Below are positions 1-64,000 of a stretch of DNA of 64,000 bases, one piece after another. How positions within the stretch are numbered: the stretch's first letter is position 1; each line of letters starts with the position of its first letter. The translations under genes were made by a program, and so were the position numbers. This DNA is from a virus: IMG/VR virus record IMGVR_UViG_3300008121_000001, positions 1 to 64,000 of that record, one strand, 5' to 3'. The notes below the pieces were generated by a model. The model saw only the letters and a list, made by a program, of their open reading frames with translations. It ran no database searches and was not told the origin of the DNA.

Positions 1-630
1 TCTCAAGTCGAAAAGTATTACTTGCAAGCTGAAAAGCACTATGCAGATACAAAGCACTGGTATGTTAACGAGTACCAGAAGACTGCAAAATTCTGCCATG
101 AAGTAAACCCTAAGTTTACGCTGATACAGTGGTCTGGTGTAGTGTCGGCACTTTCTCCTAGTACGTCATGGGACAATAATCAATTCTATGCAATTAAACT
201 TGCTGAGTTGATGCAGTCCGATTGTAGTGACCCTGATACGCTCTATAACTCTGGTATCAGGTGTATGTTTAAACTCAGTCTTCAGAAGTCTTTGAAGATT
301 CTATCAGTTACTCAGGATGACTTGCAAGAGTCTGCAATCTTGAAGATTCTACACGCTCCCAAGACTAGCCACTTTTTCTTGAACGGGTTATACCCTGAAC
401 AGGAAACAGGTAGCACGATTGATAGTCACATGGCACAAATTTTTGCACCTGAATTAAAAGGTAGTCTCGCACCTACTGTAGCCGCCTATCGTGAGAGTGA
501 AAAAATCTTCAATCGTATCGCTAGAGAAAAGGGCTTACTAAGCCATCAATTGCAAGCTATGGTATGGTGTGCCAAAGTGTATGGTGTGCCACGTCCTAAA
601 CAGCTAAAACTAGACATCAATCTGGTGTAG
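1..630 (+). CDS. Conserved phage protein, partial at 5' end, HhH-glycosylase-like look
   Basis: The reading frame is open from base 1, so the gene starts upstream of the window; a TTG at 22 is only an internal candidate start. The visible 210 residues are rich in aromatic and helical segments. A stretch reading WSGVVSALSPSTSW followed about 100 residues later by TGSTIDSHM resembles a phage family whose members have an 'aLSP..sW' motif and a 'vTiDrH' motif and look distantly like helix-hairpin-helix DNA glycosylases; this likeness is from memory and no catalytic residues can be assigned. It ends in TAG five bases before a 44-codon gene. Confidence 0.7.
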   Translation, partial: SQVEKYYLQAEKHYADTKHWYVNEYQKTAKFCHEVNPKFTLIQWSGVVSALSPSTSWDNNQFYAIKLAELMQSDCSDPDTLYNSGIRCMFKLSLQKSLKILSVTQDDLQESAILKILHAPKTSHFFLNGLYPEQETGSTIDSHMAQIFAPELKGSLAPTVAAYRESEKIFNRIAREKGLLSHQLQAMVWCAKVYGVPRPKQLKLDINLV

Positions 631-634
631 CATC

Positions 635-769
635 ATGAAACTAAAAATATCTCGTAAACAATTCTATGCTTTAGGAGGGTTTGCTAATACCAGACTATTT
701 AGAAGACAAACTAAGTCTGGTAGTTGGAATTACTACAAAAGAGTTGACTTTTCTTTCTCAATCAATTAA
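635..769 (+). CDS. Small basic hypothetical protein (44 aa)
   Basis: ATG at 635 opens a 44-residue basic, aromatic protein (ten Lys/Arg, no acidic cluster) directly after the previous stop. No good Shine-Dalgarno is visible, so it may be translated by coupling with the gene before it. It resembles no family I recognise; the composition would fit a nucleic-acid-binding miniprotein but this is only a guess. Confidence 0.5.
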   Translation: MKLKISRKQFYALGGFANTRLFRRQTKSGSWNYYKRVDFSFSIN

Positions 770-810
770 GCTGACAACTAAACACACGATTTATTTGGGA
801 GATTACAAAA

Positions 811-1332
811 ATGTTGCAAGAACTTGCAGAACACTATCTGAACGGTAAAGATGCTACAGCCGAACTTCCTGAATTGACAGGGGATATCCTAACCCGTTGG
901 ATTGAACACGAATTTCAGAAGCTTGGATTGCTTGGCATTTCTGTCGAACTTTCAGAAAACCCTAAAAATTACAATGGGATATCTGATGTGATTGCAGATG
1001 TTCGGGATAACAAACACATCTACGTGTTTAGTTTGTACTGTGAACACCCTTTAATTAGTCCTGAGACTAATCGTAAGTTTAGGGCTATTCATGACTACTT
1101 CCATCATTACCTTAGTGGTTTGGGTGCTGAGAGTTCATTCAGTCTTTATGGTGAATTTGTAGCCTATGAGAGAGCAAAAACTGACTTGTTCGCTTACTTG
1201 TGGCAACATGAAAGCGTCCCTACTCTTGAGATTTTCCCCATCTTAGACCGTGTTCTCTTTTCTGAGATTGTGTTGCAAGCTTCCGTTAAGCTGCACACTG
1301 GTGAATTTGCTGACCAAAAGATTGTTTTATAG
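811..1332 (+). CDS. Conserved phage protein with His/Glu metal-site-like motif
   Basis: 173 residues beginning with ATG at 811 behind a GGGAG ribosome site in 'tttgggagatt'. Around residues 90-122 the protein has FRAIHDYFHHYLSG followed by GEFVAYERA. The arrangement HDxxHH...G-E-x-x-A recurs in a family of uncharacterised phage proteins and suggests a metal site built by the histidines and the glutamate; whether it is catalytic is unknown. The C-terminal half is hydrophobic and helical without a clear membrane segment. It begins the run of genes that continues to about 2.1 kb. Confidence 0.75.
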   Translation: MLQELAEHYLNGKDATAELPELTGDILTRWIEHEFQKLGLLGISVELSENPKNYNGISDVIADVRDNKHIYVFSLYCEHPLISPETNRKFRAIHDYFHHYLSGLGAESSFSLYGEFVAYERAKTDLFAYLWQHESVPTLEIFPILDRVLFSEIVLQASVKLHTGEFADQKIVL

Positions 1333-1340
1333 GTGAAGTT

Positions 1341-1553
1341 ATGGAAGCAGAACAGATTGAGCAAAAAGACTACTACCTTTTGAGAACTGCTTATATTCTT
1401 GGCAGGAAAGTCAATGTAACCGATATTGACAAGGCTATATTAGAACTAGAAGCAGATTTATTGATAGAAGCAGATATCATTCAACATGAATGGTTAAATA
1501 TCATCAAGAATGATTTACTAAATATTAAAGAGAGGTCACAAAATGGTATTTGA
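1341..1553 (+). CDS. Hypothetical acidic helical protein (70 aa)
   Basis: ATG at 1341, eight bases after the upstream stop and behind 'aggtgaag'. The product is acidic, leucine and isoleucine rich, and predicted by eye to be almost entirely helical. Its last 11 bases overlap the start of the membrane-protein gene at 1543, indicating coupled translation. No family recognised. Confidence 0.6.
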   Translation: MEAEQIEQKDYYLLRTAYILGRKVNVTDIDKAILELEADLLIEADIIQHEWLNIIKNDLLNIKERSQNGI

Positions 1554-1734
1554 GAGTTGGCTTATCGGTCTACTAATGGGAGCAATCCCTAGCTTCTTCT
1601 TCGGTATTGAGACGGGTAAACTTATTCGTAAATGGGAAACCGAAGTGGTTACTGCGGTTAAAGATGCAAAAATTGAAACCCTACAATCCTTTGTAGGTAC
1701 TATTAAAACTAAGAGGGAATTACACAATGACTGA
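1543..1734 (+). CDS. Small membrane protein, one N-terminal transmembrane helix (63 aa)
   Basis: ATG at 1543 behind 'aaagagagg' overlaps the preceding gene. Residues 4-22 form one hydrophobic, glycine-containing helix (WLIGLLMGAIPSFFFG), followed by an amphipathic, charged tail with a probable short coiled coil. The layout (short N-terminus, one membrane span, cytoplasmic helix) resembles phage spanin or holin-like miniproteins, but there are no lysis genes next to it, so I only call it a membrane protein. Confidence 0.6.
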   Translation: MVFESWLIGLLMGAIPSFFFGIETGKLIRKWETEVVTAVKDAKIETLQSFVGTIKTKRELHND

Positions 1735-2110
1735 CTACACTCTAGCTAGCTTCCTGCAAAATTTAAATATATTTCTCGCTTCGCTTCCTGAAGGTTTTGT
1801 ACATGGCAATGAAACACACATTGCACAGTTGCCTCACAATGAGTCCGTCAAGTCGCATTATCGCTTCTGGCTTGAGAATGTACAGCCGCAATGCATTCGT
1901 GTCGTGGTGCGCGATTTATCGACACCTGACTTCGTTTGTATGCGTGAGAGTAACAGTACAGTAAATCCTATTGTCTGTCACATTACAAAAGACTTCATTG
2001 ATTTTCATTCTGGGCGCTATTTTGAAGATGAAGAAAGTGCTAACACGTTCTTAGACAATATCGAACGCCTATCTAAGTCTGGTGCAAAATTCGTAAGGAA
2101 AATTGATTGA
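1727..2110 (+). CDS. Hypothetical protein (127 aa)
   Basis: ATG at 1727 overlaps the upstream gene by eight bases (AATGACTGA arrangement). The product is a mixed alpha/beta soluble protein with a central stretch of alternating hydrophobic residues (CIRVVVRDLSTPDFVC) that looks like beta strands. No catalytic motif or family is recognised. The gene closes the first tight block; a 178-base intergenic region follows. Confidence 0.65.
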   Translation: MTDYTLASFLQNLNIFLASLPEGFVHGNETHIAQLPHNESVKSHYRFWLENVQPQCIRVVVRDLSTPDFVCMRESNSTVNPIVCHITKDFIDFHSGRYFEDEESANTFLDNIERLSKSGAKFVRKID

Positions 2111-2200
2111 TGATAATTGTAAAGTAATCATCCTTACTTGCACTGCATGGGAGTTGCAAAGATACTCCCAAAGAAGCAGAAAAAAACTTGACTTTTCCTA

Positions 2201-2234
2201 TCTGTTCGTGAGAAGCTAACCCTTAACGAACAGA
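2201..2234. repeat. 9-bp inverted repeat in the 2111-2288 intergenic region
   Basis: TCTGTTCGT at 2201-2209 and its exact complement ACGAACAGA at 2226-2234 are separated by 16 bases. Just upstream a second, 7-bp hairpin is formed by TGGGAGT and ACTCCCA around 2139-2162, and a TTGACTTTT that could be a -35 element lies at 2188. The segment lies between the gene ending at 2110 and the one starting at 2289, so it probably carries a terminator or attenuator and a promoter; no T-run follows either hairpin. Confidence 0.45.
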
Positions 2235-2288
2235 CAAGAGCAGTCACACGCTCAACCGCTAACATTCGCACAATTGGAGAATTACATC

Positions 2289-2441
2289 ATGTCTCAACAC
2301 TCACAATCACGCGAAGCATTCTTGAACCTTGAACACGCAAAGAAGAGAGGAAACATCTCTAGCGAGTTACCTCTATCACGCCGAACTTCATCAAGACGCT
2401 CTCAAGAAGTGCTTATCATTCCTGCACAGAAACCAGATTGA
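2289..2441 (+). CDS. Hypothetical basic protein (50 aa)
   Basis: ATG at 2289 behind GGAGA at 2275-2279, an unusually good ribosome site for this region. The 50-residue product is serine and arginine rich with the short run SRRTSSRRSQE and otherwise resembles no known family. It is the first gene after the intergenic hairpins and is followed after 12 bases by a zinc-finger gene, suggesting one transcript. Confidence 0.55.
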   Translation: MSQHSQSREAFLNLEHAKKRGNISSELPLSRRTSSRRSQEVLIIPAQKPD

Positions 2442-2453
2442 AGGTTGAACATT

Positions 2454-2825
2454 ATGCAGGACAATAAACACCCCTTTCAAATCGAAGCTGACAAACAATT
2501 TATTCGGGACTTCGGCACACCTTACAAAGACCATCCCCAAGGTGACTTGACAATCATTGGTGGTGTAGAAGCATTCTCGAAGTACGATGGCTCTTACCCT
2601 TCCTTGGGCAATCCTAATCCGTTACCCGAAATAGCGAAATGTTGCGGTACTGAACCAAACATCGTAAAACAAACAGAAGTGTTTGTGAATGAATTAATTC
2701 CTTATGTTGTAATCTCCTGCCCTACTTGCCATAGACAGGGATTCAAGGTATATACAAAGTTTGGTGTTAAATCTCATTTACCTTCCGAAATACAGATTAG
2801 ACATTGGAACAGGGGTAAATCATGA
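2454..2825 (+). CDS. Lar-like zinc-finger protein (restriction-alleviation-type fold)
   Basis: The preferred start is ATG 2454, nine bases behind GAAGG at 2440-2444; a TTG at 2445 is possible. The 123-residue protein ends with an arrangement seen in the Lar/restriction-alleviation zinc-ribbon group: CCGTE near residue 64, CPTCH near residue 87 and a terminal HWNRG. In that family two Cys pairs bind zinc and the closing WNRR-type motif is diagnostic. The N-terminal 60 residues are an extra, unrecognised segment. A role in protecting phage DNA from restriction would follow only if the likeness is real. Confidence 0.6.
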   Translation: MQDNKHPFQIEADKQFIRDFGTPYKDHPQGDLTIIGGVEAFSKYDGSYPSLGNPNPLPEIAKCCGTEPNIVKQTEVFVNELIPYVVISCPTCHRQGFKVYTKFGVKSHLPSEIQIRHWNRGKS

Positions 2826-2862
2826 CTACTAAAAATCCTTATTGTTCGTAAGGTACTGAAAA

Positions 2863-3192
2863 ATGAATCTTCCTGACTTAATTCGAGAACATGAAAAAAT
2901 TGTCTGTGATGCTGATAGTAAACTAGCTGAAGCTTTACAGCCGTTTGTAAATGCCCTATGCGACAAATATCACCTCAACTTCTTTTCTGGTAATGGTGAC
3001 TGGTATTTTTATTATCCTGATGGCAAAGAACCTTTCACTTGGCAGAATAAGGCAGACCTCAAAAGATACAGTCGAAAACTAGCTAAGGCTTTGAGCTACG
3101 AATTTTCTAACCACCAAGAAATAGGGAGTTACCTAGAAATATATGCACCTCACAAGATTACAAGCTGCCTACCACAATGCAGTGATAGCTAA
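2863..3192 (+). CDS. Hypothetical protein (109 aa)
   Basis: ATG at 2863. The N-terminal 30 residues are helical and acidic; the centre is strikingly aromatic (WYFYYPDGKEPFTW), and the rest is basic. No family recognised. The last 50 bases overlap a possible small gene in another frame that begins at 3143. Confidence 0.6.
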   Translation: MNLPDLIREHEKIVCDADSKLAEALQPFVNALCDKYHLNFFSGNGDWYFYYPDGKEPFTWQNKADLKRYSRKLAKALSYEFSNHQEIGSYLEIYAPHKITSCLPQCSDS

Positions 3193-3310
3193 ACAAGCTA
3201 ACAAGACAAAGAATCAAGCGAACCTTACTCGCATAGCCTCACATCTGCAACAAGCCTCAAATCGTCAAATCTTGCACTCTATAGGAGAATACTTAAATGT
3301 TTCCAATTAA
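3143..3310 (+). CDS. Possible small protein (55 aa) bridging two genes
   Basis: ATG 3143 opens 55 codons that overlap the end of the preceding gene by 50 bases and the start of the following one by 14. The translation is rich in Gln, Asn, Ala and Arg, with HLQQASNRQILHSIGEY-like amphipathic helix character, and fills an otherwise empty 104-base gap. There is no strong ribosome site (GGGAG lies 15 bases upstream). It may be a real overlapping gene or a chance frame. Confidence 0.3.
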   Translation: MHLTRLQAAYHNAVIAKQANKTKNQANLTRIASHLQQASNRQILHSIGEYLNVSN

Positions 3311-3767
3311 AACTATCACAGACTCCCCTTTTATTAAAGAGGTTCAACTTCCAGATTGTATTTGGGGTGTCAAGTTTCAACAAAATCCTGACCCAACTTG
3401 CAGTTCTTACTACCTAATTAAATGCTCTTTAGACTACAAGAAATTTTCAGAGCGTGAGTATTTCCCCTTCATGACAGAAAAAGAAGCTTTCGATGCACTT
3501 GATAAAATCTGTGCGCCAAGCCGTATCGTCAAACTTAGGGTTACTAAAGAGCTATCTACTACCATTCTCGAACAAGTAGCAGCTAAAGTGAAAAACTTAC
3601 TAGAGTCTAGTGCTGTAGAACCCGAAGAGTACACACCTGATGAACAAGGGCTAAGCGCACTATCCAATCTTTTGCTCACTGCTGCTTTACAAGATATTGT
3701 AGCCAAACGTTTGCACATCGCCTCTGACAAAACCCGTAAAGAATTGAAAAATTTGGAGAATTTCTAA
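3297..3767 (+). CDS. Hypothetical protein (156 aa)
   Basis: ATG 3297 lies nine bases behind AGGAGA (3283-3288), one of the better ribosome sites here. The N-terminal half is beta-rich with 'PDCIWGVKFQQNPDP', the C-terminal half is a run of amphipathic helices. No motif or family recognised. The next gene starts on the base after its stop codon. Confidence 0.65.
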   Translation: MFPIKTITDSPFIKEVQLPDCIWGVKFQQNPDPTCSSYYLIKCSLDYKKFSEREYFPFMTEKEAFDALDKICAPSRIVKLRVTKELSTTILEQVAAKVKNLLESSAVEPEEYTPDEQGLSALSNLLLTAALQDIVAKRLHIASDKTRKELKNLENF

Positions 3768-4049
3768 ATGCAACGCGACAACCAACTGAGAAACACTCGC
3801 TTTAACATCAATAAAAACTGGCGAGTAGATATGCGTGAACCTATAGATATTCGCAGACCTTACCTAGTTATTATAGGTGAGTTTGTTCACAAAAACGTTG
3901 TGATTGATTACCCTATCCATTATAACGATGGAAGACAAAATCCAATCGCCTACGACTATCCCGAACGCATTCCCCAATTTGTCAAAAACAAGGTAGCCAC
4001 CTTGTACGAAAGATTTCCAGCCCTAAAATGCGAAAACAAAAAATCATGA
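3768..4049 (+). CDS. Hypothetical protein (93 aa)
   Basis: ATG 3768 immediately follows the previous TAA. The product is basic at the N-terminus and has a beta-strand-like centre (PYLVIIGEFVHKNVVIDYP). It ends in TGA within the ATGA that starts the next gene, typical of translational coupling in this genome. No family recognised. Confidence 0.6.
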   Translation: MQRDNQLRNTRFNINKNWRVDMREPIDIRRPYLVIIGEFVHKNVVIDYPIHYNDGRQNPIAYDYPERIPQFVKNKVATLYERFPALKCENKKS

Positions 4050-4411
4050 AAGCAATCGTAGTTTCCTACTCTTCCCTTACCCACAAGTACCGAGCAGAAG
4101 CAGAAGGTGTTCCCGCCATTTCCCGCAGTGTTGAACAAAATGGTGGCTACACTGCCGCTAGAATCGCTCAAGAGCTTGCAGATAAATATAACTGGTGCAA
4201 GTTCAACGGTGAAGCCAAATATCGCCTAGAGCATGGGTTTCTGCCTAATGGTGATGATGTGTTCGTGCTTGTTAAAAATGCTCGACCACTTTTAGATGAA
4301 GTTGAGTACATTCTCTCAATCGATTACGACTCTCAAAATCGTAACTTGGAACTTTGCAAAGATACCATTGACACACTGCGAGAGGTTTATAAAAAATACG
4401 CCGATGGCTAA
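4046..4411 (+). CDS. Hypothetical protein (121 aa)
   Basis: I choose ATG 4046 (ATGA overlap with the upstream stop) over the in-frame ATG 4028, because the overlap style is used throughout the window. The protein begins with a strand (MKAIVVSYSS) and contains two helices and a C-terminal acidic amphipathic helix; no motif is recognised. Its last codons overlap the next gene by eight bases. Confidence 0.6.
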   Translation: MKAIVVSYSSLTHKYRAEAEGVPAISRSVEQNGGYTAARIAQELADKYNWCKFNGEAKYRLEHGFLPNGDDVFVLVKNARPLLDEVEYILSIDYDSQNRNLELCKDTIDTLREVYKKYADG

Positions 4412-4799
4412 CAAACATTCACCAAAGAAAGGTAGCGCCGACTTTGGTGCTGCTGAACATTATCACTTTGAGGTACAACCTGTGCAATATTACTCCTATC
4501 ATCTTGCAAACACAATTGGCACACAATTGGTTAAGGCTCAATCTTTGGTTGAGGCACAAGAAAAAGTCAAACATCTTCCTTACAGATGTTCTGGCTTGAT
4601 TGAAATACCTAGAAGTGAATACTTAGAGATATTGAGCAGACCATTCTTTAAGATTCAACTAAGGACGAAGAATGGTTGGCAGGTTCTCGAAGAAATTTTC
4701 TCAACCAAAAAGTCAGTAGAGTTAGCTTTAGATTACTGGCGACAAGTCTCACCTGACTCTGAATATCAAGCGATTAAATGTGAGGTACTCGACCTATGA
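4404..4799 (+). CDS. Hypothetical protein (131 aa)
   Basis: ATG 4404 (MANKHSPKKGS) is the natural start; longer versions would run deep into the preceding gene. After a basic N-terminal tail the protein alternates strands and helices, with EYLEILSRPFFKIQL near the middle. No catalytic signature. It ends with an ATGA overlap to the next gene. Confidence 0.6.
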   Translation: MANKHSPKKGSADFGAAEHYHFEVQPVQYYSYHLANTIGTQLVKAQSLVEAQEKVKHLPYRCSGLIEIPRSEYLEILSRPFFKIQLRTKNGWQVLEEIFSTKKSVELALDYWRQVSPDSEYQAIKCEVLDL

Positions 4800-5389
4800 C
4801 ACGAACTAAAAACCTTTCTCGCGAACAACTTCTCATTTCCTTTCTGCACCGAGCTTGTGACCTTTCTTCCAGTGGTCTGCAAATCGATTCTGAAGGCTAC
4901 CTCTATGCTTCTGGTGAGATGATAGCCGCTTGGCGAGGTTATGGTCTTGGCGGTACATTATTTATCGATTGTGGCTCATCTAAGCTGTGCAATCGTAGAG
5001 CAGCTAACGACCTCAAAGAGTTGGCAGAAAAAGAAGGGGTAGCTTATTTGTGTTACAACACTTACAGCTATACAATCTCCCCTGAATTTCAGTTTGCTGA
5101 ACGTCTAGTCTCCTATGCAATCTGGGCTACTCCTAAAGTAGTGAATCCTGAAAATATCTTTGTTCAAAGCAAAAAACTACTTGACAAGGCTATTGAGAAG
5201 GCAATAAGCTATGGAAGTATTCAATCATTACTTGATTCAACACAACACATTGCAACATTGTTTAACTTCGTCTTTGATGCAACGTCTTACGACATTAAGA
5301 GACAACAACACATCGAAACAGCAAGCACAGCAAAAGCAGCACGCATCGAATACCACAGAAAAGAAATTGAGAGGTTACTTGCATCATGA
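4796..5389 (+). CDS. Conserved hypothetical protein (197 aa)
   Basis: ATG 4796 overlaps the upstream stop by four bases. The 197-residue product contains a compact beta-rich segment around residues 45-85 (AAWRGYGLGGTLFIDCG) and a long C-terminal helical region rich in Gln and Ala ending in IEYHRKEIERLL. Cysteines are scattered and do not form a zinc motif. Longer than most neighbours, so probably a folded, functional protein, but not recognised. Confidence 0.65.
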   Translation: MTRTKNLSREQLLISFLHRACDLSSSGLQIDSEGYLYASGEMIAAWRGYGLGGTLFIDCGSSKLCNRRAANDLKELAEKEGVAYLCYNTYSYTISPEFQFAERLVSYAIWATPKVVNPENIFVQSKKLLDKAIEKAISYGSIQSLLDSTQHIATLFNFVFDATSYDIKRQQHIETASTAKAARIEYHRKEIERLLAS

Positions 5390-5655
5390 AATTAATTCAA
5401 ATCGGTTCTCAAACCTTCATCCCTTTCGACGCTAAGATTGTAAAGGTCAGGTTAGACTCAGACTATCCTAAAGAAGTTGGTACTCTCACTATTGTGTATG
5501 ATGTTCCTCATAACATTCGTCAACAACACGAGGTAATCCATTTGACTGATTCTGAAGACAAAGAAATAGCTCTTCGGGTTTTTAGAAAAATGGCTGTTCA
5601 AGTCGTTCACACTACGCCCGAAATCGATTTTTGGGTAGACATAAATCGCAGATAG
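5386..5655 (+). CDS. Hypothetical protein (89 aa)
   Basis: ATG 5386 overlaps the upstream TGA (ATGA). The sequence predicts a small beta-barrel-like protein: SQTFIPFDAKIVKVRL, then GTLTIVYDVP and a helix with charged residues. No family recognised. It ends the second tight block; a 142-base intergenic stretch with a long-range inverted repeat follows. Confidence 0.6.
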   Translation: MKLIQIGSQTFIPFDAKIVKVRLDSDYPKEVGTLTIVYDVPHNIRQQHEVIHLTDSEDKEIALRVFRKMAVQVVHTTPEIDFWVDINRR

Positions 5656-5664
5656 ATTCTCTCT

Positions 5665-5755
5665 CGCTAGGTAGCTTCAGTTTGCCAGTAAGTCGAAGCA
5701 CTATCGGTGACATCCTATTTGGTGACGAAGACTAATCGCACAAGCTGACCTAGCG
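5665..5755. repeat. Long-range inverted repeat between gene blocks
   Basis: CGCTAGGTAGCT at 5665-5676 pairs with AGCTGACCTAGCG at 5743-5755, leaving one bulged G: 12 base pairs closing a 66-base loop. The loop contains a direct repeat GGTGAC at about 5706 and 5721. The element fills most of the non-coding gap before the gene at 5798 and looks like a structured leader or transcript-end element. No T-run follows it. Confidence 0.45.
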
Positions 5756-5797
5756 GCTATACGAGGTTATTCACTTATTACTTTTTAGGAGATTATA

Positions 5798-6085
5798 ATG
5801 ACACTCGCTACACTACCTAAAAACCCTCTCACCCTCAAAGATTTCACTCTCCACGACCTTTTCTTGCGCCAAAGCCTAGATAATACCTTTGGCAAGCTTG
5901 CAACGGGCTGCAAGCCGCCCAAACTGCAAGGACGACCCCACGCAGTCAAGGAGTTCATTCTCTTGCATGACACTAACGAACTTGTAATCCTTTACAGGCA
6001 CTCTGGACGTTTTTGTGAGAAAGTGTTCACTGACGTTGACGCTTGCCTTGAATTTGCAGAAAAGAGATTTGGAGTGACGCTGTAA
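5798..6085 (+). CDS. Hypothetical protein (95 aa)
   Basis: ATG 5798 behind AGGAGA at 5789-5794, the best ribosome site in the neighbourhood, as expected for the first gene after an intergenic structure. The product has a basic, proline-containing start and a C-terminal alpha/beta part with NELVILYRHSGRF. Not recognised. Its stop shares one base with the next start (TAATG). Confidence 0.65.
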   Translation: MTLATLPKNPLTLKDFTLHDLFLRQSLDNTFGKLATGCKPPKLQGRPHAVKEFILLHDTNELVILYRHSGRFCEKVFTDVDACLEFAEKRFGVTL

Positions 6086-6639
6086 TGAAAGAATTAGAAG
6101 CTGTCTGGCAAATCACCAAAGTAGACTACAACTCTACTGGCAGAAAGATAAATTTGGCTGAACTCTCTTGGAGACTTTCAGGTGATGGACGTTTCACTGC
6201 TCAGGGCGGTGTTTGGAACGCGAAACAGACTGACTACATTACTTGCGGTCAGATGGTAGATAAGGTTGCTGAGTTCTTTCCTCACTCTCAATTGATTATA
6301 GAAATATTCGATGTTTGGAAAGAGTGGCATTTGAAGGTTGTCACCGATGATTCTGTACTCAAGCAAATCAAGTCTTGGAAAAAGAGGGCTGATAACAGTT
6401 TCAACACCTATGCAGAGTTTCAAGATTACTTTCGTAGTTGGGGTAAAGAAGATACTCGCGGCATTAAAGTAGAGCAGACCACTAGAGGTTATAGTCTCTT
6501 GACTTATCCTGAATCTGGTTTGGTAGGCTCTGTACTTGTCCCTTTACCTACAGAAAAGAAGTATGCAAAACGTGCTATAGAACGTATGCAACAAGACGTA
6601 GACAACTTTGAAAATTACGGAATTACTGACGATGATTAA
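6085..6639 (+). CDS. Hypothetical protein (184 aa)
   Basis: ATG 6085 shares a base with the previous stop. The protein is tryptophan rich, begins with a predicted beta-sheet half (WQITKVDYNSTGRKINLAE) and has two C-terminal helices. No motif or family recognised. The 3' end overlaps the next gene by eight bases. Confidence 0.65.
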   Translation: MKELEAVWQITKVDYNSTGRKINLAELSWRLSGDGRFTAQGGVWNAKQTDYITCGQMVDKVAEFFPHSQLIIEIFDVWKEWHLKVVTDDSVLKQIKSWKKRADNSFNTYAEFQDYFRSWGKEDTRGIKVEQTTRGYSLLTYPESGLVGSVLVPLPTEKKYAKRAIERMQQDVDNFENYGITDDD

Positions 6640-6868
6640 AACTTACCAAGAACTGAAGGAAGCTTTTTGCGACTTCAACGCCAACAACGATGGGTTTCCC
6701 TCTGTAGACGTTTTACAAAACACTTCAGACTATTCTCTCGTTTATACAGGCGCAGAACCAACCGAACGTAAAGACTTCGAGCTACCTATTTCGCATGAAG
6801 ATTTCGAGATTTTGCTTGCTGAGTTTTGGGACTATATTGACTGGTACTTAGAGGATGGGGACGAATGA
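6632..6868 (+). CDS. Hypothetical acidic protein (78 aa)
   Basis: Start taken at ATG 6632 (MIKTYQELKEAF), which overlaps the upstream stop; the frame stays open to TTG 6608 but that lies well inside the previous gene. The protein is strongly acidic with a tryptophan/tyrosine-rich C-terminus (FWDYIDWYLEDGDE). Small acidic phage proteins of this kind sometimes mimic DNA to block host nucleases, but nothing specific supports that here. Confidence 0.55.
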   Translation: MIKTYQELKEAFCDFNANNDGFPSVDVLQNTSDYSLVYTGAEPTERKDFELPISHEDFEILLAEFWDYIDWYLEDGDE

Positions 6869-7353
6869 CCACACAGTTACACCATCGCGAAACCGCACCA
6901 CGTAAGTTCCGCGACCCGTACATCATCGCGCAGCAACTCGCGCTACTCGCTCACGCACAAGAATCGCTTATTGTCTCTGCTCACGGGGCATTCAAACACA
7001 GAAGTTATTCATGGCACTTAGGTTATTGCGTAAAGCATGGTCAAGTATTCGATGTCTCTACCAAAGATGCCCTCTCACTGTGCAACAAGCCCGTAACCCT
7101 CTTTTCTGCCCTCTTAGCGTCAGCGTCTCACGAAAACATCTTTGAGATTGTTTTGAATGCTTCTTACGAGGTGGTCAAGTTAGCTCTTAGGGTAGATTTA
7201 CCTACATCACCTAAAACTGATATCATTCTTGTATTAGCTGGAGAACTAGAGCCAGACCGTCTTGAGTATCAAGATGTGCGATTGGTCACTTGGTACTTGA
7301 ACGACAAGAACGATAATCACTCTACATTACAGAAAGAGAGGTACGCATCATGA
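6865..7353 (+). CDS. Hypothetical protein (162 aa)
   Basis: ATG 6865 overlaps the preceding TGA. The first 60 residues are histidine and glutamine rich (MTTQLHHRETAPRKFRDPY), followed by a predicted alpha/beta domain with VKLALRVDLPTSPKTDIILV. Not recognised. Followed by a miniprotein gene starting in its last four bases. Confidence 0.6.
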   Translation: MTTQLHHRETAPRKFRDPYIIAQQLALLAHAQESLIVSAHGAFKHRSYSWHLGYCVKHGQVFDVSTKDALSLCNKPVTLFSALLASASHENIFEIVLNASYEVVKLALRVDLPTSPKTDIILVLAGELEPDRLEYQDVRLVTWYLNDKNDNHSTLQKERYAS

Positions 7354-7496
7354 CTAAGAATCAGACTACTATCACACTTTTCATTATTGGTATTGCTGCA
7401 TCTATTGCAATTAGCATTTTCCTTCCTTCTGCGGCTGAAGTTGTTATTAGCTCCACTTTTGTTTTGACACTCTTACATTTTTTGTTTGGAGATTAG
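7350..7496 (+). CDS. Small membrane protein, two transmembrane helices (48 aa)
   Basis: ATG 7350 overlaps the upstream TGA. After eight polar residues the product consists of two hydrophobic stretches (LFIIGIAASIAISIFL and VVISSTFVLTLLHFLFG) joined by a short acidic turn. It heads a group of four membrane miniproteins between 7.35 and 8.1 kb. A 15-codon frame (7500-7547, MIYNTLARPPPPYER) follows and may be another peptide; the stretch 7548-7688 beyond it holds no convincing gene, only two small hairpins. Confidence 0.55.
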   Translation: MTKNQTTITLFIIGIAASIAISIFLPSAAEVVISSTFVLTLLHFLFGD

Positions 7497-7688
7497 TTCA
7501 TGATTTACAATACCTTAGCAAGACCTCCTCCGCCTTACGAGCGATGACTCTAAAGATATTAAATTTGGTAAAAGACAACTCGCAGGACAGTAAAACAAAT
7601 CTGAATAGGTCTGGTGAAGCTTATGCGAACGCCCCTAAAAAGGGCAACCCCCTCTATCGTGGGGTATTAAGTAAAAATACAACCTATT

Positions 7689-7835
7689 ATGAAGACTCTA
7701 ATCATCTCTGTTTATATTCTTGCCGCTATCACTATTGCATACAACATTTTCGCACCCACAAACAACGTGCAAAAAATTGGTGCATTGATAGGTCTAATAG
7801 GTCTGACTGGCGCAGCTTGCTATTCAGCAGAATAA
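7689..7835 (+). CDS. Small membrane protein, two hydrophobic segments (48 aa)
   Basis: ATG 7689 opens 48 codons: a hydrophobic helix at residues 3-19 (TLIISVYILAAITIAY) and a second at 28-44 (IGALIGLIGLTGAACY). A longer frame starting at 7544 runs across the same DNA but its translation is cysteine/arginine rich and lacks protein-like character, so this frame is preferred. Function unknown. Confidence 0.5.
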   Translation: MKTLIISVYILAAITIAYNIFAPTNNVQKIGALIGLIGLTGAACYSAE

Positions 7836-7858
7836 TTACAAACTTACTGGGACTACCT

Positions 7859-7948
7859 ATGCCTTTCTTCCCCTTCATCGGTTTCTGGACTATCTCTGTT
7901 GGCTTGGGCTTAGTTGTTTGCCTCTTTTCCCCCCAAAAAAATAAATAA
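7859..7948 (+). CDS. Membrane micropeptide (29 aa)
   Basis: ATG 7859 encodes a 29-residue peptide, nearly all of it one hydrophobic helix (FIGFWTISVGLGLVVCLF) with a basic tail QKNK, the classic positive-inside pattern. Its stop shares one base with the next start (TAATG). Very short, so the call rests on hydrophobic pattern and gene packing. Confidence 0.4.
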   Translation: MPFFPFIGFWTISVGLGLVVCLFSPQKNK

Positions 7949-8097
7949 TGGTCAAAGTTTTTGCAATGTGGGCAACAACTCATTCAGTTTTTGTTGCACT
8001 ATTCTATCCAGAAGCTACATTGACGACTAGAATTTGTGCCGCTATACTTACACTTCTATCTTGTATTTATATTTCCGTTGAGGAATTTGAAAAATGA
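7948..8097 (+). CDS. Small membrane protein (49 aa)
   Basis: ATG 7948 shares a base with the upstream stop and the TGA at 8095 lies inside the ATGA that starts the DUF932 gene. Two hydrophobic segments (VFVALFY and CAAILTLLSCIYISV) suggest a hairpin in the membrane. The perfect fit between its neighbours is the strongest evidence that it is real. Confidence 0.5.
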   Translation: MVKVFAMWATTHSVFVALFYPEATLTTRICAAILTLLSCIYISVEEFEK

Positions 8098-9194
8098 CAA
8101 CTACTATTGACAACACACCAAAAGCTTTGCACGTCAGCACTACTGGTGCATTCGGACAACTCGAAACATCTAAAGTAGTCCCCAAGATTACACCTGACGA
8201 CATTATCGCTGACGCTAAACTCGAAGAGTGGCAAGCATTCATGTATCCCAACATGAATGAAGACAACAAGCCTGTAGACGAACTCAAGTCCAACTACATT
8301 CGCCAAGAGTTCCTTAAAGAAGATGCAATCGGTATTAGCCCAGCTTTTCTCGCAGAAGAACACATTGACCATCACGGACGCAACTTTGCTCTGAAAGTAC
8401 CTAGCAAGTATCGCATCATCCAATATCAGGACGGGCTACGCTGGTTAGAGAACTATACAGATGAAAGCCTGATTGAAATTCAAGACTGGCTTCTACTTGA
8501 CTCTGGCGCGATTTTAGCCGTCAACAACTTGATTCCCGATGAAGTTCTGACGATTCAAGGTGAAGCAGACAAAATTACTCCTTACATGATTTTCTGCTTG
8601 TCTCATGACGGGACGACTCCTCGCGCAGTCTTCTTCAGTTCGTTCAGAGCTATCTGTAAGAACACTTTGATGATGGCTCTTGCATCTGCTAAGGGTACAG
8701 AGAAGTTTTTTGGTTTTGACCCTAAAAAGGGCAGTAGCAAGTCTCCTACGGAACTGATGGCAATGGCTAAGCAAAACATCGACTTGGCTAAGACTAGGTT
8801 CCATGAACAAACTGCTCCTCACCTCAAAGCCCTGCGTGACCTACAACTTGATACGAAAGTGGTTGATACTCTCACTCGCGACCTCTTTGCGATTCGCCGC
8901 ACACAAGAAATCCCTGCGGTTCTAGATGAGGATGAAAGTTATCCTAGCTCAGTCAAGAACTACCACAAGTTCATGGACATCTATAGAAGCTTGGCTGATG
9001 TTGATATCTTCGATGCAAATCAGCACACAGGATATCGCTATGCTAATGCTGCGACTTCCTTTGTCAAAACTACGGGCAAGGACGGAGGATTTGACCCCAT
9101 AGCTGGCTTCAAGGGCAATATGTTCGGTAAAGTGCGTAAGAATGCGTTCGATTACCTAGACGAGCTATTACCTGCTAAGCACATCGGAGCATAG
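8094..9194 (+). CDS. DUF932 family protein
   Basis: 366 residues, start ATG 8094 behind 'gttgaggaa'. The pattern matches the DUF932 / phage-plasmid protein family: a 'KVPSKYRIIQ' strand with a following tryptophan (residues 101-118), an I-Q-G-E-A-D then HDGTTP segment (about 153-175) and the conserved FRAICKNTLMMALA at about 183-196. DUF932 proteins are common on plasmids and large phages and their biochemical role is not established; some authors suspect a link to DNA metabolism. It is the largest protein of the first 20 kb and is followed by a hairpin, so it probably ends a transcript. Confidence 0.85.
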   Translation: MTTTIDNTPKALHVSTTGAFGQLETSKVVPKITPDDIIADAKLEEWQAFMYPNMNEDNKPVDELKSNYIRQEFLKEDAIGISPAFLAEEHIDHHGRNFALKVPSKYRIIQYQDGLRWLENYTDESLIEIQDWLLLDSGAILAVNNLIPDEVLTIQGEADKITPYMIFCLSHDGTTPRAVFFSSFRAICKNTLMMALASAKGTEKFFGFDPKKGSSKSPTELMAMAKQNIDLAKTRFHEQTAPHLKALRDLQLDTKVVDTLTRDLFAIRRTQEIPAVLDEDESYPSSVKNYHKFMDIYRSLADVDIFDANQHTGYRYANAATSFVKTTGKDGGFDPIAGFKGNMFGKVRKNAFDYLDELLPAKHIGA

Positions 9195-9205
9195 ATAAGT
9201 CTCTA

Positions 9206-9230
9206 GAGGGAGTGACAACAAAACTCCCTC
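9206..9230 (+). terminator. Hairpin after the DUF932 gene
   Basis: GAGGGAGT (9206-9213) and ACTCCCTC (9223-9230) form a perfect 8-bp stem with a nine-base loop, 12 bases after the DUF932 stop. The bases following (actctacaattttt) contain only a delayed T-run, so termination may be partial. Confidence 0.6.
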
Positions 9231-9265
9231 ACTCTACAATTTTTATTACTAACAGGAAACGAATT

Positions 9266-9466
9266 ATGAAAACTCTTTTCGCCGTAATCATTGCTATCCC
9301 TTTTATTATTGGTTGTTCTGCTCTAGGAGCATATATCTTTATGCTCCTGTGGAACTGGGCTTTGGTTGGTATTTTCCCTGCTGTTCCTGTGCTAGAGTTT
9401 TACAGAGCTTGGGGCTTGACAATCTTGCTATCGATTATCGGTTCATTTTTCAAAAGCAGTAAGTAA
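9266..9466 (+). CDS. Small inner-membrane protein (66 aa)
   Basis: ATG 9266 behind AGGAAA; an upstream in-frame ATG at 9212 lies within the terminator and is rejected. Two transmembrane helices are clear (residues 3-27 and 45-61), with an intervening 'NWALVGIFPAVPVLEFYRAWGL' type segment. Short proteins with NW..P......F.rAWGL between two helices are very common in large phages; their role is unknown. Confidence 0.65.
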   Translation: MKTLFAVIIAIPFIIGCSALGAYIFMLLWNWALVGIFPAVPVLEFYRAWGLTILLSIIGSFFKSSK

Positions 9467-9563
9467 CATCTTCAGGCAATGCCAATAAGCCCTACCTAGA
9501 ACCCGAAAAAGACGACTTACTCAGCCGTGTGCCTAGCAAGAGTCGCAGTTACCCGTATCCAAC

Positions 9564-9605
9564 AAAGAACGGTTGACGGCTGCTATAGGTTCTTTCTTCT
9601 TTTTT
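9564..9605 (+). terminator. Rho-independent terminator
   Basis: AAAGAAC (9564-9570) pairs with GTTCTTT (9589-9595) and the stem runs directly into a pyrimidine/T tract (cttcttttttc). The 9467-9633 gap otherwise contains no gene. It separates the membrane-protein unit from the next gene cluster. Confidence 0.6.
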
Positions 9606-9633
9606 CTGCAAATATTATTCATGAGCGTTCATT

Positions 9634-10134
9634 ATGTCTAGAGTTCGAGTCGAAAAGTTTGGTGACAATTTTTATTTACGAATTGATGGTCAGACTAAGC
9701 AGTTCAATCGTGAGTCATCTGACCTACTAACATCGCCTATCGAAGCTGCCGAAGATTTTCGTAGTGGCATTTTTTCTTCTGGCTTCGTGGTTAAATTCTC
9801 TGATGGTGTACGAACGATAGCTATCGACTTTCAGTATTCTTTCAACTCAAAAGAAACAGACTCAAATCCACTTGCAGAAATTCGACGCAGAGTTAAATTG
9901 GTGCAAGAGACTTTTGCTAAAGCTGAGGCAGAAAAAGAGGTCTGGGAAGGTGTTGTCGGTGAGTTGCCACTAGTTGAGCCTGAAAAAATTGAAACATTTA
10001 CCATCATCTACACTGGCGATGATGGGGAAGGTTGCAAACATGTTACCAAAACTACACGCTCCTTATTAGCAAACGAACTCTCTAAGTTTTCTAATCCAAT
10101 TTTTGTATTCAAAGGTGAGCCTGAAACCGTATGA
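9634..10134 (+). CDS. Hypothetical protein (166 aa)
   Basis: ATG 9634 opens a soluble protein with a beta-rich N-terminal half (VRVEKFGDNFYLRIDG, VVKFSDGVRTIAIDF), a central acidic helix rich in Lys and Glu, and a C-terminal beta part. The N-terminus looks like a small beta-barrel but no family is recognised. It starts a new cluster of coupled genes. Confidence 0.65.
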   Translation: MSRVRVEKFGDNFYLRIDGQTKQFNRESSDLLTSPIEAAEDFRSGIFSSGFVVKFSDGVRTIAIDFQYSFNSKETDSNPLAEIRRRVKLVQETFAKAEAEKEVWEGVVGELPLVEPEKIETFTIIYTGDDGEGCKHVTKTTRSLLANELSKFSNPIFVFKGEPETV

Positions 10135-10346
10135 ACCAAAAAATCGTTGCAGGGTTACTTAAAGTTGGCGCTAACCAATTACAGGAAAGCTACCCCTCGG
10201 TAACTACTGAAAATATTACAACCGACCCAATCTACAAAGAGTTTTTTGCCACTTCCCTTAAAGAAGCTCCCCGATTTGAAAAAGAAATTAATTTCCTTCT
10301 CGAAGAAATCAAGAAATCACCAAGCATTTTGGATGTTGTGACATGA
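10131..10346 (+). CDS. Hypothetical protein (71 aa)
   Basis: ATG 10131 overlaps the upstream TGA. All-helical by eye, with FEKEINFLLEEIKKSP near the C-terminus. No family recognised; coupled to both neighbours by four-base overlaps. Confidence 0.6.
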   Translation: MNQKIVAGLLKVGANQLQESYPSVTTENITTDPIYKEFFATSLKEAPRFEKEINFLLEEIKKSPSILDVVT

Positions 10347-10501
10347 CTAAAGCTAAAGGTTTTGGCAAACGCAGGTGGGGCGGTAAGCCCCGTCTTGACC
10401 CTCGCGTAGTTAATATTATCCAATCTAGAGTTGAAGCTGGCGAAGCGCCGCCTACTGTCTTGGAGATGATGGCTAAAATTTATCAAATTATCGAGGTGTA
10501 A
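10343..10501 (+). CDS. Hypothetical basic protein (52 aa)
   Basis: ATG 10343 overlaps the upstream TGA. The N-terminal 22 residues are strongly basic and glycine rich (KAKGFGKRRWGGKPRLDPR), the rest is one amphipathic helix ending QIIEV. The basic arm suggests nucleic-acid contact. Followed after two bases by a GTG-started gene. Confidence 0.5.
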   Translation: MTKAKGFGKRRWGGKPRLDPRVVNIIQSRVEAGEAPPTVLEMMAKIYQIIEV

Positions 10502-10503
10502 TC

Positions 10504-10689
10504 GTGGAAAAATTCGATACAATCGAAGTCTCAATTAAGTCTGGAGAAGTTCTTGCGTTTATGGCAGAGAGCAAGACTAAAAGGAATGCCGAGGCAGTAA
10601 GAGATATGGCTGTATACCGCAGAGGTGTGGAAGAGAGCTTTTTTGCTGTTGTTGATTCTGGGAAATATAAAATTGGAGATACCTATTAA
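10504..10689 (+). CDS. Member 1 of a three-paralogue family of short proteins (61 aa)
   Basis: GTG 10504 is the only plausible start. The protein begins with 'KFDTIEVSIKSGEVL' and ends with 'VVDSGKYKIGDTY'. The same frame of motifs occurs in the gene at 14001 (YDTIQVSLTTSEVL ... VVESGKYRIGDIY) and, more diverged, at 15073 (YDVIEVNWDSTLV ... VAPTGKFQVGETT). This shows duplication within the cluster. The fold (two strands, helix, two strands) is a guess; function unknown. Confidence 0.65.
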   Translation: MEKFDTIEVSIKSGEVLAFMAESKTKRNAEAVRDMAVYRRGVEESFFAVVDSGKYKIGDTY

Positions 10690-11273
10690 TGACCTACAGA
10701 CTTAATGTTTGCTTGTTTTCACCCATTTTCGAGAAAAGCTTCGGGTTGACTAGTTTTGCCAAAGACTATGAGGCATTAATTGCTCAGATAGATAACTCTG
10801 AGTATATGCAATGTTTCAGGAGTGACATTATAAACAAGAAGCTATATAAGCTTTTTTGCAAGTTGTCTCACTTTTTCGATGATTTCAACTTCTTCATCAA
10901 CGAGAGTGTACGCACAAGAACTGAACACGACTCAAAGCAATCGGTTGATAGACGTTTGCACGACTTCATTCGGCGCGTTGAGAGCATGAAAATTCCTCAG
11001 CAGATTCAAAATACTATTGCGGGTTTCTTGAAAATGCAGAGGGCAAAAGTTGCACTTGCTGCTACTAAGGAAAATCAGCGACTAATCCGAAACGAGGAGG
11101 TCAGAAAAAGACTTATTATGACCACACAAATACTTCAGACTTGGAGTAAATTCCCTGACTTAAGACTGGGGCAACTGATTTCCAATTCTCTTCCTGAAGG
11201 TACTGACATTTTCTATGTAAGTGATGGTAAATTGATTGAACTACTCAAAATTTTTGAGGCAAACAATGGCTAG
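10689..11273 (+). CDS. Hypothetical protein (194 aa)
   Basis: ATG 10689 shares a base with the upstream TAA. Mostly helical, aromatic-rich, with two long amphipathic helices around residues 95-140. No family recognised. The last eight bases overlap the nucleotidyltransferase gene. Confidence 0.6.
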   Translation: MTYRLNVCLFSPIFEKSFGLTSFAKDYEALIAQIDNSEYMQCFRSDIINKKLYKLFCKLSHFFDDFNFFINESVRTRTEHDSKQSVDRRLHDFIRRVESMKIPQQIQNTIAGFLKMQRAKVALAATKENQRLIRNEEVRKRLIMTTQILQTWSKFPDLRLGQLISNSLPEGTDIFYVSDGKLIELLKIFEANNG

Positions 11274-11919
11274 TATATCTTCTCTCATCGTGTGGCAAAA
11301 ATGTGTAGCTGACTCGCTACTTGCAAGACTAGAAGCAATCGACCCTCACTGTATCATTGCAGGTGGCGCTCCTAGAGATTGGTATTTAGGTCGGCTAGCT
11401 AAAGATTTGGATATTTACCTCTATGTGCCTCAAAACTCCTTGTTAAGGCACTTCAAGACGCAACTGGCAGCTATTGGCATCACCGAAATTGAGCAATCCA
11501 CACTTTCGGCGGATGATGCAAGATACATTAGTAATCCGTTGGTTCGATGGGTTCTCAACTATGAAGAGAACGGTGAGAATATTCAGTTGATTGTAATGAA
11601 AGAGTCAACATATACTAGCGTTGTGCAACACTTTCCACTTTCAATTTGCAAAGTTTGGTATAAAGGCGGTAAAATCATCCCCTACTCTCGGCAATTCACT
11701 GAGACAACCGACCGCAAAGCAATCGTAAAAACTGGAACCGAGTATTCCTCTGATGGCTGGTACATCGACAAGATTCGTGACAAATTCCCTGAGTTCACTT
11801 ACTACGAATCAATGATGGAGTTTGCTGTAGCGCATAATTTACCTACAGAAATTAGGCAACAAGCAGGTTCGGACTACCTATACTTCCCTACACTTTATAT
11901 GATTGGTGGAGCAATTTAA
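11266..11919 (+). CDS. Nucleotidyltransferase-fold protein (poly(A) polymerase / CCA-adding superfamily)
   Basis: 217 residues from ATG 11266. The signature IIAGGAPRDWYLG (residues 30-42) followed by KDLDIYL (46-52) is the GG-x-x-RD...KD-x-D motif of the polymerase-beta-like nucleotidyltransferase superfamily as seen in CCA-adding enzymes and poly(A) polymerases. The DxD pair would bind metal. The C-terminal RNA-binding domains of true CCA enzymes are absent (length about half), so it is probably one of the stand-alone phage nucleotidyltransferases whose substrate is unknown. Given the unusual tRNA-like genes 12 kb downstream, a role in tRNA 3'-end handling is conceivable but unproven. Confidence 0.75.
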   Translation: MASISSLIVWQKCVADSLLARLEAIDPHCIIAGGAPRDWYLGRLAKDLDIYLYVPQNSLLRHFKTQLAAIGITEIEQSTLSADDARYISNPLVRWVLNYEENGENIQLIVMKESTYTSVVQHFPLSICKVWYKGGKIIPYSRQFTETTDRKAIVKTGTEYSSDGWYIDKIRDKFPEFTYYESMMEFAVAHNLPTEIRQQAGSDYLYFPTLYMIGGAI

Positions 11920-11920
11920 T

Positions 11921-12196
11921 ATGGATTTCCTTCTCTGCAAAGAAAAACATCTGCACTTTCAAGCTCTACAAATGTGGGCGAACTATTTGGAAACTGGCGA
12001 CCCAATCATATCTGCTGATACTGCTGTAAAGTGTGGGCAACAAGAGGATGTGAGGGTGCTGAGCGATGACCAAAAGCGATTGGTGCTACGACTCCGAGAT
12101 GAAGCTGGATTGACATTACAACACGGTTTGGCTGCCAGACCTCACCCTGAAGATTTTACTATACACTTCCCTATTAAACGTGAGAGTAGTCTATGA
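11921..12196 (+). CDS. Hypothetical protein (91 aa)
   Basis: ATG 11921, two bases after the upstream TAA. The N-terminal 45 residues are helical; LSDDQKRLVLRLRDEAGLTLQ in the second half looks like a helix-turn-helix-like pair of helices but is too short to name. Ends in an ATGA overlap with a membrane-protein gene. Confidence 0.55.
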   Translation: MDFLLCKEKHLHFQALQMWANYLETGDPIISADTAVKCGQQEDVRVLSDDQKRLVLRLRDEAGLTLQHGLAARPHPEDFTIHFPIKRESSL

Positions 12197-12369
12197 AACT
12201 CTACATATTCTTTTCTGCCCTCGCTGCGCTGTTTCTGAAGTTGGCACACGATATTCTTCCTGAAGTTCGCTTCGAGTTCCAAATCGATTGGTACTGGTTC
12301 TGGGCGCTTCTTATTGTTGATGCATGGATTATCTACTCAGTTGTTTTCTTTCTACCTCAAGGGGGATGA
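12193..12369 (+). CDS. Small membrane protein (58 aa)
   Basis: ATG 12193 overlaps the preceding TGA. Two hydrophobic helices (residues 3-17 and 34-54, the latter WFWALLIVDAWIIYSVVFFL) are separated by an acidic stretch. No signal-peptide cleavage site. Function unknown. Confidence 0.55.
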   Translation: MKLYIFFSALAALFLKLAHDILPEVRFEFQIDWYWFWALLIVDAWIIYSVVFFLPQGG

Positions 12370-12370
12370 C

Positions 12371-12649
12371 ATGGAGTTTGATTTTTCTCAACTCGAAAAT
12401 TATGTTGCACCAATTGCAAATAATTGCAGATGGTTTGTTCAGTGGAACTCATACACCTACGACAAATCTTCCCCTCAGTATGGGCAGTGGCAAGACGCTA
12501 AAAACTGGAATACTGGAAGGTTTGGCTCAGATGAGTTTGGTGGTCACACTTCAGAAATCATGGCTCATGCATATGCTGCTGAAGCTAGACGATGGGGCGA
12601 CAACTTTACAGATGCGAAGTACCGTGTAGTTAAGCGAGAGCTTAAATGA
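12371..12649 (+). CDS. Hypothetical protein (92 aa)
   Basis: ATG 12371 starts one base after the upstream stop; longer in-frame versions overlap the membrane-protein gene and are rejected. The product is aromatic and histidine containing (QWNSYTYDKSSPQYGQW; HTSEIMAHAYAAEARRWG), resembling small phage proteins that recur without assigned function. Confidence 0.55.
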   Translation: MEFDFSQLENYVAPIANNCRWFVQWNSYTYDKSSPQYGQWQDAKNWNTGRFGSDEFGGHTSEIMAHAYAAEARRWGDNFTDAKYRVVKRELK

Positions 12650-12650
12650 T

Positions 12651-12872
12651 ATGCCTGAAGGTATTGACTGTGACTATCGATATGCCATAGAGTACTTACT
12701 TGGTGACGGTAAAACCTACTCCCACGCAACTAAGTACAATCAGGAATTTGAGCAGCACGACTACACGAAAGCTATCGAGGTTCTAGGTCAAGCTAGAGCA
12801 GATTTTCCTCACATCAGGTATATATTATTCATGTATACAACTCGAATTGTAAAAGAAGCTATAGAGGTTTGA
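12651..12872 (+). CDS. Hypothetical protein (73 aa)
   Basis: ATG 12651, one base after the upstream stop. Soluble, with tyrosine-rich N-terminal half and a helical C-terminus. Not recognised. Followed after one base by a membrane-protein gene. Confidence 0.5.
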   Translation: MPEGIDCDYRYAIEYLLGDGKTYSHATKYNQEFEQHDYTKAIEVLGQARADFPHIRYILFMYTTRIVKEAIEV

Positions 12873-12873
12873 A

Positions 12874-13098
12874 ATGGTTGAAGGTGTTTTGATTTTGGTA
12901 GGTATCACTTCCTACGTCAGTATTGCACAAATTTGTTCGTTGGAAAATCATGGCTCAGAATACTCTAGAAGAACTCTTTTTATATTTTTCTTGTTTTTTG
13001 GATGGGCAGTTTATCCTTATAGAGTTGTTTACAAATTCTGGGAGTGTCTGCTAGGTTTGCCAGAACAAATTAAAAGAACGGAGCAGAAAAAGAAATGA
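12874..13098 (+). CDS. Membrane protein, two transmembrane helices (74 aa)
   Basis: ATG 12874. Residues 3-21 (GVLILVGITSYVSIAQI) and 34-52 (TLFIFFLFFGWAVYPYRVV) are membrane helices; the lysine-rich tail (KRTEQKKK) indicates the C-terminus lies in the cytoplasm. Ends in an ATGA overlap. No family recognised. Confidence 0.55.
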   Translation: MVEGVLILVGITSYVSIAQICSLENHGSEYSRRTLFIFFLFFGWAVYPYRVVYKFWECLLGLPEQIKRTEQKKK

Positions 13099-13532
13099 TA
13101 AATGAAATCAAGTTGCGTGAATTGTTTGAAGAAAAGTTGAAAAGTGTAGACCCTCGGATACATTTTTTGACAGTGATATATCGATGGAACTTTTTCGAGT
13201 GGTTCAAGTTTGGTTTTGAGGCTGCTTATCCTCCTATGTCGATTCTGAAAGTAGCTGACCCGTTGACACCTGAGAAGCGCCAAGCATTACTGAAGCAGTT
13301 GAAAGATACAGGGTTTCATAGTGGTCGCATTGTTGCCGAGCCAGATAGTAAATTAATTTTTGTGTACTCTTGGCGTTCGGCGCAACAAAGGACTATGATA
13401 ATTCTTGCTGATTCTAGAGAGGAAGCTGACACTATTTTTGACGACCAGTTTGAAGAGGCTGATTTACCAACTTTTTACGTCACTCAACTGTTTGTCGATG
13501 GCGGCGACTCCACAATTATTTACAACAACTGA
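13095..13532 (+). CDS. Hypothetical protein (145 aa)
   Basis: ATG 13095 overlaps the upstream TGA. An N-terminal helical half with RWNFFEWFKFGFEAAYPP is followed by a beta-rich half (KLIFVYSWRSAQQRTMIIL) and an acidic loop. No known motif. The next gene starts one base after its stop. Confidence 0.6.
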   Translation: MINEIKLRELFEEKLKSVDPRIHFLTVIYRWNFFEWFKFGFEAAYPPMSILKVADPLTPEKRQALLKQLKDTGFHSGRIVAEPDSKLIFVYSWRSAQQRTMIILADSREEADTIFDDQFEEADLPTFYVTQLFVDGGDSTIIYNN

Positions 13533-13533
13533 A

Positions 13534-13998
13534 ATGAACATCTTCGTACTTCACGAAAATCCAATCGAAGCAGCGCGTCTTGTTCCAGTCAAAGTAGCGA
13601 GTAAGATGGCTCTTGAAGCTGCACAAATGCTTGCAGTCGCTTGCGCTCATCACGGTCTGGCACTACCACATAAAAAAGATGGCAACGAGTATTCCCGCAA
13701 AAATCACCAACATCATCCTTGTACCAAATGGGTTTGTAAATCTCTCTCAAATATGTCTTGGACAGTTCATTACGGCTTAGAACTTTGCCGTCTACATAGG
13801 GAGCATTTCAACCATCTTCCTGCCCACACAAACGCTCTTACCGAAGTGGCACAACAACTTTGGCAACTCAAAGGAGAGTGGACTACTCACACACCATTTC
13901 ATTTAGAGATGCCTGACGAGTTCAAGACTGATGATGTAGTCGAGAGTTATCGAGCTTATATTAAAACGAAACCATATTATGTAGAAGAGGAAGTGTAG
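13534..13998 (+). CDS. Conserved phage protein of the MNIFVLxxxPxxAA type
   Basis: Start ATG 13534. The first 30 residues (MNIFVLHENPIEAARLVPVK, then KMALEAAQML) match a phage family whose members usually read 'MNIFVLdxDPxxAAxxhcDKHvvKMxlEsAQML'. Further family features are present: a KNHQHHPCTKWV segment near residue 52, a central tryptophan-rich helix and the MPDEFK...Y..Y end. The His in the usual DKH position is absent here. The family is widespread in phages of aquatic bacteria; I do not know an established function. Confidence 0.7.
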   Translation: MNIFVLHENPIEAARLVPVKVASKMALEAAQMLAVACAHHGLALPHKKDGNEYSRKNHQHHPCTKWVCKSLSNMSWTVHYGLELCRLHREHFNHLPAHTNALTEVAQQLWQLKGEWTTHTPFHLEMPDEFKTDDVVESYRAYIKTKPYYVEEEV

Positions 13999-14000
13999 CT

Positions 14001-14195
14001 ATGTCATTACAAACCTACGACACAATTCAAGTCTCTTTGACAACTAGCGAAGTCCTCTCCGTTTTAGCTGTAAATTTAGAAGAGTGGAAAGCAAGAGCTA
14101 TTAGAAATAATGCAGTAATGCGAGATGTTTCAGGTCTACTACTTGTCGTCGAGTCTGGCAAATATAGAATCGGAGATATATATAGCAATGAGTAA
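14001..14195 (+). CDS. Member 2 of the three-paralogue family (64 aa)
   Basis: ATG 14001. The sequence TYDTIQVSLTTSEVLSVLA at the start and VVESGKYRIGDIY at the end align without gaps to the product of the gene at 10504, and more loosely to the gene at 15073. The middle differs (EEWKARAIRNNAV versus KTKRNAEAVRDMAV) but keeps a basic helix. It overlaps the next gene by eight bases. Confidence 0.65.
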   Translation: MSLQTYDTIQVSLTTSEVLSVLAVNLEEWKARAIRNNAVMRDVSGLLLVVESGKYRIGDIYSNE

Positions 14196-14505
14196 TGAAA
14201 TTTGTCATGTAGACGGTTCATGCCCTTTTGCTTGTAGCGAGGCAAGCGATATCGCACAGAACTACGGATGTCTTCCGACTGCATACGACATCAAGATTAT
14301 GCGTCTCCAATACGGTAAAACTTGGGCTTGCCACTCAGATACCTCCAAGCCTTGCCAAGGTGCTTTGCAGCATTTAAAACGCAATGGTGAAGATGCTTCA
14401 GTGATTGACCCGCAGTTGATTACAGAAGCGAGTGAGTGGGGTGAAATTATCAAACCGAGTGAAGATACGAAACAGTACATTAGAAATAAACATTGGCGCT
14501 ATTAG
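14188..14505 (+). CDS. Conserved cysteine-rich phage protein (105 aa)
   Basis: Start ATG 14188. The segment CPFACSEASDIAQNYGCLPTAYDI, followed by KTWACHSDTSKPCQGAL, contains six regularly placed Cys and a His and is typical of a conserved phage family that I have seen without a functional name. The Cys/His pattern suggests one or two bound zinc ions or a redox site. No enzyme motif is visible. Confidence 0.65.
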   Translation: MSNEICHVDGSCPFACSEASDIAQNYGCLPTAYDIKIMRLQYGKTWACHSDTSKPCQGALQHLKRNGEDASVIDPQLITEASEWGEIIKPSEDTKQYIRNKHWRY

Positions 14506-14506
14506 T

Positions 14507-15076
14507 ATGTTTCCAGAACCAGACAGCATTCTTTCCTCATCTGTTTCCCTAGTCATTGATAACCATCACTGGTTTCGTCAGACTCACGGTGACAATATCA
14601 CTTGGATTCCGATGTTCGCAGATTATTACTATGCCTATCGCGCAGTAGAAAAGCAGTGGTGGTACGTTGACGAGGAGAAGAAATTCAAAGTCGATGCAGT
14701 ACCAGATACTGAAATTATCTACTGGAATCTTGTAATTCCTAAGCAAGAGCCATCACTCCCAAAACCTGAAGTTGATTTTCAAATCATTACTCCTGCCTAC
14801 TGTCGAAAAATTTCCAACATTCAGTACTACAATTTTGCTTGTAGGCATAAAGGGGTTTATTGGGTGAGACATTGGGAATTATTTAGAGGCAATGTTAATT
14901 TTGTTCGTTGGCACTCCTCTGAAACCTCAGTAGAATATTTCTTTTCACTGAACGATAAATTCCAAAATGTTTGGCACACTAAGTCTGAGCCCGAAGCAGA
15001 GTTTGTTGAGATTAAAGAGATTCCAGATATTGAATTACAATACCAAGCAATTTATCAGGAGACGAAAAAGCCGTGA
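14507..15076 (+). CDS. Hypothetical protein (189 aa)
   Basis: ATG 14507, one base after the upstream stop. Tryptophan and tyrosine rich throughout (YYYAYRAVEKQWWYVDEE), likely a beta protein of two similar halves separated by a proline-rich linker (KQEPSLPKPEVDF). Not recognised. Its end overlaps the GTG start of the next gene. Confidence 0.6.
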   Translation: MFPEPDSILSSSVSLVIDNHHWFRQTHGDNITWIPMFADYYYAYRAVEKQWWYVDEEKKFKVDAVPDTEIIYWNLVIPKQEPSLPKPEVDFQIITPAYCRKISNIQYYNFACRHKGVYWVRHWELFRGNVNFVRWHSSETSVEYFFSLNDKFQNVWHTKSEPEAEFVEIKEIPDIELQYQAIYQETKKP

Positions 15077-15330
15077 ACTACGATGTAATCGAGGTAAATT
15101 GGGATAGCACTTTAGTCACTAAAGTATATCTAAAAAATGCCTCTAAAGGTTTAGCAGAGTTATTCCAACGTACAAGAATGGCTCCTCAAAATCACTTTCT
15201 TAAAGTAGCTCCCACTGGTAAATTTCAGGTTGGTGAAACTACTATAGAATTTGACCAAAATAATACTTATTGTAAATACCCTTTTAATTGGCAAACTTAC
15301 TATTATGAAAAACACTTACGACCAGCTTGA
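15073..15330 (+). CDS. Member 3 of the three-paralogue family, extended (85 aa)
   Basis: GTG 15073 overlaps the upstream TGA. The first 57 residues follow the pattern of the genes at 10504 and 14001 (NYDVIEVNWDSTLV ... KVAPTGKFQVGETT), then a 25-residue tail unique to this copy follows. It overlaps the next gene by 26 bases, so the tail may be a read-on after loss of the original stop. Confidence 0.55.
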   Translation: MNYDVIEVNWDSTLVTKVYLKNASKGLAELFQRTRMAPQNHFLKVAPTGKFQVGETTIEFDQNNTYCKYPFNWQTYYYEKHLRPA

Positions 15331-15631
15331 GTTCTGCCAAGTCGAACAAGTGCCAATCACTACGCCGAAGAAAATCCACATCATTCGCTCCGAGCAGCAA
15401 GGTGCGTTCAAGGTTGTTCTTAGCTCCAGAGATGCAGCTAAAATCGTCTCTGAGCTTCAGAAGGGTAATCCTAGTACTTTGTCAGCTTACATGAGCTTTG
15501 GCGGCACTAATGACACAAAAACGTCAGTGCTGAGTGATTGCAAAGAGTATTCACTTCATGGTGATTGGATTGAAGATAATGTGGCTGTTCGGGAATACTT
15601 GAACTCTCAACTAAACATTTTGGTAAATTAA
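15305..15631 (+). CDS. Hypothetical protein (108 aa)
   Basis: Start ATG 15305. Alternating strands and helices with KIHIIRSEQQGAFKVVL and a glycine-containing loop; no motif recognised. The next gene begins on the following base. Confidence 0.6.
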   Translation: MKNTYDQLEFCQVEQVPITTPKKIHIIRSEQQGAFKVVLSSRDAAKIVSELQKGNPSTLSAYMSFGGTNDTKTSVLSDCKEYSLHGDWIEDNVAVREYLNSQLNILVN

Positions 15632-15997
15632 ATGGAAATTCTGAAGACCATTACAACTGTAAATGCTGGCGGGTTATTTGACCAACTCCGTCGTTATGAA
15701 TATCCCAGTGGAACTATCGATTGGGTAACTCTTTCACCTCGTAAACAATATACAATCCGAGACGGTGAGTGGACTTTATTTAACGAAACCACATGGCAAT
15801 ATGAGCCGCTTACCGAGCCTACACCAACTTGGGAACAAGAGTACCAAGAAGCACTTTTGGCGCAGTATCCGTTTGAAAAACGTGTGCGTGAGATTGCAGA
15901 GCAGAATGTCGGTGTTGGTGAAGTGACATTTGCTTTGGCGCGAGATTTTAATTTCGTGGAACTGGTTAAAGAATATTTTAAGAAATTACCGAGGTAA
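15632..15997 (+). CDS. Hypothetical protein (121 aa)
   Basis: ATG 15632 abuts the upstream stop. N-terminal 60 residues are beta-rich and aromatic, the rest helical with EKRVREIAEQNVGVGEVTFALA. Not recognised. Confidence 0.6.
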   Translation: MEILKTITTVNAGGLFDQLRRYEYPSGTIDWVTLSPRKQYTIRDGEWTLFNETTWQYEPLTEPTPTWEQEYQEALLAQYPFEKRVREIAEQNVGVGEVTFALARDFNFVELVKEYFKKLPR

Positions 15998-15998
15998 C

Positions 15999-16202
15999 AT
16001 GAGAACAGACGAAGAGTTAAAAGCGATGGATATTATTCGTCGTGCTGCTGCCCTTATAGGGAAGCCGAACCTCCACGACAATGTTCCCCTAGAGCTAGTG
16101 ACAATCGATAATAAAAAGATTATCATCGAGTACAGTTCAGAGACAAAGCAGCTAGTCATTAAGGCTGGTAAAAACACATTGAAATCTACATTGGTGAATT
16201 AA
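15999..16202 (+). CDS. Hypothetical protein (67 aa)
   Basis: ATG 15999 behind CCGAGG. A helical N-terminus (EELKAMDIIRRAAALIG) and a beta-rich C-terminus (KKIIIEYSSETKQLVIKAG). Shares one base with the next start. Not recognised. Confidence 0.55.
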   Translation: MRTDEELKAMDIIRRAAALIGKPNLHDNVPLELVTIDNKKIIIEYSSETKQLVIKAGKNTLKSTLVN

Positions 16203-16621
16203 TGAAAGTACACTACCTACACGTAATTGTAATCGACCACGACCACTTAGGAGCCGACGAAGTTGAGCGTACTTTAGAAGATGCCAACTACCCAAACGAT
16301 TGCATTGCTCCTAACGTAATCAAGTCTCAAAGTGTTGAAATTGGGGATTGGGATGACGATAATCCGTTGAACCACAGCGACACTCAAGCTGCTGAAGTTG
16401 CCCGACTGTTTAGTGCTTGGCAACCGATTGAAACTGCGCCTAAAGATGGTACGGTATTTCTAGGTTATAAGCTTTTTCTAGGTGGAAGCTATTATCCTGT
16501 ACCGATGCAGTTCTTAAAAGAATATGACCAGTTTGTAAATATTGCAGATGGGTATGCGGTATTTGTTTGTGATGTCTCTCATTGGATGCCGTTACTGAAT
16601 CCTCCTCAAGCCAGATGCTAA
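16202..16621 (+). CDS. Protein with C-terminal DUF551-like domain (139 aa)
   Basis: ATG 16202. The N-terminal 65 residues form an unrecognised alpha/beta part with clustered acidic residues. Residues 72-135 show the DUF551 hallmark: WQPIETAPKDGTVFLGY, a variable middle, then VSHWMPLLNPP. DUF551 is a short domain frequent in phage and prophage miniproteins, of unknown function. Confidence 0.7.
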   Translation: MKVHYLHVIVIDHDHLGADEVERTLEDANYPNDCIAPNVIKSQSVEIGDWDDDNPLNHSDTQAAEVARLFSAWQPIETAPKDGTVFLGYKLFLGGSYYPVPMQFLKEYDQFVNIADGYAVFVCDVSHWMPLLNPPQARC

Positions 16622-16651
16622 ACTGAGCAAACTTACCTATCATTATTTGCA

Positions 16652-16804
16652 ATGAATACGACCAAAAAATACGTTGTTGACGACATCACCGCACAAACGA
16701 TTTTCAAGACTATTCAAAAGCATCAAGTCACTCGTCGAGAGTGCATTCTCGCATCTCAGTATTGCCCCACTATCCACAGGAATCTTATATGGTTAGTCGC
16801 TTAA
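16652..16804 (+). CDS. Hypothetical basic protein (50 aa)
   Basis: ATG 16652 encodes 50 residues with a helical central part (TIFKTIQKHQVTRRECILA) and two cysteines. It overlaps the next gene by 16 bases. Composition fits a small DNA-binding or adaptor protein but nothing is recognised. Confidence 0.4.
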   Translation: MNTTKKYVVDDITAQTIFKTIQKHQVTRRECILASQYCPTIHRNLIWLVA

Positions 16805-17016
16805 TCAATTGGCTCTTTCGCCGTCACACTGTCTCGTACAAGCTGCATCACATTGAGCGCTTGATTGCAGAAAAGAAGTACATGGAAGCTAGCATAGCCG
16901 CACATTTGGCACTGCAAAAGTTTCCCGCACATCCCGAAATTCTCGCACTTCAAGCACAAGCTAAACAAGGATTTTCTTCATACTTATACTCTGAGGTCAG
17001 CAATGCACAATTTTGA
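16789..17016 (+). CDS. Single TPR-like repeat protein (75 aa)
   Basis: ATG 16789 (MVSRLINWLFRRH). Residues 25-58 read as a helix-turn-helix pair with the spacing of a tetratricopeptide repeat (IERLIAEKKYMEASIAAHLALQKFP then AHPEILALQAQA), preceded by an amphipathic hydrophobic-basic helix that could bind a membrane. One TPR alone usually acts as a protein-binding hook. Moderate confidence in the repeat, none in a target. Confidence 0.5.
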   Translation: MVSRLINWLFRRHTVSYKLHHIERLIAEKKYMEASIAAHLALQKFPAHPEILALQAQAKQGFSSYLYSEVSNAQF

Positions 17017-17575
17017 AATCTGGTATGCAATCAAGAACGCCAACAAGTATCTGTCTTTCACTAGAAGCAAAAACGATATTGCACATCATGCTTACGATGG
17101 TTTTGCAATTACAGAACTAGCTGTCTCGGTACTTGAAAAACGCGATTCTCCTGCCACAAACTATGTCGCATTAATCGAGAACGACAAGATTGCCGCGATT
17201 ATGGATTTCGAGTTAGCATTTCATCTTTACGATGACTTGACAAACATTTATCCTGTTGTTGTCGAGCCAATTGTTCGCTGCCAAAGATGCGAGATTGCTT
17301 ATATCGGCGGCGTATTCCATTGGAGCTACAAGTTTCAACCTACAACTCCTGAAGCAGTGCTGGCAAAAGTCTGCATTCCGACTGCGGGACATGGCGACAA
17401 GCAAGACATCCCTTGCCTTTCTAAGTTACTGTACGAATCTGATTTAGGCTTACTGCAAAAAACACCCGCAGAGTTGACCGACTTTGTTCGTGCTAATAAC
17501 AACGCGATTGAGTTTGATTTACCTGATGAAGAATACTATTTGGAAATGGTGAGGGAGATATTAGATTCACTATGA
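17003..17575 (+). CDS. Hypothetical protein (190 aa)
   Basis: ATG 17003 overlaps the previous gene by 14 bases. Contains VRCQRCEIAY (one Cys pair) near residue 93 without a second pair, and a C-terminal acidic helix. No family recognised. Coupled by ATGA to the next gene. Confidence 0.6.
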   Translation: MHNFEIWYAIKNANKYLSFTRSKNDIAHHAYDGFAITELAVSVLEKRDSPATNYVALIENDKIAAIMDFELAFHLYDDLTNIYPVVVEPIVRCQRCEIAYIGGVFHWSYKFQPTTPEAVLAKVCIPTAGHGDKQDIPCLSKLLYESDLGLLQKTPAELTDFVRANNNAIEFDLPDEEYYLEMVREILDSL

Positions 17576-17754
17576 GCAACTTTAAATTCGAGGTCGGGCA
17601 ACGTGTTCGCTTTGATACACAAGCAAGCATCTACGAGGTGTACTCACGCTTCGCGCCAGATGAAGGCTCAGAGCATCAATACTACCTGAAGAGTGCAACT
17701 ACACCTAGCTATTTACAATGGGCGCTAGAGAGCGATTTAAGCGAGGTTATTTAG
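17572..17754 (+). CDS. Small beta-barrel-like protein (60 aa)
   Basis: ATG 17572 overlaps the upstream TGA. 'KFEVGQRVRFDTQASIYEVYSRF' is the kind of opening seen in SH3-like or KOW-like miniproteins (strand, GxxV, strand). Its last eight bases overlap the end of a convergent minus-strand gene. Confidence 0.5.
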   Translation: MSNFKFEVGQRVRFDTQASIYEVYSRFAPDEGSEHQYYLKSATTPSYLQWALESDLSEVI

Positions 17755-18241
17755 ATTTCTTGGGTTCGTAACGTTTTTCGCCAGTTTTGAATCTCTTATC
17801 GTTTTCGAGTACACCATCAGCGCTTGCCCTACTCAAGTCTCGCGCCCCATCTTTTTCATAATTTGCTTTACCTTCTTTTCTGTAGCGGTCAGCGATTTCC
17901 TTTGTAGGGTCGCTGGCTCCTGCCGTCGCTCTTGGCTTGCGAGGCTCGACATACTTCAATGTGGTGTCCTTAGCAGTCTTCTCTCGTTCTGCCGCTTTGT
18001 TGGCTGCGTTTTTCTCGCTGAGAGCTTTGTTGGCACGTTGTTTGGCTTCAGATGCGCCTTTACCTAAATCGGTGTAGCTGGCGTTTTTCTTGGGGTCAGT
18101 CCAAGCTTTCTTGCTGGCGATGTCCTTCACGGCTCCTACAGTTGTTTTGATATCTGCTTTGGCGCGAGTTAACCAACGGTCGAGATTACCTAAAGCAAAG
18201 TCAGCTTCGAGAGGCGAGTTCATGTGGCGGAAGTCTGTCAT
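17747..18241 (-). CDS. Lysine/alanine-rich protein, possible virion-internal protein (164 aa)
   Basis: The only minus-strand gene in the first 39 kb. It encodes 164 residues dominated by Lys, Ala, Asp and Arg, with long low-hydrophobicity helices (ASKKAWTDPKK, KQRANKALSEKNAANKAAEREK) and no cysteine. Start ATG at 18241 with an AT-rich region (18242-18300) upstream that could hold a promoter. In this window minus-strand genes are otherwise fibre or virion-like, so I infer a structural or ejected DNA-binding protein. The convergent overlap with the plus-strand gene is eight bases. Confidence 0.55.
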   Translation of the reverse strand: MTDFRHMNSPLEADFALGNLDRWLTRAKADIKTTVGAVKDIASKKAWTDPKKNASYTDLGKGASEAKQRANKALSEKNAANKAAEREKTAKDTTLKYVEPRKPRATAGASDPTKEIADRYRKEGKANYEKDGARDLSRASADGVLENDKRFKTGEKRYEPKKSK

Positions 18242-18300
18242 AGGGATGATGCAATTTTTGTTATTTTATTTTATTGTATCAGGATTAGCGAGAGGTACTT

Positions 18301-18678
18301 ATGTCTAATTACCAAATCAACACCAGAATCGAAAAACTTCGAGCTACAGGCAATTCACAAGAATTTCTAGATGCTCTTCATTGCCTTGAGTTAGCTATTA
18401 AAGACTTACTTGAGAATAATCCCACTTTCAAGTTTGCGGTGAGTCAAGAAGTCTGGTTTCTCAAGAATGATAAAGTTCAGAAAGGAAATGTGCGAGTTCG
18501 TCAGATTACTGAGAGCAGTGAAAAACTACGAGACGAAGTAGATTATTTCAATAGAAGTACAGATGACAAACTTATTATTGTATATTCTTTATCTGAATCT
18601 AAGACCGCAGACCCAAATTGGTTGCTCGATGAACGTACCCTATTTGCAAGTAAAGCTGACTTGTTGGAGTCACTGTAA
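18301..18678 (+). CDS. Hypothetical protein (125 aa)
   Basis: ATG 18301 divergent from the minus-strand gene, with the 59-base spacer as shared promoter region; 'cgagaggtact' precedes the start. Mixed alpha/beta protein with an acidic C-terminus. Not recognised. Shares one base with the next start. Confidence 0.6.
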   Translation: MSNYQINTRIEKLRATGNSQEFLDALHCLELAIKDLLENNPTFKFAVSQEVWFLKNDKVQKGNVRVRQITESSEKLRDEVDYFNRSTDDKLIIVYSLSESKTADPNWLLDERTLFASKADLLESL

Positions 18679-19088
18679 TGTTAATTGTAGGACATCTCAA
18701 AGAACGTCAACTTGATTCAGATATTCGCTGTGACCGAGCAACTGCGCTTGGCAACCCTTTTGATTTAGTCAATGAAGAATTTCGTGACGAAGTTTGTGAT
18801 GCTCATGAAGCTTACTTAAAACTAGTAATCAGACGTTACAATGCTGGTATGCGCGACCAATATGTTGACCCTAGGGAGATTAGTAAAACACTACCAATCT
18901 CGAAAGTCTGGAAAACCCCCTCAACTAAAGATATTGTTTTTAAGTTGCATCAACTTGTCCCTTTATATAAAGAGAAAAAAGTATATCGAGTAAGGTGTTG
19001 GTGTCGTCGAAGTGACGCTACCGAACTTGTACCTCGATGTCATTTAGATACAGTCGTTCGATGCGTAAAATATTGGAGTGAAAAATAA
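18678..19088 (+). CDS. DUF4326-like protein (136 aa)
   Basis: ATG 18678. Near residue 23 the protein has RATALGNPFDL followed by an EEFRDEVCDAHEAYL helix, and near residue 108 RCWCRRSDATELVPRCHLDTV. This is the layout of DUF4326: an 'xGNPF' motif, a helix with conserved acids, then a Cys/His-containing 'L.C.C....CHg..l' end. Members are common in phages and have no established activity. The Cys and His could bind zinc. Confidence 0.7.
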   Translation: MLIVGHLKERQLDSDIRCDRATALGNPFDLVNEEFRDEVCDAHEAYLKLVIRRYNAGMRDQYVDPREISKTLPISKVWKTPSTKDIVFKLHQLVPLYKEKKVYRVRCWCRRSDATELVPRCHLDTVVRCVKYWSEK

Positions 19089-19532
19089 GTGTCAGCAATT
19101 AATTTCCTTGGAGATGAAGAGGTGTATGGTGAGATTATCAAGGGATGGAATCTTGTAAGACTGGTGAAGCCGACCAATTACAAAGCTCCTAAAGGTTTTT
19201 CTAGTTACTCTCAGCACTATTCAACACTACATAATAATGTACATATGTTTTGGGGAGATTGGGGTTTAACTAGACTTAATGACCCAGATTTTATTTTTAG
19301 GTTTGACCCCCTACCTAAAACTAGTCGCTCCAAGAAATATTCGGAACGATTACGGCATTATTCTGAATGCTTAACAAGTAATGTAGAAATTGGTTATAGC
19401 TTAATGCACTCTTGTCTTGAAGCTGGCTACAACCCCCAAAAACTGCGTCTTGCAGAGTGGTTGATGGACAGAATGTACCAGCATTTGAAAAAGTCGGATT
19501 GGAAACCTACCCATACTTACCCAATGCGATGA
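19089..19532 (+). CDS. Hypothetical protein (147 aa)
   Basis: The frame begins with GTG 19089 right after the upstream TAA; no ATG is available nearby. Aromatic-rich (HMFWGDWGLTRL), with a helical cysteine-containing C-terminal half. Not recognised. ATGA overlap with the next gene. Confidence 0.55.
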   Translation: MSAINFLGDEEVYGEIIKGWNLVRLVKPTNYKAPKGFSSYSQHYSTLHNNVHMFWGDWGLTRLNDPDFIFRFDPLPKTSRSKKYSERLRHYSECLTSNVEIGYSLMHSCLEAGYNPQKLRLAEWLMDRMYQHLKKSDWKPTHTYPMR

Positions 19533-19984
19533 GTCATAAAAACAACAATTACAGGCGTTTTCGCACGTCATTTAACCCAAGAGGAAGACACCAAAAACCT
19601 GAAGGTAAACGCGGAAGTCACAGATTAAAACGCTTAGCTTGGCGCGAAGAAATTGCTATGTTAGTTGAAGAGAATCGACTCGAAAAAATTAATAGCATCG
19701 AAGACTTAGTACTTGCGCTGGTAAAAGCTGGATACAAAGTCAGTAAAGCCAAGAAGGACTTTCATTATAAATTCGAGAATGATAATATTATCGGGCTGTT
19801 TGGTGGCGAGGGAGACTATCCGATGTCACCTTACACTGAAAACAAAATTTGTGCTGCCATTCGTGCTACTTTTAACAAGTGGTCACAAGCCGAAATTCTT
19901 GACCTAGAGTTTTTAGGTAAAGACGCTGAAGTAGTGTTGATGGCATTGAAAGAACTTGAACACAGTGATTGGGTGAATCCATGA
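19529..19984 (+). CDS. Hypothetical protein with basic N-terminus (151 aa)
   Basis: ATG 19529 overlaps the upstream TGA. Residues 1-38 are extremely basic (NNYRRFRTSFNPRGRHQKP), then come a helical domain (SIEDLVLALVKAGYKVSKAKKDF) that resembles a winged or homeodomain-like DNA-binding unit, and an acidic C-terminal helix. A nucleic-acid-binding role is plausible. ATGA overlap follows. Confidence 0.55.
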   Translation: MSHKNNNYRRFRTSFNPRGRHQKPEGKRGSHRLKRLAWREEIAMLVEENRLEKINSIEDLVLALVKAGYKVSKAKKDFHYKFENDNIIGLFGGEGDYPMSPYTENKICAAIRATFNKWSQAEILDLEFLGKDAEVVLMALKELEHSDWVNP

Positions 19985-20475
19985 GTGAAGATATTAGAAC
20001 GAAATACGAGATTGAAAAACGTGCTTGGAGAGGTACGAAATGGGAGAAACTATCTAGGTTTGCAGATTATAACAATGCTCCGTATTTTTCCAAGAAAACT
20101 GCCGAATATGATGCAGACAAAATGAGAATGGCTGAATCTAGAAATAATGTCACTTGTGCAGACTTTAGAGTAGTTGAATTTGAAAGTGTGCCTCTAACTT
20201 TGCAAGAGACTTTTGAGAAATACAACGAAGAGTATCTAAAGTTTGAAAATATCGAAAAACCTTTACATCGAAGACGCGATATTGCAGCTTATCTACTCCT
20301 AGATAAGTTAGTGCCGAATGGCGACTACCCTATGGTGTCTGATGCCTCTCATGATGAAATCTGGCTAGATGTAGACCCAGATAAACTTGCCCATGCTGCT
20401 TCAGAAGAAGATATTTTATATTTGGTGCGTTGTGGTGTACGCTTGGGAGACGATACTTTGGAGATGTTTACATGA
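19981..20475 (+). CDS. Hypothetical protein (164 aa)
   Basis: ATG 19981 overlaps the upstream TGA. Charged, helical protein without cysteine clusters or recognised motif. Near the C-terminus DDTLEMFT overlaps the next gene by four bases. Confidence 0.55.
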   Translation: MSEDIRTKYEIEKRAWRGTKWEKLSRFADYNNAPYFSKKTAEYDADKMRMAESRNNVTCADFRVVEFESVPLTLQETFEKYNEEYLKFENIEKPLHRRRDIAAYLLLDKLVPNGDYPMVSDASHDEIWLDVDPDKLAHAASEEDILYLVRCGVRLGDDTLEMFT

Positions 20476-20663
20476 TTGACCCCGAAAAAATTGAGCAGCC
20501 TCGTTTAACTAATCGTGAGCGTTCGCGCAAGCCTCATAAAACGTTGGGTTGGTGTGGTAATTGTGATTGTTGTTTGGTCAGTTCTGGCAGTATATGCCGT
20601 CAGTGTGGTAGGCGAGCTAGTGGTAATGAAGCTAGAAAAAGAGATATAAAGGTATATGAGTAA
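20472..20663 (+). CDS. Zinc-ribbon miniprotein (63 aa)
   Basis: ATG 20472 overlaps the upstream TGA. Two Cys pairs, CGNCDCC (residues 28-34) and CRQCG (42-46), separated by seven residues form a compact zinc ribbon; both flanks are basic. Such ribbons bind nucleic acid or protein partners. Overlaps the next gene by eight bases. Confidence 0.6.
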   Translation: MIDPEKIEQPRLTNRERSRKPHKTLGWCGNCDCCLVSSGSICRQCGRRASGNEARKRDIKVYE

Positions 20664-20844
20664 AACAAATGCAAGATTACCCGATACCTCTCTTTATTTG
20701 TGGTTCACATTCCGCAATTTCCCAGTTACAAAAATTACTTTTACATACAATATAGAAAAAGAGCAGAGAAAGTTGCGAAATCTAATTGCAAATGGGCATA
20801 AATACTCTGAAACAGATACCACAGGAAAAATTGTCTGGTGGTAA
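20656..20844 (+). CDS. Hypothetical protein (62 aa)
   Basis: ATG 20656 behind AAGG. Short beta-rich start (LYLWFTFRNFPVTKITFTY) followed by a basic helix. Overlaps the nuclease gene by seven bases. Not recognised. Confidence 0.5.
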   Translation: MSKTNARLPDTSLYLWFTFRNFPVTKITFTYNIEKEQRKLRNLIANGHKYSETDTTGKIVWW

Positions 20845-21344
20845 ATAAAACTGAACGCTCTAAGTCCTTCGCAAAAGGCAAATTTGGCGAAAAAGTTGTC
20901 AAAGAATTTTTCATCAGCAAAAACTACGAAGTAATTCCAGCTACATTAGACCAACAAATTCACGAAAGCTGGGATTTTCGTGTGATTGGTAAAAAAGACT
21001 TGCTAATTGAGGTAAAAACCGACTATATGGCGGCTAAAACGGGGAATATTTTCCTCGAAACTGAAGTTGGCGATGGTCTGGGCTTCATTCGCAAGATAAA
21101 ACCTGACTCAAAAATTATTTTTGCCTTTGTTTTGCCTCAATCTCAAGAAATTGGCTTTATAGATGCTCAAATGTTGCTGTATATTGAACTAGAAAAGCTA
21201 CATTTCAAGAAATTTACCCATGTAAGTAACAATTACACTGCTGGAGGCTATTTATTACCAAGGGCAGATTTCTTTTCTGCCTGTTTTACGAGATATTGTT
21301 GGGAAGTCGAAGAAAATGGCTCAAAAATATTTTGGAAGGAGTAA
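20838..21344 (+). CDS. PD-(D/E)XK-family nuclease, Holliday-junction-resolvase-like (168 aa)
   Basis: Start GTG 20838, overlapping the previous gene. Residues 11-26 (FAKGKFGEKVVKEFF) form the first helix with a conserved Glu; WDFRVIGKKDLLIEVKTD near residues 45-62 is the D...(D/E)xK catalytic core; TGNIFLE follows, as in Hjc-like and related resolvases and in some restriction-type nucleases. The order E-helix, D-x(n)-EVK, then a 'GN..vE' strand is the usual one. Likely Mg-dependent cutting of branched or foreign DNA in recombination or host DNA breakdown; the exact substrate cannot be told. Confidence 0.75.
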   Translation: MVNKTERSKSFAKGKFGEKVVKEFFISKNYEVIPATLDQQIHESWDFRVIGKKDLLIEVKTDYMAAKTGNIFLETEVGDGLGFIRKIKPDSKIIFAFVLPQSQEIGFIDAQMLLYIELEKLHFKKFTHVSNNYTAGGYLLPRADFFSACFTRYCWEVEENGSKIFWKE

Positions 21345-21347
21345 CTA

Positions 21348-21764
21348 ATGACTATTGAATTGCCTGAATATTATCAAGGGTACGATATCAACGAGAAAAT
21401 TGATTATCTCTTATCCTTAAAGAAGAAGTCTGAGAAGCCTAAAAAACCTCCAGTTCCTTTAGATAAATGTGGCACTCCAGTAACAGCAGATGAGTACGCA
21501 GCTTTTGCCAAACGTCTTAAATCTTATGAGCTTGAGTATGCAGAATGGAAAAATGGTAAGGCTGAAGAAGTTCGTCAATTTAACGAAGAAATCGAAGACT
21601 TACTCGAAGAGCTTGTGAAAGAAGAAGCTGGATTAACTACACTGAACATCTCTGACAAGCAGAAAAGAAAGTTGTGGGAACGTGCGTGGGAGGAAAACCA
21701 CTCTCAAGGCTATCTAATGGTTTATCAAGAGCTAGATTCACTTGTAGAGCTTTTTGAGGATTAA
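21348..21764 (+). CDS. Hypothetical coiled-coil protein (138 aa)
   Basis: ATG 21348 three bases after the nuclease stop, so probably in one transcript with it. Highly charged and helical: lysine/proline-rich KKKSEKPKKPPVP, then a long Glu-rich segment (KAEEVRQFNEEIEDLLEEL) typical of coiled coils. Not recognised. Confidence 0.6.
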   Translation: MTIELPEYYQGYDINEKIDYLLSLKKKSEKPKKPPVPLDKCGTPVTADEYAAFAKRLKSYELEYAEWKNGKAEEVRQFNEEIEDLLEELVKEEAGLTTLNISDKQKRKLWERAWEENHSQGYLMVYQELDSLVELFED

Positions 21765-21765
21765 T

Positions 21766-22002
21766 ATGGCAATTGAATTTCGTAACACTGGCGCTATGTG
21801 CATGATTCATGCAGTTGAGCAAGGCGAAGACCGTAATGTAGATTTGGGCAATTACTACATCAAATCAGATACACAAGAGCAAGTTTTAATTACCAGTGAG
21901 AGCCTTGCTAATCAATATGGACATCTGGTTAAAGTACCAATTTATACTATGAAGGACAAAAATGAGCACCACCCTCCAATCTGCACCAAAATTTCCACCT
22001 AA
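21766..22002 (+). CDS. Hypothetical protein (78 aa)
   Basis: ATG 21766 one base after the upstream TAA. Small mixed protein with one Met/Cys-rich segment (GAMCMIHAVE). Its 3' 41 bases overlap the following gene in another frame, an unusually long overlap; the end of one of the two frames may be poorly conserved. Confidence 0.5.
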   Translation: MAIEFRNTGAMCMIHAVEQGEDRNVDLGNYYIKSDTQEQVLITSESLANQYGHLVKVPIYTMKDKNEHHPPICTKIST

Positions 22003-22177
22003 CATCTTTTTCTGTAATGTGACTGATTGTAGATTCCCAGATAAACCTCGATACTTAATTGATGGTGATACTATTCGTGATATATTAGCAGCAATGGACT
22101 GCAAAACCGCATCTCAAGCTTATAGACGTGCAAAACTACTTGAAATACTGGAGCAAGAAACTAATGAACTTTCTTAA
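21962..22177 (+). CDS. Hypothetical protein (71 aa)
   Basis: ATG 21962. Contains IFFCNVTDCRFPDKPRYLIDG, a Cys...Cys strand pair, and then a helix-turn-helix-like region (TIRDILAAMDCKTASQAYRRAKLLEIL) that could bind DNA. Overlaps the next gene by 14 bases. Confidence 0.5.
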   Translation: MSTTLQSAPKFPPNIFFCNVTDCRFPDKPRYLIDGDTIRDILAAMDCKTASQAYRRAKLLEILEQETNELS

Positions 22178-22364
22178 TTTTGCTTTAGATGTAAGAAATG
22201 CTGAATTACAACTAAGCTTGTCCGAAGGAGCTAATTTGCAATTCAGCTATTTACCTTTTGATTCACGACTTGCTGTTGGTGAAATTCTTATCGACCGCAC
22301 CAACAATAAATTTTATGTAAATATTCCTCCAGATAGAGGCGCAGAAGAAGAAGTTAAGTTATAG
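22164..22364 (+). CDS. Hypothetical protein (66 aa)
   Basis: ATG 22164 overlapping the previous stop. Beta-rich: alternating hydrophobic strands (AELQLSLSEGANLQFSYL, NNKFYVNIPPD) and an acidic end. Last protein gene before a 1.2-kb gene-free RNA region. Confidence 0.5.
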   Translation: MNFLNFALDVRNAELQLSLSEGANLQFSYLPFDSRLAVGEILIDRTNNKFYVNIPPDRGAEEEVKL

Positions 22365-22365
22365 T

Positions 22366-23245
22366 AATAAATGTGAGGGAGATATAGTGCAGATGGAAAC
22401 TCTTGCTCAGTCATTGAATAATGATTGATGGCGCAATATAAACGTTAAGACGCACTCCCACAATAATGTTTAGTAAGTCGGAGGTGTATCTTCAAACAAA
22501 CTAAACAACTGGATGGCGGTGAATAGGCAATAAACCGCAGGGACACGTAGAGGTCATCGGCGTTCTCGCTTATTAACTCCTCACAACGAGTCTCGCAATG
22601 TCCAGCTCCATTTCATCTGGATATTTCGGGAATAGTCAATACCGAATCTGTGGGCGCGTTCATGCTAACCCTAGCCGCAACTTGTGGGACTTTATTAGGA
22701 CAGCAAGCTCTGAGAGTTAGGTCTAGGACATGGCTATCCAGCAACAACTCCAAGGTGTAGGTACATATCGGTACGGGCTAAGTAAATCACCTCGCCCTCT
22801 ATCCTCTCGGTAACTGGTGATAAGTGCCAAGACAATTTAGCAAGTAAGCTCTGCAACAAGCATCGAAGGTGTAAGAGGGTCATGGCTCTTACAATCAGTA
22901 GTGTTAGCCTTGATGCAATCTTACCCCTTGGAGACAACTCTTCAAATTAAGTAAGCACTGCAACTGCGAGTTCCGCGACAAATGGCTGATGATTGGAGCC
23001 AGCTCTGGTATTTAACTCAGGATAAAAATACCGCTTAATTTGAAGACCGCACCATCTAAGATAACCTCAACGATAAGCGTCTCTTGGAATCGGTTAGAGA
23101 CTTCAAAATAAAGAAAATGTCAGTCGCAGGAAGAGCCGAAGGTTTAAATCCCCTGAGACATACGTGAAAACATCACTGTTGTAAAAAGGCTGGCTTAAGT
23201 GCTGGTGATGGCGGTCAGATTAGAGTCTTCCCTTTATTTTGTTTC
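22366..23245 (+). ncRNA. Probable giant structured non-coding RNA (about 0.88 kb)
   Basis: No frame on either strand gives a protein-like translation here, yet the DNA is full of helices. Examples: TCAGTCATT (22407) with AATGATTGA (22420), 9 bp with a GAAT loop; TGTTTAGT (22467) with ACTAAACA (22500), 8 bp; ATCACC (22786) with GGTGAT (22816); GCATC-bulged G-AAGG (about 22860) with CCTTGATGC (about 22908) enclosing the 8-bp hairpin TGTAAGAG/CTCTTACA (22870-22893); TCTTCAAATTAAG (22939-22951) with CTTAATTTGAAGA (23034-23046), 13 perfect bp enclosing three smaller hairpins such as GGTATTT/AAATACC; GTCTCT/AGAGAC (23079-23101); CATCAC/GTGATG (about 23171-23210). It ends where tRNA-like genes begin. 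Size, ornate folding and position next to tRNAs in a phage resemble the GOLLD and ROOL classes of giant phage RNAs, but membership is not shown. Confidence 0.7.
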
Positions 23246-23378
23246 AGGAGAGTGGCGGAATTATTAGACGCTGAAGTGCAGAAATGCCACCAGTAGAGAC
23301 TAGACCTGTAAGCGGATAAAGTGGACGGGTTTTGTTCTGGAAAATTAGTCTCATGCAGGTGAGAATCCTGCCTCTCCT
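23246..23378 (+). tRNA. tRNA-Leu-like body with enlarged, non-canonical centre
   Basis: Acceptor stem AGGAGAG (23246-23252) / CTCTCCT (23372-23378), then TG and a class-II D-arm (GCG at 23255, CGC at 23269), and a T-arm GCAGG-TGAGAAT-CCTGC (23355-23371) stacked directly on the acceptor. The D-arm style GCGGAAT...AGACGC is that of tRNA-Leu. The centre is 83 nt instead of about 33. Where the anticodon arm should be lies a hairpin with a GAAA tetraloop (GTGCA-GAAA-TGC-C-AC, 23276-23290), followed by a large arm GAGACTA (23296) / TAGTCTC (23346) with an inner ACCTGT/ACGGGT helix. I cannot identify an anticodon; this may be a tRNA-like RNA without a decoding role, or may need removal of an insert. 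Confidence 0.5.
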
Positions 23379-23386
23379 TTCAATTT

Positions 23387-23507
23387 GGTTAAGTGGCGGA
23401 ACTGGTAGACGCTATACACTGAGATGAGCGTAGAAGTATGTTGACAACACATCAACTCTTAAATGAGGAGGCGCTCACACTTGCAGGTTCAAATCTTGCC
23501 TTAACTA
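23387..23507 (+). tRNA. Second tRNA-Leu-like body with enlarged centre
   Basis: Eight bases after the previous element. Acceptor GGTTAAG (23387-23393) / CTTAACT (23500-23506) with A as discriminator; TG; D-arm GCG (23396) / CGC (23410) with the canonical AACTGGTAGA loop of tRNA-Leu; T-arm GCAGG-TTCAAAT-CTTGC (23483-23499). The centre is 69 nt: an unpaired segment with CTGAGAT (a possible Leu GAG anticodon loop), a TGAGCGT/GCGCTCA helix (23425-23431 with 23471-23477), an inner GTTGA-CAACACA-TCAAC hairpin and a CTTAAAT that could be a UAA anticodon loop but is not flanked by a pairing stem. The tRNA frame is convincing, the decoding part is not. Confidence 0.5.
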
Positions 23508-23508
23508 T

Positions 23509-23574
23509 TGCGCGAATCTTCCTCACTGGAGACGGAGGGGTAATACCCCCTGAAAGTGTTTGAACACTAGCGCA
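23509..23574 (+). ncRNA. Short cloverleaf-like structured element
   Basis: Two bases after the second tRNA-like body. TGCGC (23509-23513) pairs with GCGCA (23570-23574) and encloses CTTC/GGAG (23518-23531), AGGGG/CCCCT (23536-23551) and AGTGT-TTGA-ACACT (23555-23568). The outline is tRNA-shaped but none of the conserved loop bases of tRNAs is present, so I call it only a structured RNA segment, perhaps a diverged array member. Confidence 0.35.
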
Positions 23575-23602
23575 TTCACTTCTGTAATTGTTGGAGGTCT
23601 TT

Positions 23603-23764
23603 ATGAGTTCTCGCGTCCCTACCAGAAAAGTGACTTGGACGCAATCGTTCGAGCATATCAAGGAAGTTTTTGGATTGTGGAGAATTGCTGTTAAGCAAAG
23701 TACACATCCTAAATCAATGACTGCTTGCTGCTTTTGGATTAGCTTGAATGGGCGGACATTTTAA
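23603..23764 (+). CDS. Small basic protein (53 aa) after the RNA array
   Basis: ATG 23603 sits seven bases behind GGAGG (23592-23596), a near-perfect ribosome site, which is why I accept this short frame. The product is basic with several tryptophans (KVTWTQSFEHIKEVFGLWR) and two adjacent cysteines. Not recognised. The 5' end of the frame overlaps a GCGTCC/GGACGC hairpin. Confidence 0.5.
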   Translation: MSSRVPTRKVTWTQSFEHIKEVFGLWRIAVKQSTHPKSMTACCFWISLNGRTF

Positions 23765-23766
23765 TC

Positions 23767-23916
23767 ATGGAGTTGCCATATCTTATACGACCTTACCTCA
23801 ATTTTGACGGTCTTTTGGTATTTTTAGTAGAAGACCCTACATTTCCACTAGCTTTCAAGACTTATGATTACGCTAAGACTTATGCAAATTACAGGTGGAG
23901 CAGAAAAAATGGATGA
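23767..23916 (+). CDS. Hypothetical protein (49 aa)
   Basis: ATG 23767, two bases after the upstream stop. Hydrophobic and tyrosine rich (LNFDGLLVFLVEDPTFPLAF) but without a clear membrane helix. Overlaps the next gene by eight bases. Confidence 0.45.
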   Translation: MELPYLIRPYLNFDGLLVFLVEDPTFPLAFKTYDYAKTYANYRWSRKNG

Positions 23917-24088
23917 CTGCTACGATGCTCAAGTTTATTCGCTAGATTCAGGATGGTTTCAAGACCGTTTAGCTGAAGATTATGTTTACTCGGTTCAATA
24001 CTCAGCTAGGTTGCTTCCGTTTATTATTTGTTTACAGCAGATTGTTTTAGGGCTGCTGTCCGACCCCAACTACCAAGAAGAGTTCTAA
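23909..24088 (+). CDS. Hypothetical protein (59 aa)
   Basis: ATG 23909 overlaps the upstream stop (ATGGATGA). Acidic N-terminal half, then a hydrophobic C-terminal helix (ARLLPFIICLQQIVLGLL) that could be amphipathic or membrane-associated. The next gene begins on the base after the stop. Confidence 0.5.
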   Translation: MDDCYDAQVYSLDSGWFQDRLAEDYVYSVQYSARLLPFIICLQQIVLGLLSDPNYQEEF

Positions 24089-24424
24089 ATGTACGAAATA
24101 ACAGAGAAGATTGTCAAGCAATATGTTGTAACTTGTCCTGATGGTGAAGCTATATTTGAAGAAGAGAATACGGCACATGCTTTTGTTCAACTTCACAATC
24201 TTGCAAGACCACTCACGATGGATGAGCTACACGAAGGAATCGAAAGAAAGCCAGAACAAGTGGCTGCATGGTGTGCTATTGGCTCTTGCCCTAACTGTGG
24301 CGGTAATCAAGGCAATGGTGACCTCGACATTGAACATCTTGATGGTGACTGTTATGCTGCGGAGTGTTATGCTTGTGGTACGAAATTTGACATTACTGAA
24401 GGTAAAAGCGAGGTAATCTTTTGA
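24089..24424 (+). CDS. Zinc-ribbon protein (111 aa)
   Basis: ATG 24089. The N-terminal 60 residues form an alpha/beta part; the C-terminus holds a classic four-cysteine zinc ribbon: CPNCGG at about 68-73 and CYACGT at about 95-100, separated by an acidic loop. Comparable ribbons occur in phage transcription or DNA-repair accessory proteins; no specific role can be assigned. The stop overlaps the next ATG (TGATG). Confidence 0.65.
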   Translation: MYEITEKIVKQYVVTCPDGEAIFEEENTAHAFVQLHNLARPLTMDELHEGIERKPEQVAAWCAIGSCPNCGGNQGNGDLDIEHLDGDCYAAECYACGTKFDITEGKSEVIF

Positions 24425-24630
24425 TGGCAAGACTAACTGGATGGAACAAAACAGCTAACTCTAAAAAGCCTCTTTATTTAGAGTACAAATCAACCGAGCA
24501 AACCATACAAGAAGCCATAGAGCAACATGAAACACGATTCTCCCGTTTAGGTTGGGCATCTATTATTAGTGTGTTTTTTCTGCTACTTTTGCACGATGCA
24601 TTTTTATATTATGTATTTAAGGTATTGTAA
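24424..24630 (+). CDS. Small tail-anchored membrane protein (68 aa)
   Basis: ATG 24424. A polar, basic N-terminal 45 residues are followed by one long C-terminal hydrophobic helix (ASIISVFFLLLLHDAFLYYV), a tail-anchor layout. Shares one base with the next start. Confidence 0.55.
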   Translation: MARLTGWNKTANSKKPLYLEYKSTEQTIQEAIEQHETRFSRLGWASIISVFFLLLLHDAFLYYVFKVL

Positions 24631-24806
24631 TGTATCAGATTCAATTTTTTTCTGTCTATGGTGTTTGGGCTTTTTGGAACAGACAATTACGTTCTAAAGA
24701 TTTAGATGGGATGATTTCTAGGCATTTTGAAAAACTTGCTAAACGTAATCCTCGCAGCAAACTTCGTATCATTGACCTGAATACTGGTGAAGTAGTTTAT
24801 TCCTAA
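24630..24806 (+). CDS. Hypothetical protein (58 aa)
   Basis: ATG 24630 within TAATG. Aromatic start (QIQFFSVYGVWAFWN), a basic helix (HFEKLAKRNPRS) and a final strand. Similar little proteins of the 'LRIIDLNTGEVVY' ending type are common in phages. Last gene before the first of the separately transcribed units. Confidence 0.5.
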   Translation: MYQIQFFSVYGVWAFWNRQLRSKDLDGMISRHFEKLAKRNPRSKLRIIDLNTGEVVYS

Positions 24807-24839
24807 AGATAGATGTACTTCACCATTCTTTTCTATAAT
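24807..24839 (+). promoter_or_regulatory. Promoter with AGATAGATG box
   Basis: AGATAGATG (24807-24815) lies 18 bases before a perfect TATAAT (24834-24839), 35 bases before the ATG of the gene at 24874. The same box recurs before several other units in this region. It sits where a -35 element would be but does not match TTGACA. Confidence 0.55.
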
Positions 24840-24873
24840 CTAACTAAACCATCAAAATTAATCTGAAATTATC

Positions 24874-25638
24874 ATGCCTAAATCAACTACATCTGGTCTT
24901 TTTCTTCATCAACTTCTTGCTATCTCTGAAGGTGTGAAATCTCGCGTCAGCAAGGCAAAGACCGAAATCTACAAAACAATTCAAAAGCGCGATTTATTTG
25001 GAGGGTTGAGCAAAACTTACCGACCTAATGCTGAAGATGGTTATGTGTATCCTCCTGAATCGAAGCTGACACAAACTAACGTTAAAGACCAAGTTGCAGC
25101 ATTCGCCTCTCTATTGACTGAGTTGTTCGACACAATCACAACACTTGACAAGACCAATCAAGCCGCAATTGGTAATATTGTTGTCAACGGAGCTACAATT
25201 GCAGAGAATGTCCCTGTTTCGAGTTTGCTGTTTCTTGAAAAACAGTTGACTGACATTGTTACGTTTTTCGATTCATTACCTGTCCTTGACAGTGCAGAAA
25301 AGTGGAGTATTGACCCTAACACTGGTTTGTACGAATCTGAAGTTCGCCGTACCAACAAGACCAAGAAAATCACTGATTGGAAGGTCATTGAAGGTACGCT
25401 GACCGACAAACATCCTGCTCAGGTCAAAGAGTACAGCCAAGACATCAATGAAGGTGTGTGGGAGCAAATCAGCTACAGTGGTGCGATTTACCAAACTACC
25501 AAGCAAGCACTCGTCAGTCGCGCTCAGAAGCTTCTAGAGGCTGTTGTAGTGGCAAGAGAAGGTGCTAACGCCATCGAGGTGATTCCATTCAAGATTGGAA
25601 AAGATATCACGGATTATCTGACTGCACCGTTGCAATAA
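24874..25638 (+). CDS. Conserved phage protein (254 aa), type found in actinophages (DUF7873-like)
   Basis: ATG 24874, a monocistronic gene between promoter and terminator. The layout matches a family I know from actinobacterial phages: short start 'L.qLLAISEGVKSR', helix with EIYKTIQKRDLFGGLSKTY, then 'EDGYVYPPESK', a helical TELFDTI segment, VPVSSLLFLEKQLTDI (residues about 110-125), LDSAEKW and a C-terminal 'HPAQVKEYSQDINEGVWE...SGAI...R...L..AV..ARE.AN'. The family number is quoted from memory. The function is not established; strong conservation and single-gene transcription suggest an important early/middle protein. Confidence 0.75.
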   Translation: MPKSTTSGLFLHQLLAISEGVKSRVSKAKTEIYKTIQKRDLFGGLSKTYRPNAEDGYVYPPESKLTQTNVKDQVAAFASLLTELFDTITTLDKTNQAAIGNIVVNGATIAENVPVSSLLFLEKQLTDIVTFFDSLPVLDSAEKWSIDPNTGLYESEVRRTNKTKKITDWKVIEGTLTDKHPAQVKEYSQDINEGVWEQISYSGAIYQTTKQALVSRAQKLLEAVVVAREGANAIEVIPFKIGKDITDYLTAPLQ

Positions 25639-25643
25639 GAGAG

Positions 25644-25669
25644 AGCGCTCCTTCGGGAACGCTTTTTTT
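25644..25669 (+). terminator. Rho-independent terminator with UUCG loop
   Basis: AGCG-CT-CC-TTCG-GG-AA-CGCT (25644-25663) followed by a run of seven Ts. The tetraloop and T-run make this a textbook terminator for the gene ending at 25638. Confidence 0.8.
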
Positions 25670-25682
25670 ATATCTGTCTTTA

Positions 25683-25717
25683 GGTAGATGCAAAGCAATT
25701 GTTTAGGGAAGTATACT
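25683..25717 (+). promoter_or_regulatory. Promoter of the permuted-tRNA unit
   Basis: GGTAGATG (25683-25690), a variant of the box seen upstream of other units, precedes TATACT (25712-25717). The transcript would start near 25725, run through both permuted tRNA-like genes and end at the terminator at 26081, with no protein gene inside. Confidence 0.5.
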
Positions 25718-25748
25718 GTTTACAGAGCATAAGTTAAAGCTTATCAAA

Positions 25749-25841
25749 CACTTCTAAACCTCAGTTTTCTTCGTTCGACTCGAAGTTCTCCGACTATCGG
25801 AGAGTGATGTAACTGGTAAACATCTGAGGTCTAAAGAAGTG
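25749..25841 (+). tRNA. Circularly permuted tRNA gene, candidate anticodon CUA
   Basis: Order is 3' half then 5' half. 3' half: anticodon loop TTCTAAA (25752-25758), stem CCTCA (25759-25763), five-base variable loop GTTTT, T-arm CTTCG-TTCGACT-CGAAG (25769-25785), acceptor TTCTCCG (25786-25792). Linker ACTAT. 5' half: acceptor CGGAGAG (25798-25804, all seven pair, one G-U), TG, D-arm ATGT-AACTGGTAA-ACAT (25807-25823), one base, stem TGAGG (25825-25829, five of five pairs). Every spacing equals that of a standard tRNA. An outer helix CACTTC (25749) / GAAGTG (25836) brings the ends together, and TCTAAA is repeated at both ends. The loop would read C34 U35 A36, an amber anticodon. That it matures to a closed tRNA is inference. 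Confidence 0.6.
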
Positions 25842-25916
25842 GCTCAATCTGAAAATGAAATTGAAGTTATTGCTCCAAGTTCATCTTAAGGCTTTTTTCT
25901 TTGCGTCAAAGTTCGA

Positions 25917-26011
25917 CAGCTAATAATTGTAGATGTTGGTTCAAATCCAATCGAGGGCTTAATCTTGCCTTTGTCGTATAATGGTATTACCTACTTTGTA
26001 AAACTAAGCTG
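25917..26011 (+). tRNA. Second circularly permuted tRNA-like gene
   Basis: Same architecture 75 bases on. T-arm GTTGG-TTCAAAT-CCAAT (25935-25951), acceptor 3' strand CGAGGGC (25952-25958), linker of eight bases, acceptor 5' strand GCCTTTG (25967-25973; seven pairs, two of them G-U), TC, D-arm GTA-TAATGGTAT-TAC (25976-25990) with the conserved GG. Anticodon stem GTAG (25929) / CTAC (25991) gives four pairs, with an outer helix CAGCT (25917) / AGCTG (26007). The loop TTTGTAA after CTAC would give anticodon UGU; G1-C72, C2-G71 and G35 U36 are threonine identity features in E. coli. The variable region is only two bases and nt 26 is missing, so the anticodon arm is less regular than in the first gene. 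Confidence 0.5.
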
Positions 26012-26080
26012 CCGCCACAGGATATTAATAAAGCAAAGACCGAAAAAGAAAATATAACAGTATGTTGTAAATACTAAAAG

Positions 26081-26109
26081 GAAGCCGCATCAGGATACGA
26101 TGCGGCTTT
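26081..26109 (+). terminator. Terminator of the permuted-tRNA unit
   Basis: AGCCGCATC (26083-26091) and GATGCGGCT (26099-26107) form nine perfect pairs (eleven with flanking wobble), loop of seven, followed by TTTCGCCTTAT. It lies 70 bases after the second permuted gene and before the next promoter box. Confidence 0.75.
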
Positions 26110-26125
26110 CGCCTTATGTACCCTA

Positions 26126-26150
26126 AGATAGATGTGCCATCCTACATAAT
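26126..26150 (+). promoter_or_regulatory. Promoter with AGATAGATG box
   Basis: AGATAGATG (26126-26134) followed ten bases later by CATAAT (26145-26150), 46 bases before the gene at 26196. Same nine-base box as at 24807, with shorter spacing to the -10-like hexamer. Confidence 0.45.
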
Positions 26151-26195
26151 CACCTAAACTTGTAAAACAAGCAAAGTAAAACAACAACTAATCAC

Positions 26196-26417
26196 ATGGC
26201 AGCAGCTAAAACCAAGTCCGACAACACCGACGTAGTAATTTCCAGTGCAGCAGCAGCACTCGTTAAGGCAACAGCAAACATTCAAGAAGCATTTAAGTCT
26301 GTCGATAGTCTCACAGAAACCGCAGAAACTCTCACTCGCGACATCGCTGGCAAGAAAGCTGAAATCGAAAGCTTGGCTGAAACTTATCAAACGTTACTTA
26401 GTCATGTTAGTATATAA
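26196..26417 (+). CDS. Small alanine-rich coiled-coil protein (73 aa)
   Basis: ATG 26196. A lysine/serine N-terminal tail, then a continuous alanine-rich amphipathic helix (AAAALVKATANIQEAFKSV ... KKAEIESLAETYQTLL) that should form a coiled coil. First gene of the unit that also carries tRNA-Trp. Not recognised. Confidence 0.55.
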   Translation: MAAAKTKSDNTDVVISSAAAALVKATANIQEAFKSVDSLTETAETLTRDIAGKKAEIESLAETYQTLLSHVSI

Positions 26418-26429
26418 ATGTCGTTGAGA

Positions 26430-26595
26430 TTGCTAGATAGCTTGTGCATACGTTGGTTCGACCCCAACCCCGTCCACTTGTCTCAGTGGTGTAACGGTAG
26501 CATAGGAGTCTCCAAAACTCTTGGAAATAGTTCAAATCTATTCTGATTCGCCAAGGGCGGGATAAATGGATTCGCTGTGGAAGTGATTTCTAGCA
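26430..26595 (+). ncRNA. Outer helical frame around tRNA-Trp; possible third permuted tRNA
   Basis: TTGCTAGA (26430-26437) pairs perfectly with TCTAGCAA (26588-26595). Inside, fourteen bases later, stands an isolated T-arm GTTGG-TTCGACC-CCAAC (26452-26468) followed by CCCGTCC (26469-26475); no matching 5' half exists upstream, but GGGCGGG (26555-26561), just beyond tRNA-Trp, pairs with it at all seven positions. The order outer helix, 14 nt, T-arm, acceptor 3' strand, insert, acceptor 5' strand, outer helix copies the two permuted genes, with the whole tRNA-Trp as the insert. A D-arm is not recognisable after 26561, so this is a weak candidate. Confidence 0.35.
26480..26553 (+). tRNA. tRNA-Trp (CCA)
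   Basis: Contiguous cloverleaf: acceptor GTCTCAG (26480) / CTGATTC (26543), TG, D-arm GTGT-AACGGTA-GCAT (26489-26503), anticodon arm GGAGT-CTCCAAA-ACTCT (26505-26521) with anticodon CCA, T-arm AATAG-TTCAAAT-CTATT (26526-26542), then G and an encoded CCA (26551-26553). Two of the seven acceptor pairs are mismatched (positions 2-71 and 3-70), unusual for a working tRNA. A phage-borne tRNA-Trp would supplement host decoding of UGG. Confidence 0.75.
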
Positions 26596-26704
26596 ACGCG
26601 CTGAAGTTTTATGAATGAAAGCTAGATGACACAAAAAGTAAATGCGAAAAACAACATTTGCCAATTCTCTAGAAAAGCTGCCCTCGTAGCCGCCTAGACT
26701 ACCC

Positions 26705-26739
26705 GAAGACCTCGTATACTTAACGGTTGCGGGGTCTTC
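26705..26739 (+). terminator. Terminator after the tRNA-Trp unit
   Basis: GAAGACCTCG (26705-26714) pairs with CGGGGTCTTC (26730-26739), ten pairs with one G-U, loop of 15, followed by TTATATC. The 26596-26704 stretch before it holds small hairpins such as AAATG/CATTT but no gene. Confidence 0.65.
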
Positions 26740-26759
26740 TTATATCTAAACAAAATAAC

Positions 26760-26990
26760 GTGAAAAGAACAACTTGCGGTTTCCGTTTCCAAGGTCACTA
26801 CGTCTACCGCCAAATTTTCGATGACGGTATATACAAAATCATGGTGTGGGTCGCCTCTAGTCCTCCAGAAGAAGAATTGTGCGCTGATGTTGCATTTTGT
26901 GGTGATTCCCATATAGAATGTATGGGCAAATTGAAAAAATGGCTTGAAATCAACAAAGATTGGGTAAACAAAACAGATGGCAACACTTAA
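26760..26990 (+). CDS. Hypothetical protein (76 aa)
   Basis: GTG 26760 is the most reasonable start, because the frame further upstream runs through the terminator. The protein is beta-rich (CGFRFQGHYVYRQIFDDGIYKIMVWVAS) with a C-terminal helix. Similar small 'Y.r.f.dGiYk' proteins occur in phages; no function known. Confidence 0.5.
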   Translation: MKRTTCGFRFQGHYVYRQIFDDGIYKIMVWVASSPPEEELCADVAFCGDSHIECMGKLKKWLEINKDWVNKTDGNT

Positions 26991-27036
26991 AAATCTCGTG
27001 ATATTCTCGGAAATCCTCGATACTAATACCTCTATT

Positions 27037-27076
27037 GATAGATGACCTTCCCCAACCACCGCGTTATTATACATAA
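27037..27076 (+). promoter_or_regulatory. Promoter with GATAGATG box
   Basis: GATAGATG (27037-27044) then, about 20 bases on, TTATTATACATAAG containing a -10-like TATTAT (27065-27070); the ATG of the next gene follows at 27103. Confidence 0.45.
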
Positions 27077-27102
27077 GCACTCAAGCAAAACACCAAAAAC
27101 AC

Positions 27103-27423
27103 ATGAATCCTGAAACTACAGTTGCTTACGAACCTGAAGTTGCACAACAAGCATTAACCGCTATCACTACACCACCAACGGACACAGAAGAAGTTACCAT
27201 TGTTGAGAATGAACCAATCTCCGTTGAGCAGTATCGCACACTTCTTGTTCTCGTCGCTCAAGATGCCCGTACCTACGCCAATCAAGTCGATGCTCTAGTT
27301 GCTGAAATTGATGCTGGCAAGAAAGTTAAGGGAACGAAATTGAATGGTGTTGTTCGTAATCTGCGCCTTGAAATCCTTCGCTCTTCTCTGACAGACGTAA
27401 AGACCGCCAAGGTCATCGGCTAA
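27103..27423 (+). CDS. Hypothetical protein (106 aa)
   Basis: ATG 27103 preceded by an A-rich leader. N-terminal 50 residues are acidic and proline/threonine rich (probably disordered), then a helical domain with SVEQYRTLLVLVAQDARTYANQ and a basic C-terminus (KKVKGTKLNGVVRNLRLEILR). Lies just upstream of the recombination ATPase and may belong to that unit. Confidence 0.55.
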   Translation: MNPETTVAYEPEVAQQALTAITTPPTDTEEVTIVENEPISVEQYRTLLVLVAQDARTYANQVDALVAEIDAGKKVKGTKLNGVVRNLRLEILRSSLTDVKTAKVIG

Positions 27424-27493
27424 CTGACGTAGTGAAGCAACTAAATTGGGTAGGCGAAATCCCTACCCCTACTATTAACAGGAAAATTACACC

Positions 27494-28432
27494 ATGTCTT
27501 ATTCGATTAAATTAGTCTCATCAGTTGCATCTCGTCAACAAAAGCCTCTCAAGTGCCTCATATCTGCCCCTACAGGCGGAGGAAAGACATTGGGCGCTTT
27601 ACTTATTGCTAAAGGCATTACTAATGGTGGTAAAGTCCTAGCACTCGACACTGAAAATCGTCGTATGGATTTGAAGGTGGGCGAACCTTTACTAGATGGT
27701 TGGCTTTGGGAACGAGTTCCTTTATCCCCTGATGAAGTGACATCGCACCATTACATTGCGATGATTGAAAAAGCTGTAGATGAAGGGTTTGAAGCCCTTA
27801 TTTTGGACTCTACTACCCATGAGTGGCAGTGGATTCTCGCTCAATGGGGCGCTCTTGGTGGTAAATGGGGTGTTCAGTGGGATAAAGCTTCTCGTCCTCA
27901 CTTCGACTTTGTGAAAGCAATTATCAAAGCGCCTATCCACATCATCTGCACAGCTAGGGCTAAGATGACTACCGAGCAGCAGACAAACGATGCTACGGGT
28001 AAAAAAGAAGTTGTGAAGCTCGGACTTTCCAATCAGCAAGAAGGAAACTTCGAGTATGACATGGACTTTCACTTCCGAATTAACGGCACAGACAACTATG
28101 CTGTCGCAGAAAAGCAGGAAGCTGGTCTTTTCGATGGGGCTTTTAAGATTTCCACTGAAACTGGCATTCGACTCAATTCTTTTCTGTCTCAAGGTGAAAC
28201 TCCTGCTGAAGCCAAGCGTCGCGAACATCGTTCAAGAATTAACGCTCTTCAAACTCAGTTAATCGGTTTAAACCTTTTAACTAAAGAGCAAGGTGAGAAA
28301 GACATGGCTGATGTGATGAGTAAGACACAAGATGAAGTAATTGCTTATGGCAAATCTCTCGCCACCAAAGTAAAACAAGCTTTGGCTGACGAAACCGCCA
28401 AAAGTGCATCTACTCCCGAAGTGGCTACTTAA
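27494..28432 (+). CDS. Sak4-like RecA-fold ATPase (single-strand annealing recombinase partner)
   Basis: ATG 27494 behind CAGGAAA. 312 residues with Walker A APTGGGKT (25-32), an 'ALDTENRRM' strand (50-58) and Walker B ALILDS (101-106) followed by THEW. The short RecA core, the D-T-E signature and a downstream SSB-like gene are typical of Sak4-type phage recombination proteins, which bind single-stranded DNA and, with their SSB, promote annealing. The 80-residue C-terminal extension is helical. It would act on phage DNA during replication and repair. Related phage P-loop proteins without annealing activity cannot be excluded. Confidence 0.75.
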   Translation: MSYSIKLVSSVASRQQKPLKCLISAPTGGGKTLGALLIAKGITNGGKVLALDTENRRMDLKVGEPLLDGWLWERVPLSPDEVTSHHYIAMIEKAVDEGFEALILDSTTHEWQWILAQWGALGGKWGVQWDKASRPHFDFVKAIIKAPIHIICTARAKMTTEQQTNDATGKKEVVKLGLSNQQEGNFEYDMDFHFRINGTDNYAVAEKQEAGLFDGAFKISTETGIRLNSFLSQGETPAEAKRREHRSRINALQTQLIGLNLLTKEQGEKDMADVMSKTQDEVIAYGKSLATKVKQALADETAKSASTPEVAT

Positions 28433-28442
28433 TCAGTCTTCC

Positions 28443-28476
28443 GATAGATACTTCAGCTACGACTTTTCGATAAACT
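28443..28476 (+). promoter_or_regulatory. Possible promoter with GATAGATA box
   Basis: GATAGATA (28443-28450) and, 20 bases later, TAAACT (28471-28476), between the Sak4-like and SSB-like genes. Weak match to a -10; the box is the main evidence. Confidence 0.35.
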
Positions 28477-28504
28477 AATTACATTCAAACAAAAAACAAA
28501 ACAC

Positions 28505-28915
28505 ATGGCTTCTTTATTTTCTACATTCGGTTCTGGCGAAGTTAAAGAATTTGTTGGTTACGTCCGTACTTCTCGTCCCGCAAGAGGCGACGACTTCGCT
28601 GGTTACGCTGACCTCGGCGTTTCTGTTAATACTGCCGCAAAATCAGGAACTAACCAATATGCCCCAAGCGTTTTCCTCTCTGTCCATAGCGATGACGAAA
28701 GCATTGGTATTGGCGATAAGGTTCTGGTAAAGGGTTTGTTAAGAAGCCGCACTGATGAAAGCGGTGAAAAGACTTACTACTCGCTCGACCGCTACACTTT
28801 ATTCCCTGTTGTCGTGCTTGAAAAAGCTAAGGCGAAGGATGCTGAGGCTACCACGACCAAGACCGCAACTAAGTCTACTACTCCTCCATCAGAAGATGAC
28901 TCCGATGATTTCTAG
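28505..28915 (+). CDS. Single-stranded DNA-binding protein (OB-fold, acidic tail)
   Basis: ATG 28505. The first 110 residues are beta-rich with a layout like phage SSBs: GEVKEFVGYVR, a glycine/tyrosine-containing middle, SVFLSVHSDDESIGIGDKVLVKGLL and TYYSLDRYTLFP. A Lys/Thr/Ala-rich linker leads to a strongly acidic terminus ending DDSDDF, equivalent to the DDDIPF-type tip that docks partner proteins in bacterial SSB. It would coat single-stranded phage DNA and is probably the partner of the Sak4-like ATPase just upstream. Confidence 0.75.
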   Translation: MASLFSTFGSGEVKEFVGYVRTSRPARGDDFAGYADLGVSVNTAAKSGTNQYAPSVFLSVHSDDESIGIGDKVLVKGLLRSRTDESGEKTYYSLDRYTLFPVVVLEKAKAKDAEATTTKTATKSTTPPSEDDSDDF

Positions 28916-29115
28916 ATAATTCAATGTCGGTCGGCATTAAAAAACATTGCTCTTCTTATATTCTAGTAGTGTCTAGATATAGCACATCCGAGGTGAATCT
29001 ACTACTTGCTCACATAGCCTAAAACAAAGTACTTAACGACCTCTTCGAGAGCTACAACTATTTTTGAGGGAAGGACTGAGTTAATACTAGATAGAGATAG
29101 TTCGACATTTTACGA

Positions 29116-29142
29116 GGGGCGAGAACTTAATCTTCGCCCTTT
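29116..29142 (+). terminator. Terminator or attenuator before 29164
   Basis: GGGCGA (29117-29122) / TCGCCC (29134-29139) with a short T-run, preceded by a TAGATAGAGATAG sequence at 29091-29103. The 248-base gap 28916-29163 also has an imperfect palindrome near 28921 (AATGTCGGTCGGCATT) and a CTCT-TCG-AGAG hairpin near 29041; I see no gene there. Confidence 0.45.
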
Positions 29143-29163
29143 AAATTTACTTATCAAAATAAA

Positions 29164-29475
29164 ATGACTTACGAAGAATATTTAAAAATTGAAACAGAAC
29201 TCGAAAATCAATTAAAGAAACTAAAAGCTGATTACCTTGAAGAGCATGGACTTGCAATAGGGACTCCAGTTATTTTTCTAGGCAAGAATGATGGTTGGAA
29301 ACATAGAGGTATCGGGGAACTGCACCATATATATCAAAGGCGAATAGGCTGGAAAGGTGAAGTAGAACACAATATCCTACCAGCCAAAAAAGACGGTACA
29401 CCATCTAAAAAAGGTGCATATATTTACTTTTGCGAGAAAAAAGATTTACAAGTTGTAACCAATGATGACCACTAG
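29164..29475 (+). CDS. Hypothetical protein (103 aa)
   Basis: ATG 29164. An N-terminal coiled-coil helix (EEYLKIETELENQLKKLKADYLEEHG) precedes a beta-rich region (IGTPVIFLGKNDGWKHRGIGEL) and a lysine-rich part. The helix-plus-barrel design resembles adaptor proteins. Not recognised. Confidence 0.55.
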   Translation: MTYEEYLKIETELENQLKKLKADYLEEHGLAIGTPVIFLGKNDGWKHRGIGELHHIYQRRIGWKGEVEHNILPAKKDGTPSKKGAYIYFCEKKDLQVVTNDDH

Positions 29476-29534
29476 AGACTATGCCTTTTTAATTCTTGGT
29501 AGATGCCGCCCTTTCACTTTATTCACTGAACAAA

Positions 29535-29702
29535 ATGACCATAGAAATAAATGTCTCCAATCTAGAGCCACTGAACGCTACTCACCTCCTCTCTTCTGCA
29601 TCCTATGACAGAATACAGACCTTAAAAGCGCTACTGAATAAATCAGAAAAAGAAGTTATCGAAATTGTAATAAAAGAAGGGTACAAGGCACTAATAAAAT
29701 GA
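29535..29702 (+). CDS. Hypothetical protein (55 aa)
   Basis: Start ATG 29535. A GGTAGATG box lies about 30 bases upstream. Small beta-alpha protein with a helical end (IQTLKALLNKSEKEVIEIVIKEG). Coupled to the dUTPase gene by an ATGA overlap. Confidence 0.5.
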   Translation: MTIEINVSNLEPLNATHLLSSASYDRIQTLKALLNKSEKEVIEIVIKEGYKALIK

Positions 29703-30367
29703 AACTACTATTATCACTTCCTCTTTCTGACACAGCACAAAAGTATTACGGCTCAACTGCACCTACATACAATAAAGTTGGCGACGCTGGAATTGACCTG
29801 CCATTTATCGGTGATGTTAAGCCTTATGATGCTGAAGTTACTGAAACTATTGGTGTTATTAGCTTCGAGACTGTTTTCGCAATGTATGATAACGTTTACC
29901 CTGCAATTTTCGATACTTTTAACACTGTTTTGAAACAATCTGACATTGTAGATATCTTGACCCACTTTTTAACTAGAAAAGATAGAGTTTTTTGTGAGCT
30001 AACTCCTTCTCACTTCGATATCCGACCTCGCAGCAGCATTGGAAAATCACCATTCCGTCTTGCAAACTGTGTTGGTACAATCGACAAGACTTATCGTGGT
30101 ATTGAGATATTCTTTGATGAGGAAGGAGAGTATATTATTAGTGCAAAGGAAGATGCCCTTGGTTGCTACCTCGACTACCATCCTCAACTGGGCAAGCCTA
30201 GAGCAGACAAGCACGTAATCTATGCTGGCGACCGTTTACTTCAAGTGGTGTCTCCAAACTTAGATGACATACTTTGGGTGAGATTGGACTTTACAGAGGC
30301 GAATTGTTTGTTCTGGAGCGAAGTGATTGGTAATAAGAATAGAGGCGGCTTTGGTAGCACTAATTAG
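29699..30367 (+). CDS. dut: dUTP pyrophosphatase (dUTPase) with an insertion
   Basis: 222 residues from ATG 29699. All five trimeric dUTPase motifs are present in order: DAGIDLP (29-35), RPRSSIGKS (109-117), GTIDKTYRG (126-134, containing the catalytic Asp), AGDRLLQ (176-182) and the C-terminal RGGFGSTN (215-222). The enzyme hydrolyses dUTP to dUMP and pyrophosphate, keeping uracil out of DNA and feeding the ThyA reaction. Unusual: about 74 residues separate motif 1 from motif 2 instead of roughly 30-35, so a helical extra segment (residues about 45-95) is inserted, and the length exceeds the usual 140-155. Confidence 0.92.
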   Translation: MKLLLSLPLSDTAQKYYGSTAPTYNKVGDAGIDLPFIGDVKPYDAEVTETIGVISFETVFAMYDNVYPAIFDTFNTVLKQSDIVDILTHFLTRKDRVFCELTPSHFDIRPRSSIGKSPFRLANCVGTIDKTYRGIEIFFDEEGEYIISAKEDALGCYLDYHPQLGKPRADKHVIYAGDRLLQVVSPNLDDILWVRLDFTEANCLFWSEVIGNKNRGGFGSTN

Positions 30368-30369
30368 CT

Positions 30370-30612
30370 ATGAATTATCTTATTTACACTGATTTTGAAA
30401 ATTTATCGCGTTTGTACGTGGTTCCTGACGAGTGGCTTGCTCAAGTTGAAGAAATAGACGGTAAAATTTGCGGTTCTGACAATCTTTCTGGAGAGCAAAT
30501 AAATACGTTTACTTGTATTTCAGAAAAAATTTATTACAAAGAATGGTTACCTATCTCTAGCTCTGAATGTGTAGCTGCTGAACGTATTTTCACTGCTGGT
30601 TGGGTTCCTTAA
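30370..30612 (+). CDS. Hypothetical protein (80 aa)
   Basis: ATG 30370 two bases after the dUTPase stop. Contains the start MNYLIYTDFENLSRLYVVP and a cysteine-containing centre; no motif. Shares one base with the nuclease start, so it is co-translated with replication genes. Confidence 0.55.
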   Translation: MNYLIYTDFENLSRLYVVPDEWLAQVEEIDGKICGSDNLSGEQINTFTCISEKIYYKEWLPISSSECVAAERIFTAGWVP

Positions 30613-31535
30613 TGGCTAAGAAACTGTTTGAATATGAACCTTTTATCAAATATAAAGGGGAAGTGACAGAAGAAAATGGTAAGCGTCAGTATGAGTCTGT
30701 GTGCGGATTGAAAGCGGCTTCGACTACAACAGTCCTCTCAGCTTACGAGGATAAAGACTTTCTAGAAGTTTGGAGACAGAAGAAAATAGCAGAAGGTGAA
30801 GACCCCGATGCCATCTCTGAAGAATCAGCGCGAGTGGGAAGTCGCTCTCATGAGTACATCGAATCCTATTTAATCGATGGAGTATATCCGCTAGGAAGCC
30901 TTGTCGAACAAAAATTAGCCTGTGTCGCCATTGATAATTTCTACAGTCACGTATGCCCCGAAAATGCCCATTGCGAGCAGCCATTGTTCTACGATGCCAG
31001 ACTACAAAAAAATCCAGAATCTTTCGCGTTAGCTGGAAGATACGATAATCTCGTGAAAATTCCCGACAATACGTTCAAAATTGTAAAAACAGGGGAAATA
31101 CTACCAGAAAAATTTGTTATATGCGATTTAAAAACGAAAAGAAGCTATGACAAACTTAAAAAAGGTGGTATTAAACTGAAAAGCTTGCCGAGAATGGATA
31201 GTTGCGATTTCATGTTTAAGAATTGTCTTCAAGCATCCTTCTACGCTGCTGCGCTTACTTTGGGTACAGATTTCAAGGAAAAGTACGGTGCTGGAATAAC
31301 TGGGGCAATTCTCGTATATGTGAATGAAGAACGAAGTAGGCTGGCGTACATCTCACATTCGGATTTGAATTATTACTGGAAGATTTTCAAGGATATTTTG
31401 CGAGATTTCTACGGTATTAAGCCATTGGAAAAATCGTGGAAGACGATGATAGCGGAAAGTAACTGGCGACCAGATTATGTGAATGGTGGATATACGAATA
31501 ACATTCCGAAGGAGATAGAATTAGTTTCTAAATAA
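30612..31535 (+). CDS. PD-(D/E)XK exonuclease, Cas4/RecB/MGME1-like
   Basis: 307 residues from ATG 30612. Features of the RecB-like nuclease clan: VGSRSHEYIESYL near 75-87 (the GxxxHE helix), AGRYDNLV (141-148, first acidic residue), VICDLKTKRS (169-178, D-x-K core) and QASFYAAAL (207-215, the QxxxY motif). These together define Cas4/AddB/MGME1-type exonucleases acting on free DNA ends. Here it would trim phage DNA ends for recombination with the Sak4/SSB pair, or recycle host DNA. A homing endonuclease gene lies between it and the primase. Confidence 0.8.
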   Translation: MAKKLFEYEPFIKYKGEVTEENGKRQYESVCGLKAASTTTVLSAYEDKDFLEVWRQKKIAEGEDPDAISEESARVGSRSHEYIESYLIDGVYPLGSLVEQKLACVAIDNFYSHVCPENAHCEQPLFYDARLQKNPESFALAGRYDNLVKIPDNTFKIVKTGEILPEKFVICDLKTKRSYDKLKKGGIKLKSLPRMDSCDFMFKNCLQASFYAAALTLGTDFKEKYGAGITGAILVYVNEERSRLAYISHSDLNYYWKIFKDILRDFYGIKPLEKSWKTMIAESNWRPDYVNGGYTNNIPKEIELVSK

Positions 31536-31539
31536 GTGT

Positions 31540-32358
31540 ATGGCTAATAGGAGATTAACAACACAAGAATTTATTACCAGAGCGAAAGAAGTTCATGGAG
31601 ATACATACGATTACTCAGATTGTGAATACATACATTCAAAAATTAAAGTTAGTATAAATTGCCGTCTTCACGGAACATTCATTCAAGAGCCTCTCTCTCA
31701 TATAAAAGGGTATGGATGTAAAAAATGTGGCACTCTGTCTCAAGCTAGTCGCAACAGAAAAAACCCAGAAGATTTTATAAAAGAAGCGTCTATCATTCAT
31801 AATAATTTTTACGACTATAGCCCAACTAATTATATTGATTTCAGAACTAAAGTAACAATAAGATGTAAGGTTCACAACGACTTTGAACAATTCCCTCCAG
31901 TACATTTAAGGGGAGGAGGTTGCCCTTTATGTGCAGCTAAGAAAAGTGCGGAGTACAATTCACTACATTGTGTAGGTTGGTCAGCGTCAAGCTGGCAAAA
32001 GAGTGCAGAAGTATCTAAAGAGTTCGATAGTTTTAAGGTCTATATTTTAAAATTAACCAACGAAGATGAATCCTTATATAAACTTGGCAGGACGCATAGA
32101 AAAGCTGAAGCACGAACTAAAACCATTCCTTATGTTTGTGAAATTATAGATACTATTTGTAGTAACGACTCAAGACTTATTTTTGACTTAGAAAACGAAC
32201 TCAAACGTAAATATAAGTACTATAAATATCTGCCTAAAGTACCATTTAAAGGGATGCACGAATGTTTTAAAATATCGTTACCCATTGAAGACTTGCAAAA
32301 ACACTTCCGTATTTTAAGAGAATCTGATGACTTTTTCAATTCTGAATTACTTAAATAA
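31540..32358 (+). CDS. Free-standing homing endonuclease, DUF723-like zinc repeats plus GIY-YIG-like domain
   Basis: 272 residues. Two repeats of a Cys-rich unit (EVHGDTYDYS...VSINCRLHGTFIQ...GYGCKKCG at 19-64, and NNFYDYS...IRCKVHNDF...GGCPLCA at 88-132) resemble the DUF723/VSR-associated DNA-binding unit. The C-terminal part has YILKL (168), LGRT (182-185), Arg192 and Glu218/220 in the order of the GIY-YIG nuclease fold. A second gene with the same design lies at 38450. Such genes spread by cutting related phage genomes at the empty site. Its 3' end overlaps the primase start by 32 bases. Confidence 0.75.
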   Translation: MANRRLTTQEFITRAKEVHGDTYDYSDCEYIHSKIKVSINCRLHGTFIQEPLSHIKGYGCKKCGTLSQASRNRKNPEDFIKEASIIHNNFYDYSPTNYIDFRTKVTIRCKVHNDFEQFPPVHLRGGGCPLCAAKKSAEYNSLHCVGWSASSWQKSAEVSKEFDSFKVYILKLTNEDESLYKLGRTHRKAEARTKTIPYVCEIIDTICSNDSRLIFDLENELKRKYKYYKYLPKVPFKGMHECFKISLPIEDLQKHFRILRESDDFFNSELLK

Positions 32359-33235
32359 GTTAGAAGAAGTTGAACAACATAATACGTGGATAAAGGCTCA
32401 ATGCCCTGTATGTGGTGGAACTCTTAAAATTGTGAGCGCTGGCAAAAAATCAGGTGCTTTTGCGTGTTATTCTGGTAACTCTTGCGAGAAGCTTCGCCCA
32501 AACCCAATTGTAAAGGAACTTACTAAGGGGGAGTTTAAACCTCGAAAAAGTAACTACTCCTCTAGGATGGTGCGAATCAACCCCACAATTGATATAGCTA
32601 CCCCACTGCCTTTGAATTTAAACGAAATCGATGTTACACAGTTCTACACAAATTTACCTTACGAAAAACCTTGGAGCAGTAAAAATGAACTTGGAGACAA
32701 GATTACAATTTACGACTATCTGGAGTTCCAACTCGTCCGAATCGACCCACACAACAAGAAGAAATTTTTTTATTTCAGGGTAAAAGATGCTAATAATAAT
32801 TGGGCTAATGAAGTCCCTACAAACTTCAAAAACATTCCAGTTTATACATCTAAATACATCTCGAAGTGTGTTATTTTCACTGAGGGTGAAAAAGTTGCCG
32901 ACTGCCTACAATCTTTGGGGTTATTTGCGCTAAGTTTTCCGAGTTTTGTTTACCAACAAAGTTATCTTGCTAAATTCTTACGTTGCCTCTCATTTCGTAT
33001 TGAGAATATTATTTATCTTTCTGATAATGATGAGACTGGTCAGATAAAAGCACAGAAATTCTTACAGGAAGCTTGGAAATCAAAAATCAATGCTTCTAGT
33101 TACAATATTGCGGAGTTACTTGGCAAGGCAGAAGAGAAGAATTACGACTGTGCTGATGCAGTTGAGAATTGGGAAATTGTTACAAGAGAAGAGCTACTAG
33201 GAATTTTAAAACAATGCAGTACGACCCCATATTGA
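32327..33235 (+). CDS. DNA primase, zinc finger plus TOPRIM domain
   Basis: 302 residues from ATG 32327, inside the end of the homing endonuclease gene. A CHC2-like zinc-binding start (CPVCGG at 26-31, further Cys at 47 and 53) is followed by the TOPRIM core: VIFTEGEKVAD (182-192) with the catalytic Glu and LSDNDETG (231-238) with the DxD pair. It would synthesise RNA primers for the phage replisome. It lacks a fused helicase domain; the helicase is encoded next. The overlap suggests the endonuclease gene landed directly upstream and supplies the primase start context. Confidence 0.82.
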   Translation: MTFSILNYLNKLEEVEQHNTWIKAQCPVCGGTLKIVSAGKKSGAFACYSGNSCEKLRPNPIVKELTKGEFKPRKSNYSSRMVRINPTIDIATPLPLNLNEIDVTQFYTNLPYEKPWSSKNELGDKITIYDYLEFQLVRIDPHNKKKFFYFRVKDANNNWANEVPTNFKNIPVYTSKYISKCVIFTEGEKVADCLQSLGLFALSFPSFVYQQSYLAKFLRCLSFRIENIIYLSDNDETGQIKAQKFLQEAWKSKINASSYNIAELLGKAEEKNYDCADAVENWEIVTREELLGILKQCSTTPY

Positions 33236-34884
33236 GTTTAGAGAAAATTGTATTTGATACAAGCAAGCGCAACGATTTGTATGAAGCCTATCATCAAGAT
33301 TTGAAAGATTTCATTGATTCCATTGGCAACTCTGAAGTATCGGCAGAAATTCGTCGTTTAGAGAAGCGTTACTTACTCTCAAAACTAGAGCAGAAGTGGT
33401 ATCCGTTGCTAAGTTTTGACTCTTCTACAATCAAGAATGACATTGCAGAATTGCAGACACCTAAGAAGGAGTTCAAGCAATCGTTCAACCTCGAAGAAGT
33501 CCTATCTTCTTACAATCCATCGAGCAACTGGATTATCCCTCAATTACTGCGTTCTGCGGGTCTATTTGTTCTTGCGGGTGAGCCTAAAATTGGCAAATCT
33601 ATTATCGGCTATCACCTAGCATACGCTGTTGCTATCTCTGGAAGGTTCCTTGGAAAACCTGTTAAAAAAGGTCGTGTTTTGTATCTTCAACTTGAAGAAG
33701 ATATGTCCACAATTTCCGAGAGGTTTCATTTCGTCGGGTTTGGAAACAAGCGAAATACCGCCGTGAACCTCGCTATTGAGTTTGACCCTAGTGTAGTTAC
33801 AGTTGACCGCACTTTCGATGCTACAATTGACATTCCTCGCCTCTACCAGCGTATTGCCGAGCTTAACCCCTCTTTAGTAATCATCGATTCCCTTCGCGCC
33901 GCCACAATCAATTCTTTGACAGCAGAGACAGATTCTCAATTTGGCAAGTTGGTTGCATCTATTCAGCAAGTATTTAACCAGACAGATACTTGTGGAGTAC
34001 TTATCCACCACATGAATAAAGAGGCTAACAAAGGCAAAAACAAGCGTAGTGGAAGCATTGTCAATGCAGTATCAGGCAGTACTTCAATTGTATCTAATTC
34101 ATCGGGTGTGATAGCTCTATATGCTGCTGACGAAGAAGAATACGGTAAGGGAAAGGGGAAAGTACTCATGAGAACTCTGCCTCGTAATGGGCTTCCAATC
34201 ACTTTGGAGTATAGTCAGAACACAACAGATTCTGGGTTGTGGGAATTATGCCTTGAAAGTGAAGAAGATGTCTCTCAAGACAGTCTAACTTCTAAGGTAC
34301 TCAGGTTCCTTGCTAATCACCCTAGCAAATATTTCCCCTTATTAGAAATCATCGAGAACATTAAGTCGGGCGACACTTTTGAATTGCGCCAATCTGTAAA
34401 CTATTTGGCTACAAGTCAGACAATTATTTGCAAACATTCTGGCGAAGTGACTGAATATTGTTTACCAGAGGAGTCTTTGTGGATTATTGACCCTGAAAAG
34501 AATACTGGAGGTGTAAAGCCTGATATCGTTGACGCAAATATACTCTCCCGTTGCAAAACAAAGACTGAGTTGTACGAGAAAACGAAAGATTGGACTCCCT
34601 ATCAGCGCAAATCTGCTTTGAAACTGTTAGATGTTAATGAAAAGGCAAGACTAGACGACCTCAGACTCTCTTTTCTGTACTCCGTAGGGGATTCGGTATC
34701 TCATTCAGGTGAAATCTTCAAGGTTGTGTCTCGTAGCGATAAAGCTACTCTTCGTGATACAGAATATGAGGTTGAAGACTCTAATAATCAGAGGTATACC
34801 TTAAGTGAGATGCTAATTGATGGTATTGCTGATAATGTAGTGAGCGTTGAAAGTTCTGTCGAGGGAATTGAGGATGAGTTTTAA
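33214..34884 (+). CDS. Replicative helicase, RepA/AAA_25-like
   Basis: 556 residues from ATG 33214, which overlaps the primase by 22 bases; an upstream in-frame ATG at 33169 is less likely. Walker A AGEPKIGKS (121-129), a following LYLQLEED (156-163), Walker B LVIIDSLRA (221-229) and a VLIHHMNKE strand with the double His (262-270) follow the order in hexameric RepA-type and other RecA-fold helicases. The N-terminal 100 residues may contact primase. It would unwind DNA ahead of the polymerase. The C-terminal third contains a winged-helix-like region and an acidic end. Overlaps the next gene by 11 bases. Confidence 0.82.
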   Translation: MQYDPILSLEKIVFDTSKRNDLYEAYHQDLKDFIDSIGNSEVSAEIRRLEKRYLLSKLEQKWYPLLSFDSSTIKNDIAELQTPKKEFKQSFNLEEVLSSYNPSSNWIIPQLLRSAGLFVLAGEPKIGKSIIGYHLAYAVAISGRFLGKPVKKGRVLYLQLEEDMSTISERFHFVGFGNKRNTAVNLAIEFDPSVVTVDRTFDATIDIPRLYQRIAELNPSLVIIDSLRAATINSLTAETDSQFGKLVASIQQVFNQTDTCGVLIHHMNKEANKGKNKRSGSIVNAVSGSTSIVSNSSGVIALYAADEEEYGKGKGKVLMRTLPRNGLPITLEYSQNTTDSGLWELCLESEEDVSQDSLTSKVLRFLANHPSKYFPLLEIIENIKSGDTFELRQSVNYLATSQTIICKHSGEVTEYCLPEESLWIIDPEKNTGGVKPDIVDANILSRCKTKTELYEKTKDWTPYQRKSALKLLDVNEKARLDDLRLSFLYSVGDSVSHSGEIFKVVSRSDKATLRDTEYEVEDSNNQRYTLSEMLIDGIADNVVSVESSVEGIEDEF

Positions 34885-35053
34885 AGATGGTAAAAGCTTC
34901 ATTATCACAGTTAACGTAGATGGGGAAGAGAAAACCTTATACAGAGAAGCTGAAAATGAAGAAACTGTAACTAAGAATGTTTTAGATGAACTCACTTTAG
35001 GTGCTGTAGATTATCCAGAATCAGTATCTATACTTTCAGTTGAGGAGTTGTAA
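34874..35053 (+). CDS. Hypothetical protein (59 aa)
   Basis: ATG 34874 overlaps the helicase stop. Beta-rich start (SFIITVNVDGEEKTLYRE) and acidic C-terminal half. It shares one base with the next start. Not recognised. Confidence 0.55.
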   Translation: MSFKDGKSFIITVNVDGEEKTLYREAENEETVTKNVLDELTLGAVDYPESVSILSVEEL

Positions 35054-35241
35054 TGAAGAGACTATTTCTGCGGTACTATTTGCAAACTACAGCAGTCTTA
35101 TTTGGTGCAAGTCTATCTGCACTAATACTTACTGCCATCTACCCTAAAGATGCAAAAGGTTACTTGACTCAGTTTGCTGTGTTTTTTGGTTCTAGTATAG
35201 GTATCGTTGTTATCGGTGAGAAGGTAAGGAAAAATGTCTAG
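35053..35241 (+). CDS. Small membrane protein, two transmembrane helices (62 aa)
   Basis: ATG 35053. Helices at residues 11-29 (TTAVLFGASLSALILTAI) and 39-54 (LTQFAVFFGSSIGIVVIG) with basic residues at both ends. Sits unexpectedly within the replication cluster; it could attach a replication factor to the membrane, but this is speculation. Overlaps the kinase gene by eight bases. Confidence 0.55.
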   Translation: MKRLFLRYYLQTTAVLFGASLSALILTAIYPKDAKGYLTQFAVFFGSSIGIVVIGEKVRKNV

Positions 35242-35887
35242 GAAAATTATCTGTTGCTGCGGTTCAATAAACTCTGGTAAAGACTTCATAATGAATCGCT
35301 TGCAGTCTCGATTGATATATCAGCACCGCTACACTATGTCTACGGTGCGTTGCCGCTTCGCAGACTCGTTAAATGAAGCTGTAACACCTATTCTTGGCAT
35401 CAGTGGCAAGGAACTGCAAGACCGCAGTTTGAAAGAAGAGAAGCGTTTTGTATTTGGCTATAATCGCTCTGGCATCGAGTCTAAGTGGTCTTCGAGAGAT
35501 GTGCAGAAAAGAGTAGGGCAATTGCTCCGCGAAGAACTTGGCGAAGATGTTTTTATTAATGCTCTTGACAGAAGATACAATTCTTCTGAAAGTATTTTAC
35601 TCATTTCAGATTTACGTTATCAAAATGAGCTAGATTGGGTACGTTCTCAGGGTGGAAAAGTTGTGTATATTCACAATGAAAAAGCCGCTGTTTTACAGTG
35701 TCATCGTGAGTCTGCACAATTTGGAGAAAATTATGAGCATCACCCGCCAGAGAGTGAGTTGTTGCAGTGGGATTTCTACAATAAGGTAGCGACACCTGAC
35801 TACTGGCTTGATAATAATGATTTTGATAATCATTCTCATTTTGATGATTTTGTAGAGTTTGTTTTGGATTATTTGGAGCAAGATTAA
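35234..35887 (+). CDS. Deoxynucleoside monophosphate kinase
   Basis: 217 residues from ATG 35234. The P-loop GSINSGKD (10-17) and the sequence 'GKELQDRSLKEE', KRVGQLLREELGEDVFINAL and ISDLRYQNELDWVRSQGG follow the order known from phage dNMP kinases such as T4 gene 1 product, including the adenylate-kinase-like DxRYxxE lid-side motif. It would phosphorylate dNMPs released from host DNA, and dTMP from ThyA, to dNDPs. It directly precedes the DNA polymerase, whose GTG starts on the next base. Confidence 0.75.
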   Translation: MSRKIICCCGSINSGKDFIMNRLQSRLIYQHRYTMSTVRCRFADSLNEAVTPILGISGKELQDRSLKEEKRFVFGYNRSGIESKWSSRDVQKRVGQLLREELGEDVFINALDRRYNSSESILLISDLRYQNELDWVRSQGGKVVYIHNEKAAVLQCHRESAQFGENYEHHPPESELLQWDFYNKVATPDYWLDNNDFDNHSHFDDFVEFVLDYLEQD

Positions 35888-38446
35888 GTGACAGATAGAA
35901 TTTTAACTTTAGATATAGAGGGTAACGGGCTTTTCAAAGACTTAGTAGACTTTAGTTCATTCCCTTATAAGTTATTACCCTCAGCTAGGCTCTGGTGCGT
36001 AGTCATTCGGGATGTAAATACTGGTGAGCATTGGAGTCGTGAGAAGGAAGGCATCACAAGAGAGTGGTTACAAAAAACTTTGAAGGGTTGCACGATACTT
36101 GTAACTCACAACGGATTAAAGTTCGACTTATTAATGCTCTGGCTATTCGGCTTGCTCGATTACAGGGTAGGTTATTTAAACGAAGTAGATACGATTTTCG
36201 GTGAGCCAGTTCAGATTGTAGATACCTTACTTCTATCTCGCTTACTATCCCCCGACCGCTACGATAATGGTGGAGGACACTCTTTAGAAACATGGGGTAA
36301 AAGAGTAGGAGATTTTAAGGATGATTATCGCCAGAAGTGCATAGAAGCAGGTTATATTGAGGCGAATGCACCTAAAGGAGCTGAGTTCTTAGAATGGAAC
36401 CCTCTTATGTGTCCTTATTGCTTGCAGGATAATGTTGTAACTGCAAAAACTTTTTTAGTTCTTTGGGAACAGTTTAAACAATACAAAGGATGGGCGCAAG
36501 CGTTCAAAGCAGAGACTAAAATTGCAGACAAAGCTATTCGTCGCGAGAATCTGGGCTTTTGGTTTGACCGTGAACTTGCTTTGGAAAATATTGCTTGGCT
36601 TGAAATTGAGATGAAGCGAATCTCAGATGCAATCAATCCAATTCTTCCTCCTAAGCCTTGCAACAAAACCGAGCTTGACCGCTTCACCCCCCCTAAAACG
36701 CAACTAAAGACACACAAAGCCGTCTACCTACCCAAGAAGCAGGTCAACAAGGATGGAACACTCTCAGCCACGTTAATCAAATGGTTCAATCAACATCCTG
36801 AAGTTATCCACGAAGAGCAGAGTGATTTTTTCTGGTTTGAGGAAACTCGTTATCAATTACCTTATGAAGAAGCCCTTGTACCTGAGTGGACAGAGCCTAG
36901 CGAAAATATTTTAAAGTTTGCTGAGCAAGTTGGTGGTCGAGTCGAAAACATTGATGGTGTGTGGACTTTCTTTTACAAAGATAGATTCTATGACTTACCT
37001 TTCGATGAACCTCTTGAAACTGAAATCGCAGCAACGCTGGATAATATTGACCACGTTAAGCACTATCTAATTTCTTTGGGTTGGGAGCCAATTGAGTTCA
37101 AGCAACGCGACCTAACTAAAGACTCCAAGAAGCAATCTATTTCTTATGAAAAGAGAGTTGTTGCTACAGAGAAATATATAGAAGAAACTCTCGGAGGTAA
37201 ATACAAAGCTGAGCGCCTAGAAATCCTTGAAGTAACTGAAGAGCAGCTTAGGGATAACTTAATGTCCAGAATTGGTAAAAACAGACCTGTATATGTGCCA
37301 ACTGCTCCCTGTGTTCGCGTAGGTGTAACTAAAGTTTTCTGCCCTTCTTTAGAGAGGTTGGGAGATAAGGTTGCTTTTGCTAAAGACTTCGCTCTGTACC
37401 TTACTTACAAGCACCGTAAGAACAGCTTGGCAGGTGGAGTGGACGAGGATTTTGACTATGAGGAAGATAATCCTCCTACAGGATTTCTAGCGCAATACCG
37501 TGAAGTTGACGGAAGAATACCTACTCCTAGTGTGGAGGTAGCTACAAATACCCATAGAATGAAGCATATTGGAGTTGCCAATATCCCTAAAGCCGATTCA
37601 ATCTTCGGCAAGGAAATGCGTTCATTATTTTGTTCAGGTAAAAATGGGTATTTTTTCGGTTATGACCACTCAAGTTTGGAGTCAAGAACTGCATCTTCGT
37701 ATATTTTTAAGTATGATGGTGGTCAAGAGTTGGCAGTCGATATGATTGCGGAAAAACCTAACTCTATTCATTGCAAAAATGCAATTAGACTAAATATTTC
37801 CAGAAATGATGCTAAGGCATTTAGCTTCGGTATTATGTTTGGAGCGCAAGCTAGAAAACTTGCAAAAATGTTAGGTATTACTGTAAAACGGGCAGAGGAG
37901 ATGTTAAAAGACTATTGGGATAACATGAAAGCTCTTGCCCAATTCAAGGAAGCTATTGAAAAGTTCTGGATTAAAAATGGTAAGACTTATATACCTGCAT
38001 TAGATGGTAGGAAAGTGGCTATTAGAAGCCAGCACTCTATTGTTAATGCTGCGATTCAATCTGCGGGTGCTTTGTGTTCCAAGTACACTTCACTATTCTT
38101 GATGCAGATATTAGAAGAGAAGGGATTATGCACCGACCCATTTTTAGGTGAGCCTGACTGTTCTCAGATGATTATCTACCACGATGAAGAAGCCTTGTAC
38201 GTCAATAAAAAGCTTTTCGAGATTAAAAAGTTTCCAGACGAAGATTCGGCAAAGCAATTTGTTTCTGATTGGAAAGGTGGACAATTGAGTGCTGTCTCCC
38301 ACATTAATAATTGGTATGTTGTGATGCCTAATGTCGTATCCGAGTCTATAATAGAATCATTGAGAAAAACAGAAGAAATTTTGAAACTTCGTGTACCTTT
38401 AGCTATAGAATGGAAACTTGGACGTAATTGGTACGAGTGTCATTAA
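35888..38446 (+). CDS. Family A DNA polymerase with 3'-5' exonuclease
   Basis: 852 residues from GTG 35888. Exonuclease motifs DIEG (9-12) and LVTHNGLKFDLLML (71-84) lead the N-terminal proofreading domain. The polymerase domain has motif A near residue 590 (FFGYDHSSLESRT), motif B near 638 (RNDAKAFSFGIMFG, the K...FG..YG helix) and motif C near 763 (IIYHDEEALYV with the catalytic HDE). The organisation is that of T7-type polymerases. A 110-residue segment around 270-400 is a thumb-region insert. It would be the phage replicative polymerase. A homing endonuclease gene follows three bases later. Confidence 0.92.
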   Translation: MTDRILTLDIEGNGLFKDLVDFSSFPYKLLPSARLWCVVIRDVNTGEHWSREKEGITREWLQKTLKGCTILVTHNGLKFDLLMLWLFGLLDYRVGYLNEVDTIFGEPVQIVDTLLLSRLLSPDRYDNGGGHSLETWGKRVGDFKDDYRQKCIEAGYIEANAPKGAEFLEWNPLMCPYCLQDNVVTAKTFLVLWEQFKQYKGWAQAFKAETKIADKAIRRENLGFWFDRELALENIAWLEIEMKRISDAINPILPPKPCNKTELDRFTPPKTQLKTHKAVYLPKKQVNKDGTLSATLIKWFNQHPEVIHEEQSDFFWFEETRYQLPYEEALVPEWTEPSENILKFAEQVGGRVENIDGVWTFFYKDRFYDLPFDEPLETEIAATLDNIDHVKHYLISLGWEPIEFKQRDLTKDSKKQSISYEKRVVATEKYIEETLGGKYKAERLEILEVTEEQLRDNLMSRIGKNRPVYVPTAPCVRVGVTKVFCPSLERLGDKVAFAKDFALYLTYKHRKNSLAGGVDEDFDYEEDNPPTGFLAQYREVDGRIPTPSVEVATNTHRMKHIGVANIPKADSIFGKEMRSLFCSGKNGYFFGYDHSSLESRTASSYIFKYDGGQELAVDMIAEKPNSIHCKNAIRLNISRNDAKAFSFGIMFGAQARKLAKMLGITVKRAEEMLKDYWDNMKALAQFKEAIEKFWIKNGKTYIPALDGRKVAIRSQHSIVNAAIQSAGALCSKYTSLFLMQILEEKGLCTDPFLGEPDCSQMIIYHDEEALYVNKKLFEIKKFPDEDSAKQFVSDWKGGQLSAVSHINNWYVVMPNVVSESIIESLRKTEEILKLRVPLAIEWKLGRNWYECH

Positions 38447-38449
38447 ATT

Positions 38450-39454
38450 ATGCCTAGAAAATCTACAATTGAAGAAGTTATTTGTAAAGCAAACCAAGTT
38501 CACAATAACTTTTATAATTATGAAAAATTTGAATACATCTCAAACTCTACTAAGAGTATAATCACTTGCCCTTTACATGGTAATTTCACTCAGCAGGTGG
38601 ATAGTCATCTTCGAGGTAGAGGATGTCCTACTTGTGGTCAGATTAAAGGTACTTTGGCAATAACGGAAACTACTGAAGGTTTTAAATCTAAACTATTAAA
38701 CAAACACAATAATAAATTAGATTTTAATGTCGTTGGAGATTATGTTAATTCTCATACTCTTATAATGTTAGAAAAAGACGGTTTTCTTTATAAAATGATG
38801 CCCTCCACCTTATTAGAGGGGGCAAAACCCTCTTTAATAAGTTGTATAGAAAAAGACAAATTCATAATCTCTAAATTCAGGGGAATCCACAAAGAACGTT
38901 ATTTGTACGATAAAGTTAAATATAAAAGTTACCACGATTTAGTAACTATAACGTGTAAAATGCATGGAGACTTTAATCAGAAAGTCTATATACACTTAGA
39001 CGGTAGTGGATGCCCAAGTTGCGCTCAAGAAAATAGGCAAGGTTGGAACGCAACTTCATGGGGATTATCTGGTAGTAATTCTTCAAATTTTAAAAATTTT
39101 ACTTTATACATAGTAGAGTTTTACAACCACAGGGAAAGATTTCTGAAAATAGGTATTACTTACAAGGATATTAAAAGTAGGTTGGAAACTATACCTTATA
39201 GATACAAAGAGTTGTTTAGTCTAACTTCAGAAAGTCCTGAACAAATAATGACTTTAGAAGGAAAACTTCATAAGCATTATAATAAGCGCAAGTATAAGCC
39301 AGCAACATCTTTTGCGGGTATGCATGAGTGTTTTGATATATCTTTAGATATAGGTGAAGTAATTTCTTATTTATCTACTCAAACCAATTTAGTAATACCT
39401 CTACCGACAGATGACAACCCCAAGCTCTTCCGACATAATACCCACATCAACTAA
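38450..39454 (+). CDS. Second homing endonuclease of the zinc-repeat / GIY-YIG-like type
   Basis: 334 residues. A first Cys unit (VHNNFYNYE...IITCPLHGNFTQ...GRGCPTCG, residues 17-63) and a second (ITCKMHGDF...GSGCPSCA, 167-192) frame a degenerate middle unit. The C-terminus has TLYIVEF (218-224), FLKIGITYKDIKSRL (231-245) and a later Glu in TLEGKLHKHY, as in GIY-YIG / MUG113-like nucleases, and the same AGMHECFDIS end as the gene at 31540 (KGMHECFKIS). The two are clearly paralogues. It sits directly after the DNA polymerase gene, a frequent homing-endonuclease location. Confidence 0.75.
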   Translation: MPRKSTIEEVICKANQVHNNFYNYEKFEYISNSTKSIITCPLHGNFTQQVDSHLRGRGCPTCGQIKGTLAITETTEGFKSKLLNKHNNKLDFNVVGDYVNSHTLIMLEKDGFLYKMMPSTLLEGAKPSLISCIEKDKFIISKFRGIHKERYLYDKVKYKSYHDLVTITCKMHGDFNQKVYIHLDGSGCPSCAQENRQGWNATSWGLSGSNSSNFKNFTLYIVEFYNHRERFLKIGITYKDIKSRLETIPYRYKELFSLTSESPEQIMTLEGKLHKHYNKRKYKPATSFAGMHECFDISLDIGEVISYLSTQTNLVIPLPTDDNPKLFRHNTHIN

Positions 39455-39760
39455 GTGACACACATGACCAACCAATTCCTAACTGAAGCCAAACGAATCC
39501 TTTCCGAGTTTGTATCTGAAACTCGCGAATCTCTTCATTACGTTAAAACCGAACTTCTCCGCCAGTACCACCTCTCAATCATCAAGGAAATCAAGGAAAC
39601 GTATCCCACAACTTACCCATACATCGATACGGTCTACAAGATTGTTGACAGACTAGCCCAAGATGAAGACTGTCCCGATTTCGTCGAAGCACCTGAGTTT
39701 GAATCCGACGACGGACTCAACGAACCTGACTACCCCTATGATAAGGAGCCAAGCGCATGA
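39455..39760 (+). CDS. Hypothetical acidic protein (101 aa)
   Basis: Start GTG 39455 directly after the endonuclease stop, or ATG 39464. Helical N-terminal two thirds (LTEAKRILSEFVSETRESLHY), acidic, proline-rich end. Not recognised. ATGA overlap with the next gene. Confidence 0.5.
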   Translation: MTHMTNQFLTEAKRILSEFVSETRESLHYVKTELLRQYHLSIIKEIKETYPTTYPYIDTVYKIVDRLAQDEDCPDFVEAPEFESDDGLNEPDYPYDKEPSA

Positions 39761-39996
39761 ATCCAGAAGTAATCCAAGTGTTTTACATCTACCCTGAAGG
39801 CTGCGAAGACCTGTATCGCTATGCAGTTATTGGTGAACTCCGCGATGTTGGTACTAATGGTGTCACTATCGACTTTGAGGAACGCGCAAGTGTAGACGAG
39901 CCTTATAAGACTCAACAAACAATCTCATTTACGGTAGAAGAAGCTCAGGCACTACAAAAAAGTGTCGGACTAATTCTTAAGCAATTTAAGTGCTAG
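39757..39996 (+). CDS. Hypothetical protein (79 aa)
   Basis: ATG 39757 overlaps the upstream TGA. Beta-rich (VIQVFYIYPEGCEDLYRYAVIGEL) with a C-terminal helix. Its stop overlaps the end of a convergent minus-strand gene by four bases. Not recognised. Confidence 0.55.
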   Translation: MNPEVIQVFYIYPEGCEDLYRYAVIGELRDVGTNGVTIDFEERASVDEPYKTQQTISFTVEEAQALQKSVGLILKQFKC

Positions 39997-40409
39997 TAGG
40001 GAGGCTCTTGTTCAGGCTGAGGCTTCTGAGGCATAAGTCCCCCTAGTGTAGGGAGTAGCATCGATGCTGTAACTGCCGCACCACCAAGTCCAGCAACCTT
40101 ACCACCCCAACGCTTAGCTGTATTGCCAATCTTGCCCATAGTTCCAGCAGCTTGATTAGCGTTAGTTCCTTTAACAAAGGCTTGATTATAGTTTTGGCGA
40201 TTCTGTGCATATAAGTCAGCCGCATTACCGCCAGCAGCTACTTGCTTTTGTATAACTGGTACATTTACATTTTGATTTCTTTTTCTGACAGCTTGCCCAG
40301 CAGCTTTTACTCTGTTAAACTCTTCTGGGTCATTTTGTCTAAGATAGTTAAGACTATCAGCAGTTTTTTGTTGCTCTGGACTAAGTGCAAAATTGGCAAA
40401 GTGTTGCAT
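39993..40409 (-). CDS. Probable virion-internal protein with membrane-active C-terminus (138 aa)
   Basis: Minus strand, start at 40409. The first 90 residues are Asn/Gln/Ala rich and polar (ADLYAQNRQNYNQAFVKGTNANQ), then a basic stretch (KIGNTAKRWGGKVAG) and a glycine-rich hydrophobic helix (GLGGAAVTASMLLPTLGGLM), ending in QPEQEPPY. Alanine/glycine-rich hydrophobic helices at the end of a polar protein are typical of ejected or internal virion proteins that insert into the host envelope. Orientation agrees with the other virion-type genes here. Confidence 0.55.
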   Translation of the reverse strand: MQHFANFALSPEQQKTADSLNYLRQNDPEEFNRVKAAGQAVRKRNQNVNVPVIQKQVAAGGNAADLYAQNRQNYNQAFVKGTNANQAAGTMGKIGNTAKRWGGKVAGLGGAAVTASMLLPTLGGLMPQKPQPEQEPPY

Positions 40410-40460
40410 TTTCTCTTTTCTGTGTTATCATTTACAACAATTCTACCACCTGATAAACCT

Positions 40461-40730
40461 ATGTCATTAGAACTACCCGACCAACCTGAATCTAAGCTCG
40501 ATTTTTCAATGCTCAGCAAGCGTATTGCTGAAGTAAAAGACGCAGACGCTACAATGAGCCAAAAACAGCTTGCCAAAGCATTTGTCAACAACACTATAAT
40601 CCCTATCCTCAACAATAAAGATATCTACCAGATGCTTCAGAACCCTAACTTTGTAGAGCAATTATCTGGTCTTCTTACTGGTTTTCTTCTTACAGCGCCT
40701 AAAGTTGCACCTCCTAAGCCTAATGAGTAA
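40461..40730 (+). CDS. Hypothetical protein (89 aa)
   Basis: ATG 40461 is preferred because upstream codons of the frame lie opposite the divergent gene at 39993-40409. The 51-base spacer must hold promoters for both. A helical, soluble protein (LDFSMLSKRIAEVKDADATM) with a proline-rich end. Overlaps the next gene by eight bases. Confidence 0.55.
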   Translation: MSLELPDQPESKLDFSMLSKRIAEVKDADATMSQKQLAKAFVNNTIIPILNNKDIYQMLQNPNFVEQLSGLLTGFLLTAPKVAPPKPNE

Positions 40731-40929
40731 AATAATCTGCTCATATCGCGGCACACCGATGAAATCGACAGTCGGGCTACCAATTGGTGTTCGGCTGTTT
40801 CCTTCAGATGCAAACTACCCATACAATCGTGTAGAAATTGAAACTAAAACGCAGTTGACACCTGAGCAAGAGCGTAAGTTGTTTAAAATACTTGGAGAAT
40901 GGTTCTTAGAATTAAAGAGGGAGGCATAA
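40723..40929 (+). CDS. Hypothetical protein (68 aa)
   Basis: ATG 40723 within the upstream stop region. 'PIGVRLFPSDANYPYNRVEI' followed by a helix with LTPEQERKLFKILGEWF. Not recognised. Confidence 0.5.
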   Translation: MSKIICSYRGTPMKSTVGLPIGVRLFPSDANYPYNRVEIETKTQLTPEQERKLFKILGEWFLELKREA

Positions 40930-40930
40930 A

Positions 40931-41233
40931 TTGGACAAAGAAATTCATAATTACATCTGTTCCCTTGGGTTTCAGCTTACCGATGGGGAAACATTTGAAA
41001 CTTGGAAAGCCCATAACTTAGAGTACCCCTACGAAAGTACTTCTGACAATGTTGAATTTCTTTACGACGACTGGAAAAACAATCACTCGTTAGAATGCGC
41101 TATACCTCATGGAGGAGGCGGAGTTATAACCCATTGGCTTGACAATGTTTATGAATTGCCCAACGTACTCCAACTTATTAGGTTGCAAATTGAGGTTTTA
41201 AAAAAGCATTTGAAATCCTCACACCTTGATTGA
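40931..41233 (+). CDS. Hypothetical protein (100 aa)
   Basis: The only start in reach is TTG 40931, seven bases behind GGGAGG, so an unusual start codon compensated by a strong ribosome site. Acidic, aromatic protein with a GGGGVITHW segment and a basic C-terminal helix. Not recognised. A 53-base gap with an AATAGATAAACC sequence precedes the RNR gene. Confidence 0.55.
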   Translation: MDKEIHNYICSLGFQLTDGETFETWKAHNLEYPYESTSDNVEFLYDDWKNNHSLECAIPHGGGGVITHWLDNVYELPNVLQLIRLQIEVLKKHLKSSHLD

Positions 41234-41286
41234 TTTAAAGAAGCTTCGATGCTAAAATAGATAAACCAAAACGACAAAAAGATATA

Positions 41287-43422
41287 ATGCAAGTACTTGA
41301 ATTTGGCTCTGACACAGACCAGCAATACATTTCAATTGTAAAACCAAAGCTCCTCACCCGAAATTTTCTTTCAAAATACATCGATAAACAGCCTCCTTTT
41401 GGGCAACTTGGCTTGATTGTATATCTACGGACTTACTCTCGATTCATCCATCAACTAAAGCGCCGAGAAAAGTGGTGGGAAACTTGTCTTCGTGTTGTTG
41501 AATACTCACTCTCTCTTCTGCCAGACAAACCTCGCAAACCATCTTACTTTACTCAAGAAAAGCAGAAAGAAGAAGCTGAAGCTCTATTTGATACTCTATT
41601 CAATTTGCGTGGATTTACGTCTGGCAGAACTCTTTTTGTAGGTGGTTCGGAAGCTTCAAGATTATATCCTTCTAGCAACTTCAACTGTAGCTACTGTAAC
41701 GTAGATAGTTTGAAGAGTTTCACAGACGCAATGTATCTTCTTCTACTTGGTTGTGGTGTTGGCTACAGTGTAGAATCTAAGCACGTATCCAAACTTCCTC
41801 GATTTAATAGAGAAGTTTTGTTACAATTCGAGCCTTATGCTGGCAAGCCTAATGTTTTTCGCAAAGTAGACACAGAAGTTGTTGGCGACTCTAATTCTAA
41901 CTATGAAATCACAGTTGGCGATTCTAAAGAGGGTTGGGTCACTGCTTTGCAGGAATTTCTTTGGTTACACTCCAGTCAAGATACCAAGACAATCACTTTG
42001 AATTTTGATAGTGTAAGACCAGAGGGTGAGCGCCTAAAAACATTCGGAGGTCGTGCTTCTGGCTACATTCCTCTTCAGACTATGTTTGAAGAAATCCATG
42101 ACCGCATTATCTCTACTGATAATGGTGTAATTGATTCTGTGACTGCAATGGACATCATGAACTCGATTGCTAAGGCGATTGTAGTTGGTGGAGTGCGTCG
42201 AAGTTCTCAGATTGCATTTGGTGATGTTGATGATGCTAATTTCCGCGATGCCAAGAAAGATTTGTGGTCGAATCCAGAAAAAGCCAAGTACAGCACGACT
42301 AGAGTTCTATCAAACAACTCGGTACATCTTTGGGAAAAGCCTAGTTACGATAGACTTAAAGAACTTTTCGAGACTATCAAGAATAATGGCGAACCTGCAC
42401 TTTCTATTGCTGGTAACGCATCTCTAAGACGCGAAAACTATTTTGGCAGTAACCCTTGCCATGAGATTCTGCTAGACAATTTAGGTGTTTGTAATCTAAC
42501 GACACAAAACTTGCTTAGTTTTGTAGACGAGTTTGGAAATTTTCTATTCGATGCTGCAATTAAGGCTATCAAGTTACTTACAAGAGTTGGTTCCCGTATC
42601 ACTCTTGTAGATATGTGGGACAAAGATTGGGATTACATTCAAAAGCGTGACCGACTTCTTGGTGTGAGTCTTACAGGTATTGTAGAGGCATATAACGCCC
42701 TTAACGACACTGAAAAGCTGAATTGGGAGTATTACATCACAGAACTCCACAAAGCCGCTAGAACCGAAGCAGACCTCTACCACGACGCTCTTGGAATCCC
42801 CCGCAGCTATCTAGTGACGACACTCAAGCCTGAAGGGACATTATCACAACTACCAACAGTCTCCTCTGGTGTCCATGCACCGTATGCCCCTTACTATACT
42901 CGTAGAATCCGTATTAGTAAGCGCGACCCTATTGCTAACGCTCTTTTAGATTTAGGTCTTGTACCTGTACCTGAGAATGGTCAAGGAAACGATATTCATG
43001 CAGACGAGTGTAATACTTGGGTATTCTCTTTTTCTGTTAAGACGAAGGCACAAATCAGGTCAATCGATGAATCTGCAATTGAGCAACTTGAGCGTTATAA
43101 GTTCTTCATGAAAAATTGGGCTGAACATACTGTTTCCGTTACCATCACAGTTGCAGAAAATGAATGGGATGGGGTTGTTGACTGGGTTTGGCAAAATTGG
43201 GAATATTGTATTGGCATTGCTTTCTTACCTAGATTTGACCCAGCCGAACTTGATTCCCCTTACCCAAATATGCCTTACGAGTCTTCAACCGAAGCAGATT
43301 ACCGACCACTTGAAATATCCGAATCGCAATTAGTCTCTCTCATTTCTAAGTATGAAACTGAGTACGAAGAATATGAACTAGATGCGTCTTGCGGAGGATT
43401 AACAGCTTGCCCCGTTCGTTGA
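41287..43422 (+). CDS. nrdJ: Adenosylcobalamin-dependent (class II) ribonucleotide reductase
   Basis: 711 residues, the size of monomeric class II ribonucleoside-triphosphate reductases. Diagnostic parts: NFNCSYCNV near 129-137 with one of the redox cysteines, a 'LLLGCGVGYSVE' glycine loop, NPCHEILLDNLGVCNLTTQN at about 387-407 carrying the radical-site Cys and Glu, PEGTLSQLPTVSSGVHAPY, and the C-terminal redox pair in DASCGGLTACPVR (Cys 702 and 708). It reduces ribonucleotides to deoxynucleotides with a cobalamin-generated radical, so it needs no oxygen and no small subunit. The downstream gene probably maintains its cofactor. Confidence 0.92.
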   Translation: MQVLEFGSDTDQQYISIVKPKLLTRNFLSKYIDKQPPFGQLGLIVYLRTYSRFIHQLKRREKWWETCLRVVEYSLSLLPDKPRKPSYFTQEKQKEEAEALFDTLFNLRGFTSGRTLFVGGSEASRLYPSSNFNCSYCNVDSLKSFTDAMYLLLLGCGVGYSVESKHVSKLPRFNREVLLQFEPYAGKPNVFRKVDTEVVGDSNSNYEITVGDSKEGWVTALQEFLWLHSSQDTKTITLNFDSVRPEGERLKTFGGRASGYIPLQTMFEEIHDRIISTDNGVIDSVTAMDIMNSIAKAIVVGGVRRSSQIAFGDVDDANFRDAKKDLWSNPEKAKYSTTRVLSNNSVHLWEKPSYDRLKELFETIKNNGEPALSIAGNASLRRENYFGSNPCHEILLDNLGVCNLTTQNLLSFVDEFGNFLFDAAIKAIKLLTRVGSRITLVDMWDKDWDYIQKRDRLLGVSLTGIVEAYNALNDTEKLNWEYYITELHKAARTEADLYHDALGIPRSYLVTTLKPEGTLSQLPTVSSGVHAPYAPYYTRRIRISKRDPIANALLDLGLVPVPENGQGNDIHADECNTWVFSFSVKTKAQIRSIDESAIEQLERYKFFMKNWAEHTVSVTITVAENEWDGVVDWVWQNWEYCIGIAFLPRFDPAELDSPYPNMPYESSTEADYRPLEISESQLVSLISKYETEYEEYELDASCGGLTACPVR

Positions 43423-43453
43423 TACAATACACACAACAACTGAGAAAGACATC

Positions 43454-44038
43454 ATGACTATAAGACTCACCGCTAAAACTTTTGGTAGGGGGTCTTTAGG
43501 ATACACACAGGCTCATCAAAACAATGGTAAGCCTGTATTTGTCCGAAAAGACCACATCTCTTGCACAACTTATGCACATATCGACCTTGTTAATGCAGCT
43601 ATCGGTAAAGTAAAATCTACTCTCACCGAGACTAGCAAGACATGGAAGACGCTCGATAAATTGCAAGATGCTATGTTCAATATAGGCTCAATGATTTTCG
43701 ATACTAAGTATGCCACTTATGAAGTAAATCTAAAGAATCTCATCTCTCGCATGGAGTCCAGAACTAGTGCTGTAAATACGACCCTAGAAGCGACTGAATT
43801 TGTTAAGTATGGACTAGACCCTATTCATGCTGATTGGGGTACGTTAACTACTCAAACAAGACTTGCAGAGACTGTTTTTGTATCTTGGGTTCATACAAGC
43901 ACTTTGGACGAAGAAACACTGACTCAGTATCAGTATGTTTTAGATTTGCTTAATACAATGTCCAAGTGGACTTTTGCAGAAAGTAGAGCTTATGCAGCTT
44001 CAAAACAACTTAAAGAAAAGACTTGGGATAGTAAATAA
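43454..44038 (+). CDS. Probable cobalamin adenosyltransferase (PduO-like)
   Basis: 194 residues from ATG 43454, 31 bases after the RNR stop. The opening 'TIRLTAKTFGRGSLGY' takes the place of the 'yTRtGDkGtT' loop, followed by AHIDLVNAAIGKVKSTL (compare vDELNaaLG), LDKLQDAMFNIGSMIFD (compare lQ.dLFdiGaelA), a long helix and LTTQTRLAETVFVSW (compare h.aRt..RRaER). The five-helix outline and the position beside a B12-dependent reductase support a PduO-type ATP:cob(I)alamin adenosyltransferase. Key ATP-loop residues are diverged, so the identification is tentative. Confidence 0.55.
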   Translation: MTIRLTAKTFGRGSLGYTQAHQNNGKPVFVRKDHISCTTYAHIDLVNAAIGKVKSTLTETSKTWKTLDKLQDAMFNIGSMIFDTKYATYEVNLKNLISRMESRTSAVNTTLEATEFVKYGLDPIHADWGTLTTQTRLAETVFVSWVHTSTLDEETLTQYQYVLDLLNTMSKWTFAESRAYAASKQLKEKTWDSK

Positions 44039-44049
44039 GTATGGTAAAC

Positions 44050-44075
44050 TATAGTTAAATAATTCAATAACTATA
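44050..44075 (+). repeat. Inverted repeat ending at a homing-endonuclease start codon
   Basis: TATAGTT (44050-44056) and AACTATA (44069-44075) form seven pairs around a 12-base loop; the ATG at 44077 follows one base later. The hairpin would hide the initiation region of the endonuclease mRNA; alternatively it is an operator overlapping a promoter. Confidence 0.45.
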
Positions 44076-44076
44076 A

Positions 44077-45009
44077 ATGCCTAGGCACATCTGGAGTTCG
44101 CAAGAATTAGCTATTTTAGAAAACAACAGAGAAAAGAAAAATTTTTCTGAACTCTCCACCCTGTTAAATCGTTCTGAGAAAGCTATACAACTTAAACTAT
44201 GCAAACTGAAAAAACATTGTAAACGTAAGACACGTCCCAAGTTAAAACTACCCAGTAATACAGAAGAGTTATTAAAAGAAAAATATCTGACACATTCTCT
44301 ATTAGAACTAGCATCTTTACTTGGGGTAAGTGTTAGTACTGTAAGCTCCACTATGCGAAGTTTAGGTCTTACCAAAACAAAGAGTTTGAATAATTCTTTT
44401 TTTAACTCAGAGAATTTGCTGAGTTGTTATTGGGCAGGGTTTCTGGCAGCCGATGGTTGTGTTAGAAAACAAAAAAAGTCTAATGGTCGAGAATTATCTG
44501 TATCTTTACAGGAGAAAGATATAAATCAAATCATCCAGTTAAAAAAGGACATCGAAGCTTACGACTTTGATTTGGTATATAGCCAGCGAGGACACAGCAA
44601 AACTGGCAAAATGACTGGACAATATGCACTATACCTAACTATATCAAAACATTGTTTTGAAGATTTAGCTAATAACTTTTCTATAGTTCCAGTAAAATCT
44701 TTAACCCTACTCCCCCCAAAAATCAGTAATCATCAAAATAAGTTAGCTTTTATAAAAGGTTACATAGATGGTGATGGGTGTATAATCAAACACAAGAATA
44801 GCTCTTATGTCGGGGTATCTTGTTTAGGGACTTTTGAGTTGTTGTCTTGGGTAGCTGAAACCTTAAACTTAACCACCGCCCCTTTAAAAAAAGATAAAAA
44901 CAATGACAAAAACACGTTTCGTTTGAATATCAAAAATTCTGTGGCAAAAACAGTAAAAAACTCCATCTCGTACAGGGGTTTAGAAAGAAAATGGGATAAA
45001 ATTAACTAA
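44077..45009 (+). CDS. LAGLIDADG homing endonuclease with N-terminal DNA-binding repeats
   Basis: 310 residues. The two family signatures are YWAGFLAADG (118-127) and AFIKGYIDGDG (224-234), each providing an acidic catalytic residue, separated by about 100 residues as in single-chain enzymes. Residues 1-100 carry two helix-turn-helix-like units (WSSQELAILENN..., then LLELASLLGVSVSTVSSTMRSLG) that probably recognise DNA. No intron is evident around it, so it is free-standing, between the cobalamin gene and small hypothetical genes. Its target would lie in a neighbouring gene of related phages. Confidence 0.88.
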   Translation: MPRHIWSSQELAILENNREKKNFSELSTLLNRSEKAIQLKLCKLKKHCKRKTRPKLKLPSNTEELLKEKYLTHSLLELASLLGVSVSTVSSTMRSLGLTKTKSLNNSFFNSENLLSCYWAGFLAADGCVRKQKKSNGRELSVSLQEKDINQIIQLKKDIEAYDFDLVYSQRGHSKTGKMTGQYALYLTISKHCFEDLANNFSIVPVKSLTLLPPKISNHQNKLAFIKGYIDGDGCIIKHKNSSYVGVSCLGTFELLSWVAETLNLTTAPLKKDKNNDKNTFRLNIKNSVAKTVKNSISYRGLERKWDKIN

Positions 45010-45071
45010 ATACCCATATGTACAACTGAAGAGGGATGCCATTGTCCCTCTTTTTTATTTATAGTGACAAC

Positions 45072-45305
45072 ATGAAATTCTTCAACTACCGCTTCCATCA
45101 ACGAGACGGTATCTCCAAAGCTAATTGGCATCCTCGCGCAATGAACAACTGGCGCAAACAAGGGCTTCCATTTATCGATTTTGGTACTCGCGTTGATTTT
45201 GGGCAGCATCACCCTGACTACAGCCAAGTACGGCTTCGAGTTGGTAATTGGCGACTGACGCTTCATTTTAATTTTGTAAATTGCGAGTTTGACACATGGA
45301 ACTGA
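45072..45305 (+). CDS. Hypothetical protein (77 aa)
   Basis: ATG 45072. The upstream part of the frame lies in a hairpin (GGGATGCCATTGTCCC) that may terminate the endonuclease transcript. Aromatic and basic (FFNYRFHQRDGISKANWHPR; FDFGTR-like segment), with strand-rich C-terminus. Overlaps the next gene by ten bases. Confidence 0.55.
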   Translation: MKFFNYRFHQRDGISKANWHPRAMNNWRKQGLPFIDFGTRVDFGQHHPDYSQVRLRVGNWRLTLHFNFVNCEFDTWN

Positions 45306-45454
45306 CACTAGAAGACCTCAAGAAGCACGTAGAAAAATACTACGAAGTCAATGGAAAATACCCTAACAACATTCGGCTAACTAAAAAGCTGAAGACTGGC
45401 ACAGGATTTCAAGCATATTGTGCAGAAAAAGGGATTAAGGTGAATTATGTCTAG
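45296..45454 (+). CDS. Hypothetical protein (52 aa)
   Basis: ATG 45296. Helical start (LTLEDLKKHVEKYYEVNG), then a basic segment. The end overlaps the next gene by eight bases, which supports it being translated. Not recognised. Confidence 0.5.
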   Translation: MELTLEDLKKHVEKYYEVNGKYPNNIRLTKKLKTGTGFQAYCAEKGIKVNYV

Positions 45455-45923
45455 TATTGACCCGACTAAAGATGGTAAAACTCACATCAACATCTACTCT
45501 AAAGGTAAAACACCTCTTGGCAGATTTTTAACTAACTTCGCCAAACACGAACTTGTTCTGCCTGAAGGCACATTTCAATCTCTGGAAGGGTACTGGTACT
45601 ACTTAACAACCAAAGAAAAGCCGCCAGAACTCCTTACTCTTTCAGGGTTTGAGGCTAAAAAATTAGGTCAAATGCTAACTCAAGTAAAAGTACCACAAGA
45701 AGAGTTCCAAGCCAAAATCAAAAAGGCTATGGACTTAAAAATCAAATCTAGTTCTTACTGGCTAGAAGAGTTCACTAATTCGGAACTACCTTTTGTTCAC
45801 TACTATGTATTCAAAGGAGTTGTGAAGGATGTTACAGACAAATACCGATGGATTATGAATCACTGGGAAGCTCGGCGCACATTACTAAAAGAGAGGCAGA
45901 AAGGAAATGCAGGTCAATCCTAA
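45447..45923 (+). CDS. NADAR-like protein, first of a tandem pair (158 aa)
   Basis: ATG 45447. The opening DGKTHINIYSKGKTPLGRFL with a following 'TNFAKHEL', and GTFQSLEGYWYYLTTKE, matches the phage branch of the YbiA/NADAR fold, which reads 'iniyskaktelGrxLSNF......f.SvEgfwyw'. The rest (GFEAKKLGQ, FQAKIKKAMDLKI, LPFVHYYVFKG, YRWIMNHWEARR) is helical. NADAR proteins act on ADP-ribose or ADP-ribosylated guanine. A paralogue follows immediately. Confidence 0.6.
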   Translation: MSSIDPTKDGKTHINIYSKGKTPLGRFLTNFAKHELVLPEGTFQSLEGYWYYLTTKEKPPELLTLSGFEAKKLGQMLTQVKVPQEEFQAKIKKAMDLKIKSSSYWLEEFTNSELPFVHYYVFKGVVKDVTDKYRWIMNHWEARRTLLKERQKGNAGQS

Positions 45924-46401
45924 ATTAGATGGTGTGGAGCATATTAATATTTGGGCTAAAGGCGCAACTTTCATCGGTAAATTCCTCGCCCCTCGAACTC
46001 TTTGCGAACTAAATCTGCCCGAAGGACGATTCCTATGTGTAGCCGCCTACTGGTATCATCTAACTTGCAAAGAAGACAGCCGCCTTAACCGTGTTCACGA
46101 TTGGGAAACTGAGCTTCTTGCTACCCAACTCATTGCGTTGCCTAAAAAACAGCAGCTACCCGCATCCGAACTACAAGCGAAAATCAAAAAGGCGCTCGAT
46201 ATCAAAATCAAGTGGAGTGAGTACTGGCAAGAAGAGTTCACCGAATCAACACTTCCTTTTCTGCATTATCATCTTGATACTGAAGGAAATGTGGTTGACG
46301 AAAGCAGGAAATATCGGTGGTTGCTGAATCACTTAGAAGCAAGACGAAAACTATTACAACAGAGAAGAAACGATGCAAATCTTGTCAGCGAAGGCGCTTA
46401 G
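45907..46401 (+). CDS. NADAR-like protein, second of a tandem pair (164 aa)
   Basis: ATG 45907, overlapping copy one by 17 bases. Alignable along its whole length to it: DGVEHINIWAKGATFIGKFL, GRFLCVAAYWYHLTCKE, LQAKIKKALDIKIKWSEYW, LPFLHYHL and YRWLLNHLEARR. The 'SLEGYW' of copy one is replaced by 'CVAAYW', losing the Glu that is usually conserved, so one copy may have diverged in activity. Clear tandem duplication with retained order. Confidence 0.6.
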   Translation: MQVNPKLDGVEHINIWAKGATFIGKFLAPRTLCELNLPEGRFLCVAAYWYHLTCKEDSRLNRVHDWETELLATQLIALPKKQQLPASELQAKIKKALDIKIKWSEYWQEEFTESTLPFLHYHLDTEGNVVDESRKYRWLLNHLEARRKLLQQRRNDANLVSEGA

Positions 46402-46633
46402 AGCCTTAGAAGTTTATGATGAACTATACAATGACCTTGAATATTTAATTGCATTTTTTATAACTGAACAGAAAGAAGGTCTGCGTTATGCTAAACTCCA
46501 TTTCGCAGAAAAAGAGGATATCTCAGAAGAGACTAAAGCTCGTCTACGTGCTTTGGGATACACTATCAAATGGATGGATACTGCAAATGGTAGCTATTAT
46601 GTTGTAAGTTGGAGCGAAGCTGATGCAGCTTGA
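46373..46633 (+). CDS. Hypothetical protein (86 aa)
   Basis: ATG 46373 overlaps the preceding gene by 29 bases. A helical N-terminus (LSAKALRALEVYDELYNDL) and a C-terminal alpha/beta part (KARLRALGYTIKWMDTANGSYYVVSW) that resembles a small ferredoxin-like unit. Not recognised. Confidence 0.55.
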   Translation: MQILSAKALRALEVYDELYNDLEYLIAFFITEQKEGLRYAKLHFAEKEDISEETKARLRALGYTIKWMDTANGSYYVVSWSEADAA

Positions 46634-46859
46634 ATTTCGTAAATCTCCTCGCACATGGGGAAACGGTGTTGATATACAAAACTTCTTTGTTATAGAATAC
46701 CGCTACACAACTTACGGGGATATGGCTTGGTATGAACTAGAAGACTTTAATGAAAAAGTGGCTGACATTATTGTAGAAGCACTTACTAAATATCAATTAC
46801 AAAATTCTGACGAACTAGCTTGCAAATGGAGCAAAGTGACTAACAATGACGACAACTAA
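46623..46859 (+). CDS. Hypothetical protein (78 aa)
   Basis: ATG 46623 overlaps the upstream stop by 11 bases. Tryptophan/tyrosine rich (VIEYRYTTYGDMAWYELED) with a helical C-terminus; not recognised. Overlaps the ThyA gene by 14 bases, so it is co-translated with it. Confidence 0.55.
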   Translation: MQLEFRKSPRTWGNGVDIQNFFVIEYRYTTYGDMAWYELEDFNEKVADIIVEALTKYQLQNSDELACKWSKVTNNDDN

Positions 46860-47778
46860 CTACACTTCCGCCGACCTCACTTACGCTTTTTTACTACAAG
46901 ACATTTTACGCCTCAACAACGTAGTCGAAACACGTAACCATTCGTGTTACTGCAATCCATTTCTCGATAACGTGACATTCGACTCTCTGCCTCTCATCAC
47001 CGTTCGCAAGACAGCTTGGAAACTTGCACTGACTGAGATGGAATGGTTTATGTCTGGTAACTCTAAGTGTCCTGAGAAACTTGCTAAATGGTGGGCTGGT
47101 CAACTTAATCCTGATGGTCATTATTTTGACGGTTATAGTTATCAGTTCAGAAACTCTTCCTATGCTTGGGATACTCAGACTGGGTATGCAATGGGTAGTC
47201 CTCTCGGAGAGTTCGACCAAATTGCTTACATTCTCGATGGACTGAAAAATCACCAACATTCTCGGCGTTTAGTTATGACATCTTGGAATACAGGCGAGAT
47301 GGCTAACATTACGAAAACGAACAACAACCCTCAAACTCCGTCCTGCTGCCACAGTACAGTACTTCAGTTTTTTGTTGTCAACGGTGAGTTACATATCAAA
47401 CACTACGCCAGAAGTCAAGATATGTTACTTGGTTTTCAGGCAAATATCGTACAGTACTGGGCTTTACTTACTTACTTTGCTTTCCACGCTAATCTAAAAG
47501 TTGGCTTACTCACTTGGGTATTTGGCGATGCTCATATATACAATGAAGAATCGCATCTGGAAGCTGCTAAGGAGATTATTGATTTTGGTAATCTTAATAT
47601 TAGAGACTATGCTTGCGGGTTAGCTCGTTTTCCCGACCCTAAAATCGAACTGAAGTTGGTTTACAACTACTCTGGCGAACTTGACTCATTTGGCACACCT
47701 CGCTTTGCTGCTGCCGACTTCACTATTGAAGGTGAGATTCCCAAGCCGACTATATTAACCAAGCCTAAATTATTGTAA
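46846..47778 (+). CDS. thyA: Thymidylate synthase family protein (ThyA-like)
   Basis: 310 residues from ATG 46846. ThyA landmarks: R-T-A-W..AL.E..WF.SG (about 54-71), the active-site segment TPSCCHSTVLQFFV (164-177) with the Cys before His as nucleophile, ARSQDMLLGFQANIVQYW (188-205) with the dUMP-binding Arg-Ser, Asp and Asn, and GDAHIYNEE (about 226-234). The Asn in the FNI-equivalent position points to dUMP rather than dCMP as substrate. It would convert dUMP to dTMP using methylene-tetrahydrofolate. dUMP hydroxymethylases share this signature and cannot be excluded. The usual 'PPC' before the His is 'SCC' here. Confidence 0.85.
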   Translation: MTTTNYTSADLTYAFLLQDILRLNNVVETRNHSCYCNPFLDNVTFDSLPLITVRKTAWKLALTEMEWFMSGNSKCPEKLAKWWAGQLNPDGHYFDGYSYQFRNSSYAWDTQTGYAMGSPLGEFDQIAYILDGLKNHQHSRRLVMTSWNTGEMANITKTNNNPQTPSCCHSTVLQFFVVNGELHIKHYARSQDMLLGFQANIVQYWALLTYFAFHANLKVGLLTWVFGDAHIYNEESHLEAAKEIIDFGNLNIRDYACGLARFPDPKIELKLVYNYSGELDSFGTPRFAAADFTIEGEIPKPTILTKPKLL

Positions 47779-47808
47779 TCTACTCCTTTAGATAGATACA
47801 ATCAATAG

Positions 47809-47852
47809 TTACATGATGTTAACTTTAAGACAGTAAACATCATGTAATTTTT
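47809..47852 (+). terminator. Strong terminator after thyA
   Basis: TTACATGATGTT (47809-47820) and AACATCATGTAA (47836-47847) are twelve perfect pairs with a 15-base loop and a following TTTTT. A TTAGATAGATACAAT sequence lies just before it (about 47789-47803). Confidence 0.8.
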
Positions 47853-47853
47853 C

Positions 47854-47946
47854 ATGTTAACTTTTTTAATAGCTACATTTGGTACTGCTTTTATATGTTG
47901 GCTAATTTCATTAGCTTGTGGCACTGAAGGAAATGGTAAGTCTTAA
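47854..47946 (+). CDS. Membrane micropeptide (30 aa)
   Basis: ATG 47854 two bases after the terminator T-run. Thirty residues, one hydrophobic helix (LTFLIATFGTAFICWLISLA) and a polar end; the stop shares one base with the next start. The coupling is the main support. Confidence 0.4.
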   Translation: MLTFLIATFGTAFICWLISLACGTEGNGKS

Positions 47947-48548
47947 TGGTAAAACATGACATTCGCCTCCGAGTCAACAATCTCATTCGTCAACTAGACT
48001 ACCCTCAAATCAAGCTAAAACGTCTTGATGTTGATAAGGTACGCAATTGGTGTTACGTCAATATTCCTAAAGCAGTTTCTAGATTTAAAGATAATCGTTT
48101 CGACTTAAACGAATCGACAACTTGGGAAGAGCTTGTTTGCTATAACACCATCTTACAAATTTATGGTCGTAAAGTGGCTGTATATTTCACTTTCGGATGG
48201 CTCGATTATCAGGGGGTAAAAGAGTTCATTCAATCTAAGAAGGGGGCAAAGTTCCGCCAAGAGTTCGGGCTTGACCATCACAGTGCAATCTTGCTATCAC
48301 CCCAGACGTTCTTTTCTGCCGAGTCGTTAGACGAGTTTTGGGTAAGTTTTGATTTGAAAGGAGGTAGAGGGTATAATTTCCTAGATTACTCCCATTACAA
48401 TGAGAATGAAGATATGGACTCATCTCAATATCAGTGGCTTAATGACGCACTCTCCGAACAAGAGGACGCAAAAATCAAAAACCCTTACCCAGACCTAGAC
48501 CGACGCACTAAAACCAGAAAGAAAAAAGATGTCCCTATTACCAACTAA
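47946..48548 (+). CDS. Hypothetical protein (200 aa)
   Basis: ATG 47946. Basic, helical N-terminal third (RVNNLIRQLDYPQIKLKRLD), a central alpha/beta part with AVYFTFGWLDYQG, and a charged tail ending TKTRKKKD. No motif recognised. Overlaps the next gene by 20 bases. Confidence 0.6.
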   Translation: MVKHDIRLRVNNLIRQLDYPQIKLKRLDVDKVRNWCYVNIPKAVSRFKDNRFDLNESTTWEELVCYNTILQIYGRKVAVYFTFGWLDYQGVKEFIQSKKGAKFRQEFGLDHHSAILLSPQTFFSAESLDEFWVSFDLKGGRGYNFLDYSHYNENEDMDSSQYQWLNDALSEQEDAKIKNPYPDLDRRTKTRKKKDVPITN

Positions 48549-48936
48549 AAAATACGCTCGAATCCCACAGCAACAACCTGAACTTGTTGTTATTAAAAAA
48601 GAGCCACCAACACTCATCGAAGTACTTGAAAATGAAGAGTACGACCTTCAATACAAACTCAATCAAATCGAGGAAGCTAAAAGTAGAGAACGTGACCTGA
48701 GATTGCGCCTCAATGTAGTTCAACAGTCGTTGCAAGCATTTCGCGCTTTGGAAGTTGCACCAGAGCCTGTACAGGAACAATCCACACCTGCGCCTATCGT
48801 CAAAAATGTTCGGAAAGCCGCCACTAGAAAGACGGCAATACCTGCCCAAAGTAGTATTGCACAAGAACCAGTTGTGAGTGATACTGAAAATATCGACCTT
48901 GTACACGATGATTTTTCAACATTTCCTACTAAATAA
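48529..48936 (+). CDS. Coiled-coil protein (135 aa)
   Basis: ATG 48529. Residues 20-70 form a coiled coil (LIEVLENEEYDLQYKLNQIEEAKSR split by charged heptads), followed by a Pro/Ala/Lys-rich, probably disordered linker and an acidic end. Scaffold-like composition; not recognised. Confidence 0.55.
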   Translation: MSLLPTKKYARIPQQQPELVVIKKEPPTLIEVLENEEYDLQYKLNQIEEAKSRERDLRLRLNVVQQSLQAFRALEVAPEPVQEQSTPAPIVKNVRKAATRKTAIPAQSSIAQEPVVSDTENIDLVHDDFSTFPTK

Positions 48937-48938
48937 CT

Positions 48939-49415
48939 ATGCTAGACAATAGCCCTAACGATATGGATTGGTTGTATTTGCAATTAATTCCTTTCGCATC
49001 TATAAATCCAAATGATAATTATAAATGTGTAACTAAACAAAGTAAAAGTACTGCAAAAGACTTGGCTGCGACGATAAAAGGTAATCATGCCGAACTTCTT
49101 TCTCCTGTAGCCGTTTTTAAAAACGAGTACATTTATGACAATGTAAAAAACAAGAAGGAATTTATTGTTTCTCTTGGTATTTTCGACCTCGACCCCAGTT
49201 CTGCTATCATCACTGTAACTAAAAACAACAATCTTGAAGTCACTTGGACTGAACGAGCTGGTAAAGGAAAATTCTCTAGTAAGATTCCTAGCTACCTAGT
49301 TGCCACTTCAGCACCTGTATTAAGCTACGAGGGAGGAGTACTTAACATCTCAGTTCCAGTGAAGTCTAGAAATGAAGATGAAACGGTATTTATCGGTAAG
49401 CTTGAATCGAAGTAG
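48939..49415 (+). CDS. Small heat-shock (Hsp20 / alpha-crystallin) like protein
   Basis: ATG 48939, 158 residues. From about residue 70 the protein shows the alpha-crystallin outline: KEFIVSLGIFDLDPSSAIITVT, an 'NNLEVTW' strand, a loop with charged residues, PSYLVATSAPVLSYEGGVLNISVPVK. The 'L.Y.nGvL.I.vP' ending is the most conserved Hsp20 feature. Hsp20-type chaperones are known from cyanophages and may keep virion or replication proteins soluble. The N-terminal 65 residues are unrelated to the usual Hsp20 arm. The family assignment is by pattern only. Confidence 0.6.
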   Translation: MLDNSPNDMDWLYLQLIPFASINPNDNYKCVTKQSKSTAKDLAATIKGNHAELLSPVAVFKNEYIYDNVKNKKEFIVSLGIFDLDPSSAIITVTKNNNLEVTWTERAGKGKFSSKIPSYLVATSAPVLSYEGGVLNISVPVKSRNEDETVFIGKLESK

Positions 49416-49476
49416 TAAAGAATTACAAAAACTAATTCTCCCTATCCTTATTGAAAGGGTAAAGCAATAAATTTAT

Positions 49477-49507
49477 AGGGGACGCTGCGGTGTCCCTTTT
49501 CTTTTAC
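49477..49507 (+). terminator. Terminator after the Hsp20-like gene
   Basis: AGGGGAC (49477-49483) pairs with GTCCCTT (49492-49498) with one G-U, loop GCTGCGGT, and the stem runs into TTTTCTTTT. Confidence 0.7.
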
Positions 49508-49519
49508 TAAAGAGTAACC

Positions 49520-49654
49520 ATGTTTAACTTTGACCAACTCTACAAATTGATGCTTGAATATCTACTAATAGTAGTATTGACTATTCTTGGTCTTCAAGTT
49601 ACACTTCTGTTTGTCAAAACTATTTGGGATTTATATAGCTATGGCAGACCCTAG
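49520..49654 (+). CDS. Small membrane protein (44 aa)
   Basis: ATG 49520. One long hydrophobic helix (residues 14-33, LLIVVLTILGLQVTLLFV) flanked by polar ends. Overlaps the next gene by 14 bases. Function unknown. Confidence 0.5.
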   Translation: MFNFDQLYKLMLEYLLIVVLTILGLQVTLLFVKTIWDLYSYGRP

Positions 49655-50279
49655 ACACTACAGTATTTCAATTCTCGAAAACTTCTCAGATAAGCCGCTA
49701 CAAGAAATTGTACTTGCAGTTGCAAGAAAGATTGAAAAAGAAATTTCCGAGGATGATTTCACCCTTTGGGATGAGGCTCAAGGTTTGGAATTAGGTACAA
49801 ACTTCTTAACTACAGAAGAAGCTTACACTTGGTACAGTGTCGCAGAAGACCTTGCTCTAGTATTCGCAGATTTTCCTGACACCTGCTTCTGTCTCTCTGT
49901 CAGCGACGGCGAAGCTGGTGGTCAGTATCGTATCTTGTTCTTCAATGGTAAATGGGTCAAACAATATCCCGAAATCCACTACGAAGACTTTCGTCCTAAT
50001 GATTTTGAATACCAAGTTTCAGCAAAAAAATCTTTACTGGATGAGCGCATTACTAAGATTGCCGAAATGATTGAGAGTGATGTAACTTCTCCTTTTGACC
50101 AAGCTGTAGACGCTCTTGTCAAAAAGAGTCTTTCTATTAATCAGGACAATCTTGCTGAAGTTATAGCTGAGATGGACAGACGTATAGAAAAAGCTTTTGG
50201 GCATTGCAGAAAAGAGGTTACTATAACTACTACAGACGTGCCTAATAACCTAAAATCTGATAAATGGGAAAAATTATAA
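49641..50279 (+). CDS. Hypothetical protein (212 aa)
   Basis: ATG 49641 (MADPRHYS) is preferred over in-frame upstream starts, which would overlap the membrane-protein gene completely. Acidic, with a helical first half, a beta-rich centre (QYRILFFNGKWVKQYP) and a helical C-terminus. No family recognised. Confidence 0.6.
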   Translation: MADPRHYSISILENFSDKPLQEIVLAVARKIEKEISEDDFTLWDEAQGLELGTNFLTTEEAYTWYSVAEDLALVFADFPDTCFCLSVSDGEAGGQYRILFFNGKWVKQYPEIHYEDFRPNDFEYQVSAKKSLLDERITKIAEMIESDVTSPFDQAVDALVKKSLSINQDNLAEVIAEMDRRIEKAFGHCRKEVTITTTDVPNNLKSDKWEKL

Positions 50280-50289
50280 AGGGAGAGAC

Positions 50290-50769
50290 ATGATGCTTAA
50301 TACAATACCACAAGGCGCTAACATTCTCGATGTTGACCTCACTAATCCTGAGAACTCCATTTTCATACCTGTGAACTGTGTTGGAGTTATGGGTAGAGGT
50401 TTAGCCCTTGATTTCAAGAAAAAATACCCAAACCTAGTTTGGCAATATGAAAATCTTTGTCAAAAACATTATCTTCAGGTCGGTTTCCCTGAGTTCATCT
50501 CTTTCGATGGTTCTTGTTTAAATATTGTTCTTTTTCCGACTAAAAAACACTGGAAAGACTCTTCCCAATTACACTGGATTAAATCTGGGTTACTGGAATT
50601 ATCTGTAAGTGCTAACTTAGACTTCCAGTATTGGCGTAAACAAGCTCGCAATCTACATATACCAAAACTTGGTTGTGGTCTTGGAGGTCTTAATTGGGTT
50701 GATGTACGCCCTTTGATTGCACAGTTTGCAGATATGATGCCTGAACATGAGATGTATTTATATGAGTAG
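50290..50769 (+). CDS. Macrodomain protein (ADP-ribose binding / hydrolase fold)
   Basis: 159 residues from ATG 50290 behind GGGAGAG. The macrodomain signatures are clear: VNCVGVMGRGLALDFKKKYP (28-47) for the adenine/distal-ribose loop and IPKLGCGLGGLNW (124-136) for the phosphate loop. Such proteins bind ADP-ribose or remove it from proteins, DNA or 1''-phosphate derivatives. In a phage the domain may undo host ADP-ribosylation or clear NAD-derived signals. The NADAR-like pair 4.5 kb upstream makes ADP-ribose handling a theme. Confidence 0.85.
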   Translation: MMLNTIPQGANILDVDLTNPENSIFIPVNCVGVMGRGLALDFKKKYPNLVWQYENLCQKHYLQVGFPEFISFDGSCLNIVLFPTKKHWKDSSQLHWIKSGLLELSVSANLDFQYWRKQARNLHIPKLGCGLGGLNWVDVRPLIAQFADMMPEHEMYLYE

Positions 50770-50772
50770 AAT

Positions 50773-51225
50773 ATGTTAGAAAGTTTGCCAACTGAGCCAG
50801 AAGAAGTTAAATTAGTCATCATTGATGATGAGTTAAACAAGCTTTATATTGACACTCAACATCTACTACAGAAATATAGCTCTCTTGTTTCTGAAAATAC
50901 TCCTCTTCTAGTCAACCAAATTAAAAAAGCTCTGAAAGATTTGGATTTTATTTTTGAAAATCTGAACTCTGAAAGCGAGGAATGGGAAATTAACTCCTGT
51001 AAACGCAAATACCAATATTGGCACAAACAACTCACACATTTCGATGAACTATTTATTCCCGAAATCATTGAGAAATATCTCGAAGAAGAGGCGGAAAAAG
51101 AAAAACAAAGCGAATTAGAACGTGAAAAACGTTACCAACTAGAAAAAGCAGAAGCTGAAAAAGCAAAATTAAATAATAGATGGATTGACGAAATGCGTGT
51201 CACCTACTACAATAATATTTTCTAA
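50773..51225 (+). CDS. Helical, coiled-coil hypothetical protein (150 aa)
   Basis: ATG 50773 three bases after the macrodomain stop, likely same transcript. Acidic N-terminus, long helices and a terminal charged coiled coil (KYLEEEAEKEKQSELEREK, ...AEAEKAKLNNRWIDE). Not recognised. Confidence 0.55.
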   Translation: MLESLPTEPEEVKLVIIDDELNKLYIDTQHLLQKYSSLVSENTPLLVNQIKKALKDLDFIFENLNSESEEWEINSCKRKYQYWHKQLTHFDELFIPEIIEKYLEEEAEKEKQSELEREKRYQLEKAEAEKAKLNNRWIDEMRVTYYNNIF

Positions 51226-51243
51226 TGCTTAAGGAGAAGATAA

Positions 51244-51621
51244 ATGTCACGAACAAAGAAGCATATTGACCTCAAGTTCCTAAGATGCCTCCATAAACGT
51301 ATTAAGTTTCTCGGTAACCCAAATACACACCGATTTGTGGCTTACTTGCTCAAATTGCGACGTAAAGTTAGTCGTAAGTATGGAGGGACTAACTGGGGCG
51401 ATAATCAGAGGGTAGATACCAAATACAACTTTACACCTAAGTATCGCGCAATGAAACGTGCATCTCGTCGAGAAGCCTTGAAACAAGCACAACAACAACT
51501 TGAGGAATATAAAGATGAGGTAGACTACTTTAGACGAGTGCAGATTCAACGTGATTGGTTGATTGATGTACTTGGAGAACCAGAAGAAGACTTTGACCCA
51601 GCAGGAGGTTATTTTGATTAA
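51244..51621 (+). CDS. Basic hypothetical protein (125 aa)
   Basis: ATG 51244 behind AAGGAGA. Strongly basic first half (RTKKHIDLKFLRCLHKRIKF; LKLRRKVSRKYGG), a coiled-coil-like centre (REALKQAQQQLEEYKDEVDY) and an acidic end. Could bind nucleic acid; not recognised. Confidence 0.55.
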   Translation: MSRTKKHIDLKFLRCLHKRIKFLGNPNTHRFVAYLLKLRRKVSRKYGGTNWGDNQRVDTKYNFTPKYRAMKRASRREALKQAQQQLEEYKDEVDYFRRVQIQRDWLIDVLGEPEEDFDPAGGYFD

Positions 51622-51638
51622 ATTAAGTGGGTACAACG

Positions 51639-51842
51639 ATGAAGTTTAAATTGCTTGCAGATTTTAATTCTGGTGCTGATATTATTGTCCTCTTATTACT
51701 TAGGGTGATGTTTACTTTTGTATTCAAGTCTTTTAAGTATTGGTCTTGGCATTTTCGCACAGATACTGGTACTAACAGTGTTTGGTTCACATTACCCACT
51801 TTTTCTGTGATTATTGATTGGGATAGAACTCATGAAATTTAA
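51639..51842 (+). CDS. Membrane-associated protein (67 aa)
   Basis: ATG 51639. One hydrophobic segment at residues 14-31 (ADIIVLLLLRVMFTFVF) followed by basic/aromatic residues (KYWSWHFR) and a beta-like end. Overlaps the next gene by 11 bases. Confidence 0.5.
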   Translation: MKFKLLADFNSGADIIVLLLLRVMFTFVFKSFKYWSWHFRTDTGTNSVWFTLPTFSVIIDWDRTHEI

Positions 51843-52122
51843 ACTCCCGCCACGATTCAAGATTTTTCACAATGTCAGTGAAGACTACTATTTCATCAAA
51901 GAACGATTCTGTTTCTTTTGGTATCTCAGGGAAAAGACAGGCAGAGAACTTCAATCTTTTATCTGGAGAAAACAAAAAATGAAAATAGAGAGTCTCCCTC
52001 AACATGTAACCAAATACGATACTCTCGAAGAAGCTAAATCTAAAATTAACTTTCTTCTTGAGTGGGAAAAACAATCTAATACACCTGATGAAATCAAACT
52101 AGTGAAAGAATATGATATTTGA
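51832..52122 (+). CDS. Hypothetical protein (96 aa)
   Basis: ATG 51832. Aromatic N-terminus (FKIFHNVSEDYYFIKERFCFFWYL), charged helical C-terminus (EEAKSKINFLLEWEKQ). The dense aromatics resemble other unidentified proteins at 55816 and 12371. Overlaps the next gene by 11 bases. Confidence 0.5.
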   Translation: MKFKLPPRFKIFHNVSEDYYFIKERFCFFWYLREKTGRELQSFIWRKQKMKIESLPQHVTKYDTLEEAKSKINFLLEWEKQSNTPDEIKLVKEYDI

Positions 52123-52327
52123 AGAAGAAGCTCTAGAACATCTCGAAGATTTCCAAAAACACTACTTAGGCTTTATAAATCCTCTTGCTTTTGATAGCGG
52201 ATTTAAGAATAGCCTTGTTGCTCTAACTGCAATTGTTCTCAAGCAACAAAAAGAAATTTCTGAGTTGAAAGATTATGTTGAAAACCAAAAACAAGAAGCT
52301 AGATTAGCATTTGAGGATTGGAATTAA
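52112..52327 (+). CDS. Hypothetical protein (71 aa)
   Basis: ATG 52112. All-helical and acidic; the C-terminal half (VLKQQKEISELKDYVENQK) is a coiled coil. The next gene starts on the following base. Confidence 0.5.
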   Translation: MIFEEEALEHLEDFQKHYLGFINPLAFDSGFKNSLVALTAIVLKQQKEISELKDYVENQKQEARLAFEDWN

Positions 52328-52627
52328 ATGATTACAACCCTTGAAAATAAAACACCTTCAGATTTTGAACATCAACTACAACTTTGGAATTACCACTACT
52401 CTGACCCTTCAGACAAGTTTTTCAAATATGTAGGTATGGGAATGATGGTACTTGATAATACTTGGAATCTCTCATTTATTATCAGGGGTATGAATGGCAA
52501 ATTACTAACTCATCACAGTAAGCAAATTACGGAGTCTATCGAATATTTGCCTTGGGCTGAAGCTGAGGTTTTTAAAAAGTATCTTCAACTACCAGAACCA
52601 CTTATGTTACATAAACCATGTACATAA
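52328..52627 (+). CDS. Hypothetical protein (99 aa)
   Basis: ATG 52328 abuts the upstream stop. Mixed protein with a methionine-rich strand (KYVGMGMMVLDNTWNLSFII). Overlaps the next gene by ten bases. Not recognised. Confidence 0.5.
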   Translation: MITTLENKTPSDFEHQLQLWNYHYSDPSDKFFKYVGMGMMVLDNTWNLSFIIRGMNGKLLTHHSKQITESIEYLPWAEAEVFKKYLQLPEPLMLHKPCT

Positions 52628-52875
52628 TTCGTAAATCTTCTAGGAGTGGCAATACTCCTTATGCTTGTGGACTTACTTGTGAAGAAGCTGGTGTACCTTG
52701 TGAATACACCTATAAAGATAAGAATACAGCTATTATTGATGCTGAAAAACTATCTAAAGTAAACCCTATAGGTTTTGATGTTATTAAAATCATTAAGAAA
52801 AGAGGTAAATCCCCAAACTATATTCCTTGGTCTGTCAAAATTTTATGCTGTATAAGGAAATTTAATAGTGAGTGA
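52618..52875 (+). CDS. Hypothetical cysteine-containing protein (85 aa)
   Basis: ATG 52618. YACGLTCEEAGVPCEYTY brings three Cys together near residue 16-29 and CCIRK two more at the end, a possible metal site. Its end overlaps the end of the minus-strand gene by 14 bases, the start of the fibre segment. Confidence 0.5.
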   Translation: MYIIRKSSRSGNTPYACGLTCEEAGVPCEYTYKDKNTAIIDAEKLSKVNPIGFDVIKIIKKRGKSPNYIPWSVKILCCIRKFNSE

Positions 52876-53371
52876 CACTCTTCACATAAATAAGATTGTT
52901 AATACAAGTAAACTCGATAATTGCGAAATTACTTGAAAATGCGAAGGTCGCCCAAGAACCCCATCTCAGTCTTGAGTCCCACCCCGTAATCGTCCAAGCA
53001 CCACTATTCCTATCCAACAATAAGCTACCAGCACCATTTCTCAGCGTTGTCTGTAGGTTAATGGTGCTGTTTTGTGTGAATACCACTCGAACTTGCTCTA
53101 CGCTCGTAAAGTCGGCTACGGTCGTCCCTGAAGTGGTTGTGACGCTCGTAATCGTGTTTAGTTTGTTAGTAGTGTTATTTGACCTGAACCATCTGCCAGC
53201 ACCAACCGTAGGAGCGAATATCTGCCCTGAAACAACAGCGTCAGCAGAGGTTGCATCATAAATGAGCCAAGACTTCAATTCAATGCACACAACCGCAAAA
53301 CTTTGAGGAATCGCACTAACATCAAGATTAAGAATTTCAGTAAGTGTAGAAAAAGAGATAGGATGAGCCAT
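52862..53371 (-). CDS. Tail-fibre or virion-surface-type protein (169 aa)
   Basis: Minus strand, start at 53371, two bases after the stop of the larger fibre gene. The composition (Thr, Ser, Asn, Val; almost no Lys) and repeated beta patterns (TITSVTTTSGTTVADF, FTQNSTINLQTTL, SGAWTITGWDSRLRWGSW) are typical of phage fibre or tip domains. The start MAHPISFSTLTEIL and 'ATSADAVVSGQIFAPTVGAGRW' resemble domains in cyanophage and other fibre proteins that precede a receptor-binding tip. Probably late-expressed with its upstream neighbour. Confidence 0.6.
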   Translation of the reverse strand: MAHPISFSTLTEILNLDVSAIPQSFAVVCIELKSWLIYDATSADAVVSGQIFAPTVGAGRWFRSNNTTNKLNTITSVTTTSGTTVADFTSVEQVRVVFTQNSTINLQTTLRNGAGSLLLDRNSGAWTITGWDSRLRWGSWATFAFSSNFAIIEFTCINNLIYVKSVTHY

Positions 53372-53373
53372 GT

Positions 53374-55143
53374 TTATTCTCCGTAAAAAACGTCAGGAAT
53401 ATAGTCTCCAGTGTACCGCGCAGTCTTGGTGACTCTTAGTTGAGCAATTTCAATCCAACTTCTACTGCGGAATAACGAGGTGTTAAGATTTGCTACTGCA
53501 CTGTCTTGACTATACAACCTCTTGATGCTAAATTCCGAGCTTGACGAGCTTGTATTCATCACTTCGCTGGTTGTATCAGTTGCTTCTAATTCGCCATTCA
53601 AGAATAGAGAACAAGTTGTGCCAGATTTTACAAAAGACACATCAACTATCGTGCTATCGGGGATATCAGTCACACCATCCAAAGTAAAGCTGCCGAAAGC
53701 AATTCTGAGCTTGAGGTCATAGATGCCCCACGTAAAGCCACCTTCAACATCAATAATCGCACCTCGCGTATTGCCAGAAGGATTGAATATTTTAGCTTCG
53801 AGCGTGACATTGCCAGTTATTTCTAAATTGCTGTTGGTATATCCAATGTGCGAGTACTTATTGAGCCGTCCTGACGCGATAAGAGGTTGAACCGTAACAT
53901 TCGACGTAAAACTACGCGAAAGGGTGTACTGGGCAAAATCGGCATCGCTGACGTTATACTTCAGTAGCAAAACAGTGGAAGCAGTGAGTGTATCATTGGG
54001 TGGAACGTCATTGGCAGAAAAAGGAGTGCTGGCTGCTGTATTAATGGTAAGTTGGCGCAAATATCCTTGCCAACTCTGGGAAGTCCATGAAGGTGTTCCT
54101 ACTGCATTTTTTAAGCTACCTATGCACAGTGGCTCGGTTGAGTTGTTGTTGAAATTATTAGTTGCTTTAAGATGGGTGCTCAGGACTCCATCGATAAATA
54201 TTTTGTAGACTCGCCCGATTCTATTAATGACAACGCTATGCTCGGCTATATCGTCTGGAAGGACACAAGAGAGCGTGTTACTACCAAAGATAGCAAACAA
54301 GGTACTATCAGTCGCTACACCCACATAAAAGCCAGCACTGGAAGAGCGATGGCTACCCAAGATACATCCATAGTTCCCTGCGGTCATCTTGGCAGAAAAG
54401 AAGGAGATGGTAAAGTCAGTTTCGTTGAGGTCGATTGCCGATGTTTTCGTCGCCTCAAGTCTGCCCCCTGAAAGGATTAGACGGGCTTTGACTATGCTCG
54501 GAGTGCCGATTGTATTGCCGATTGTTGAGATGCCCGAACCTGTATATGTAGTTGTTGATGATGCGAACGCCAAATACAATACTTCGCTGGAAGGGGCTAT
54601 CCAATTTATTTTCTGCACCATAGCGACTGCGCCAGCAGGAGTGATATTGTCGCTGTAGTCGATATTTGCGTAGAGTTTATTGATGTATTGCAGTTCTAAG
54701 ACTTGCTTTCCAAAATATGCCGTGAGCAGTGTTACTAGACTATATTGTTTGGGTAGCGCAAAAATATCAGTGAAATTCTTGATTATGTGACCGTTTGAGA
54801 TAAGCTCGATATAGTATTTTGTGTACTTGCCAGCATTGAGGATTGTAAGTGTAGTGTTGGCAGCTAGGGTGATGCTGATGTACTGTGTGACGCTAGCTAG
54901 GTCAAGTGAGTATGTGTCGGTTGAGATATTTATTGAGGTCAAGTCGTATGCGTTAATACTGTTCTGGGGAATGTACTCGAAGCCAGAAGATGCATTGAGA
55001 CTGTTAGCCGCCTCTGTAAAGATTCCCCAACATTTGCGGTCAAAATTAATTAAAGGCGTATTTGCAGGTAATAACAAGGAATCTAGTGCCGAAAGCTCTA
55101 AATCACTGTTTATCGTATAGCCGTTGCGAGGTGGTCTGCTCAT
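53374..55143 (-). CDS. Tail-fibre / adhesin protein with two LamG-like domains
   Basis: 589 residues on the minus strand, start at 55143. After about 190 residues of beta-rich phage-specific sequence there are two concanavalin/LamG-like domains: residues about 220-390 (FTISFFSAK ... GFYVGVATDSTLFAIFG ... HSVVINRIGRVYKIFIDGVL ... LCIGSLKN) and about 430-585 (VTLEAKIFNPSG ... GIYDLKLRIAFG ... TCSLFLNGELEAT ... IAQLRVTKTARYTGDY). Such domains bind sugars on the host surface. It would form part of the adsorption apparatus. The ending TKTARYTGDYIP matches a common C-terminal signature of phage LamG proteins. Confidence 0.8.
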   Translation of the reverse strand: MSRPPRNGYTINSDLELSALDSLLLPANTPLINFDRKCWGIFTEAANSLNASSGFEYIPQNSINAYDLTSINISTDTYSLDLASVTQYISITLAANTTLTILNAGKYTKYYIELISNGHIIKNFTDIFALPKQYSLVTLLTAYFGKQVLELQYINKLYANIDYSDNITPAGAVAMVQKINWIAPSSEVLYLAFASSTTTYTGSGISTIGNTIGTPSIVKARLILSGGRLEATKTSAIDLNETDFTISFFSAKMTAGNYGCILGSHRSSSAGFYVGVATDSTLFAIFGSNTLSCVLPDDIAEHSVVINRIGRVYKIFIDGVLSTHLKATNNFNNNSTEPLCIGSLKNAVGTPSWTSQSWQGYLRQLTINTAASTPFSANDVPPNDTLTASTVLLLKYNVSDADFAQYTLSRSFTSNVTVQPLIASGRLNKYSHIGYTNSNLEITGNVTLEAKIFNPSGNTRGAIIDVEGGFTWGIYDLKLRIAFGSFTLDGVTDIPDSTIVDVSFVKSGTTCSLFLNGELEATDTTSEVMNTSSSSSEFSIKRLYSQDSAVANLNTSLFRSRSWIEIAQLRVTKTARYTGDYIPDVFYGE

Positions 55144-55221
55144 CTCATTATTATACCTCTAGAGGGATTCATAGAAAAGAGGTTGCAGGTAATATTGAGT
55201 GGTTAATCACGAGCAAAGCCA

Positions 55222-55458
55222 ATGAATACTAGACACTTATATATACTCCAAGATGGTAGGGTTCTTGTACTTGAGCATATTGTAGCTATAGGCAGCATTT
55301 ACCCCTCGCGAGATGAGGGTATGTTTTTTCAAGTGGATATGCTTGGTGATGTTTGCTATTGTTATCCAAATGTTGAGTTTGAAAAGACTCGCTCAGCATT
55401 GCAGAACTACAAAACAACTGAACGTGCCGAACTTATTAAAGCACTCGCAGCAATTTAA
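55222..55458 (+). CDS. Hypothetical protein (78 aa)
   Basis: ATG 55222, divergent from the fibre gene with a 78-base spacer (55144-55221) that must hold both promoters. Beta-rich start (HLYILQDGRVLVLEHIVAIG) and helical end. Not recognised. Confidence 0.55.
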   Translation: MNTRHLYILQDGRVLVLEHIVAIGSIYPSRDEGMFFQVDMLGDVCYCYPNVEFEKTRSALQNYKTTERAELIKALAAI

Positions 55459-55459
55459 T

Positions 55460-55816
55460 ATGCTAACAAAAACACTAAAAGTAGGCGACGAAGTTTTCGT
55501 AACTCAAAAAGGATTCCGCAACGAAATTACAAGCTTGGGAGTTTTTCCGATTGCAAAAGTTGGTAGATTATACTTGCACGTAGAAGTCAATTACTCTGCC
55601 CCTGAAAAGTTTAATTTTAACGGTGTAGGCACAGACAGTCGTTATGAGTTGTGGGATAGTGAAGAGTCTTATAAAACTATCACTAAAAGGCAAAAAGAAC
55701 GTGCATCAAAAATCAAACAAATTCAAGCTATAGTCTCTGATTATAAATTTGGAAATAACTTGAGAGATGAGGCGCTTGACGAAATTTTGCAATTAATAAC
55801 ATCACAGGCACATTGA
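55460..55816 (+). CDS. Hypothetical protein with small barrel-like N-terminus (118 aa)
   Basis: ATG 55460 one base after the upstream stop. KVGDEVFVTQKGFRNEITSL and PIAKVGRLYLHVEV suggest an SH3/KOW-like small beta-barrel, followed by a helical C-terminus (KRQKERASKIKQIQAIVSDY). Role unknown. Stop overlaps the next start. Confidence 0.55.
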   Translation: MLTKTLKVGDEVFVTQKGFRNEITSLGVFPIAKVGRLYLHVEVNYSAPEKFNFNGVGTDSRYELWDSEESYKTITKRQKERASKIKQIQAIVSDYKFGNNLRDEALDEILQLITSQAH

Positions 55817-56010
55817 TGAGAAAGCCTAAAAATTGTTGTAAAACAAGAATAATGGGTTATCAGTATGAGGGTTACTACGTTATCCAAGAACGTCTATTCT
55901 TTTGGAGTTATACTGACCTAGTGTGTTGGGTTAGAGATACGGGGTATCGGACTGAAGTATATAAAACGCCCCCAACTGAAAAGCTAGCTGAACTGCTTAA
56001 GTATGGCTAG
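55816..56010 (+). CDS. Hypothetical aromatic-rich protein (64 aa)
   Basis: ATG 55816 overlaps the upstream TGA (TTGATG). YQYEGYYVIQERLFFWSYTDLVCW is extremely aromatic, with two N-terminal cysteines. Similar design to the protein at 51832. Not recognised. Confidence 0.5.
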   Translation: MRKPKNCCKTRIMGYQYEGYYVIQERLFFWSYTDLVCWVRDTGYRTEVYKTPPTEKLAELLKYG

Positions 56011-56050
56011 AGGTGCTAGAATCATTAAAACCTAGCAACAGGCGAAGATT

Positions 56051-56758
56051 TTGGCTAAACGACAAAACCAATCATCCACTGCTCTATTCGATATCTCAAA
56101 GCTACTCACAGTTAAGCCACTTACTGAAAATCAAACTCGCGTTTTTGATTATTGGGGTGAGAACTACAATCTAATACTAAGCGGAAGCGCAGGTTCAGGT
56201 AAATCCTTTCTTGCGCTTTTTCTTGCTCTCAAGTCATTCTTGCTCCGTAAGTATGAAAAAGTGATAATCTTCCGTTCGACTGTACCTACCCGTAATCAAG
56301 GCTTTCTTAAGGGTTCACTAGAAGAGAAGCAGCTCCCCTACGAAGATATATATCGTGCAATTTTCGCAGAACTTTTACCTACAATCCCTAATCCTTACGA
56401 TGTACTGAAAAAAGAGAAGACTGTAGAGTTCAAAAGTACATCTTTTGTAAGAGGTCTTACCATCGCAAACTCGATTATCGTGGTTGATGAGTTTCAAAAC
56501 TTAAATTTTCACGAATTATCTTCAGTAATAACTCGTGTAGGTGAAGGTTCAAGGATTATATTTTCAGGGGATTTTTGGCAATCAGATTTCAAGTACGATG
56601 ATGAGAAGGAAGGGGTCTTAAAGTTCTTGAAGATTCTCTCATCTATGGAAGAGGATTTCAAAAGAGTGGACTTCCAAATTTCGGATGTCGTAAGGTCGGG
56701 ACTTTGTAAACGTTTCCTTCTCGCAGAGCATGAACTAAGGCAGTCTAGTAACGCTTAG
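56051..56758 (+). CDS. phoH: PhoH-like ATPase
   Basis: 235 residues; no ATG is available, TTG 56051 gives MAKRQNQSS. The family signature is complete: Walker A GSAGSGKS (45-52), IIFRSTVPTRNQGFLKGSLEEK in the usual place of 'i.R..v..g...GfLPGdl.eK', FVRGLTIANSIIVVDEFQN (132-150, Walker B plus the sensor) and GDFWQSD. PhoH proteins are widespread in phages of aquatic bacteria, often used as marker genes; they may be RNA helicase/nuclease-related ATPases. Not part of an obvious phosphate cluster here. Confidence 0.9.
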   Translation: MAKRQNQSSTALFDISKLLTVKPLTENQTRVFDYWGENYNLILSGSAGSGKSFLALFLALKSFLLRKYEKVIIFRSTVPTRNQGFLKGSLEEKQLPYEDIYRAIFAELLPTIPNPYDVLKKEKTVEFKSTSFVRGLTIANSIIVVDEFQNLNFHELSSVITRVGEGSRIIFSGDFWQSDFKYDDEKEGVLKFLKILSSMEEDFKRVDFQISDVVRSGLCKRFLLAEHELRQSSNA

Positions 56759-56975
56759 AGTCTTCTGGAGTAGGGGTTGGTGCATCTACAGGTGCATCAT
56801 CCTCTCCATCGTCATCCCAAAAAATCTCTGCAATGTCATAGAGTTCAAACAAGAGATTTAAGTGAGTTTCTACCATTTCGCTAGTCTTCTCGTTTAATTC
56901 AATGAGTGCTAAATTTTGGGCTTTCGCTATCAGCTTTATTTGATTTTCAATGATAGGATTTAGGTCGGTTTCCAT
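56745..56975 (-). CDS. Hypothetical acidic protein (76 aa)
   Basis: Minus strand, start at 56975, convergent with phoH (14-base overlap). Helical, acidic (LYDIAEIFWDDDGEDDAP), with a Pro/Thr-rich tail. Lies in the same direction as the ribbon-helix-helix gene upstream. Not recognised. Confidence 0.5.
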   Translation of the reverse strand: METDLNPIIENQIKLIAKAQNLALIELNEKTSEMVETHLNLLFELYDIAEIFWDDDGEDDAPVDAPTPTPEDSKRY

Positions 56976-56999
56976 GTTATTTCTCTAGGGGTAGTTTTA

Positions 57000-57146
57000 T
57001 TATACTGTTGTTTCGGGGAGGGAATCAATCCAGTCTTCTAGAACTGCGGTCATTTTCTTATCCTTAGACTCAGAGTACTTTCTAAGTTTTTCGAGTCTTT
57101 TTTCTGATAAGTTTGCGTTAAATCTCTTGCTTTTGTCAATACTCAT
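57000..57146 (-). CDS. Ribbon-helix-helix regulator (48 aa)
   Basis: Minus strand, ATG at 57146 gives MSIDKSKRFNANLSEKRLEKL. The pattern is the Arc/CopG ribbon-helix-helix: a short strand (KRFNANLS), helix A (EKRLEKLRKYSESKD), turn, helix B (MTAVLEDWIDSL). Members bind DNA as dimers and usually repress their own promoter. An inverted repeat TGTATA...TATACA and TATAAT sequences lie between this gene and the divergent homing endonuclease at 57202, so it may control both. Confidence 0.65.
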   Translation of the reverse strand: MSIDKSKRFNANLSEKRLEKLRKYSESKDKKMTAVLEDWIDSLPETTV

Positions 57147-57150
57147 AATC

Positions 57151-57181
57151 TGTATACGATATGTTATAATCACATTATACA
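57151..57181. promoter_or_regulatory. Divergent promoter/operator with inverted repeat
   Basis: TGTATA (57151-57156) and TATACA (57176-57181) face each other across 19 bases that contain TTATAAT (57164-57170). The segment lies just before the minus-strand regulator and 21 bases before the plus-strand endonuclease start, as expected for an autoregulated operator. Confidence 0.5.
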
Positions 57182-57201
57182 TTAAAAAGTGATTACGTGC
57201 A

Positions 57202-58188
57202 ATGACAGAAGATAAGGAAACGTGGATTTTGTACCGTACCGAAAATTTGTTAAATCATAAAATTTATGTTGGTGTACACAAACTTACCGACACTTACAGG
57301 TCTAAAAATTATCTTGGAAGTGGTGATGCTTTGAAACCAGCCATTAAAAAACATGGCAGGGAAAATTTCACCAGAGTTACCCTAGCAGAGTTTAACTGTG
57401 CCGAAGATGCTTACTTAGCTGAAGAAGTTATGGTTACTCAAGAATTTGTTAATCGTCCAGATACCTATAACATGAAAGTAGGGGGAATGGGGGGTAAGGG
57501 ACTTATTTTTACCAAAGAACATAGAGCAAAAATAGGGGCTGCCAATAAAGGCAGGGTAAAGAGTATCGAAACCCGATTAAAACTTAGCGCTTCCAATAAA
57601 GGGAAAGTACATAGCGAAGAGACAAAAGCTAAAATTGGAGCAAAAAATAAAGGTAACAAACATATGCTCGGTAAAAAACTTAGCGAAGAAACTAAGGCAA
57701 AAATTAGTGCGGCAGGTAAAGGTAGGGAACTAAGTGAGGAGGCGAGAGCTAGGATAGGGGAGGCAAACAGAACAAGAGTTCTAACAGCAGAATCCAGAGC
57801 AAAAATTAGTGCTGCAAATAAAGGGAATAAACACACTCTAGGCAGAAAATTAACTGACGAACACAAAGCAAAAGTCAGTGCTGCACATAGAGGTAAGATA
57901 GTATCGGAAGAAACTAGAGCTAAACTCAGCAATAGTCTTAAAGGTGTTAATGTAGGTGCTGAACATTGTCGGAGCATAGCAATAGTGATAAACGGCAAGT
58001 ACTACGGATGCGTAGCAATAGCAGCTAAAGTAGAGAAAGTGAATCGTCAAACTATAATGGATAGAGTAAAAAATACCAGACTAAGATGGGTTGATTGGCG
58101 ATACGCTACAGAAGAGGAAAAATCAGGGCATCCTAGAAGTACAATTTTAATTGAGGAAATTCTAGATTTATCCACTCCCAAAAACTGA
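57202..58188 (+). CDS. GIY-YIG homing endonuclease with NUMOD3 repeats
   Basis: 328 residues. Residues 8-100 form a GIY-YIG domain of the I-TevI/SegA style (WILYRTENLLNHKIYVGVHK, then KNYLGSGDALKPAIKKHGRENF, and a Glu in YLAEEVMVTQEF). Residues about 105-260 contain at least seven NUMOD3 DNA-binding repeats of the form 'AKIGAANKGR...SEETR'. The C-terminal 60 residues (GCVAIAAKVEKVNRQTIMDRV) form a small helix-turn-helix that anchors DNA. Free-standing. Its last 56 bases overlap the 3' end of a convergent fibre gene, which may have been shortened by the insertion. Confidence 0.88.
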   Translation: MTEDKETWILYRTENLLNHKIYVGVHKLTDTYRSKNYLGSGDALKPAIKKHGRENFTRVTLAEFNCAEDAYLAEEVMVTQEFVNRPDTYNMKVGGMGGKGLIFTKEHRAKIGAANKGRVKSIETRLKLSASNKGKVHSEETKAKIGAKNKGNKHMLGKKLSEETKAKISAAGKGRELSEEARARIGEANRTRVLTAESRAKISAANKGNKHTLGRKLTDEHKAKVSAAHRGKIVSEETRAKLSNSLKGVNVGAEHCRSIAIVINGKYYGCVAIAAKVEKVNRQTIMDRVKNTRLRWVDWRYATEEEKSGHPRSTILIEEILDLSTPKN

Positions 58189-59527
58189 TATTGCTAAAAT
58201 CGTATCTACGTTTAGGTAAAGGTTGTACGAAGGGTTGAAAGGTTGGAGTACCATCTTCAAGATAAACACCATTACATAAACCTAAAATATTGCTGGCTAT
58301 AATGAAGGCATTACTATTTGTGGCTGTGGCAGTTGTATAGGCTGTACTAGTGTCAATGTCTCCTGAATTTACTCTGAGTTTTACTTCAGAAGAACTCTTC
58401 TGTATCCATACATGATTCCACTGATGGATAACTGGAGTCCAAGGTACTGAAATTAATATGCTGCCATTTACACTTACCTCAAGATTATTTGAAATTGTCT
58501 TAGCTAACTTGAAAATTCCAGCTTTCTCCGTGAAAATAATAAGTCTACCATTCGTAGCTTGTGTAAAATACACAAAAGTATTCAGTGTGAACTCATTAGG
58601 AAAAACCACACCTTCATACTGCACATTGGTAGTTGAGCCACAAATAAGACACTCCGTCCCAAACAACTTATTTTCTGACTCATATTCAATACCTACCATT
58701 GAGGATATTTTTGAATTGCTGCTCTGGTCACTTAACCTACCATTGAAATCTAAGTGTAGGAGGCTCGAACTGTTGCTTGGTGAAGTATATGTCGCCAAAT
58801 TTATCTCTGGGTCGCTGACGCGCAAAACAAGGCTATTGGAGTAGATAACTGAACTTGGCTTTAGCGTCGTGGGTATAGCTATATCTGCCTCGAACCAAAT
58901 ATTGTTACTTGCATCTGTAATTCTCGCAAGATTTATTGTGCTGTTGATACTCGGTAAAGTCTGCGTGTTACCGTACTCGAAAAATATCTCGCCAAGTGTA
59001 CCAATTTCACGTTCTGACCACTTAGCTGCTGTCAAGCTAATGGTTGCTTGTAATGTACCACTGTTGTCGTAATATTTGGCGCTTAGTGAGCTGGGAAAAG
59101 TGTTTGTTCCCTTAAAAAGTAAGTTGAGTATCGCGTTGCTTAGCTTGGCTGTGCCGAAGTCCAGTGTCAGTGTTACACCTGTGTCTGCGTAGAGAGTCAA
59201 TTCTGAGCCAGTCTCTATGGTGACATCAAGTGCAACAGTATCAAAAACAATGCCGTCAGAGGTAGTAAGACGGAGGAAAATGGGGTCTGCATAGTCGGCT
59301 ATCGCCTCTCCGAAGTTGATATCATTTTCATTTTGTACTGAATTATCTGTCACGTCCCAGTAGCTTGCGTCTAATGGTAGCGCTGAGATACCAAACAGTG
59401 TTGAGGTGATGTTGGTATTCGTATTGTCGAGAATGGTTGCTGCTATAGGGAGAGCAGCCGATGTAATTGGTTGTTCTCGTATTACTTTTTCTGTGATGTC
59501 AACGCAAGTGCTGAAAAGGGTAGTCAT
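58133..59527 (-). CDS. Fibre-like virion protein with C-terminal LamG-like domain (464 aa)
   Basis: Minus strand, start at 59527, stop TAG at 58133. The first 220 residues are beta-rich and of the type seen in phage capsid-decoration or fibre stems (YWDVTDNSVQNENDINF; FDTVALDVTIETGSELTL). Residues about 275-440 look like a LamG/concanavalin domain (LLHLDFNGRLSD ... VFPNEFTLNTFVYF ... HQWNHVWIQKSSSEVKLRVNSG). The C-terminus WEWINLEFPQLKLYF replaces the usual end of such proteins and lies within the overlap with the homing endonuclease gene. Probably a host-binding or decoration protein. Confidence 0.65.
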   Translation of the reverse strand: MTTLFSTCVDITEKVIREQPITSAALPIAATILDNTNTNITSTLFGISALPLDASYWDVTDNSVQNENDINFGEAIADYADPIFLRLTTSDGIVFDTVALDVTIETGSELTLYADTGVTLTLDFGTAKLSNAILNLLFKGTNTFPSSLSAKYYDNSGTLQATISLTAAKWSEREIGTLGEIFFEYGNTQTLPSINSTINLARITDASNNIWFEADIAIPTTLKPSSVIYSNSLVLRVSDPEINLATYTSPSNSSSLLHLDFNGRLSDQSSNSKISSMVGIEYESENKLFGTECLICGSTTNVQYEGVVFPNEFTLNTFVYFTQATNGRLIIFTEKAGIFKLAKTISNNLEVSVNGSILISVPWTPVIHQWNHVWIQKSSSEVKLRVNSGDIDTSTAYTTATATNSNAFIIASNILGLCNGVYLEDGTPTFQPFVQPLPKRRYDFSNISFWEWINLEFPQLKLYF

Positions 59528-59603
59528 TGTTATATCTTACCATCGGAGTATTGCAAAACTGCTACAACGTATATAAAATGGCTAAATAAATTGAGGCGAT
59601 ACC

Positions 59604-59963
59604 ATGCCAGACACATTAGAATCTATTTACGAAGAACTGAATAAAAACTGCGCTGTTACCGAATACCTCAACCAGCAACAGAAAGAAAACAACGAGAATT
59701 ACGTGAAGCTGATGCGTAAAAAGTGGTGGTTACTCAATCCTGATATCGTTGAGATTTCTTACCTCACGGACTTAGATACTGACTACTCTGGTTCTGATTG
59801 GGGCAGCTATCCATCGATTTTGTGGAAGACTGTATTTGATAAAGAGGGTAACGATGTTGTGTACACAAGAGATACATCAGGCTATCCTGCACTTGAGTCT
59901 GAGATTACTGACGAGGAAACTGTTATTACTGTTCGGAATCCGTACCTAGAGGATGTTGCTTAA
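59604..59963 (+). CDS. Hypothetical acidic protein (119 aa)
   Basis: ATG 59604, divergent from the fibre-like gene with a 76-base spacer. Acidic, tryptophan rich (RKKWWLLNPDIVEISYLTD; GSDWGSYPSILWKTVF). Followed by a coupled gene. Not recognised. Confidence 0.55.
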   Translation: MPDTLESIYEELNKNCAVTEYLNQQQKENNENYVKLMRKKWWLLNPDIVEISYLTDLDTDYSGSDWGSYPSILWKTVFDKEGNDVVYTRDTSGYPALESEITDEETVITVRNPYLEDVA

Positions 59964-59964
59964 C

Positions 59965-60369
59965 ATGAAAAAATTATTACGCAGTTGGATTGAATCTCTA
60001 TACGAAGCTACCGAGTCTTGGGTAGAGCCTGAATTGCCAAGTCGGGAATTTTATACTGCTGGTCGAACTTCGGAGGATGTTAGGAAAGAAGAATACATCA
60101 AGTCATGTCCTTTCAGAATTGCAATGCACCATGTAGAGAAATATTACAAAATAGCTCCCCGTTATGATGGACGCGAGAAAGATGCACCAGATTGGGTACA
60201 AACTTCATATTGGTACGTGATTCACAAACGTACAGGTATTCTTTGCGAGAAACCTTACGACTCACAACGAGAAGCAGAGAGAGCTATTACTGACTATTGG
60301 GAGGAACACTATAAAGAGTGGGTTTCCAAGAATTTACACAAGATTGAAATACCAAATCGAAGCTGGTAG
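59965..60369 (+). CDS. Hypothetical protein (134 aa)
   Basis: ATG 59965 (MKKLLRSWIESLYEATESW), one base after the upstream stop. Aromatic, charged, with a compact alpha/beta second half (YYKIAPRYDGREKDAPDW; REAERAITDYWEEHY). Not recognised. Confidence 0.55.
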   Translation: MKKLLRSWIESLYEATESWVEPELPSREFYTAGRTSEDVRKEEYIKSCPFRIAMHHVEKYYKIAPRYDGREKDAPDWVQTSYWYVIHKRTGILCEKPYDSQREAERAITDYWEEHYKEWVSKNLHKIEIPNRSW

Positions 60370-60435
60370 TATCTCAAGCGCCGATGGGCTGTGAAGATTT
60401 ATCCTGAATAATAATAACAATAATATAGGAAATCC

Positions 60436-60540
60436 TTGTACAGACCTTGGAAGCCTTACTGATTATAGAAGTTTGTACAAGATTATCTAGGAATTTACAA
60501 TATTTGTACAAGAGTATGGTGTACAATAAGTTAAGTACAA
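60436..60540. repeat. Array of TTGTACAA-type palindromes (operator or iteron array)
   Basis: Within 105 bases the palindrome occurs five times, two of them perfect: TTGTACAG (60436), TTGTACAA (60473), TTGTACAA (60504), GTGTACAA (60519) and AAGTACAA (60533). Two more copies (CTGTACAA at 60829 and 60840) lie inside the gene that follows. The stretch 60370-60551 is otherwise AT-rich without a gene and sits directly before the ATG at 60552, so a protein binding here would control that gene, possibly the gene product itself. Confidence 0.65.
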
Positions 60541-60551
60541 TAATACTTGAC

Positions 60552-61184
60552 ATGAACAACTTAGATAAGGCAATATTAAAAAGACCACCAGATGTAGAAA
60601 TGGCAGCGCTAGTGTTTTCCGAAACTACCTCTATAACTCTTGAGCAAGGCAGGGAAGTCTCTATGGCTATCCTACCAACGATTGCAGGGTTACAAAAATC
60701 ATTAGATAAGCTACAACAGACAGTTGAAAATACCCAACGACTAACAGCGCCAAACATAGCTAGATACTTTTTAGCTAACCCACATATTTTAGAAGATTTT
60801 GAGATTGTGGAGGATGATGAGCAAGATACTGTACAAGTTCTGTACAAGGGTAGTTCTGCCAACAATGTAATTCGTCGTGCTTACAACAAAATTACTGCCG
60901 AACTCATGAAAACGTTCGGTTGCAAGGATGTATCTTTCAAAACAATGTCAGAGGCGATATTAAAAGCTTACGACTGGAAAATGATGTCTACAAATGATTC
61001 AGTGGATATCTCTATTTTGAATGTTGCCTATAGTTTCAACAGATTATTCACTACGGCAGATATCAAGAAAGCCATACCTAGCTTAAACTGGTCAAAAGAA
61101 GAAATTTCAGATTTACTTTTAGGTAATGGTTACACACTGAGGACTTACCCTTCAAACCGAGTCAAATACTTTAAAAAACCATGA
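60552..61184 (+). CDS. Hypothetical protein, candidate binder of the TTGTACAA array (210 aa)
   Basis: ATG 60552; longer versions would run through the operator array. Residues 1-85 are helical with a coiled-coil stretch (LPTIAGLQKSLDKLQQTVEN), then an acidic loop. The C-terminal half contains helix-turn-helix-like pieces (AYNKITAELMKTFGCKDVSFKTMSEAIL; TTADIKKAIPSLNWSKEEISDLLLGNG), and the last part resembles a winged helix ending RVKYFKK. An autoregulatory DNA-binding protein fits both sequence and context but is not shown. Confidence 0.6.
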   Translation: MNNLDKAILKRPPDVEMAALVFSETTSITLEQGREVSMAILPTIAGLQKSLDKLQQTVENTQRLTAPNIARYFLANPHILEDFEIVEDDEQDTVQVLYKGSSANNVIRRAYNKITAELMKTFGCKDVSFKTMSEAILKAYDWKMMSTNDSVDISILNVAYSFNRLFTTADIKKAIPSLNWSKEEISDLLLGNGYTLRTYPSNRVKYFKKP

Positions 61185-61516
61185 ACAAAGTACTCACAAA
61201 TTTCCGCGACCATCCCTCACTCCGCTTCGATGACCCACAATCTGTCTTCAAAATCGACGATAAAGTGTATCTTATCAGTGAAGGTGTTGTAAGACAAATT
61301 ATTCCTAAGAGTGTACAACTAACTAACATCGGGGAACCTTACCGTAATTTAGTGAGGCTCAATTATTTCTTTGCTGCTGAAGCATATCTTTTCGACTTTA
61401 CCGATGTACTTAACGAGCAGCATCAATTGTGTATCGACTTTGCCCCAGAAGATGAAGAAACACTGAGGCAACTAATCAGCCCTGAGACAGATGCAGAAAA
61501 GAGAATTGACGCTTAG
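61181..61516 (+). CDS. Hypothetical protein (111 aa)
   Basis: ATG 61181 overlaps the upstream TGA. Beta-rich opening (QSVFKIDDKVYLISEGVVRQIIP) and an acidic helical end. Probably in the same transcript as the array-controlled gene. Not recognised. Confidence 0.55.
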   Translation: MNKVLTNFRDHPSLRFDDPQSVFKIDDKVYLISEGVVRQIIPKSVQLTNIGEPYRNLVRLNYFFAAEAYLFDFTDVLNEQHQLCIDFAPEDEETLRQLISPETDAEKRIDA

Positions 61517-61544
61517 TATTGGTTTGTTGTGATTCGAGGCGCTA

Positions 61545-61673
61545 ATGCTGACACTACTGCTTAACTTGGTCACTTACCTTTTACTATCCCTGCTTGCAAT
61601 TATTACAGTCTGCCTCATACTATTTTTTCTGTCTCTGCTTGTTGACGGTGTAGTTGAAAGGTTTAAGAGTTAA
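61545..61673 (+). CDS. Membrane micropeptide (42 aa)
   Basis: ATG 61545. Nearly all of it is one or two hydrophobic helices (LLNLVTYLLLSLLAIITVCL, then ILFFLSLLVDG) with a short charged end. One of a pair with the gene at 61675. Confidence 0.5.
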   Translation: MLTLLLNLVTYLLLSLLAIITVCLILFFLSLLVDGVVERFKS

Positions 61674-61674
61674 T

Positions 61675-61767
61675 ATGTTCTCTCACCTAATTTTGCCACT
61701 CATGATGGCGCTCGTCATCCCTGCACTTCTTGGCTACATTGCATTGAAACTTTACTTTGGTAACTAA
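61675..61767 (+). CDS. Membrane micropeptide (30 aa)
   Basis: ATG 61675 one base after the preceding stop. Thirty residues with a single hydrophobic helix (LILPLMMALVIPALLGYIAL). Adjacent hydrophobic micropeptides recall holin/antiholin-like or envelope-modifying proteins, but no lysis enzyme is near. Confidence 0.45.
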   Translation: MFSHLILPLMMALVIPALLGYIALKLYFGN

Positions 61768-61768
61768 T

Positions 61769-62248
61769 ATGACCGCACCACAAATTCTCGCTGTCTCTAA
61801 CACCACTACCGAACTTTCGCCTGAAGAGAATGAGTTGCTCCTTTCTGCAATCAACTTGAGCAGTCAAGAAAAGAGCGTCCAAGCCGAGTTGAAGGACGTA
61901 AAGGTAAAAGTAACCCAACTGTTCACTAAACGCTTTGACACCGCAAAAACTGGCACAATCGCGAAGCTTGGCAAGAGCAGCATTCAGGTCAAGCGCAAAG
62001 CTAGCAAAGTCGTGTTGACCGATGAGCTAATTCAACTGAGAGAAACTATCGATGACGCAATCACAGACCACATTGCATCCAACGAAGGTGAAATTCTAAA
62101 GCTGAAAGAGCAAATCGAAGCTTTGCAACAACAGATTCTAGCACTGCAAATCAGTGATGAAATCTTGATGATGGAGTTTGACTTCAAACAACGTGTTGCT
62201 GCATTGAAATCTCCTGAACCAGAATATGAAGTAGCAATTAAGGTGTGA
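61769..62248 (+). CDS. Coiled-coil hypothetical protein (159 aa)
   Basis: ATG 61769. Predominantly helical with a central basic segment (FTKRFDTAKTGTIAKLGKSSI) and a terminal coiled coil (EILKLKEQIEALQQQILAL). Position after membrane micropeptides and the Lys/Glu-rich composition give no firm hint. Not recognised. Confidence 0.6.
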   Translation: MTAPQILAVSNTTTELSPEENELLLSAINLSSQEKSVQAELKDVKVKVTQLFTKRFDTAKTGTIAKLGKSSIQVKRKASKVVLTDELIQLRETIDDAITDHIASNEGEILKLKEQIEALQQQILALQISDEILMMEFDFKQRVAALKSPEPEYEVAIKV

Positions 62249-62249
62249 T

Positions 62250-62468
62250 ATGGCTGAATACACACAACAAATCTACTACACTGTAACAGGCAGAAGAAGG
62301 AAATCTACCCTAAAAGATTGGCTTCTGTGGTTATTATGGTTCCCTAAAGACGTGGTTGAAGAGAATGTGTTTACCGCGCAAGACATTGTATCAACTATCT
62401 TCAAGTTTCAATATTCAGGATACGACCAAATCGAAATCATTCAAAAGCGCGGAGATAAAGAATACTAA
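62250..62468 (+). CDS. Hypothetical protein (72 aa)
   Basis: ATG 62250. Basic TGRRRKSTLKDWLLWLLWFP combines a basic patch with a tryptophan-rich, possibly membrane-associated helix; the rest is alpha/beta. Shares one base with the next start. Confidence 0.5.
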   Translation: MAEYTQQIYYTVTGRRRKSTLKDWLLWLLWFPKDVVEENVFTAQDIVSTIFKFQYSGYDQIEIIQKRGDKEY

Positions 62469-62725
62469 TGAAACGTGACTCCCGCATCAAACATCGATTC
62501 GTCACAGTCTTCCCCGTTGACTTTTTTCGCGGTAAACATAAATGTCGTGATGGAGTTGAGCGTAGTGTTGTATGGCATAGACCTTGGAAGCTTGGAGGAG
62601 TGATTTTTATTCCTCTGTTTCAGTTTGAGATATGCCCTAGATTTGGTAATAGAGATAGCTACTGCTATTTTACCCTTAGATTTATCTGGTGGCAAATTAA
62701 CGGGTATTTTTGGTACAGCAAATGA
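62468..62725 (+). CDS. Hypothetical protein (85 aa)
   Basis: ATG 62468 within TAATG. Basic, aromatic, beta-rich (RHRFVTVF-like start; VIFIPLFQFEICPRF; LRFIWWQINGYFWY). ATGA overlap with the next gene. Not recognised. Confidence 0.5.
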   Translation: MKRDSRIKHRFVTVFPVDFFRGKHKCRDGVERSVVWHRPWKLGGVIFIPLFQFEICPRFGNRDSYCYFTLRFIWWQINGYFWYSK

Positions 62726-62865
62726 GTATTCTTCACCCCAAGAAATTAGATACGATTTTCAAACAAGAAATTGCAAAGTATAGATACAAACCCAACTGGG
62801 AATTTTTTGCTAATCCTTATAATGAACTAATCATTCCACCAATAATGGATAATCATGGAACCTAA
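62722..62865 (+). CDS. Hypothetical protein (47 aa)
   Basis: ATG 62722 overlaps the upstream TGA; the last 11 bases overlap the following gene. Basic helix (HPKKLDTIFKQEIAKYRYK) and a proline-rich end. Accepted because it exactly bridges its neighbours. Confidence 0.45.
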   Translation: MSILHPKKLDTIFKQEIAKYRYKPNWEFFANPYNELIIPPIMDNHGT

Positions 62866-63136
62866 AAACAGAATCTACGTTGTGGCAGTCTACGCTGAAA
62901 TTAGAAATAGCGAGGACACGTACAACAATATCTACACAGTTCTGCTCGATGAGCCAGATGAAACCGAGCAAGATGCAATCAACATGGGTAGAATACTTTT
63001 CGTCGCTGATGTACTGAGAGACTCAAAACTTGATGTCATGGGTGAGACTGTGATAAGTAAAGACGACATTTGCATCTGCTACATCGGATGCAGAGAAATC
63101 ACTGCTGAAGACCTTGACCCTGAGAGCTATGAGTAA
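62855..63136 (+). CDS. Hypothetical acidic protein (93 aa)
   Basis: ATG 62855. Beta-alpha protein with RIYVVAVYAEIRNSEDTY, an acidic helix and DDICICYIGCREI near the end. Not recognised. The next gene starts four bases after its stop. Confidence 0.55.
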   Translation: MEPKNRIYVVAVYAEIRNSEDTYNNIYTVLLDEPDETEQDAINMGRILFVADVLRDSKLDVMGETVISKDDICICYIGCREITAEDLDPESYE

Positions 63137-63139
63137 ATT

Positions 63140-64000
63140 ATGAAAAGAATCCAAGCAGAACAAAATACAATTCTATTAAGCCTTACTGGGTCTAGATTGT
63201 ACGGTATTGAGAATGAGGATAGTGATTACGATTACAAAGGTATCTGTATTCCTTCCATAGACTATTTCATTGGCACTAAGACATTTGAGCAGCTAGATAG
63301 CTTTAATGAGCCAACCTGCGTATTTCCTATACTGACAGGTACAGATAGTGTCATTTATAATCTGAAAAAATTTTGCCATCTGGCGACTTTGAACAACCCT
63401 AATATTCTAGAGGTTCTTTATGTTGACCCTAAAAATTATATTGTGTGTAGTGGGGCGGCAAAGCAACTGATTGCTATTCGAGATTCATTCTTGTCCCAGA
63501 AAGTTTATTACAGCTATTCAGGTTACGCTCACGCTCAAATTCGTAAGGTTGACACACATAGGAAATGGCTACTCAAGTACAAAAAAGACCCTAATTTCTT
63601 TTCTGTGCCTCCAAACCCTAAAGACTTTGGACTTGACGAGAATCCTTTGAGAAAAGAGCAGTTACACGCTTTTCTTGAGTTCTTATACACTTTGATTAAA
63701 GATGCTGCTCAGTACCATGAAACCACTGTAGAGCTACTAGAAAAAATTGAATTAAAAGGTTTACTAAAAGAGAGGAAGTTGCCAGAAGAAGTACTAGACT
63801 GTGTTCAGTACTATACAAGAGCAACCAATGATTTTATGACTCTTTTAAGAGGTACTCAAGCATATAGGACTGCTCTACAAGAGTATGAAGCTTATCAGTC
63901 TTGGAAAAACAACCGCAACTCCAAAAGAGCAGAGGTAGAAGCAAAATGTGGCTACGATGGAAAACATCTGGGTCACTGCTATCGATTGTTACAAACTGGT
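63140..64000 (+). CDS. Nucleotidyltransferase (YcgL-like, polymerase-beta superfamily), partial at 3' end
   Basis: ATG 63140; the frame stays open to the last base, so the gene continues beyond the window (287 codons seen). Residues 14-34 read SLTGSRLYGIENEDSDYDYKG, the GS...DSDxD signature of predicted nucleotidyltransferases of the YcgL type. In phages these occur as stand-alone enzymes of unknown substrate. Further conserved-looking pieces are NNPNILEVLYV (about 90-100), YSGYAHAQIRK and the C-terminal YDGKHLGHCYRLL, typical of this family. It differs from the CCA-enzyme-like protein at 11266. Confidence 0.8.
   Translation, partial: MKRIQAEQNTILLSLTGSRLYGIENEDSDYDYKGICIPSIDYFIGTKTFEQLDSFNEPTCVFPILTGTDSVIYNLKKFCHLATLNNPNILEVLYVDPKNYIVCSGAAKQLIAIRDSFLSQKVYYSYSGYAHAQIRKVDTHRKWLLKYKKDPNFFSVPPNPKDFGLDENPLRKEQLHAFLEFLYTLIKDAAQYHETTVELLEKIELKGLLKERKLPEEVLDCVQYYTRATNDFMTLLRGTQAYRTALQEYEAYQSWKNNRNSKRAEVEAKCGYDGKHLGHCYRLLQTG

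What the first reader, a model, noticed from the sequence alone, without database searches (positions are those of the whole stretch)
25749..25841. Circularly permuted tRNA gene in a phage, with a possible amber (CUA) anticodon
The DNA encodes the 3' half of a tRNA, a five-base linker, then the 5' half. All canonical parts are present with exact standard spacing: 7-bp acceptor, two bases, 4-bp D stem with GG in the loop, one base, 5-bp anticodon stem, five-base variable loop, 5-bp T stem with a TTCGACT loop. That is 21 pairs with one G-U. An extra outer 6-bp helix joins the ends and TCTAAA is repeated on both sides, as expected if a tandem duplication lost its outer halves. Permuted tRNA genes are known from red and green picoalgae and an archaeon; I know of none established in phages. 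The loop TTCTAAA would read UAG, although phage genes here still end in TAG, so suppression would have to be selective, late, or lost.
Basis: partly seen in the sequence, partly recalled or inferred. Interest (0 to 1): 0.92.

Follow-up and report, generated by a model that had tools for sequence, protein, structure and literature searches.

The report
Phage RNA carrying two inside-out tRNAs
Next to one gene of unknown function, many unrelated phages encode an undescribed RNA that holds two tRNA-shaped domains written in reversed order (3' half first), often with the tRNA tail CCA exactly where a tRNA would end; it is probably a new kind of tRNA-mimicking RNA rather than the amber-reading tRNA first suggested.

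Summary
The circularly permuted tRNA at 25749-25841 (P1) is real. A second one (P2, 25917-26011) lies 75 bases downstream. Both sit in one structured, untranslated unit directly 3' of a DUF7873 gene (24874-25638).

All seven cyanophages compared keep both domains, with strong compensatory change. Unrelated phages of Gordonia, Arthrobacter, Rhodococcus, Klebsiella, Vibrio and Rhizobium carry such domains 3' of their DUF7873 gene. In IMG/VR, 63 of 72 DUF7873 loci have at least one downstream and 36 have two; the same search found none upstream or on the opposite strand. In 32 of 90 distinct domains CCA follows exactly after nucleotide 73 (2.7 expected). Rfam 15 has no such family.

The anticodon part is not conserved and is missing in one relative, so a decoding or amber-suppressor tRNA is not supported. 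Best reading: a new phage RNA family with two tRNA-like domains, cut in the linker by host tRNA enzymes so that tRNA-like CCA ends form (as in two-piece tmRNA), probably working with DUF7873. Structure, conservation and gene linkage are shown; processing, charging and protein binding are inferred.

The parts
24874..25638 (+). DUF7873 (PF25283) gene, 254 aa; the conserved upstream neighbour of the RNA and proposed partner
   Evidence: Pfam PF25283 E=1.3e-86; permuted domains follow its homologues in 63 of 72 IMG/VR loci and in most phage isolates checked
25639..25668 (+). terminator-like hairpin GAGCGCTCCTTCGGGAACGC-T7 that ends the DUF7873 gene
   Evidence: sequence
25725..26113 (+). the structured ncRNA unit as a whole (helix A with P1, middle hairpin, helix B with P2, terminator)
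   Evidence: 7-phage alignment A1 and RNAalifold consensus: 89 pairs, 38 with two-sided changes
25725..25845 (+). helix A: GAGC 25725-25728 with GCTC 25842-25845, enclosing hairpin 25730-25743 and P1
   Evidence: invariant in 7 phages; GAGC.yAAGyT start is also a consensus upstream of P1 in IMG/VR loci
25749..25841 (+). P1: permuted tRNA-like domain 1 (outer helix, 3' half with T arm, 5-nt linker 25793-25797, 5' half with D arm)
   Evidence: R1 62.8 bits
25793..25797 (+). P1 linker ACTAT between the acceptor strands (A73, no CCA); predicted cut site
   Evidence: relatives in other hosts have ACCA or TCCA here
25852..25887 (+). middle hairpin AAAATGAA-TTG-AGT-TATT-GCT-CAA-TTCATCTT; carries the family's most conserved motif TTATYGCTCYA
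   Evidence: near-invariant in 7 phages; consensus TCAg.tTaT.GCtC.Ag over 42 loci
25893..26045 (+). helix B (TTTTTTCTTTGCGTC with GGAT and GCAAAG) enclosing P2, with conserved CCACAGGATATTAA 26015-26028
   Evidence: 96.7% of pair cells paired, 22 of 39 pairs covary, 0/500 shuffles
25917..26011 (+). Outer CAGCT 25917-25921 / AGCTG 26007-26011; T arm 25935-25951; acceptor CGAGGGC 25952-25958 / GCCTTTG 25967-25973; linker 25959-25966; D arm 25976-25990
   Evidence: R1 52.1 bits
26080..26113 (+). rho-independent-type terminator GAAGCCGCATC..GATGCGGCTTTC closing the unit
   Evidence: covarying hairpin in A1

Best explanation
P1 and P2 are two circularly permuted tRNA-like domains of one phage non-coding RNA, encoded directly 3' of DUF7873. 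In the transcript each domain reads 3' half (T arm, acceptor 3' strand), linker, 5' half (acceptor 5' strand, D arm). The stem where a tRNA has its anticodon arm opens into the rest of the RNA. Proposed action: the acceptor/T/D parts fold as a tRNA elbow; host RNase P cuts at the 5' side of the linker and 3' processing (CCA already encoded, or added by the CCA enzyme) makes a tRNA-like 3' end. The RNA then becomes pieces held by the acceptor and outer helices, as in two-piece tmRNA. The product mimics a tRNA without decoding and works with DUF7873 as a ribonucleoprotein, perhaps to engage or decoy tRNA-handling factors. Shown: fold, covariation, family, DUF7873 linkage, CCA placement. Inferred: cleavage, charging, protein binding, purpose.
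For: Two domains in each of 7 cyanophages found by protein homology; descriptor chance rate 0.017 per 64 kb. Acceptor and T stems 100% paired with all 12 pairs covarying; P2 module 96.7% paired, 22/39 pairs covarying, slid controls 37-45%. Same pair of domains 3' of DUF7873 in Gordonia phage Phendrix (47.5 and 35 bits) with the middle motif GAAATTGAAGTTATYGCTCYAA shared with cyanophages. IMG/VR: 63/72 DUF7873 loci with at least one domain, 36/72 with two, 0 hits in 177.6 kb upstream and 0 in 404.7 kb of reverse strand. CCA exactly after nt 73 in 32/90 distinct domains, shuffled mean 2.7, maximum 8 of 2000. Present in Klebsiella phage P1 domains, absent in cyanophages, as host tRNA genes would have it (general knowledge). 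The T+acceptor stack is 5+7 bp in all 14 cyanophage domains. Anticodon arm missing in Pam2 P1. Several of these phages also encode a two-piece tmRNA, so the host pathway exists.
Against: No RNA data: transcription, cleavage and charging are unseen. 58 of 90 domains have no CCA right after nt 73. P1 in four cyanophages keeps a covarying anticodon hairpin, which hints at some tRNA-like use of that arm. The DUF7873 model (pLDDT 86, pTM 0.63) matches no known RNA-binding fold. The IMG/VR domains were picked by a descriptor that demands pairing, so their pairing is not independent evidence.
Confidence: 0.6

Rival explanations
1. True permuted tRNA genes: the ends at the anticodon or variable arm are cut and joined to a circle, then the linker is removed, giving ordinary decoding tRNAs (algal and archaeal type).
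For: Canonical tRNA layout; Leu(UAA)-like anticodon hairpin in P1 of four cyanophages; a DraRnl/Rnl5-like RNA ligase in five of five near-complete relatives.
Against: No consistent anticodon can be built across relatives; Pam2 P1 has no anticodon arm; window and L004 P2 have poor anticodon stems. No RtcB in these phages. Split site differs between close relatives. The surrounding RNA is as conserved as the tRNA parts. The same phages have ordinary tRNA clusters.
Confidence: 0.12
2. Uncut tRNA mimic: the linker stays closed and the domains act as elbow mimics, like bacterial Y RNA (YrlA), as scaffold or decoy for tRNA-binding proteins such as anticodon nucleases or modifying enzymes.
For: Topology of a tRNA embedded by its anticodon stem; neighbouring protein gene; most linkers lack CCA; YrlA precedent of a tRNA-like domain in a protein-bound ncRNA (PMC7790460).
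Against: CCA placed exactly after nt 73 in 32/90 makes little sense for a closed loop; no TROVE/Ro60 in 11 records; linkers of 3 to 48 nt.
Confidence: 0.2
3. Processing punctuation: the domains only serve as RNase P/RNase Z cut sites to release the middle conserved RNA.
For: The middle hairpin is the most conserved part and lies between the two domains.
Against: Outer helices covary and would keep the pieces together; contiguous tRNAs would do for punctuation.
Confidence: 0.06
4. Chance or decayed tandem tRNA duplication.
For: TCTAAA repeat in the window copy.
Against:: conserved, covarying, position-specific in many unrelated phages.
Confidence: 0.01

Closest known systems
Two-piece (circularly permuted) tmRNA
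   Same: 3' acceptor part first, linker, then 5' part; linker removed by tRNA enzymes; tRNA-like domain without a usual anticodon; known in phages (PMC9004378) and present in these very phages
   Different: No tag reading frame kept, full D stem, two tRNA-like domains in one RNA, no Rfam tmRNA match at P1/P2
Circularly permuted tRNA genes of red/green algae and Thermofilum (34 genes, PMC3978253)
   Same: Order of halves, short linker, junction often in the anticodon loop
   Different: No common decoding anticodon, embedded in a larger conserved RNA, encoded by phages of bacteria, linked to DUF7873
Bacterial Y RNA YrlA (tRNA-like domain, Ro60/Rsr partner; cited in PMC7790460)
   Same: ncRNA with a tRNA-mimicking domain encoded beside a protein gene
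   Different: Partner gene is DUF7873, no TROVE protein in 11 records, no Rfam hit, two domains, encoded CCA

Membership tests
Circularly permuted tRNA gene | 3' half precedes 5' half, cloverleaf restored on rotation | tested here: met
Circularly permuted tRNA gene | Gives a mature decoding tRNA with one conserved anticodon | tested here: not met
   anticodon region differs or is missing among seven relatives
Circularly permuted tRNA gene | BHB motif and circular intermediate | not testable with these tools
   no RNA data; bacteria lack the BHB endonuclease (general knowledge)
Amber suppressor tRNA | CUA anticodon in an intact 7-nt loop | tested here: not met
   loop only by choosing one of two strands in the window; absent in most relatives
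tmRNA (incl. two-piece) | Match to tmRNA models and tag ORF | tested here: not met
   P1/P2 unit: no tmRNA hit; the tmRNA is a separate gene at 26422-26697; the frame after P1 is not kept (PA-SR01 and L005 lack the stop)
Y RNA (YrlA) | Ro60/TROVE partner and Rfam Y RNA match | tested here: not met
   no TROVE in 11 records; no Rfam match
Split RNA matured by tRNA enzymes | Cut at both linker ends, CCA 3' end | tested here: inconclusive
   CCA encoded exactly after nt 73 in 32/90; cleavage itself not testable here

The most novel reading that the evidence does not exclude
A widespread class of phage ribonucleoprotein: an RNA with two permuted tRNA-like domains, matured into charged, multi-piece tRNA mimics by host enzymes and bound by DUF7873, used to take over or shield the host translation or tRNA-defence machinery.
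Probability: 0.35. Interest if true: 0.96.

Novelty: categorically new. Interest (0 to 1): 0.93.

Why it matters
Permuted tRNA genes were known from a few algae and one archaeon (34 genes, PMC3978253). Here a permuted tRNA architecture is a conserved standard part of an RNA family in phages of several bacterial groups, missed by tRNA finders and absent from Rfam 15. It comes with a strictly linked protein family of unknown function, so a new RNA-protein system with a tRNA-mimic core becomes directly testable in laboratory phages such as Gordonia phages Phendrix or GodonK.

Tried and rejected
Amber tRNA: anticodon not conserved. Tandem-duplication relic: rejected by wide conservation. Short tag ORF after P1 (AQSENEIEVIAPSSS): stop and codons not kept in PA-SR01, L005 and L007; changes include non-synonymous ones. 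P1 5' half pairing with P2 3' half: possible only in Pam2. Rfam search: only weak, chance-level snoRNA matches. Exact motif searches in genome contigs and plasmids: none. The 14-base downstream motif alone hits two unrelated coding sequences (L013, L014). DUF7873 fold: no confident match in PDB or BFVD. A Pseudanabaena MAG had no R1 hit, though only 150 of 913 candidates were scored. Weak R1 hits in tRNA clusters are adjacent ordinary tRNAs. The original YrlA paper is not held, so that comparison rests on PMC7790460 and memory.

Full report
What is there. ARAGORN and Rfam call no tRNA there. A second permuted domain, P2, lies at 25917-26011. A simple descriptor (T arm, 7-bp acceptor across a short linker, D arm with GG) finds these two and no others in 64 kb; Markov sequence gives 0.017 per 64 kb. 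Run on tandem-duplicated windows with introns allowed, ARAGORN recovers P1 as a rotated tRNA, but with shifting anticodon calls, so its identity calls are not used.

Relatives. The window is part of a 93-kb virus record. Near relatives are Pseudanabaena phages PA-SR01 and Pam2 and IMG/VR records L004-L008, seven distinct phages in all. All seven have P1 and P2 in the same place. Their acceptor stems differ widely yet always pair: P2 is GCCTTTG/CGAGGGC here, GCCGAAA/TTTTGGC in PA-SR01, GGGCGAG/CTCGCCC in Pam2, GGCAGAA/TTCTGCC in L007. Pair counts: 100% paired, 12 of 12 pairs with two-sided change, against 58.6% in shuffles and 38-53% when slid. The P2 module gives 96.7% paired and 22 of 39 pairs covarying. 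A covariance model finds one P1 and one P2 per phage at 52 bits or more; the next best match is 25.7 bits. The published PA-SR01 annotation lists three tRNAs only (PMC10286775).

One RNA. The consensus fold of the whole unit shows helix A (GAGC/GCTC) around a small hairpin and P1, a long near-invariant hairpin, helix B around P2, and a covarying terminator. The permuted domains are therefore built into a larger structured RNA through the stem where a tRNA has its anticodon arm.

Anticodon. In PA-SR01, L004, L005 and L007, P1 carries a whole Leu(UAA)-like hairpin (TTYGG-ATTAAAA-..-CCRAA) and the break is in the variable arm. In the window and L008 the break is in the anticodon loop. Pam2 P1 has no anticodon arm. 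P2 loops give no common anticodon. A decoding function, and an amber one in particular, is not supported.

The wider family. The gene just upstream (24874-25638) is PF25283, DUF7873. Homologues occur in phages of Gordonia, Arthrobacter, Rhodococcus, Klebsiella, Vibrio, Rhizobium and others, often inside tRNA clusters. Directly 3' of the gene, Gordonia phage Phendrix has two permuted domains at 47.5 and 35.0 bits and the middle motif ATGAAATTGAAGTTATCGCTCTAA, which cyanophages share. Arthrobacter, Rhodococcus, Klebsiella, Vibrio and Rhizobium phages follow suit; Lak-B6 and the Microcoleus phage do not. In IMG/VR, 224 stretches encode a DUF7873 relative; of the 80 loci kept, 75 beyond the cyanophage group were scanned and 72 had enough downstream sequence. 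At least one domain was found in 63 and two in 36, with 0 hits in 177.6 kb upstream and 0 in 404.7 kb of the reverse strand. Two-domain loci mostly have T loops 143-187 nt apart (one at 267).

CCA. In 32 of 90 distinct domains, CCA stands exactly after nucleotide 73; shuffling the linkers gives 2.7 on average and never more than 8 in 2000. Klebsiella phages have ACCA at P1; cyanophages have none, matching how such hosts usually encode tRNAs (general knowledge). This is the best evidence that a tRNA-type 3' end is made. It does not depend on the pairing demanded by the descriptor.

Mechanism. Shown: permuted tRNA-like fold, covariation, the family, DUF7873 linkage, CCA placement. Inferred: cleavage by RNase P and 3' enzymes, so that pieces stay together through the acceptor and outer helices as in two-piece tmRNA. 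These phages also carry a real two-piece tmRNA. Binding by DUF7873 is inferred from linkage alone; its predicted fold has no confident match. An Rnl5-like RNA ligase in five of five near-complete relatives leaves a ligation route open.

Novelty. No Rfam 15 family covers it. Full-text searches found permuted tRNA genes only in algae and one archaeon, and no paper naming DUF7873. The library holds open-licence PMC papers only, so an unseen description elsewhere is possible. The class 'categorically new' rests on the combination: two permuted tRNA-like domains in one conserved RNA with a linked protein family. Each element alone has a known parallel.

Noticed in passing
window 26422-26697: Permuted (two-piece) tmRNA, tag AKNNICQFSRKAALVAA, whose intervening segment contains an ordinary tRNA-Trp (26480-26553): a tRNA gene nested in the linker of a permuted tmRNA (RF04321 41.2 bits, just under its cut-off).
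   Followed up: partly
L005 ~7480-7720; L002 ~4850-5080: The tmRNA T loop appears to be interrupted by a group I-like intron (GGTCTAGAGACT .. AATAGTCC motifs), read by eye only.
   Followed up: no
window 22363-23240; L002 330-1100; L007 3313-3890; L005 3240-3830: About 850 nt non-coding, conserved among these cyanophages, looks like a large structured RNA; no Rfam match in the window.
   Followed up: partly
window 23248-23512: Two contiguous-order tRNA-like genes with Leu-type D arms and T arms whose anticodon region is replaced by inserts of about 80 nt.
   Followed up: no
L034 ~160-275 and L036 ~385-505: A conserved element (AACACCCTTCCGAGTGTCTCGGATTGCTTAGTGAAAGTGGCAGCTTCAACGCTGC ... CCACAGGTGG) lies between tRNAs in the tRNA cluster of two of these phages.
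   Followed up: no
Upstream of P1 in many IMG/VR loci: A 6-nt-period repeat (RRCTNA)n precedes P1, perhaps a protein-binding array.
   Followed up: no
L159, L160, L161: DRB0094/Rnl5-like RNA ligase of about 380 aa conserved in this cyanophage group.
   Followed up: partly
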